Below, in pieces: positions 1 to 34,625 of a stretch of 34,625 nucleotides of DNA (position 1 is its first letter; each line of letters begins with the position of its first letter). The translations under genes were made by a program, and so were the position numbers. This stretch comes from Chromera velia (Eukaryota; Sar; Chromeraceae), in NCBI GenBank assembly GCA_018398765.1, contig JAHBMJ010000590.1, positions 10,001-44,625 on the forward strand, given 5' to 3'. Under the pieces are notes generated by a model that saw only the letters and a program-made list of their open reading frames with translations, was not told where the DNA came from and did no database searches.

Positions 1-225
1 CCCAGATTCCTAGCGCTGTTGCCGTTTTCCTTCTTGTTAGATGGATGGGTGCCTTGTGGATTGCTTTCAAAGAACCAGGGAGGGAATGCAGCCTCTCCCG
101 TCTGCTGGGCGTGAGCGAAAGGCTGTCGGAAGAAAAACAACCCGTGGTGACCGAATGTGCTTGTACGTCGATTAAGGTTTCTAGTTGGTGTTTTTCATGC
201 ATGCGTTTGTTCGTTGACAATGCAG

Positions 226-636
226 AGAAGTGGCGAGCTTCATCGCCTCAGGCAAATTGGACTGCAAGATCGACAAAGTCGGGGGGGTGGTCGAGTCGAA
301 TAGACCTGACGCACGCAATCACTTGTACCAACAAGTCATCAAAAACGTCCGTCTGTCCGTCTGTCAGCCTGTCTAGTTGTGACCAAAGAAATCAGTGTGT
401 GTGGCTCTCTCTTCGGATTCATTTTTGTTCGTTATCATGGAGACAGATTTCTTTCCAGCACAACGTTGTTTCTCTGTACAGATGTTGCCAATTCATGAAG
501 GTCATCTCAGAAAAGTGAATTGAGTCTCCCTTCTCCTCTGTTCATTCATTGATTTGGTACGTTGGTGAGAGGGGGGGGCGCCTCATTCAAAAGACTCTCT
601 GTCTAGATAAGTACACTGCACTTCAATACCTTCTCG

Positions 637-675
<39 letters not shown>

Positions 676-736
676 TGTGCAGGGAGATCTCCTCTTGAAC
701 AGACTGCAGAAACTCTCCAGAGTCATCGACATGTGA
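226..736 (+). CDS. RPN7: 26S proteasome regulatory lid subunit RPN7/PSMD6, C-terminal two exons (5' partial)
   Basis: RPN7 is a PCI-domain subunit of the 19S lid that helps hold the deubiquitinating lid onto the proteasome base. Exon 226-346 starts after TGCAG and encodes 40 residues, including LDCKIDKVGG and VVESNRPDARN. This matches the end of the PCI winged helix in PSMD6 (family pattern CKIDKV...ETNRPD). Donor GTCCGT follows residue N at 346. The last exon, 683-736, starts after TGTGTGCAG and encodes GDLLLNRLQKLSRVIDM then TGA, nearly the universal RPN7 C-terminus. The phases (0/0) join cleanly across a 336-nt intron that contains a (CT)n(GT)n tract. The first base, 226, completes a codon begun upstream. 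A preceding exon near 92-124 (reading LSRLLGVSERL after another TGCAG) would resemble the FGVS segment of the winged helix, but its donor is poor and three residues would be missing, so I do not assert it. Confidence 0.9.
637..679. repeat. (CT)n(GT)n microsatellite in the last RPN7 intron
   Basis: About 11 CT units run straight into about 10 GT units and end in the TGCAG acceptor of the last RPN7 exon. On the coding strand the tract serves as the polypyrimidine-like region of the 3' splice site. Confidence 0.9.
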
Positions 737-1498
737 CCAGAGAGAGAGAGAGAGGGAGATCCCTTCCTTGCAGCCTCCTCGATTTGGGGGGGAGTGGAAA
801 GTATTTCTCTCTGCATGTGTCTGGCAGCGACTTCCGCCATACACTCTACTCTCTCCTTTGCATCTTCCTTACTGATGGGGCGTTAGAGGAGGGTCTTCAG
901 GTGGAGATCTCGTTTTTTTCTTGTCTGCTAGATTCTGGGGTGGTGGTAGCAAGATAGTGGGGGGGGGAGTGCTCGAAGGAAGAACGAATTCAGAGGGACA
1001 GGGCGGGGAGGTGATCGAGACAAGTGACGGGGCAAGGAGGGGTCACGTACTTAGAGCAGATCGCGTCGGAGTTATATAGTTACTCTGCCTTCCGAGTAGG
1101 GAGACAGAACATTTGATTAATTGAAAAATGGTACGATGGCCGGGCTTTGTCCTGTCGATCTGCATGCGCACCTAGATGCACAGGCATTTTCTGAGAATCT
1201 GAATCTGATTTCTGAACGAGTTTCGGAATTATAAAGCTGAAAGCGAGGGTTTAGTGGGCCAGGGGAGGGCTACAACACAACCTATGACACTGCTATAGAC
1301 TTTAGTATAGAGAAGCCATATCATATAGGCTACATCATACCTGCTGTTCGATCCACAGTATCATCCACTGTTAATCTGTAGTCTCCAAATCAATGTATTT
1401 AACATTGTACGAGTTTAATGATCTTCAATTTATCATTAAACATCTTATTTCTTACTAAATTATATATAGGGATTTTTAGGGAACCGAATTGGGGGTTA
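737..1498. other. 3' flank of RPN7, no gene seen
   Basis: Presumed RPN7 3' UTR followed by AT-rich DNA from about 1300. It holds short GA runs (741-756) and G runs (785-792, 958-967). I see no coding similarity and no clear poly(A) signal. Confidence 0.6.
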
Positions 1499-1993
1499 GT
1501 ACTGTTGTGAACCAACTTAAAGCCTGAGTCGCTGCGTCTCGCTGCGTCAAGCATATAATAGCATGAGCAAGATCGATCAGAAGTAACGGTTTGATCTTAG
1601 CTGAGAAGTAGACTTGAACAAGGGACCATGCATAAACATAATTACAATCTGTGAACTCCATGAAAAACTCTAATCTCTACTGATCAGCGAAGGTCTATGT
1701 GGAGATACAGGTTATCTTGGAGTTCACAGATTGTAATTATGTTCATGCATGGTCCCTTGTTCAAGTCCACTTCTCAGCTAAGATCAAACTGTTACTTCTG
1801 ATCGATCTCCGATTTAATTGCATGCATTCTTGCCTGCATGCATTTCACTTGCTGGAGCCGGTTGGGGCCGTCATGAAGTGCGCGCGCCCTGCCGGTTGGG
1901 GCCGTCAGGATTTATCTTTCTTGCTCATACCATTATATGCTTAACGCAGCGAGACGCAGCGACTCAGGCTTTAAGTTGGTTTACAACAAGTAC
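1499..1993. mobile_element. Palindromic inverted-repeat element (foldback/MITE-like)
   Basis: The arm 1499-1660 is repeated in inverse orientation at 1718-1993. Shared blocks include the sequences around 1509-1560 and 1930-1985 (AGTCGCTGCGTCTCGC and its complement) and around 1600-1660 and 1718-1780. The loop is 57 nt. The right arm is longer because about 111 nt (1809-1919) with no partner in the left arm interrupt it; that insert holds two copies of GCCGGTTGGGGCCGTCA. The outer ends on both sides show GTAC. No transposase is present. This could be a non-autonomous foldback element or a head-to-head pair of a short repeat. Confidence 0.7.
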
Positions 1994-2920
1994 CCCTGGA
2001 ATACTTGGTAGAGTGCAATCTAAGTTAAAGCTTAGTGTACAATTTGAGCAATGAACAAGAATTTAAGCATAGTAATGTCTAGATTAATGTAATAAGTTAC
2101 TAATACAACAGAGTCACTCTAAGTCTCTCAGACTGCTACTGCTAGAGTCACTGTTCACTTAATAGTCTTGAGACAGTATAATAAGACTTAAGCTGCATAG
2201 TTTGATATAGTTTACATTGTTGCTATATTGTTGCTACACATGTTGAACATAAATAATTGAATATCATTTTGGAATTTAGGGTGAACTGTGAATACCACTA
2301 GGAATACGAAGCCGCTCGCTGTCATGAGTTACCGCTTGGTATAGCTGACCAAAAGACTTTTTATCCCTGATTGACTGCATCATCAAGAATCTTTATTGTA
2401 TGACCTTCCAGTCTCTCTCACTGACTTTCGTTCGTTGAGCTCGCATATACAGTGATATACAGATCGGGCAATTAAGTGAAATGCTGAGGCTTCAAATTTT
2501 TCTGTACCAGCAACCCCTCTTCGCTCATGATTTGAGATCGATAGAGAGATCGACGTGCTGTCTCTCTCAGACACAGTAGCAGAGACACGGAGAGTCTCGG
2601 ACGGGGAGAGAAAGGAGGGGGGAAGACAAACAATAATCTCTGACAATTAGTTTCTTTCTCGCAAGAGAGGCAGCAGCGAATTCACAAAGCCAATCAGATT
2701 TTTTCCATCGTTGCTCAATTCCTTTGTTCCAGCGCGTTGCTGTTCCCCCCCTTGCCTCTCCCCTGCACGCCCTTCGTTTTGTCCATTCCCTCCGGCTATC
2801 ATCCCCCCTTTCCCCTCACCAACAAGCGATCAGAATTCTGCTTCCACCGACACACCAACTCCACTCACGCAGTCGTCTGTCCACAAAAAAAACTGTCTGT
2901 GAGGAAGAAGAAAAAAACCC
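1994..2920. other. Intergenic stretch, no gene seen
   Basis: AT-rich to about 2400, then mixed, with a pyrimidine-rich part at 2740-2815. No reading frame here resembles a known protein and no element ends were found. Confidence 0.5.
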
Positions 2921-3211
2921 AAAGAAGGAAGGAAGGAAGGAAGGAAGCAAGAAAGCAAGAAAGCAAGAAAGAAAGAAAGAAAGAACTGACGGACAGACGG
3001 ACGGACGGACGGACGGAAGGGAGGAAGGAAGGAAGGAAGGAAGGAAGAAAGAAAGAAAGAAACAAAGAAAGAAAGAAAGAAAGAAAGAAAGAACTGACGG
3101 ACAGACGGACGGACGGACGGACGGAAGGGAGGGAGGAAGGAAGGAAGGAAGGAAGGAAGAAAGAAAGAAAGAAAGAAAGGAAGGAAGGAAGGAAGGAAGG
3201 AAAGAAAAGAA

Positions 3212-3245
<34 letters not shown>

Positions 3246-3255
3246 AAAGAAAGAA

Positions 3256-3291
<36 letters not shown>

Positions 3292-3299
3292 AAAAGGAT
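2921..3299. repeat. Long purine-rich simple-repeat tract (GGAA/GAAA/GACG)n
   Basis: Nearly 380 nt consist of blocks of GGAA, GAAA and GACGGACG units, almost all purine on the plus strand. A compound block, starting GAACTGACGGACAGACGG and running into GGAA units, occurs twice (about 2984 and about 3091), so the array grew partly by larger duplications. Open frames crossing it (Lys/Arg/Glu on plus, Phe/Leu/Ser on minus) are low-complexity artefacts. Confidence 0.95.
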
Positions 3300-3412
3300 G
3301 ACCCCAAGTTTTTCGAGGAGGCAGACAGCACCCCACCAGCCCATCACTTCGTTCAATGACTCAGTGGAGGCAGGGAGACTTCAGTGACCTGAGGCTTTGA
3401 TCTGCCTCGGTG

Positions 3413-3538
3413 CGCTTCGCTTGCTCCGTCTCTTCCCATTGGCCCCCCCTCTTTGTTTCTCTTTTGCTTTTCCCTCGCTTCACTTGCTCAGTCTTTTCCC
3501 ATTGACCCCCCCTCTTTGTTTCTCTTTTCCCTTTCCCG
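3413..3538. repeat. 63-bp tandem duplication 3' of the GST gene
   Basis: Unit 1 (3413-3475) and unit 2 (3476-3538) both begin CGCTTC and both contain CCCCCCTCTTTGTTTCTCTTTT. They differ at a handful of positions. The duplication lies just past the GST stop codon, in the presumed 3' UTR of that minus-strand gene. Confidence 0.85.
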
Positions 3539-3561
3539 CCCATCGTTTCTCTGCTGTCTCT

Positions 3562-4236
3562 TTAGAGAAAGTTGGCAGACAAGTTGTTGTACGGATGGTC
3601 AATGAATTTTTCCGACTTCTTATAAGCAGCAATTGCGGGGAGGCTCTCCATGTGGTGCACAAACGCCTTCAGAGACGGAACTTCATCAAGACAGCCAGGG
3701 CTGAGGTTCACGAATTGGTCGAACAGATCATAGAACACCAGGTCAGGGTAGGTGAGTGCCTTGCCGAGAAAATAAGGTCCCTCATACTTATCAAAAAACG
3801 CTGCCAACTCCTTTAATTTTGCTGGAAGAAATTGAGAAACCACTTCAGTCTTGAGTGACTCAAAATTGGCAGGACGGCAGTAGGACATCTGCACATACTT
3901 CGACCTCACATCCTGAGACTGGCACAGCAGCATATGTGCCAACGCCCTTTCGGACGGGTCCTTCCCGGCGATTCCAATCTTCTCTGCCAAGTGCAGAATG
4001 ATCGCGTTGGTCTGGGAGATCTTCATCTCACCGTCGTACAGATACGGGAGGTTGGGGAAGTCGAGACCTTTCGAGTACTTCACATCCATCCACATGCCTC
4101 TATCCCAGCTCCCGTCCTCTTTCTTCTGGAGGGTGTAGAGATCCTCTGTGTACTCCAACCCACCGTATTCAAGCACCAGACGAATGGGCTGACCCAGACC
4201 CCTGATAGACCAGTACCCCAGAGTCAGCTTGGACAT
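3562..4236 (-). CDS. GST: Glutathione S-transferase, Mu class
   Basis: Cytosolic GST, 224 aa, which conjugates reduced glutathione to electrophiles; the length is normal for the class. The N-terminus LTLGYWSIRGLGQPIRL carries the catalytic Tyr (Y8) and the Mu/Sigma-type GYW.IRG motif. FPNLPYLYDG holds the cis-Pro that contacts glutathione, and the following SQTNAI is the glutathione gamma-Glu site (SNAI in most family members). The all-helical C-domain contains the GPYFLG.....DLVFYDLFDQ block that is conserved in Mu-class enzymes. The ATG at 4236 was chosen because it starts exactly at the fold; an in-frame ATG 52 codons upstream (4392) would add a low-similarity leader. The gene is uninterrupted, unlike its intron-rich neighbours, and ends in TAA at 3562. 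Confidence 0.95.
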   Translation of the reverse strand: MSKLTLGYWSIRGLGQPIRLVLEYGGLEYTEDLYTLQKKEDGSWDRGMWMDVKYSKGLDFPNLPYLYDGEMKISQTNAIILHLAEKIGIAGKDPSERALAHMLLCQSQDVRSKYVQMSYCRPANFESLKTEVVSQFLPAKLKELAAFFDKYEGPYFLGKALTYPDLVFYDLFDQFVNLSPGCLDEVPSLKAFVHHMESLPAIAAYKKSEKFIDHPYNNLSANFL

Positions 4237-5600
4237 GGCGGAAAGACCAAAAGAACGACAGAAGGCAGCAGAAACTACGCAAAGCCGCACACGGCCGCTG
4301 CTCAGTCGAATGAGAAGAAAGAAAAAAGACAGATCAACGCTCGCCACGTAGTTGTCCCAGTTCGAGGAACTGCTGTCTGCTGAGAGTCTCACAAGGAAAT
4401 TTGCTGGCCCATACAGTTCCCCAACGATGAACTTTTGACTGCAGGCATTTGGGAGACGGCAGTGACTGCATGAAACGAGACGGCACGTAGCGGCGCCTCG
4501 TTGTTGGCATGTTATGCACTTACCAAACAGCGGGCCGCGGCAAGGCCGGGACTGGCGGGCCGCGCGGGACCCAGTACGTGCACACGCTTGCTTGCGAAGC
4601 CCGTACGTTCAAGATAGCTCTGTGATACGTCAAGATAGTTCAGGATCGATTAAAACTCGCGCGCTGATGCACTGACATTGGTTAATGCTTTTGCTAACTT
4701 TTTCATCGTTTCATCGTATAATGGCATGTGTCGTCGGCCTGTTGCTTAGACCAATAAGAAGTGAGTAAAAATGTAGTCATCGGTGTAAGCTAATACCTGG
4801 CAGTGGACTACAGGGATTCCCGGAACATAAAATCCTATCCTACTAAAATCTAATAGAAATTAATAGAAATTCAATTTTAAAGTTGATTTTTCATTATTTT
4901 TCATAATAGACAGAGAGCAGATAACGGTACCATAGCTAGTACCACAGATAACCACAGAGAGAGGGTGAAACAAAAAATAAAAGCTAGAATAAAAGTTTAA
5001 AAAAAATAAACTCTACAGACTAAAACTCTGAGTCTAGCTCTGAGTCAGTCTAGCTAAAAATCTGAGTCAATCGAAGGATTTGATATGAATAAATCTTTTA
5101 ATAATGATCCGTAGAATCACGAAGATAGAGTTTATGCTTGGACTTCTCCTAGTTAAGCTAAGTTAGCATTTGCTAATTCTAGAACAGGCTCACAGTCGGG
5201 CAAAGCGATAGTCTGGATCACCGAAACGGCTGAGAATAAAGTTTTTTAAGACCGCTCCCCACGTGAACGCAAAGACAAGCTTTCAGGGGCTAGTAGCCAG
5301 ACGAACGCAGCAGCGGGCGATCGCGAAGCAAAGGCGGCACGCATGTGAGAAGGACCGAACGACGGCCGCAGCGGCGGCGGAACGGCGCCGGGAGGTAGGA
5401 CACTACACATGGATAGAGTGCTAGCTAGCAGAAGTTCAAGCCCAAACTTCATCTCCTTCACTCTACGAATGGCTATTAAAGGATCTATTCATATCCAATC
5501 CTTCAGCGGATTCAGATCTTCAGGCTGAGCTAGAGTCTGTGGAGTTTATAGATCCGTCTCTCTGTCTAGAACTCACCTCTGGTCTAGCTCTCCGTCTGTC
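4237..5600. other. Intergenic region with GC-rich edges and an AT-rich core
   Basis: The 5' flank of the GST gene runs to about 4500. A very GC-rich block (4528-4572, GGGCCGCG motifs) follows, then AT-rich sequence with short direct repeats (AATAGAAATT near 4852-4871, TCTGAGTC near 5026-5068), then a second GC-rich block at 5296-5395. The pattern suggests a transposon relic, but I found no matching inverted ends or coding sequence. Confidence 0.4.
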
Positions 5601-6927
5601 CTGCCGCTACCTCTAAGGCGGGAAGGAAGATGTTACATTGGGAGAGTCCGGAGGGGGTGAGGGCCTGCCGGAAGGACAGCAGCAGTATCTGCTTCAGAGT
5701 GGGACGTCGTCTGTCTGGGAATGCGCAGTCTTCTCTTCTCATCGGGGGGGAGGTGGAGAGAGAATTTAAGGGGCACGGGGATAGGAAAGGGGAAAGGAGG
5801 ACAAAAGGAGAATGGCAGGATGGAAGGAACCAGACGGGGAACAAAGGAATGAAGGAAAGAGAATTCAGGAGAGGGGGGGGGCTTGGCGCTCGACGTGGAA
5901 TTCGATCGAGGCTCTTTCGAGCGTTTATTGATATGAAGGGAAGAGGAAAAGGGAGAACAGAAAAGAAAAAAAGAGATCTCAAAGATCTGCAGCACTTTGA
6001 TGATCTGATTGAATGTTTGGAAGGAAGTTCACTCGATCTTCCAATTTCCCCCCCCCCCCGTTTAATTCCTCTTCTTGCTTGATTTTTTTCTCCCTCTCTC
6101 TGCTTGTCTGAAATTGTTCACATGAAGGAAGCAGCCAAAAGGAGGGAGGGGGGGACGGAGGGAACAGGGTGATGCAATACAGGGAAGAAGAACAAGGGTA
6201 TTGGTGAAGAGGGAAAAAGAGGGATGGATGCATGGAAGAAATTTGATTTCCTTTCCTTTAATTTACTCACTCACTCGCTCACGCACTGCAGCAGCAAAAA
6301 CGAAGAAGGCCGGGGCGCTGGAAAAAAAGGACCAAGGATGAATGGACAGATGGATGTGGACCCCCTTCCTTCCTTCCTTCCTTCACTACGAATGGGAGCA
6401 GCAGCAAAATCTGCCCACTCCACTTGGAACAGAAGCGAAGGAGGATAGAAAGATGACGGAGCATGTAGACAAAAAGGCGAAAATTCGTTGCTTTTGCTTT
6501 CCATCTATGGGCGCACATTGAGAAGAACTCTGCTGTGAACTCCTCAATAAGACAAACAAACGAAGCAAGCAATGAAAGAAGGAAGAAAGAAAAGGTAGCG
6601 AAAGAAAGAGAGCAAGACAGAGAGAGAGAACGATCGAAGAGATAGACAGCAAACCTCTCTCCTTCCGTTCCTCTCCCCACCACCATCCTTCACCATGCAT
6701 GAACTCTCTTTCATGTGAATTTCATCTGCTCTCTTCTCTCTCTACTGCGGCCATCCTCACGGCTAGAGCTCTGGAGACAGCTGGCACACAGAAAGCGCCA
6801 AGGGAAAGAACAACGAACGAAATCCCCCCTTCCCACAACCCCCCGCCGTCGCCGCTCGCTTTCGTGTTCCCCCTTTGTGTCTGCCACTATGCCACTGCCC
6901 GTCCTCTTGCGCTGCTCCTCCTCTACA

Positions 6928-6961
<34 letters not shown>

Positions 6962-7232
6962 CTTCATGCCAACGTGCCACATCGAATTCTGTACCCCCCC
7001 CCTCAGCATCTGGAATTCTCTCTGTCTCTCCCTGTGCCCGCTGGAAGACGGTCGGTGAGGAGTTTCTTCGTCTCTTCCTCCAGTCGTTCCTCTACCTCTT
7101 CTTGTTCGAAGCTTGTCTTGCTGCACCTTCAGTTAACCTCTGTCACGTACATTTTATTCGCATTCATTCACCACACACACAACCATGCAGCTGCTTTTTT
7201 CCTTCCTGCTCTCCGGACCCGCTCCGTGTCTG
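5601..7232. other. 3' flank of TFIIS, low-complexity rich, no gene seen
   Basis: Purine-rich on the plus strand from 5740 to 6250 and from 6540 to 6640, with short (TTCC)n at 6365-6384, a C run at 6050-6059 and a (CA)n tract at 6929-6959. Several overlapping open frames are compositional and match nothing I know. The part next to 7233 is probably TFIIS 3' UTR. Confidence 0.5.
6929..6959. repeat. (CA)n microsatellite
   Basis: About 15 uninterrupted CA units. Confidence 0.95.
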
Positions 7233-8689
7233 TCAACACTTCCATCGGTTGCCGCAATTGAGGCACTCCACAAACCTGCAGGCAGGCAGGCAGGCAGGCA
7301 GACAGACGGCAGACTATATGTTTCTCCTTCTTCTCCCTCTTTTTCTTCATGAACACGACAGACAGACAGACAGACAGACAGACGGGCAGAAGGGAACCCA
7401 GAGGAGAGTCATGAGACTCACTTCACGTCTCCACAAACTGATCACCTCACCTAGAGGCCCACCCAAGTATCCGCCTAAAATTCCATAATAGCACTCGTCC
7501 GTTCACGCCTACTTAATGGGGAAAAAATAAACCCGCACGCATATCGCCACACCCCACTGCGACTCCCACAACAGACACACACAGAGGAAGAACTGCGAGA
7601 CAGACACTCATCCTCCCAGACGGTTGCCCTTTCCTGCGTTCGTTCGTTCGTTTGTTCCGCCCCCCTAAGTCAATTCAACACACCTACCTGGCATGCCCAC
7701 GCAGGCGGTCACATCTCACTCTGGCTTTCTAAATACCCTCAAATGCCTGTACTGTCAGCACAATTCTGTCTGACTATCTATCTCGTCCTGAAGTGACCTT
7801 CCCTTCTCTTCTCACTCACGCAGTCATGGCTCTTCATTCATTTCCACACGACAGAAAAGGCCCTCCTTTTTGTTTGTACCTCGGCATTTCACTCAAATTG
7901 GCAGGGATCATTCTTTTTTCCTTCTTTTATATCTTTCTTTCACGAGAAATTTTGAAGACTAATCAAACGAGCATTTTGAACGGTGCACAGCCATGAAGCA
8001 GACTCGACTCTACTTGGGACTACTGACGCACGCACGCACGCACGCTTGCCCAGATGGATCGCCTGACTGACTGACGTGGTCATGGGTTCGTCAGAAGACC
8101 GCGTCTGTGCCTGCGTGTAGTTGGTCTTGGAGGATTTGCACTTGAAGCAGGTGAACTGTCCGTCTCCCTTCGCCTTCATCCTCTTCTTGTTCCAGTCGGA
8201 TTCCTTCTCCTCAAGCATCTCCTGCATTCACACACAATCTCACACATTAATTCATTCACACACATTAAAACGCACACACCCACACACGTGACAGCCCATG
8301 AAGAAAAGACGATTACATGCATTTGCATCTATCTTCCTTTTCCCCATGCGACAAAAACAGATCTCCGTCGATCCATGTCGCTGGAAAGAAAAGCACAGGG
8401 AAAAAAACATACGATCTCCCAGAAAAGACATCCATGCCTGCCAACGTACCCACCCTCATGATCCTTTCCCTCTCTATCTGTCTCTCCTTCGATGCCATAT
8501 CCTCAGAAGTCATCCTGGCAAGGAACCTCCCTTGCAGCTCTCCGCTCGCGAGTCGGGAGTTCAGATCAGGGTTTTTTGGGTCCTTCAGGTTCGAGCAGAT
8601 CGCACGCAGCTGGGAACCCCAAAGATACTTGTCGGACGTCTTGTCCTCGTGCCACTGCTTCTCAAGCTCTACCTCGATCTCCTCTGCAT

Positions 8690-8725
<36 letters not shown>

Positions 8726-9023
8726 ACATATACTCACGAATAAATCCTTTCGTTCGACCGGTCTTCTTTTTTGAAATGCTGAAACGTCACACAATTAGAG
8801 TCTTCTGAACAGGCAGATAGACCTGTGAAACGTACAGGGGGATACAGAGAAACGGGCACAAAGGCGCTTTGCATTCACCACCCTACCTGACTCCAGAGCA
8901 AGGCTCATTTCACATATTCATGTCCACAAAGACAGACAGGATCGGACAGCCATAAAATTAGTATGTGTGTCAGATAGAGGGGGGCACGACAACAAAGCAC
9001 GAACACAGAAGCGCAAAAGCACG

Positions 9024-9075
<52 letters not shown>

Positions 9076-10015
9076 AAGGGGGGGAGAGAACGCACCAGGG
9101 ATCGGCGAATCAGGCGGGATCTTCTGCCTGGTCTCGTCAGTTGCCCCGTTCATGAGTTCCTTCCAGATCAAAGCTCTGGCCTGCACACGAACCAACCCAC
9201 CAGGCACAACACGCACCACTGACGAATTCTGTGCGTCTGTATGCGTGTTCGAACCGTGCTGCGCCAATATGTGGGCTGGCAGGCCTGAGAATCGCCCTAG
9301 GGGACAAAGAGCGGAGTGAGGAAGGAGTAGGAGAGTTCACAGACGACAGAACAGAGACAAAAGACTCTCACAGATAGATGCTACAAGGGAGGGGCTCACC
9401 TTGTTCCTTCGATTCCGCACCATTTCAGGGAATTCCTCCACCACTTTCGGTCCTGCGTATTGGTGCTCGGTGTAGAGAGGCTTCGCCTTTGCTGCAGCAG
9501 CAGCTGCTGCGGCCTGTGCCGCTTGATGCTCCTGCTTTCTCTTCTCCTCTTGACGGGCAAGGGCTTTGGCTGCAAGCAAGCATGCGGGACAGTCAGAGGC
9601 ACAGCATGTAGACAGCAGAAGCATGAGTGCAAAGCTGATGTAAGCGCGACCCAAGGACCCCGAGAAGTGCTTATTCGACCAGTGAGACAATAACGTTGAG
9701 CGAGACAACAACCCTCCAACACTTCTTTGTCCAGTGGCAACAATCAGCAATAGACTGACCCTTTGCATTTTCAGCCATCTGCCGCCACTTGGCTACCAGG
9801 TTCGCCGCGTCTTTGCGCAGCTTCTCGCTAAGGTCCTGTCTCTGGCTCAGTCTGTTTACGCACACACCGATTTTGGTGGCTCCCAGCAAGGCCGGGTTTG
9901 TCTGAAGAGCGCTGAGAGCTTCCAGTCCCTGCTCGATCTCCGCAGTGTCTGTCGCACTTTTCAACTTCTCGGCCCATTTCTTGAATTGAGCCTCGTTTTG
10001 GGCCGCCAAGCTCAT
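7233..10015 (-). CDS. TFIIS: Transcription elongation factor S-II (TFIIS), six exons
   Basis: TFIIS rescues backtracked RNA polymerase II by stimulating transcript cleavage. Exons: 10015-9760, 9569-9400, 9180-9096, 8683-8454, 8221-8076, 7275-7233. They total 930 nt, giving 309 aa, the usual length. Residues 4-85 form the LW/TFS2N helical domain (ALLGATKIGVCVNRL). An Ala-rich linker follows. Residues 143-247 are the central pol II-binding domain (LWGSQLRAICSNLKDPKNP, then ARMTSEDMAS). Residues 270-309 are the zinc ribbon: CFKC (272-275), the catalytic acidic pair in RSSDEPMTT (D291, E292) and CLNCGNRW (300-307). The last exon was found by searching for the missing second zinc knuckle; it joins in phase across an 800-nt intron. 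All acceptors are TGCAG; donors are GTCAGT, GTGAGC, GTGCGT, GTGGGT and GTCAGT. The start ATG at 10015 fits the family N-terminus; an in-frame ATG at 10075 is the alternative. Confidence 0.95.
7276..7400. repeat. (CAGG)n and (GACA)n tracts around a 47-nt core, inside TFIIS intron 5
   Basis: On the plus strand: (GCAG)n at 7277-7304, then a non-repetitive core at 7311-7357 (AGACTATATG ... TTCATGAACACG), then (GACA)n at 7358-7383. The reverse complement of this core occurs, also bounded by (GTCT/GTCC)n, in a DRC10 intron at 17126-17170. The (CAGG)n arm abuts the acceptor of the last TFIIS exon and supplies its pyrimidine tract on the minus strand. Confidence 0.85.
8017..8044. repeat. (ACGC)n microsatellite in TFIIS intron 5
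   Basis: Several ACGC units just downstream, on the gene's strand, of the fifth TFIIS exon and its GTCAGT donor. Confidence 0.85.
8691..8720. repeat. (CA)n microsatellite in TFIIS intron 3
   Basis: About 15 CA units. They lie next to the TGCAG acceptor of exon 4 and read (TG)n on the coding strand. Confidence 0.95.
9021..9074. repeat. (CA)n microsatellite in TFIIS intron 3
   Basis: About 24 CA units preceded by ACGC units, close to the donor of exon 3. Intron 3 therefore carries a CA tract near each end. Confidence 0.95.
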
Positions 10016-10951
10016 CGGAGTGAAATTCTGTGGACAATGAAAGGGAAGGCAGCCCGCCGTACAGTAGTCAGTCAATACTGAATTCAGTTGTCAATCCACG
10101 AAGCAACCCGTCACTTGCTGCTGAACAAGGATGCTGGACAAAACTGAAGCGACAGCAACGATATCGACGAAACGGCATGCGTCCGACGTTGGAACTTCCG
10201 GAGAAGGCAGCCTTCGAACATCTTCGAACAACCGGAGAGGTCCGAACATCGCGATCGCTCGACTCTTGCATTATGAAGTTGCCGTGACACCATTGGAGGA
10301 AAGTGCCCCTCAAGCAGCTCGCACGGAGCAGTTGACCGTATATACATTTCGCCTCGGAGGGCAGCTCAGCCCGGCCCGCGGGGGCCCTGATTTAAACTGC
10401 GCGTGTTTTTGCATAAACATGCGCGGTTGAGCCACGCGCGCGCGCGGCCGGGATCACTTATGCCGCTTAAAGCCCTTAGATGAGAGGTCGGTCCCAGAAA
10501 GCTTTTTTAACACACAAAAATTTTAAAACGATTTTAAGTTTTTTTAAAAAACTGAGTTTACTATGTTTTTTCGAATTTTTTGATATTTTAGTTTTAGTAA
10601 AAACTCTAAAATCAAATTTTACTAAGATATAAAATCAATGATAAGGTATATCATCATCATAACCTATAGAAAGAAACCGCTCAACCCAAATCAAAACGAA
10701 TACTAAAGAAAGAAATCTTATATAATGTTTTTTTGTGAATTTGTTCTATATAAAAGAACGAGTATGCTGAATCCCTCAGACATCACGTCTTTAAAAAGTC
10801 TATTTGACTTTCTTAAAGACCCCCTGTCCGGTTGGTCCAAGTACTTCTTTTCTGGCAACTGTTAGTTCTGAAGAAACAATGTGACTGTAAGAGGTCCTTT
10901 TAGATCGATCCCCCTTTAGACTCTCAACTTAAAGGGGAAGCTGTAAAAGGT
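10016..10951. other. TFIIS 5' flank and transposon margin
   Basis: 10016-10350 is the presumed TFIIS promoter and 5' UTR. A GC-rich block at 10360-10460 includes GCCCGGCCCGCGGGGGCCC and an alternating CG run (10435-10447). AT-rich DNA from 10500 to 10950 leads into the Merlin-like transposase. No gene is recognised here. Confidence 0.45.
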
Positions 10952-12900
10952 GTGCTTGGAAAGAATACAGGAAAGTGTACGTACAGATCAACTCGCTACA
11001 CAATCGACGCAGGCACTGTGCTGGATAAACGATCAAGCAGGCTGAGTATCGTGACCAAACTTGCCCTTCTATGGACCTTTGTAAAAAGTTTTACCCCTAC
11101 ACAGGCTTGGGCCTTGCTGTATACAAAGGGGGACATGGACTTTGAATTTAGTCAAAAACAGGCACGAAAGTTTTATTAAATTCTGCGAACTTACGTCCAA
11201 GCAAGGAATGAACGAGAAGAGGCACTCGGAGGGGGAAAGTTGGGTGGCTTAGATAACTGCAGATGCAGAATGCAAATGCCTAGGCGTAAAGCAGGCTGAC
11301 TTGAAGGAAGCCCTCTTCTAAAAGTCTAGCGCTTGGAGAGGTATGAAGAACCCTGCCTGTGCATACCTAAAAGTAGCACAGGTGGATGAAAGTGAGTCAA
11401 ACAATCGCCTTCCATTGCTTTCCCCCTCTAAGACTCAAGTTTCCTCTTTCTCTGTTCATATGTACTTACAGCTCTCTCTTTCTCTTCTTCCCTTCTCTGT
11501 TCTTTTGTGTGTTATGTCTGTATATGCCTAGGGGGGGGCACTCTGGAAGGTTATGGTAGATTTTAAGCTCAAAATAACATAAAATATGAACAAAAACAGA
11601 ATTTTGCGAGCCAGTCCGGCAACTTGGAGCTCCGCCTGGTCAAATTACGTTAAAATTTGATGTTTTTGAAGTGTAGGCTTCATGGTTACTTTGGGTTACC
11701 CCCTTTTTATCTTTGTCACACAAAGAGGTTACAGGTTACCCGGTTACGAGCATTTTGACCTCAGTAACCAACCAAATTTTCAACTTTTAAAAACATTCAA
11801 AATGATGTTTAGAATACGTTTGAATGCTTTTTAAGGGAGGTTACTTTATTTTTGAGAGGGGTCAAAAAAGGTTACGGGTTACCCGGTTACGGGGGGTTCA
11901 GGGGCAAAATAAGTGTGACACATCATTTTTTATCATTTTTGACCATAACCTGAATTGTTTAACAATCTTGAAGCCAGTTTTATGGGTAACTAAACGTAAC
12001 TAATCGATTAACACCACTTTTAACTGATGGTTACATGTTACACGTTGTAGGAGGGGGGTGTAGGGTCAGTAACCATGGTATAACCGGCTGAAGTGCCCCC
12101 CCCTAGGTGTATGCAGTTTGTCTACAGACTCATTTTAAGTGGAAGGTGACTGTTGCAAAGGCCACAGGCAAGCCGGTATGCAAACAGACGCAAGAAGAGA
12201 ACTGGGTATATAGGTACATAAACCAAAAGACGGGAAAGTTCGTGTTCAAGATTCTTCTACAAGGTAGGTCATCTCAAACAAAAAAAGAGTTGACAGGCTT
12301 TATGGTGGAGTGTTGTAAGCCCTGCACTTATCTGGTGTCTGACGCATAATGTCACGCATTGAAAGCGTACTGCCTGAAAACGCTTGCATGCCATGGCATC
12401 CTTCGCAATACAGTGAAGCATAATAAAGGGGGGTATCTGTCTACTGAGCATGATGCAAGTAGTGCACAGCTTCATATGCAAAGAACTAGTAGGCAAAGAA
12501 TTGAATCGGTGTGGAATCGGTTGCGCTTTTTCCTGTCTGTCTACAATTTGTAGTATTAGCAGCCGAGAGGAGACATGCAGCTTCCAAAGAGATTAGTCGT
12601 CCCTACCAATTTGACTGACCTTCCCCCCGGTTCGGTGGTTGCCATGCCGTCTCTTGCATCTTCTTCTTCTTCTCAGGGAGGGGCGTTGCCTCCATACCTA
12701 CACCAGTTTCAGTGGAAGTGGAATGAAGAGATTTTCAAGAATAGATAGAGCGGTTTTGCAGCTGCGATCACAATGATCTGTTTTGTTCAGCAAGGCATAT
12801 TGAATGGCCTGTCAGTCACGTGCCGTCAGAAGAAAGAGGGAATAGACACTAGCTCGTCAGATTCTGCAGACGCTTTGTCAGATGACATTGCGTGAATCGG
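10952..12900 (+). pseudogene. Merlin (ISXO2-type) DDE transposase, decayed
   Basis: Fragments in order match the ISXO2-like transposase fold. 10952-11179 reads YTIDAGTVLDKRSSRL... (the GT.F..S.L region before the catalytic core) and ends in a stop. About 11370-11388 reads QVDE, the first catalytic Asp. 12112-12553 reads GKFVFKI, then SDA (second Asp), VKHNKGGYL and IESVWNRL (the final Glu). About 12697-12747 reads YLHQFQWKWNEE, the C-terminal YL.EF.WR.N motif. QVDE joins the rest if an intron (GTGAGT at 11389 to TGCAG at 12115) is removed, and that intron contains a separate TIR element. Stops at 11177, 12347, 12551 and 12746 show the gene is dead. No intact ends were proven for the host transposon. 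Confidence 0.8.
11531..12103. mobile_element. 573-bp non-autonomous TIR element in the Merlin intron
   Basis: The left end GGGGGGGGCACT and the right end AGTGCCCCCCCC form a perfect 12-bp terminal inverted repeat. Imperfect pairing continues inward (GGTTATGGTA against TACCATGGTATAACC). TA lies at both outer ends (11529-11530 and 12104-12105), consistent with a TA target duplication. The interior is non-coding and dense in GGTTAC and GTAACC motifs (for example 11726-11746, 11870-11891 and 12030-12037). It is probably a MITE of a TA-targeting DNA transposon. Confidence 0.8.
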
Positions 12901-13782
12901 GATGGGAAACAAGTGTGCTGATGTGGTTATGGGTGGTTTGCAAGCTAGTGTTTGAATGTATGCAGTTTTATTAAATAAGTATCAGTATGACATATTTTCT
13001 GTGTATGTATATGCCTGCCTGTGTATATGCATGTTTTTGTATGTCCATGCATATTGCCAAGGGTGTGGATAGGTGGGCAAGTACGCAGGACTTACCTTCA
13101 GCTTTCCTCTTCCTTTTTAGATGCTTAGGGCTTGAAAGACTCTTACTTGCTGCCATGTCTGCATCCTTAGTACGTGAGCGTGTCTGCCTGCCATCAAGTT
13201 CGTGTCCATGACCGTGTGACTTCGTCTATATCTGCATGCATGTATGCGCACAAGTCAAAAAGAGAAAGAAGAAATGTGAATATACGCAGTGAAAAGAGCA
13301 GGCACAAAGAAATACAGATTGAGAAAGTCAGAGTGTCTAGTAAGTATGAATGAGTCAGCTAACCACAGTTGATGCGCATCCATGCAGGGGGTCCTTCCGG
13401 TGATCTTTCATATGACAACACATAGACAGAGACGTCTTTAGGCTTTGATATCTTTTTACTGAGAGCGTGTTGAAGTTTCGACAACTCACTCTCAGAATGC
13501 CCAGATATCTTAAAAATTTCAAGAAAATATAATTGAGATAAGTGCCTCCAACTATCATATGACTTCCCATCTTTAATTATACAGAGTCGTCTTCACAGAC
13601 AAAGTTACATTTTTTGACTTTACAATGTAGTATGTCTTGATTGTTTTGTATATTAAAAGGTGGTTAGACATGATACTGAATGACAAAAACTTATAAAAAG
13701 TGCCTATGCGCATATTGTGCACCAAAACTCCGTGCGAACATCTTATACATGCGTCTACCTCTCATCTTAGGGTTCCCAGCCC
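12901..13782. other. Intergenic, no gene seen
   Basis: Mixed AT-rich sequence with TATG/TGTA-rich DNA at 12980-13060. A stretch at 13755-13771 (ACCTCTCATCTTAGGGT) is an inverse near-match to 10473-10487 (CTTAGATGAGAGGT), which might mark the margins of the Merlin element. Confidence 0.4.
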
Positions 13783-14015
13783 TTATGCATAGATTTAATT
13801 TTCTTAGTGATCTCTTATTCATAGCTTTGATTTTCTTAATGATCTCTTATGCATAGCTTTGATTTTGTTAATGATCTCTTATTCATAGCTTTGATTTTCT
13901 TAATGATTTCTTATTCTGCATAGCTTTGGTTTTCTTAATGATCTCTTATTCTGCATAGCTTTGATTTTCTCAATGATTTCTTATTCTGCATAGCTTTGAT
14001 TTTCTTAATGATCTC
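13783..14015. repeat. Minisatellite of 7 units (32 and 35 bp)
   Basis: Units start at 13783, 13815, 13847, 13879, 13911, 13946 and 13981. The consensus begins TTATTC(TG)CATAGCTTTG and ends CTTAATGATCTC. The first four are 32 bp; the last three are 35 bp because CTG is added after TTATT. The array ends 413 bp before the DRC10 start codon. Confidence 0.95.
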
Positions 14016-14428
14016 TTTAATTCAATTAAACCACCGATGCCCCGCGAGGCACTCACCCAACTGGTTGGGTGTATCACGTCCATGCATGCATCGTATGCCC
14101 CCCTCATGGTAATAATTATGAATGAGATAATGTGGTCTTTCAGACAAAGAGTGAGCGGTTTCCCTCCTTTTCCTATCCAGTATTGCGTTTGTGTTTCGTC
14201 AGGCATCAGAAAATAAGACAACGAAGTGCGGCTGTACTTCAACTCTGCTGCACTTCGCTCAGAAAACAAGTATATATATAACACGACTGAGCAATGAGCA
14301 TTCACTGACGCTCTGTTGCTTTGTCAAAGAAACTTTTTCGGCAGATGTAGATCCTGGCTGTTTGGTATCAATTTTGATCCCATAGAGAAAGACTTTGCTG
14401 GAAGCTTGTTCCGACTTGCACTGCCAAA
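14016..14428. other. Presumed DRC10 promoter and 5' UTR
   Basis: Sequence between the minisatellite and the DRC10 ATG. It contains CCAACTGGTTGG (14058-14069), a short palindrome, and a TATATATA run at 14271-14278 about 155 nt before the ATG. Neither can be called a functional promoter element from sequence alone. Confidence 0.3.
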
Positions 14429-17082
14429 ATGCCGTCGGGAAAACCGATGAACATCGACGCCCAGCGCGTCTTGGCAATTACCGAAGAGCTGATCAAGAAG
14501 CTAACCTACCTGTCGATGATTGATCCCAAAGTGGTAGAGAACCTCAAACAGGAAGACGGAGAGGCCACAGCATCGCTTTTGGGTCCAGAGTTGATGGGAA
14601 GAATAGAACAACAGGTGCAAATCGAAATACTGTACGAAAAAAACCATACAGACCAAAATGGTCAGTCATGTGTTGTTCTGAGTGTTGCAAGTTGCATTCC
14701 TTTGGTCTTCTTTCTGCCTTCTTTCTTGTGGACGTAGCAGTGTTTCAATCTACTCATGCTCGGAGCAGCTGTCCAGAATCCATCTTCCCTTCCGGAGTGC
14801 TGAAATCTTTCCAGTGTGTTGCAGAGAAGCATCTGAACTCGCGAGCCTGTTGCTTCAATGATTGACTGCCTCTCCGTCTACTGCTTTACTGCATCAAGTG
14901 TTGCAATCAAACTGATTGACGAAACCGTGTCTGCGCAACCCTTCCTCCATGTGCAAGTCGGGGGTCTCCCTTCGTTCCTCTCTGTCATGCATACGCATTC
15001 ACGTAACTTTGTCCTCTCTTCTTTTCTTCACAACCTCGCACCTTCTCCCCTCTCCCACTAGCGCTATCTCTCGCTCCCCCTTCCTCCTTCACTGCGCTCT
15101 ACTCAAATGGCTTTCTGGACACTCCTGTTTTCTTCCCCAATATCCCTACCACCTTTGCCCCCCCTTCTGACGCACGCCCTTCCTGTTATCTCCTTTGTAT
15201 GCCTGCAGGCATATTTGTTCCTCCCACAGAAGACGGAGAGCTGAGCCCGCAGACCCTCGAGCACATCGAGACCATGCAGCGGAACGCGAGGGAGCTCTGC
15301 AGACTGATGGACTCGCCCGAGATTGTGCAGGCTTTGAGGGGCCTGCAGGAGAGCCGAAACTCAAATCTGAAGGAACTCGCATCCACAGTCCATGACATGA
15401 CGGTCGGTCAGTTGGAAGGGAAGAGTAAAAATGACCTTTGGGTATTTCACTTCCCAGGCAGTGAAACTTAGAGCTGAAAAAGTGACACCTACACGTCACG
15501 CATTCCAGTGCGGTCGAAAGCTTCAAAAGTGCATTCTATTCAAAATTTTGTTCACAATTGCACACAAGTCCAGAAGAAGAAGATAGCCTATTTCACCGAC
15601 CGGATGGCTTGAAGGAAAAGGACACTGGTTTTTCAGCGAAGGAACTGATCCACCGCGAAACTTCGCACGGCACTCCAAAGTAGCGCCTTCCTTTTGTGTG
15701 CGTGCGTCAAATGGCCCCTTCGCCCCACTTTCTTGTTATCTGCAGAGCATAGTTGAGAAAAAGCTGACGACCACAGTGGAGGAGGACAACTCTCGGCGTG
15801 AGGTTCTGACTCACTACAGAACTAGGGTTGAATTGGCCTCCAAGAGAAAGAAGGAGCTGGACAGGGACCTCCAACTGATCATACAGGACAGAGAGAAAAG
15901 CCAAGCGGGCAGAAGAGAAAAAATAACCAAATTGAAGGCCGACATTGATGATGTTCAGGTGGGTGCATTGAACAAGAATTCTGTATATAAATAAAAATCA
16001 AATTGAAGGCCGACATTGATGATGTTCAGGTGGCTGGGTGAATTAATTGAGATTAATTGTTTCGAAGCACGCCTTGTGCCGTATTCCCCCCCCCTTGAAA
16101 CTTTTGAAGCTAGAGATTGTCGAGACTGACGGATAGGCAGACGTAGAAGGAGAGAGACTGGCACCGAGAGAAAAGGTCCCCCCCCCCCTCTGTCCCTGTG
16201 TGTATTTGTTTTTTCCCGCTACATTCTCGCCCCCCCCCCTCCTTAATTCCCCGCCGGCCTCTGCAGGACACGACGGAGGTCAAATTGAAAGTCTTGAGAG
16301 AAAAGTACGAAGCTCGGGAACGAGACCATACAGAGCGGTCAGTCTCACCATCCCGTCTCAACACCAGCAGTGCGTTTGTAACTCTAGGGGGATTTGACAA
16401 ACTGAGCACGTGTGTTCGGGGGGCACAGAATTCAGATTAGCATCAACATGACAGAATTTGATTTGAAAAAAAAAAACTCGGATGAAGATTTCTTCCTAGG
16501 AGATTGAATGGCTTAGATAGAAAGAATGTGACTCCGTCCAGAATTCAATCAGCCCACCAGCCAGGCAGACATGCATATATATTTATGTAGTCGATGGATG
16601 AGGGGGTTCTCTTTCCTGGAGCTGCCACCCCTTTTTGTTATTGCTTCCTCGAACGGTAGTGCCAGCCGTTCCTTCCCGTATCTGCAAGGAGGAGTGTGTG
16701 TCTTTTGCTTAGCTTGTGGCTGTATTGCTTGTTCTGCCGTATGCCTGCATTGGCATTTCTGTTTCTCTCACATGCATATTTCTGCATTCTACATGTATCT
16801 GCATGTGCAGATTCACAAAACGTGAGGCGGAGCTTCAGAAGACAATTGCTGACTTTCGAACATCCAACGACACTCTGAGAAAAGACGCAGGGAAGGAGGA
16901 GGACAGACGGAAGAAGGACGCAAAGAACAGAGAGGTCGAGCTCTTCCGCATCATCGAACAATACGATCAGTCAGTCAGTCACTCAGTCGGTTAGAAAGTA
17001 AGTAGTCTCTACAAACATACAAACACGTGCGTGTCTGTCTGTCTGTCTGTCTGTCTGGAGGGAGAAGAAGAAGAAACATATA

Positions 17083-17125
<43 letters not shown>

Positions 17126-17431
17126 CGTGTTCATGAAGAAAAGAAGGGAGAAGAAGAAACATATAGTCTGTCCGTCCGTCCGTCCGTCCGTCCGTCCGGG
17201 ACTTCGTCATTTCCCTTAAATCTTTTCTCACTAGTTTATCTGGAGCGAGTGTCATTTCCCTGAAATCTTTTCTCACTAGTTTATCTGGAGCGAGTCTTTC
17301 GATTTTTCACCATCCAGTTCTTTTCTGTGCGTCTGTGTGCGTGGGGTCTCAAGTGGCCCTTTATCCATGCAGGCTTTGGCCTGTTCTTCTTGCAAGAGAG
17401 AGAGAGAGAGAGCGAGCGCGCGCGCGCGCGG

Positions 17432-17465
<34 letters not shown>

Positions 17466-18099
17466 TGTCGTCTTTTCTTTCTGCCGCATTGTTCCTTCTT
17501 CTTTTTCTTTTCTGCAGAGAGATGTTCGAGAAGCAGGAGAATTTCGACGCTATCCTGTCCGAGTACAGTTCGGAGCTCCACTCGATGGAACGTCTGAGAG
17601 AGTTGAACGCCCGCACGGAGGCAGAGGCAGAAAGAAACCGCCAGGAGAAGGAAATCGAGACAGCAAGGGAACAGGTACGTTAAATCGGAGGGATGTGCAA
17701 CTAGGTTTCTTCCCCCTTTGTTATGTAAAATTTAATCACTGACTGGTCTGCATCAGTCAAAGTTGCAAGAACAAGGTTCCAATATAGAAATGGCTGGGAG
17801 TGTGCGTCAGACTTGTTACTAAAAGGACTGGGATCCTTTCTCGTTTCCGTGTAGTTGACGAGTCAATGAGAGTCACGAAAACATCTATGCTGTCGTGCAA
17901 AAATGCTTTGCCTTCACGCGACCGACTCACTCATGTGACACTCCTCTGTGTGCAGCTGCTGAGTCAAAGCAAGTCGCGTCGCGACCGGCTGGCGAATTTC
18001 CTCCAGGCCTGGTGGCGTGGGGTGAAGCAGAGGGAGGACTTCATGAAGATGAAGAAGGCAGCAAAGAAGAAAAGAAAGGGCAAGAAGGGAAAGAAGTAG
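14429..18099 (+). CDS. DRC10: Dynein regulatory complex subunit 10 (IQCD-like), seven exons
   Basis: A coiled-coil subunit of the nexin-dynein regulatory complex, which links outer doublets and controls dynein activity in motile cilia. Exons: 14429-14660, 15209-15402, 15746-15958, 16267-16337, 16811-16969, 17518-17674, 17956-18099. They total 1170 nt, giving 389 aa, and all phases agree. The N-terminal helical part (DAQRVLAITEELIKKLTYLS) and the FRIIEQYDQEMFEKQE segment formed across the exon 5/6 join resemble animal IQCD. Most of residues 140-340 is charged coiled coil. LQAWWRGVKQR at residues 358-368 fits the IQ consensus IQxxxRGxxxR and should bind calmodulin or a similar light chain. The protein ends in a Lys-rich tail (KKKRKGKKGKK) as in IQCD. 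The ATG follows GCCAAA. The related subunit DRC9 (IQCG) is the main alternative. Confidence 0.88.
15928..16033. repeat. 35-bp direct repeat copying the exon 3 end and its splice donor
   Basis: Bases 15928-15962 (end of exon 3 plus GTGG of the donor) recur identically at 15999-16033, 71 bp downstream in the intron. The second copy carries a complete CAG|GTGGCT donor-like site. Between them lie 36 nt that include an in-frame TAA if the first donor is skipped. Confidence 0.95.
17033..17295. repeat. Compound repeats in DRC10 intron 5: (GTCT)n, shared core, (GTCC)n and a 45-bp duplication
   Basis: (GTCT)n 17033-17056; a partial core GGAGGGAGAAG...ATATAGTCTG 17057-17088; (GTCT)n to 17120; the full core 17126-17170 (CGTGTTCATGAAG ... 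ACATATAGTCTG); (GTCC)n to 17198. Two 45-bp units follow (17206-17250, 17251-17295) that contain TTTTCTCACTAGTTTATC and differ at one or two bases. The full core is the reverse complement of the one in the TFIIS intron. Confidence 0.9.
17394..17466. repeat. (GA)n tract with internal (CG)n run in DRC10 intron 5
   Basis: GA units interrupted by GCGAGCGCGCGCGCGCGCGGG. The alternating CG run is a Z-DNA-prone sequence. It lies shortly upstream of the exon 6 acceptor. Confidence 0.9.
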
Positions 18100-18452
18100 G
18101 AGGTAGATTGAAGAGATGGGCGCTTTTCTCTTCAATGGTCTGTGGATTCGCCTTGTCCCTTTCTTTTCTGTGTGTGCCTTGCCATCCCTCCCAGCTTTTG
18201 TATTGCCTCTTTCTTCCTTCAGCAAGACCGTTGGTCTTGTGTGTAAAGGGGTCCGAGAGCACTCAGAGTGCATAGTGCAGACTTGAGAAGTCGAGGGAAA
18301 TTCAGTGTCGTTAGGGTCTAATCGCTCGCTCGCTCGCTCACTAATTGTATTGAAGGATCGCTATTTAACTCAGTGTGGCGGAGTTGGAGTTCTAAACTTC
18401 GGTCGTTGCCCCACGAAGCTCTCATGGCGGTTGAAATCCCCCTTATCGCTTT
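18100..18452. other. DRC10 3' flank
   Basis: Presumed 3' UTR directly after the TAG stop at 18097. It contains a short (CGCT)n run (18324-18340). No other gene is visible. Confidence 0.5.
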
Positions 18453-19670
18453 TAACTCAGTCAATATTCTCACCCTGTGCATACCTGGATCGTAGGAAGG
18501 GGGAGAGAGTGACGACATTCACTTCTTCATTGATGAATCTTCAACTAGTACCAGCATGAGCGGATGTACAATGATGTACATAGATTGCGACCAGCCAAGA
18601 CTCGGACTTCCAGGAAGTTAGACTTTACTGAAGTGATAGAAATCATCAAGAAATTGTATACACGGAATTGTATTGTTTAATACTACTATTGTAGGATACC
18701 ACACTGTAAGAGTATTATAAATGTTTTTTGAATCAGAATCGAATTGACTTATCGCAATAGTGATTGAGTATAATTATATACACATGTATGGTTCAAAATT
18801 AGATCAATCTGAACCATCTCATCAATACTAGTAGGCAAATCAATTATTATTGATCTCAACCTTTACTTTAATATATTATATACATTGTTAGGCCAGAATC
18901 TTTCAAGGCCTAGTTCAAAACTAAAGTTAAGCTGAGATGAGCTCTTTTTTACGCTTGTTTTTTAAATAACAGAGCTTAATTCAAATTAATAATTAAATAT
19001 AATTAAACAATTAAGCCTATAGTTATATCAATACTAAGTTAATTCTAGTTCCATAGGGGTGGAATCCATGTATTTTTTAAAAAAGAAAAACGCAATATAT
19101 AAAACTTTGTAATAAAATATAAAATCTACATAAGTGTGTTTTGAAAAACTCTAGGGAAGACTTAAAGTTATAACTAAAATTTTGTTTATTTTGCTTTTTG
19201 CCAGTGACAGTGCATTATTCTGCTACCAGTTATTCTGCTTATTGCTTATAAGCATCATGGGTCAACATGAATGTAAAAATATACAATAGAGTACACAATG
19301 TAAAAATATGAATATAAAAATGTATGCTAGAAATGCTGCAATAGAAAGCTTTCAATGCACAACGGGAGCCTGACCCCTGCTACCTCCGAGTCTGCGTAGG
19401 CTTGCACTGCCTTGCAGTGGCACATATAAACTATTAACCACAAATTCGGATCTCGCGATATGAATTCGCACAGATGACATATTGTGGCACAAATCCCTCT
19501 TGTGCGGATACACGATATTTATTTACACTCTGACTGATGACACAAAGAGTTATGTGATACGATTGTCAAGGAAAAATCCATACACTGAATTTAAGATCAA
19601 AACTACTAATATATTCCTTCCTTCCTTCCTTCCTTCCTTCCTTCATTCATTCATTCATTCATTCATTCAT
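18453..19670 (+). repeat. 1.2-kb dispersed repeat, copy 1, ending in (TTCC)n(ATTC)n
   Basis: Starts TAACTCAGTCAATATTC and matches 33426-34625 in the same orientation along its whole length with scattered substitutions and small indels. Both copies end in a (CCTT/ATTC)n microsatellite (19614-19670 here). There is no open frame of note; the body is AT-rich and includes a short hairpin (ATGGTTCAAAATT...ATCTGAACCAT, 18786-18816). The fixed simple-repeat tail at one end resembles the 3' end of a non-LTR retroelement, but the family is unrecognised. Confidence 0.85.
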
Positions 19671-19941
19671 ATGTATCCACACGTTCCAGTGGAGTGAGCA
19701 TTGTTCCCTTGTGGGCCTACCTGCATGACGTTTTAGTCCTCCCCCCCCCAGCGATACGGACCCTCTCCCTCCGACTCTTTCGGTTCCTGCCCCGGCGCTG
19801 CTGCCTCGCGACAGAGCGACCTACCAACAAAAACATGTACTTTTGTACCACTGAATGTAATGTTTGTGCAGATTCTACAAAAAGGGATTCAAGCAGTCAC
19901 TGCAGTCGCAACCCTCCCCCCCCTCTTCCCAGTATGCGAAC

Positions 19942-19964
19942 ATGTGTGTGTATATATATGTGTG

Positions 19965-20009
<45 letters not shown>

Positions 20010-20088
20010 GTGTGTGTGTGTATGTGTGTATGTGTGTGTATGTGTATGTATGTGTGTGTGTGTGTATGTATGTGTGTATGTGTATGTG
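19942..20088. repeat. (GT)n/(TATG)n compound microsatellite
   Basis: About 147 nt of GTGT, TATG and TATATATG units. The predicted peptides across it are artefacts. Confidence 0.95.
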
Positions 20089-20100
20089 GCTCTGTCACGT

Positions 20101-20219
20101 AAAGGTATTTAGTCACTTGTGATTAGAATATATTTAATTATCCCATGAAGTGATTGAATGTGATTGAATAAAGTGATTAATTAGCCAAAGTCCGATTATT
20201 ACTAGTCTTTAATACCTTT
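20101..20219. mobile_element. Possible 119-bp MITE
   Basis: AAAGGTATT at 20101-20109 is inverted at 20211-20219 (AATACCTTT), enclosing an AT-rich, non-coding 119-bp unit with several GTGATT motifs. Only nine bases pair, so chance is not excluded. Confidence 0.35.
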
Positions 20220-20299
20220 GGTCATTCTAATGGTGCGTGGTTTTTTTTTTTACGTTATAAAAACAAATGTTTTGGGAGTAGCCCAGAGGCTTGTGCACA

Positions 20300-20420
20300 T
20301 CCAGTGTACTGCATGCATGGCCCAGCCTATGCAGCCCTGGGCCGGGCCAGCCATGCACTCGCCGGCGCGGCCCACCGCTCCTACTAGCGGCTGCGGCCAT
20401 CGGTGCATACATTCGGAGCC
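20300..20420. other. GC-rich block upstream of the hAT fragment
   Basis: Contains CAGCCCTGGGCCGGGCCAGCC (20331-20351) and GCCGGCGCGGCCC. Sequences of this composition often form hAT terminal and subterminal regions, and this block lies about 200 bp before the hAT coding remnant. A matching 3' end was not found. Confidence 0.3.
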
Positions 20421-20592
20421 GAATAGCCGATTGTACATGCTGCATCAAAAATCGGGTCTTCATGCATGAGTTTCAAACACAAGGTAAGATGCAAACTTAA
20501 AGTCACAGCAAGCCATGATACCAGTCTGAGATGTCATTGACTGAGGCCTGACATGTTCAGACGATTAACTATATAGTTTAAAAATGAGTTAA

Positions 20593-21018
20593 GTGGACGT
20601 ACGAGACTTCTTCAAAGCAGTTCAGCCACCGCTCGGCAAACCTGTAGAATTGTATACATGCAATTCCTGCAGGACGACAGCCAAAAGTAGCAGAGGGACG
20701 TCCAATCTTTGGACTCACCTTCGAAGCTGCAAAAAGAAGACAGAAGAAATCAAAAAAACAATCGCTACACAGCATCAGAATGAGCTCAAAAAGAAAATTA
20801 CAAAGATGGGAGATAATACCACTCTGCTTCCTCACGTTGTCTCCACCACCATGGAGGGTGAGGTTCCATTTCCTTCTTCAGTGAAGATGTACTTGAATGA
20901 TCTTCTTGTTAAGTGGCTTGTCGCTGAGTTTCTACCTCCAAACACTTCTGAGTCGGACCGTTTCCGCCATCTGATGCACGTAGCCACAATGGGAAGGTGG
21001 CTTCCTTTGAAACGTTAG
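20593..21018 (+). pseudogene. hAT-type transposase, N-terminal fragment with BED zinc finger
   Basis: The frame reads RDFFKAV, then a BED-finger pattern CNSC...NLWTHLRSC (C-x2-C...H-x3-C) with SRGTSNLW between. A Lys-rich spacer follows, then WLVAEFLPPNTSESDRFRHL, which matches the hAT region where a short helix precedes lPf..Ve...F..l. The fragment is 141 codons, against 600 or more for a full hAT transposase. The catalytic domain and dimerisation tail are absent. An ATG at 20584 is followed two codons later by TAA, so the start is broken too. Confidence 0.7.
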
Positions 21019-22186
21019 ACTATCACGACTCGGCGGATTACGTAGTGCACACAGTAAGGCCTCCTTTCGCTGTACAGTGTATGCTGCAGTGTATATGTAT
21101 GTTTTGGTGTAGTGTATGCATATTCATACAATGAGAACATGTATAAACTTTCAACCGCATATTTATATGATATGTTACTTGCTAGTTTAATAAGTTTATA
21201 AATTGTAAGATTTTATAAAATTTTAGTAACACTGTAACACAGTTTAGTATAGTAACACTACTGCCTATTCAAAGTCAACAGTGCCTAATAGCTAGATAGC
21301 CCCTGTTTATCTTTTTTAAAACCAACTTTTTATGGTCACAAACTGTGTTTTTTAAAAAAAAAATCAAAAATGTAGCCTGGGGGGGACCCCCCCTTAATTA
21401 ATTTAGGAATATATTCCTGATTATATTACTTTTGAAGTGAGTAACTAGTGAATAAATATATTCCGTGATTAAACACCTTTGCTGTCATGTTCACACGCCG
21501 TGTGCCTGCAGACATGCCACCTTTTTATGTCGAGCAAAAACGCGCCGTCGGATCGAATTGATCGGACCGTCCGGGCGGGAGGGCGGTTGGATTTTCAAAT
21601 CGCTACATTGAATTTCCTGGACCATCGACTACTATTCATTTTCAGTCTCGGAAGAGGACCACAGAGTTTGCATGAATGCGGGGAGTGGACGAACGTTCAC
21701 AGGTCATTGATTTTCGTGTCTCAAAAAGAATGGGTGCGTAAGCAAAACAGTTAGGCAAAACGATTAAATGTGCATGTGTACATCTTCATGCATTCTGTGC
21801 GAAGAAGGGAGAAGGAGCAGTGCAGGTGGACCTGGACGGCGTGATTGATTGAAAGATTCGATCGATCTGCCCTCGTGCAAGGAAGGTTCTTTCACGTCTC
21901 GAGCAGCACCGCCATGCATCAATCAGCCTACGGAAAAGTACTAGACGGAATGATATCCGTCCATGGGGAGAATTCTTTCAGGCGGAAACTCTAAAAACGG
22001 CAGAAAAAAAGAAAAGGAAAGGCACTGACAGAATTCTCTCCTCCCTCCATGCCTTCCCATGCAGGGAATCAAATGAAGACACAAAAGAGACTCAACGAGA
22101 GGGACGTTCGCACTCAAAAACTCGATCAGACTTTCCTTCATCCAGAAAGATCAACGGGGACTTCACAGGTCTCTGCGTGCAGGCAC
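21019..22186. other. Intergenic, 3' flank of the membrane-protein gene
   Basis: AT-rich to 21480, with a GGGGGGGACCCCCCC palindrome at 21380-21394. The remainder up to 22186 has ordinary composition and no recognisable coding sequence. The part nearest 22320 is probably 3' UTR of the minus-strand gene. Confidence 0.45.
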
Positions 22187-22267
22187 GAAGTGTAAGTCAG
22201 GTAGAAAGTGGACTTCGTGTAAGTCAGGTAGAAAGTGGACTTCGTGTAAGTCAGGTAGAAAGTGGAC
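22187..22267. repeat. 27-bp tandem repeat, three units
   Basis: Unit TTCGTGTAAGTCAGGTAGAAAGTGGAC at 22187, 22214 and 22241; units 2 and 3 are identical and unit 1 differs at its start. It lies 54 bp past the stop codon of the membrane-protein gene. Confidence 0.95.
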
Positions 22268-22320
22268 ATCTATGATATGATGAATGGAAAGTCGCCGCAT
22301 CTGTCTGTGTCTTTTGATAC

Positions 22321-24340
22321 TCACATTGGCAGCCGAGCCCCCTCTTCTTCGTTATCATCCGGAACGTCGCAGTCAAAGTCAATTCCCCCCTCCTCTTCGC
22401 CCATGTCGTTCGGCACGGCGCCGACTTCCTCCTCCACCTGCACACACTCACGTTCGATCATGCATCCGTCACGTTATTGATGCATGCACCTGTGTTGTTG
22501 AATACAAAAGAGGAAGTGGGGGACACCCATACGTCTACAGAAAGACACAAACGCCCTTACACACCGACGTGCGGGCAGGGTGGAAGGAAAAACGAGAGCG
22601 CAGAAGAGCTAGCGAAACGCAGGGAGAGACAGTGAAAGGGAGACGCAAAAATACAACAAGGAGAAAGAGGCCAGCTAGATGAAAGTGAGCTGTCACCACA
22701 CATGCAATCCCATCTACCTACACACGGACCCTGCAGGTGTCGATCGATGCGTTGCATGTCGATCACAATCGAGACTCACCAACCAACCAATGAACCAACA
22801 GAGCAACAGAGCGACCTACCAAATATCCTTCAGGTTCCCCTTTGACCTTCACGCCCTTCTCGAGATCATCCCCTACTCTCCCCTCTGCCTCCCCGTCTCT
22901 TCTCATTCCTTCCTCTGCAGTCATCACCGGACTCATCATTGACACCACACTCCCCTGCACTGCCCTGCCTGCAGTCGAAGGAGGGACACCGAGTCCTCCT
23001 TGGAATCGCATAGACTCTCCTGTCACGCTGGCACGTTTAGACTTGGGGATTACAACACTCCGAAGACGGCTCTCTTCCCCCCTCTCTGCGCTAGTCTCAC
23101 TACGCCACACGAGGTAGAAGTGTGCAGCACCCACGATCCAGGTGACGGTCGCGATGGTATTGATCATCACCCAGTCTCTCCCCAGAGGTGTGAGGAAGAT
23201 CCACACCCACGCCAAAGAGGTGAGAGGAAGCCAACCGAACACGAGGGGCATCCTCCATGGAACGAGCGACATCTCACCCTTATAGTCGGGAAAGAACAGA
23301 CGCTGTCGGAGCATCGCAAGCGGCACCGACCCCACGATGCATGCCACGGCGAGCACGCCGATCCATGGATTGAGGAGCCCGATGGTCTGAACATACGAAA
23401 CGACGAGAAGCTTCAGGGTGTACAGTTCTCTGCTTCCGTACAATTCTTTGGGGTTCGTCTTGACGAAGATGACCGACAAGACAGGGTTTGATTTCAGCAT
23501 CTTCCCCAATTTGCTCTCACCCCGTGACAGACTTTCAAAGAAATCGGAAATGAACTTCAGACCTTGAGAGATCAAGAAGGACAACCAGAGGAAGGCGAAA
23601 CCTTCCGCTGCCGTTCCCATCAGAACCATTTTGTACGGAGGTGACATGGGCAGTGTTAAAAAGCCCATTTGGACTTGGAGAGGTTTCAATGAAATCGCAG
23701 CCAACGTATTGACAACGACGAGGAAGATGTGAATGTCGAACAAAAGGCCGTCTTTGACTATTTTGCTGGGCTCCTTCTCTACCCACGCAGAGATAGACTT
23801 GACGCAAAGAATCATAATCGTGTTGAAAAAGAAAATCAAGAAGCAGAAGGCAAGGCGTTGTACTTGGAAGAAAGCTGTGGCATTCAGGAAGAACTCAACC
23901 ACCACTGTGACCGTGAGAACTCCAATCGCAGCTGCCCAAACCATCAGGGGGCCAGTGACAGGTCTGTGCGAAGGTTTCATGCTTCTGAAGGGAAGCCGTT
24001 TTCTACATTCCCACGGAGGTCTGTTGAGGAAGAGGAACACAGCGACGCAGAGAGGACTGGCGATGTTCACGAGATGCAACACTGCCATCAGACAGTTGAC
24101 GGTTGGATTGTCCATATCCAGCATGGCCAGGTTGGTGATCACGGTCATGGGCTTCAGTACGGTATTCCCGAAGGGTAGGACGAGACTGAAGATCCCGATA
24201 AGGACTGGGAGCGTTCCTGTGCCCATCATTGCCAGTGAGAAGGCCCGTGAGAACTGAAGGCAGAGCTCTGCAACAGCATCACGGTCGCACTCCCCTTGTA
24301 CAGAGGCCCTGCCAGTGGTGGTGGGCACAGAATTCCGCAT
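22321..24340 (-). CDS. Polytopic membrane protein of unknown function, two exons
   Basis: Exon 1 (24340-22820, 507 codons, true ATG) joins exon 2 (22437-22321) in phase 0 through GTAGGT...TGTGCAG, giving 545 aa. Hydrophobic segments suggest about ten membrane spans, near residues 37-58, 62-76, 90-108, 132-155, 162-184, 203-222, 244-266, 312-355 (two), 376-397 and 403-425. Charged loops such as RPPWECRKR lie between spans. A hydrophilic tail starts at about residue 430. Exon 2 adds a strongly acidic end (GEEEGGIDFDCDVPDDNEEE). I do not recognise the family. The spacing recalls cation exchangers of the CaCA type, but I see neither of their alpha-repeat motifs. The gene looks intact and under coding constraint: one 507-codon frame without a stop. 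Confidence 0.8.
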
Positions 24341-25683
24341 TGTGAGTCCTCTGACAGGTGCGTGCGTGCTCGGGGTCCTCGGACTCTCTTCCTCAAATCA
24401 AATCGAGACACTCGATCGCACTGCAGCACAGTTGCAGGCGTGCAGCTTCGATCATGCATGAAAGAGAGATGATTGGGTTGCGATTCAAAACTTCAATTAA
24501 TTAAGGTCAGTCGATCGCATGCGAAAAAATCGAATCAGCGCGGTGAGGGCATATCCCGGCCGTTGGCCGCATGTGCCGCGACGCGGCCGCAGGGTCCCCT
24601 TCCGATCCTTTGATGAAGATCTTAGTTCCGATTAGTTCCAATCTAGGTTCCGATCCTTTTTGTCAGGCTTAATTGATCCGCCCCTCATATATGGAGACGC
24701 GGCATGCATAATAAAAACCTCGATCATCCATTTTATCAAGTTAACATTCACACTGCATGTCACTGTATACTATAATTTACTATACTTTGTTAAAAGCATT
24801 GTAAGCGTATCATACACTCTCATGCATATATAGACGATCAAAGATCTAAGACCTGGTAAGACTTGGCTTCTAGCTATTACTAGCTATGTCTAGATGTTTC
24901 TATACTTTAAAACAACTAGCTGTGCATGTATATCTATGAAACTCCCCCCCTTGAAACTGGTTTATAAGCTGACTTTTACTAGTTTTCTCAGAGGTTTGTT
25001 AATTAAGTTTGTCCACCTTCAAACAAAAAACAGTTCTGATCAATCATAATTTAAAAGTTTTTTTCTACATAATTTGGCCACCAAATTTTGGCGCCATCTA
25101 AAGATGTTATGCCTTTATGTTGAATAAAAAAATGTTTTATATTAAATTATAGTCTAGATTATAGTCTATGGGGAGGCACTCTGAAATATAGATATGGTCG
25201 TCAAACGACTTTGCAGTAGCAATCTAAGCTCTAAAACATTTAAAATGAACTCCAAACTTATTTTATAAGCAAAAAAAGTTCTAAAAAATAAAAAAATGAC
25301 ACTTTTAGAGTATTGGTTGAAGGTTCTTACTCGGTTCGAGCTTAAAAACTACACGTCTCCACCTCTAGGTTCTTAGGTTCCTAAAACCTAGGTTCTAGCC
25401 TTCTCAGTCTGACCCTCCAAGAACCCCAAAGAACCTGTCCAAAACCAGTTAAGAAACATTGAACATGATAAAAATATTTAAAAGTTTGTCCACCAATCCG
25501 ACTGAAAAACGTTGGAAAAGGACTGTGAGAGGTAGAAGGACAAAGAGGGTTCCAGATAGTAAAGATTGAAAAAGGAAAAAGAGGGTTCCAAGATTTATCA
25601 AGACTCCAACAAGAAATTTATTGTGCGAGGTTGGCTCTTCTCTAACTTAATTAAGCTTTGAAACCATTTTCTTAAACGGTATT
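24341..25683. other. Intergenic, repeat-like AT-rich DNA
   Basis: 5' flank of the membrane-protein gene, a GC-rich block (24535-24600), then AT-rich sequence. TATGGGGAGGCACTCTG at 25167-25183 resembles the left end of the 573-bp TIR element at 11529 (TAGGGGGGGGCACTCTG), so a relative of that element may have left an end here. No gene is seen. Confidence 0.4.
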
Positions 25684-25985
25684 AGAAAGATTTATATGTG
25701 ATCTAACGGCCCTCGGGCCACAGGCACACAGCACTCTTACGTTGCTCCTAATTCTAGAGGTTGTGTCAACAGAGTCTCTTTCTCAACTTCATATGAGCAG
25801 CAGTCTCTTATTTTATCTGACTTTTTAATTTGAATTTAATTACTGCAATGCATGCATTTGCATACATGTATTTAATTCTGCATGTATGGATTTGCAAGAT
25901 GTCCACGCGCTCGATCTTGGCTCAATGGAAGGACGCCACGTCGCAGAGCCGGTTGGCCGGTGCCGGTCCCACTGCACGTCTTTCT
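25684..25985 (-). repeat. 3' LTR of the copia element
   Basis: 302 bp, in direct orientation with 32860-33161. On the element's strand it starts AGAAAGACG and ends AAATCTTTCT, giving short inverted ends AGAAAGA/TCTTTCT rather than TG/CA. Confidence 0.92.
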
Positions 25986-25997
25986 CACCCCCCCATC
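25986..25997 (-). promoter_or_regulatory. Polypurine tract of the copia element
   Basis: On the minus strand GATGGGGGGGTG directly precedes the 3' LTR; this is where plus-strand DNA synthesis would be primed. Confidence 0.7.
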
Positions 25998-26043
25998 TTG
26001 TTCAAATTCTTTTCCTTGTTCGTTTCTGTCCTCTTGCTTCTTT

Positions 26044-28423
26044 TCACACAAATTCTTTGCCTGGCCAGCAAGGTTTTGTTAGTGCGTTACCCATCTGAAC
26101 TTGGCGCCTACACCACATCACTTTCTCCCCGGTCCTGCCTAGTTCTTGGATCACAAAGTCCAGCATCCTTTGGGATATTCCGTCTGCTGCGACCCCCGAT
26201 CTCAACTGTTCAAACAGGGGGTTGCAATCGGTAAAGAAAGTAACTAGTGGTTCGGTCCCCCACATCTGTATTAACAGGGATTTGATACGTGGGAGATGTT
26301 TGACCACGCTTTCGAATGTGGTGGCTTCAGCTGCTGTGCTGCTCCCATGCTTGTAATTGTGTTTCTCTATATGCCAGTTTATACAATTTTCCCATGGATT
26401 TACCAGCTCTAACGCCTTCTTGGGTGTCCATCCTTCCTCTGCGAGGAAAATCAGCCAACTCAGCCTCCCGCTGTAGGTCTTGCGGGAATAGGCGGAGTCA
26501 GGCATGATCGCTAGCATCATTCTTTTCAGACGGTTCAGTGCTCTCATACGGAGGGGCTCTTTCTTTTCTTTGAGCATTTCCATTACTCTGATACCTGCCC
26601 GCACAATCCATCTGTAAGACCGTGTAGAGTAACAGCTCACCACATCAGCCCACACCCGTCTATTTGGTCACGTCCTCACCATCCAGTGAAGGACTCCGTT
26701 GATGCTTCTCATCAGGGGTTCCAACCTTCCTTCCTTCTCTTTCTCCATTGCAGGTTCAAGCTCGGCTGCTCTGAGTTCTCCCCCCTTTTTTTTCTCTCCC
26801 AAAACCCTCCATATGGCATCCGTGTTTACCTCTCTGCAGTAGGAGTCTTGGGAGATTTCGGCTGTACTATGGGAAAACATGAAGTCCATACCTGCATATT
26901 TGATTGATAACTGAGGGAGGAGCTCCTGCAGGTGCCCCCAATCGAACTTTGTCTTCAGAAACTCGATCTTTCCCTCCATCTCCTTTTTTCCTTTTCTTCC
27001 CCCAAACATGTCGTCAATTCAGTTGATCTGAATACCATCAGCAGGCTGTCCAGATTCTCCTACCTTGATCGTGACCCCCGTCTCTACGCGTTTATAGCCT
27101 GCCTGTCCCTGCACTTCGGCAAGGCTCTTGTCAAATATATCTAGCAAATATATTTCCTGAGTAGGGCATTCCATAGAGGCCCTTCTTAATCCACCGTAAC
27201 TCCCCTGGCTTAATGGCCAGGGTGGCTCTGCGCAGCTCTGCGTAGTCTTCATCATTGATGTCGTCATAGGGGTTTGTATCTGGGATTTCAGGCAGCCAAT
27301 CAGGGATGATGACGGCTGCGCGTTTCTCGTTTCTGTCAGGGGCTGTAAAGAATACACCAGAGATGTTTCCGGTGAACAGATTCAGAGAGACAGTCAAAGA
27401 AAAGATAGTAAAGATCAGAATAGCCCAGACAGAAGGTGTGCCAACATAAGTATCGACCGCCCTCTTGTCTGTGAAACCCTTACCAAAGCACCTCGCTTTC
27501 GGCTTTCTGTTGATTCCCTGCCTCTGCCTTCCTTCGTTCTTATCCCCAGTTCTTTTCATCTTTCCTTTCCTGCCGTTGTACTTCTGGGGCTGTTCCCCCT
27601 CTCTGTCACACTGCAGCCTGTCACCCTTGCCCATGGTCTGTCTTGATTGTGCTGCCTTCTCTTCTTCCTGTCTGTTCTCTTCCTTCTCTTTCTCTGCCTG
27701 CTGGGCTTCCTTTTCTTTCCATATCAGCCTCCAGCCTATTTGCATGACAGAGTCAACTTCCTTCCTATCGACTACCCTGCCCAGAACCCCCTTACCTACA
27801 ATGTTTTTCAACCACTCGTCTCGGCACGCGACATCGAAGTCCCCCCTTGCGACCTCCTCCGGGAGTGCAGGAGTCTGGGTAAACCCCTGCTTGAAGTCAT
27901 CGGGGACCGTGAGCGGGTGCTTAGGGTCAGGGCCCAGGTAGAAGCAGTCATGGGTAGGGGCAAGGAAGAAGACGTTTTGAGCGGGAGGTCGTTCACCTAG
28001 TAGGTTAAACCCGGGGGGTCCCCCACTAGATCTCTCTCTATTATCTCTCATCTCTTCCTGCTCTGCCTCCCTGTTCCTCCTCTCTTCACCCAACTGCCCA
28101 CCCGTCAGAGTATCAGGTATAAGATGATTCTCTCCGAAAAGAGAATCGTTGTTGTCACTGTTGTCTCCACCCCCCGCAGTTTGAACTTCACCCCCCTCTG
28201 CTTGATCTCCGGATTCGGCCTCTTCCTCCCTCTGTGCTGGTGCCTCTTGCTCATACCCTCCCACCTGTGCAGGGGAAAAGGATAAGATTTCTGCCTCAAT
28301 GGTAGGAGGCAAATGTCCTCCAGCAAACTCGAAGTACCGGAGGACGTCCGTCTTGCAGACAGTCATATCAGACAGGCCTGCAAACTTCCACTTACTATCT
28401 GGCTGCTGCTGGACTTTGGAAGC
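26044..28423 (-). pseudogene. Copia reverse transcriptase and RNase H, inactivated
   Basis: From 28423 the frame reads a hydrophilic linker, then the RT fingers (VDSVMQIGWRLIWKEK). A charged insertion of roughly 70 residues follows, then KARCFGKGFTDKRAVDTYVGTP, which is the usual KARLVA.G block. Motif A reads LFTGNISGVFF, where copia RTs have GDVxxAFL, so the catalytic Asp is Asn (AAC at 27367-27365). GLYGMPYSG is the VYGLKQ-type motif. A single-base frameshift lies near 27135. IDDM at 27018-27007 is the YVDD-box and is preceded by an in-frame TGA (27021). Another TGA is at about 26668. RNase H follows with PDSAYS, AEATTFE and FTDCN as its acidic residues and ends near NALTKP. Confidence 0.88.
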
Positions 28424-28425
28424 TA

Positions 28426-29431
28426 GGGTATTTCACTAAAAAAAAAAAATAATAAAAATTAATTTTATACCCCCCCCTTTAAGTATATAAAACACTCTAG
28501 ACATCTAAAAGTATGCTCAATGTTGTTCTTTACCTGAAAGAACCTTCATGAACTTAAAAAAAGACTTGTAGCATCATGATTTATGATGGTTATTTAAAGT
28601 TTTCATCATGTTGCTACTTAGGGTTTTAAGAGTAGTAAAAACATCGTTATGTAACCTAATACTTAACCTATCTAAACCTTATGTAACCTGGTATAACCTG
28701 CTTCAAATCACTTCATTAATATCAGCAGACATGATTTGAAAACCATATAACTCAACTCTCCTTCAGTTTTCATCCTTTTCATCACTTTCACACTCAATCA
28801 TATCATTAATTTAAAACTGACTTTCTGCGTGAGCAAGCTCGTTGTTATTCACCGTCATCCCCCTCCCAACCAAAACTGCCCAATACAACCAGAAAACACT
28901 CTTGAACAGCCACAGCGCCTTTCTGCTTTCGATCTTTTATTGCTATCACACTCTATTCTCTGTTGTCCCTGATTTCATTTGTCTGCCAGCTTGAATGCTC
29001 CATCGCAAATTTGTTGAAATTTGACAATGTTTTTCCCGTATGCATGACTGCCTAGCTTGCCAAAACGAGGTGTCTCAATAACAGTTTTGAAGAGTCAAAT
29101 CATCAGTTTTAAGTTTGTTTTGAACAGTTTGAGGCTGGTTTATACTATGTTAATACTGGTATTGGCAGGTTCAAGCAGGTTTCAAAAGATGACAACGTTA
29201 AAATGAAGGTTCTGTAACCTTGTATCCGAACCTTCATTAGCAACGACCCCTAAACCTACCCTTAATCTAATATAACCTTGCCGAACCAAGGATTTTACAT
29301 GTGATTATGTGTTCAAATGACCTTTTAGCAAAATTAGGCTAGGAATCTATTTAAAAAAATGTCTAAAAACTGTTTTTTTGTAAGGTTTTTTACTATAAAA
29401 CCTAGTACACCTCTATCAAAGTGAAATACCC
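28426..29431. mobile_element. 1006-bp non-autonomous TIR element nested in copia (element A)
   Basis: Ends GGGTATTTCACT (28426-28437) and AGTGAAATACCC (29420-29431) are a perfect 12-bp inverted repeat, flanked by TA at 28424-28425 and 29432-29433. The interior is AT-rich and non-coding, with an A run just inside the left end. Deleting the element with one TA joins the codons for HVTSK to LASKVQQQPD in one open copia frame, which confirms the boundaries and the TA duplication. Confidence 0.9.
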
Positions 29432-29433
29432 TA

Positions 29434-30732
29434 GTTTGGAAGTCACATGGGTGCTCTTGCAAGACTTTCGGATGATGACAAGAGGAGTGAGTTTGTTGTC
29501 GGGTCCTCGAATGAGGATGCCAGTGAATCGGTCGTGAGCATCGGTGGGAACATCTGCGCTGTGCTGTTCAGGGAAATCCACCCCTCCAATCGCCTGTACT
29601 CCCTCATTTCTATTGCTACCTCCGCCGGCAGGACTGGCAGCAGCCCTGTGCAGAGGGTGGGAGGGAGGGGCATCAGATGCATCATCTGGAATGGGTAGGG
29701 GGCGTGGTGGCATCTCCACGCTGTTTGAAGCCCAATCAGGACCCCCCTAACAGGATACAACCCCGCGTTTCACTGGTTTGACGTATTGGGGGTGGGTTTT
29801 GAGGATGTCCTAGACATCTGTGTTCGGTTGTTTTCGGGTTACGACGGTGGTGCTTTTATTTTTTTCATATAGCCACACCACTTCACTCCCTGCTAGTTCA
29901 ATACCGCTCTCTGTTGTCCTTAATATACCGATATCTTCAATGAGGAATCGGAAGGGAGGAGGGATGCTAAATGCCTTCTCCCACTGACTCATCCTGAGGA
30001 CTTTGCTGTAGAGCTTTGCACGTGTCAGTGCCACCTCCCTGGCTTGATGACCCCAGAGGGATTTGGGGCATGAACCGAACCGACGTTTCCATTCGGCTCT
30101 GAGGGCTGCTAGCTCGGTTCTTCTGTGGCGGTTCTTTCCTTCCACAAACCCGAGTGGCCCCTTTTCTCCTGCAGGGTTATCGAAGAACGTTATGCCTCTG
30201 CGTTCAACGAAATCTCCTAGTAGTCCTCCACGAAATTCGGGTGCCTTGTCACATCGGATTCTGCCTGCTACGGCTTTCGGACCTTCCTTCTAGAATTGAA
30301 CATCCCCAAACGACTCCATAAACTCAATGTGGTCATGCATTCCATCAACGGAGTGGTTACGGGATTTGAGGGGATAGTCGAGATCGAGGCCGCTGTACCC
30401 ATCTAGTACACTTAGGCAGCATGCATGAGGCCCGTTGACCTCATCATCATTTGGGAACCAGTGATCGAGTTGCATGATTTGGAAGGGCCCACCCGCATCC
30501 TCATGTCGGGTGGGGACAGGTGCTAGAGTGGGAATGGTTGCGTTTTTGAGGGGACAGAGCCGGCACTCTATCTCAAGCCTTTTCTAGTCTTCAGTCCTTG
30601 CGTGCATTCCCTTGCTTGCCAGTGTGGGCTCTAGTTTGTCTCGACCGACGTGTCCAAATCGTCTGTGGTATGCCCTCAGTTCCTTAAAACTGATTGTTCT
30701 CTCTCTGATTGCATGCCTATGCCCCCCCAGTC
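29434..30732 (-). pseudogene. Copia integrase region, inactivated
   Basis: From the high-coordinate side: HRRFGH...CRLCPL forms the HHCC zinc-binding domain. DHW...LSVLDGYSGL carries the first Asp of the DDE core, IRCDKAPEFRGG the second, and FVEGKNRH the Glu. LWGHQAREVALTRAKL matches the integrase end, and a Pro-rich linker follows toward the RT. All of it is in one frame except for in-frame stops at about 30586, 30292, 29812 and 29749. A frameshift at the G run near 30722-30728 separates it from the upstream pre-integrase part. With these breaks no functional enzyme can be made. Confidence 0.88.
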
Positions 30733-30869
30733 TTCTGCATTGCTTCTTTGACTTCGTCTGCTATGGGAATGAATGTGGTTGTGAATGGAAGGTTAGAGGT
30801 GGCATCTCCCTTCGGATTCTCAACTACCACCTCAATGAGAAAACCCCTCGCGTCTTGCACGATTACGTA

Positions 30870-32242
30870 CACGGCTTGCCTAGTCAGACATACAAACTCC
30901 TAGGAATACTGCCTGGACAACCCTAGGGAAGTCTGGGCATATTCGAAGGAATGCCTAGGAGATTTAGGGTACATGCCTGGTGGACCCTAGGGGTCTCCCG
31001 GGTAAGTGCCTAGTAGACCTTAGGTACCATCTAGGCAAGTTCCTATCTTATCTTAGGCAGTCTCTTAGCAACATCTTGAGTTTTTCTAGACAACATTAGC
31101 TGAGTTTTCAACTTTAAAAACATAAGTAAAAGTATTTAATTGATGAATATTTACAGGAATGTCATGCCCACGTTTGGTCAGGCATGTCTTCATCTCGCTC
31201 TGCCCCTGCTCTTTTATCGAGAAGCTCTGACTTGTAGTATTCAAGAGAGCTGAAAAGCACCTTACCCTTCTAAAAAGAAGCTCAAGTATGTGATGTATGA
31301 AATTTTGCTTCGCGTGGCGTTTTTCGCAGGGATTTGCAAAGAATTGCATATCAATGTTGGAGGCGAGGCAATGAAGAGAGCACTTAAAAACAAAGAGGCA
31401 CAGATGGTGAATGATCGAAGAAAGAAAAAAACTATAAGTGCAGCAGCGGCAGGCAACTCTTCAGGAAGTTATGAAGAGGGGGAAGGAGGAGAGGATGAAG
31501 AGGGGGAGGAGGAGGAGGAGGCGGGGAGGGAGGAAAGAGCAGAGGTACCTACCGGGCGAGGACGCTCCGGAAGAGGTGCAAGGGGAGGCAGGGGTGCAAG
31601 GAGAGGCAGGGGGGCAGGGCGCGGAGTTGCGCCAGCCCCACCGGCTTTGGCCGATGGGTCTGCTTCTGGCCAAGGGCAGTGAGGGGAGAGGAGGGAAACT
31701 GTGGAGAGGGGGGGGTGGCAGACATGGAGAGGGGAGGGGGGGGTAGAGGCATCTACAGGGCGAGAACGCTCTAAGGGGGTGACTACCAACAAGGGTGTGA
31801 GGGGACGGAGAAGGGGAAGGGAAGGGATTGCAGCTACTGCCCAAGCCTCAACGACTGTGGCTTGGGCTATGCATGGCTAATGGGTTTGTTTCTGGGTAAA
31901 ACACTTTGGAGGTTGCCTTGAAAAAATATTTTGCATGCTGACTCTTAATGCTCTAAAATCATATTATGATTATTTCTATATAAGTATCATTATCTAACAC
32001 CGTTTTTTTAAAGAACTCTTTATCTAAGCTTACTTAGGATAGGATAGGAACTTACCTAGATGGTGCCTAGGAATGTTTTAGTGTTTGCCCGGTAGCTCCG
32101 TAGGAGTCACTAGGCACTTGCCTGGTAGACCCCAGGTAGACTGCCTAGAAGACCCCCCGGTCTACTAGGCATGTTTCCTAATCTACCTAGTAGTTTCATA
32201 GCATTTTACCGGGAGTTTGTATGTCTGACTAGGCAAGCCGTG
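30870..32242. mobile_element. 1373-bp TIR element nested in copia (element B), long subrepeat-rich TIRs
   Basis: The ends CACGGCTTGCC...(30870) and ...GGCAAGCCGTG (32242) are exact inverses for about 30 bp. Looser pairing continues for about 200 bp (to about 31074 and from about 32026) and is made of repeated GCCTAGG / GCCTGGTAGACC motifs. TA flanks both ends (30868-30869, 32243-32244). Removing the element with one TA fuses the copia frame ...HREGKDSY to VIVQDARGF without a stop. The element holds one frame (31290-31682) that is not transposase-like. Mariner-type superfamilies use TA targets, but no such enzyme is present here. Confidence 0.9.
31290..31682 (+). CDS. Hypothetical RG-rich protein inside element B
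   Basis: 130 codons from ATG to TGA. The first 50 residues are ordinary and basic (VAFFAGICKELHINVGGEAMKR). An acidic Glu/Gly stretch follows, then an RGG-like tail (GRGRSGRGARGGRGARRG). A diverged copy of the tail coding sequence recurs at about 31740-31880 in the same element, out of order with this frame. Low-complexity composition may alone keep the frame open. A nucleic-acid-binding role is only suggested by composition. Confidence 0.3.
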   Translation: MMYEILLRVAFFAGICKELHINVGGEAMKRALKNKEAQMVNDRRKKKTISAAAAGNSSGSYEEGEGGEDEEGEEEEEAGREERAEVPTGRGRSGRGARGGRGARRGRGAGRGVAPAPPALADGSASGQGQ

Positions 32243-32244
32243 TA

Positions 32245-32842
32245 GGAGTCTTTTCCCTCACGATGGAGGAGGGTTTCCCCCTCTTCATGATCTTCCCGTA
32301 TCAGATAGGGGACTGGGTCTACGGTCAGATACACCCACAGCAGCAGAACCTTCCATCCTTTCCCTCTCACTCGATTCTTTTGGGCAATGCAAGCGAGACG
32401 AGAGATCTAAATTTTCTTTAGCCACCCCGAATGAACCCTCACACGGCTCACTTCAGACTACCATCCCCCCAAGCTCTTTTTCCCAGCCAAGAGGTGCAGT
32501 TGTACATGAGTCTATATGCATCCGTACAAACAGGCAGCCTGGCGGATTGACTTGACTGACCATTGATTGAACTTGTTTTGGGGAATCGGGTGGCTTCCTC
32601 TCGATCTCGTGCTCTGGAACCACGTACGCCTTGTGCGTCTCCGTCACGAACCAGGGCTTTGGTGCCCCATCGCAGAACTAAAACGTGGTGCCCTGATGTT
32701 GTTTGATGATCCCTCCCTCCGCATCCTGAGAATGTTGCAAAGGGAGAGAGAAAAGAGATGAGAAAGGAAGAACAGTCATACACATATGCTGTCGAAAATA
32801 CTCAGAAAGGTGGCCTGCCTTCTGAGATGCTTTCCCAGTCAG
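32245..32842 (-). pseudogene. Copia upstream coding region (gag / pre-integrase), degenerate
   Basis: Just right of element B the minus strand reads GKGWKVLLLWVYLT and VPYLIREDHEEG. This runs in frame into the pre-integrase part at 30867-30735 once element B is removed, and a TAG lies upstream of it near 32405. Further on (about 32690-32580), WFVTETHKAYVVPEHE looks coding but I cannot assign it; it may be gag. No zinc knuckle or protease Asp motif was found, so part of gag is lost or unrecognisable. Confidence 0.55.
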
Positions 32843-32860
32843 GGCATTCTGGTGTCACCA
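32843..32860 (-). promoter_or_regulatory. tRNA primer binding site of the copia element
   Basis: On the minus strand TGGTGACACCAGAATGCC starts at the last LTR base. Its complement ends in CCA, as a tRNA 3' end must. It does not have the TGGTATCAGAGC start typical of plant copia elements primed by initiator Met tRNA. Confidence 0.65.
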
Positions 32861-33161
32861 GAAAGATTTATATGTGATCTAACGGCCCTCGGGCCACAGG
32901 CACACAGCACTCTTACGTTGCTCCTATTTCTAGAGGTTGTGTCAACAGAGTCTCTTTCTTAACTTCATATGAGCAGCAGTCTCTTGTTTTATCTAACTCC
33001 TCAATTTGAATTTAATTACTACAATGCATGCATTTGCATACATGTATTTAATTCTGTATGCATGGATTTGCAAGATGTCCACGTGCTCGGTCTTAGCTCA
33101 ATGGAAGGACGCCACGCTGCGGAGCCGGTTGGCCGGTACCGGTCCCACTGCGCGTCTTTCT
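32860..33161 (-). repeat. 5' LTR of the copia element
   Basis: 302 bp, the same length as its partner at 25684-25985, with about 94% identity by eye. It is likely to hold the element's promoter, but I could not place a TATA box with confidence. Confidence 0.92.
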
Positions 33162-33425
33162 GTAATAGTGTCACTGTTTGATATGTGACAACCGCTCTTT
33201 GCTTTGAAGTGTTTCATGAAAGTGTCAACCGTTACGTTGCTCTCTATGTGGGCTATACATTTCTGCCCTTTCTCTATAGAATGATAAGAAGAAAGCTTTT
33301 GAGCCGTCAGGGTTGTGAGCGACTACACACGTTAAAGATAAAGAAAGGGACCTAGATGAACTGTACCAGATTGGCAGGGATTGCTGTGCATATATATCCT
33401 AAGTCTGACGAGGCTTCGACCGACC
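33162..33425. other. Unique spacer between the copia element and repeat copy 2
   Basis: 264 bp with no coding signal or repeats that I can see. Confidence 0.5.
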
Positions 33426-34625
33426 TAACTCAGTCAATATTCTCACCCTGTACATACCTGGATCGTAGAAAGGGGGAGAGAGTGACGATATTCACTTCTT
33501 CATTGATGAATCTTCAACTAGTACTAGCATGAGCAGATGTACAATGATGTACATAGATTGCGACCAGCTAAGACTCGGACTTCCAGGAAGTTGAACTTTA
33601 CTGAAGTAATAGAAATCATCAAGAAATTGTATACACGGAATTGTATTGTTTAATACTACTATTGTAGGATACCACACTGTAAGAGTATTATAAATGTTTT
33701 TTGAATCAGAATCGAATTGACTTATCGCAATAGTGATTGAGTACAATTATATACACATGTATGGTTCAAAATTAGATCAATCTGAGCCATCTCAACAATA
33801 CTAGTAGGCAAATCAATTATTATTAATCTCAACCTTTACTTTAATATATTATATACATTATTAGGCCTAGTTTAAAACTAAATTCAAGCTGAGACGAGCT
33901 CTTTTTTACGCTTGTTTTTTAAATAAGAGGGCTTAATTCAAATTAATAATTAAATATAATTAAATAATTAAGCCTATAGTTATATCAATACTAAGTTAAT
34001 TCTAGTTCTATAGGGGCGGAATCCATGTATTTTTTAAAAAAGAAAAACGCAATATATAAAACTTTGTAATAAAATATGAAATCTGCATAAGTGCGTTTTG
34101 AAAAACTCTAGGGAAGACTTAAAGTTATAACTAAAATTTTGCTTATTTTGCTTTTTGCCAGTGACAGTGCATTTTCTGCTAGTTATTCTGCTTATTGCTT
34201 ATAAGCATGATGGGTCAACATGAATGTAAAAATGTGTAATAGAGTACACAATGTAAAAATGTGAATATAAAAATATATGCTAGAAATGCTGTAATAGAAA
34301 GCTTTCAATGCACGACGGGAGCCTGACCCCTGCTACCTCCGAGTCTGCATAGGCTTGCACTGCCTTGCAGTGGCACATGTAAACTATTAACCACAAATTC
34401 GGATCTCGCGATATATGAATTCACACAGATGACATATTGCGGTACAAATCCCTCTTGCGCGGATGCACAACATTTATTTACACTCTGACTGATGACACAA
34501 AGAGTCATGCGATACGATTATTAAGGAAAAATCCACGAACTGAATTCAAGATCAAAACTACTAATATATTCCTTCCTTCCTTCCTTCCTTCCTTCCTTCT
34601 TTCCTTCCTTCCTTCATTCATTCAT
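33426..34625 (+). repeat. 1.2-kb dispersed repeat, copy 2 (cut by window end)
   Basis: Begins TAACTCAGTCAATATTC and follows copy 1 (18453-19670) to its (CCTT)n(ATTC)n tail, where the window stops at 34625. Small differences include a deletion near 33863 (a GGCCAGAATC... segment of copy 1 is missing) and a few base changes. Confidence 0.9.

Follow-up and report, generated by a model that had tools for sequence, protein, structure and literature searches.

DNA transposons of the CMCT group mostly have 5'-CA..TG-3' ends and generate target-site duplications of 2-5 bp, according to excerpts of PMC12730594. In CACTA elements the subterminal repeats span several hundred nucleotides and there are two ORFs (as described in part of PMC8978399), and 3-bp duplications are given in excerpts on plant CACTA elements (PMC8978399), fungal EnSpm elements (PMC12730594) and the CACTA families of Capsaspora (PMC4007536). 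Duplications of 2 bp occur in 7 of 14 copies of SmTRC1, an animal relative of CACTA from which the CACTA pentamer is absent (PMC1636069, in the section on this element). Here we describe Element B, a 1373-bp segment within a 34,625-nucleotide stretch of a Chromera velia contig (hereafter the window). With moderate confidence, we read it as a non-autonomous, internally deleted cut-and-paste transposon of CACTA/EnSpm-like design. No printed description of the Element B family was found in searches of the open-licence literature, including that on Chromera velia and on alveolate transposons, and the whole words 'CACTA', 'TIR' and 'MITE' are absent from PMC4501334. The family may already be included, without a name, in some automated repeat annotation.

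Boundaries and empty sites of Element B

The features that delimit the element in the window are as follows.

30868..30869, no strand: target-site duplication TA, left copy; 10 of the 11 paralogous sites have one TA only
30870..32242, plus strand: whole Element B, an internally deleted copy, 1373 bp; one of at least 16 two-ended copies
30870..30900, plus strand: left terminal inverted repeat (TIR), 31 bp, starts CACGG
30901..31069, plus strand: left subterminal stretch containing CCTAGG/GCCTGG repeats; inner limit placed 200 bp from the end
32043..32211, minus strand: right subterminal stretch, a loosely inverted counterpart containing the same repeats; inner limit placed 200 bp from the end
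32212..32242, minus strand: right TIR, 31 bp, finishes CCGTG
32243..32244, no strand: target-site duplication TA, right copy

The inverted arms at 30868-30900 and 32212-32244 are complementary at 33 of 33 positions. Since the outer two bases on each side are a palindromic TA, the TIR itself is 31 bp. The initial annotation, made from the letters of the window, had noticed about 30 bp of exact inverted ends with TA on both sides, and both observations hold: the 31-bp TIR (30870-30900 and 32212-32242) is perfect and its flanks are TA/TA. Within each of the 16 two-ended copies recovered from the genome, the left and right 31-bp ends are identical at 25-31 positions. The outermost left letter is C in 13/16 copies and T in 3/16, and the outermost right letter is G in 13/16 and A in 3/16, so that the end pattern of most copies can be written (C/T)ACGG..CCGT(G/A).

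The resemblance between the two ends continues beyond the TIR. At positions 32-230 the local alignment scores of the 16 copies are 32-46, compared with shuffle maxima of 14-21 (100 shuffles for each copy). The motifs CCTAGG, GCCTGG and GCCTAG, a set picked after the finding, occur 10 and 7 times in the two terminal 200-bp stretches of the window copy and 0 times in the 973 bp between them; base shuffling of both ends (2000 shuffles) gave a mean count of 0.5 and a maximum of 6. The looser, motif-packed ends of roughly 200 bp that had been described for the window copy are thus borne out.

To locate empty sites of the window copy, its left and right 300-bp flanks were searched separately, which returned 33 and 13 rows of matches. 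Both flanks matched on 11 other contigs, and in 10 of these the flank matches share exactly 2 bases, a single TA; at the eleventh site (C3438) a gap of 17 bases separates the end of the left match from the junction. Contigs matched by the left flank only (n = 21; 16 at 70-74% identity and 5 at 80-87%) were left out of the count. A copy with a CT/AG target, on C2344, was searched natively with 500-bp flanks. Among the best 40 of 67 candidates (91 rows), both flanks matched on at least 22 contigs, with an exact 2-bp overlap in 21/22, a count that allows for the few element bases that chance to extend a match. The exception is C47, where the right match starts 21 bases inside. A further contig, C1327, has the left flank alone.

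These paralogous empty sites prove that Element B is an insertion. A segment native to copia, or boundaries lying elsewhere, had been named in the initial annotation as findings that would speak against a transposon, and what we found instead is 31 loci (10 + 21) that lack the segment and close with exactly 2 bp. When the 400-bp flanks of the 16 copies were compared, C2521 alone resembled the locus of another copy (C2789, repeat-like), so the copies sit in different contexts; the sequence collected around the copies themselves contained no empty site. Given the closure at paralogous loci and this variety of contexts, it is extremely improbable that the segment is a normal part of a retroelement or an artefact of assembly, and nothing was found in favour of either.

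The window copy interrupts a reading frame, of which the two parts are:

32245..32406, minus strand: interrupted retroelement-like frame, upstream part
30720..30869, minus strand: interrupted retroelement-like frame, downstream part, same phase as 32245-32406

The frame at 32406-32245 is in phase with that at 30869-30720 after discounting the element and one TA (1375 bp, 1 mod 3), a continuity obtained by phase arithmetic with the flanks not joined. The initial annotation had proposed that a copia frame re-opens when the element is removed. The in-phase frames uphold the re-opening, while the name 'copia' for this target is weakly supported, by a single GAG-pre-integrase match below the Pfam cut-off (E 0.046) and by the order of the frames as judged by eye. 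Frames beside the C2344 copy resemble copia integrase and reverse transcriptase by eye and matched no Pfam model at E 0.01. Frames from the window target have no match in the C2344 sequence, so the two copies occupy different repeat families; by eye, both targets are retroelement-like.

Copies of the family and their target duplications

The assembly that we searched comprises 4040 contigs and 177.8 Mb. The 30-bp end of Element B, with up to 3 mismatches, gave at least 39 matches on 24 contigs, and a reversed-letter control gave 0. Copies were collected by combining this search with searches using 87-bp and 101-bp ends, and the counts are lower bounds: at least 16 two-ended copies of 792-1772 bp and at least 8 contigs with one end (C325, C676, C743, C1798, C3275, C3416, C3637 and C4020). 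Both ends lie within 3 mismatches on 15 contigs, and the second end of the C148 copy is more diverged. Shared end regions of the copies are 91-97% identical to the window copy. The genome search that had been proposed as a check therefore recovered full copies as well as empty sites, and it supports the earlier view of a mobile, non-autonomous element that belongs to a family with common ends and breaks a retroelement-like frame. A longer copy bearing a transposase was sought by its ends; the largest two-ended copy is 1772 bp and no transposase was seen. Among the one-ended copies, those on C676, C3416 and C743 continue into sequence without a match in other copies, as does that on C4020 after two retained pieces of the parent; the C1798 copy ends at the end of its contig, and the C3637 copy is known from one end match alone.

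The 2 bp immediately outside each end are identical in 15/16 two-ended copies, compared with 1, 0, 1, 0, 1, 0 and 0 of 16 copies for flank lengths of 1, 3, 4, 5, 6, 7 and 8 bp. Based on flank composition, the chance of at least 15 matches at 2 bp is about 2.5e-17. The 15 duplications comprise nine dinucleotides (TA 5, AT 2, TG 2, and CA, AG, TC, GA, GT and AA 1 each). Those of the C2521 and C2789 copies are weaker cases because their flanks are short repeated or AT-rich sequence. The sole two-ended copy without a target duplication (C1976:22002-23209, CT/AG) is perhaps a recombinant between two copies.

TA is favoured, being duplicated at the window copy and four others (5/15, against 4.2% of flank dinucleotides), and the initial annotation had proposed a TA-targeting transposase. 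The TA at the window copy is a likeness to IS630 and Tc1/mariner elements, but their strict TA targeting is not seen here: 10/15 duplications are of other dinucleotides, and the copy at a CT/AG target has clean empty sites in 21/22 cases. Assigning the non-TA copies to another family is argued against by the identity of their end regions to those of the window copy. The nine duplicated dinucleotides and the empty sites at the CT/AG target rule out TA specificity. We therefore revise the earlier claim to a duplication of 2 bp without a fixed sequence; with it the comparison to IS630/Tc1/mariner falls, and an element of that type, or a similar TA-specific transposon, is very improbable.

Internal deletions, gene remnants and a second TIR family

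Three further features lie in the interior of the window copy.

31171..31269, minus strand: putative accessory-gene remnant, last ~33 codons, reads out of the left end; 79% identity, E 1.2e-9
31254..31679, plus strand: second-gene 3' remnant, stop-to-stop frame, reads out of the right end; homologous part 31266-31454
31264..31270, no strand: internal deletion junction between a 395-bp left prefix and a ~973-bp right suffix

Each two-ended copy combines a left prefix of the C3275 copy, between 258 and ~1379 bp long, with a right suffix of the window type, between 334 and 973 bp long. In some copies filler lies between the two (~670 bp in C148, ~230 bp in C663 and ~80 bp in C3818 and C3691). One junction, 864|1040, is common to six copies (C2521, C1976, C3511, C1367, C2789 and C1942), a further one is common to C484 and C810, and a third to C3818 and C3691. 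This nested prefix and suffix structure, together with the repeated junctions, points to internal deletions, after which certain of the shortened forms multiplied. The copies are nested internal deletions of a longer parent, of ~2.6 kb or more, that carried the 3' parts of two outward-reading genes. The length is taken from the C3275 copy, in which the left end (4182) and the second gene (1543) are 2.6 kb apart if no foreign DNA lies between; this copy was read down to 2592, and its right end was not found by the end searches. Judged by this nested structure, the copies share both ends with a longer parent, here pieced together from parts, and have lost its interior, as is characteristic of non-autonomous derivatives. 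The dSpm elements are likewise internal-deletion derivatives of En/Spm.

Over the 574 columns common to all 16 copies, pairs of copies differ by 5.5% on average (range 3.1-8.0). Out of 290 departures from the majority letter, 243 are C>T or G>A. How often these changes occur depends on context (CG 17.6%, CA 8.1%, CC 5.0%, CT 3.3%), a pattern of decay which suggests cytosine methylation or a RIP-like, repeat-directed process acting on repeats in this genome.

The match to the accessory gene extends a few bases past the deletion junction in the window copy, and a further 14 two-ended copies matched the same remnant. Matches to the second gene were confined to C663, C325, C3275 and the window copy. 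An arrangement of two outward-reading genes is unlike the usual layout of plant CACTA elements. Relatives of the accessory gene occur on 15 contigs without Element B ends; their E values range between 4e-112, for the query's own locus, and 0.0014. Ends of a second TIR family are present on six of the 15 contigs, and neither family's end was found on the other nine.

The complete element of this second family (C3682:70941-71954) is 1014 bp, with the TIR CACGGTTGCCCC..GGGCAACCATG, CACGG ends and a TT/TT duplication; the 2-bp duplication of this family was seen in the one copy tested. It has 11 of the subterminal motifs in its terminal 400 bp and 1 between (shuffle maximum 4), and it encloses an antisense gene related to the accessory gene of Element B at 29-40% identity. 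The end pattern of the family occurs 9 times on 6 contigs (control 0): both ends are also present on C21 and C3805, and one end on C3003, C1567 and C1839. In 15 Element B copies the accessory-gene match stops at a distance of 295-312 bp from the left end, and on all six contigs with an end of the second family it stops 306-309 bp from the TIR. Based on this constant distance in both families, the accessory gene is best seen as an inherited part of such elements.

A relative at C3873:27440-28040 is a 200-aa open frame, part of a 434-aa frame, that contains a run of acidic residues and a domain with the motif YGWF. None of the accessory-protein pieces had a Pfam match above the cut-off, those of the C3873 relative all falling below it, and the one piece tried against PDB chains, from C3873, had no match. 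A hAT-type transposase had been considered by eye for the left antisense remnant (TRWSAV); it is unsupported, with no Pfam match and a relative that has the acidic and YGWF features. The left gene is not recognisably a transposase, and we infer an accessory role.

It is tempting to group the two families as an undescribed cut-and-paste lineage defined by CACGG ends, an unfixed 2-bp duplication and a new end-linked accessory protein, a tentative proposal that we place on the unlikely side. The broader idea of a lineage of DNA transposons that belongs to none of the described superfamilies, in which transposase and accessory protein are both new, would fit the common plan of the two TIR families, the lack of a Pfam match above the cut-off for either gene remnant and the accessory piece without a PDB match. 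We consider it quite unlikely, given that a transposase missing from deleted copies would account for the absent match and that a known group already accommodates the ends, duplication and repeats.

Comparison with described superfamilies and neighbouring features

That group is CACTA/EnSpm (CMCT), which the CACGG..CCGTG ends, 2-bp duplications and subterminal repeats of Element B fit best, in the sense that the element works like a member without being filed as one. At the window copy the ends have the 5'-CA..TG-3' form, with CACGG in place of the canonical CACTA pentamer. The duplication lies within 2-5 bp and follows no sequence rule (15/16 copies, nine dinucleotides, and empty sites in 10/11 and 21/22 cases), and the subterminal regions are arrays of short direct and inverted repeats. 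Ends packed with subrepeats, regarded in the initial annotation as unusual for Tc1/mariner-like elements, are normal for CACTA elements as described in part of PMC8978399, and the Tc1/mariner frame no longer applies.

Element B and CACTA/EnSpm elements thus have in common CAC..GTG ends, a short unfixed duplication, subterminal repeat arrays, two genes and internal-deletion derivatives. Element B differs in having CACGG rather than CACTA, a 2-bp duplication where 3 bp is usual, gene remnants that read outward, and no transposase seen. A DDE transposase with C(2)C and H(3-4)H motifs was not seen in the copies read. A profile search of the genome with PF02992 and PF18759 gave 0 matches, which says little because the controls were nearly silent (matched in 0 and 1 of 14 genomes, none above the cut-off). 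SmTRC1 and the animal TRC elements are alike in being CACTA relatives with 2-bp duplications, whereas SmTRC1 has CCC ends, a 54-bp TIR and Transposase_21, a model without a match here (PMC1636069, in the section consulted on SmTRC1). Plavaka elements, also of the CMCT group, have 2-bp or 3-bp duplications but end in TGT or CATCA (excerpts of PMC12730594); the 0 matches to PF18759 should be read with its nearly silent control.

Other known superfamilies have to be weighed against the CACTA/EnSpm-like reading, namely ISL2EU or another PHIS lineage with 2-bp duplications, or a relative of IS3EU. Excerpts of PMC12730594 give duplications of 0, 2 or 3 bp for PHIS-related elements, and for IS3EU of rust fungi they give ends of TAYGG..CCRTA with TIRs of more than 30 bp, which come near those of Element B. 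The same rust-fungi families, however, have 6-bp duplications, unlike the 2 bp at the empty sites of Element B. The TIRs of ISL2EU usually start with GG, not absolutely so (part of PMC4482050), whereas those of Element B start with CA or TA, and arrays of subterminal repeats are a described feature of CACTA elements (PMC8978399, in part). On balance we regard an origin in one of these superfamilies as unlikely.

Under the CACTA/EnSpm-like reading, a transposase supplied by an intact relative would bind the ends of Element B and cut the element out. The excised element would then be joined to a 2-bp staggered cut, repair of which would yield the duplication. The transposase, or else the accessory protein encoded by the gene that stops ~300 bp from the left end, could bind to the subterminal repeats. 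Deletions may have arisen when repair of the excision gap stopped early, with some forms (such as 864|1040, in six copies) subsequently multiplying.

Direct evidence from empty sites corrects the claim of TA targeting and gives an odd element a sensible group. If the CACTA/EnSpm-like reading is true, Element B contributes a cleanly bounded family from a genome in which, by our searches, such elements have no printed account, and the end-linked accessory gene, common to two TIR families, offers a handle on the intact parent and on the function of the subterminal repeats.

Several features beside the copies or elsewhere in the window were also observed. The copy at C1942:3511-4185 adjoins an open frame that encodes a MYND zinc finger (E 1e-6); this copy may have inserted into a host gene or beside one. 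The copy at C484:31309-32211 is ~160 bp from a frame with the reverse transcriptase domain RVT_1 (E 2.3e-8). In the window, short repeated peptides (KERKK, TDGRTDG) in frames of both strands at 2724-3387 suggest, from the frames, a tandem repeat array. The minus strand carries a glutathione S-transferase gene at 3562-4392 (GST_C_3, E 1.9e-19) and, at 22763-24340, a 525-aa open frame without a Pfam match that by eye resembles a membrane protein.
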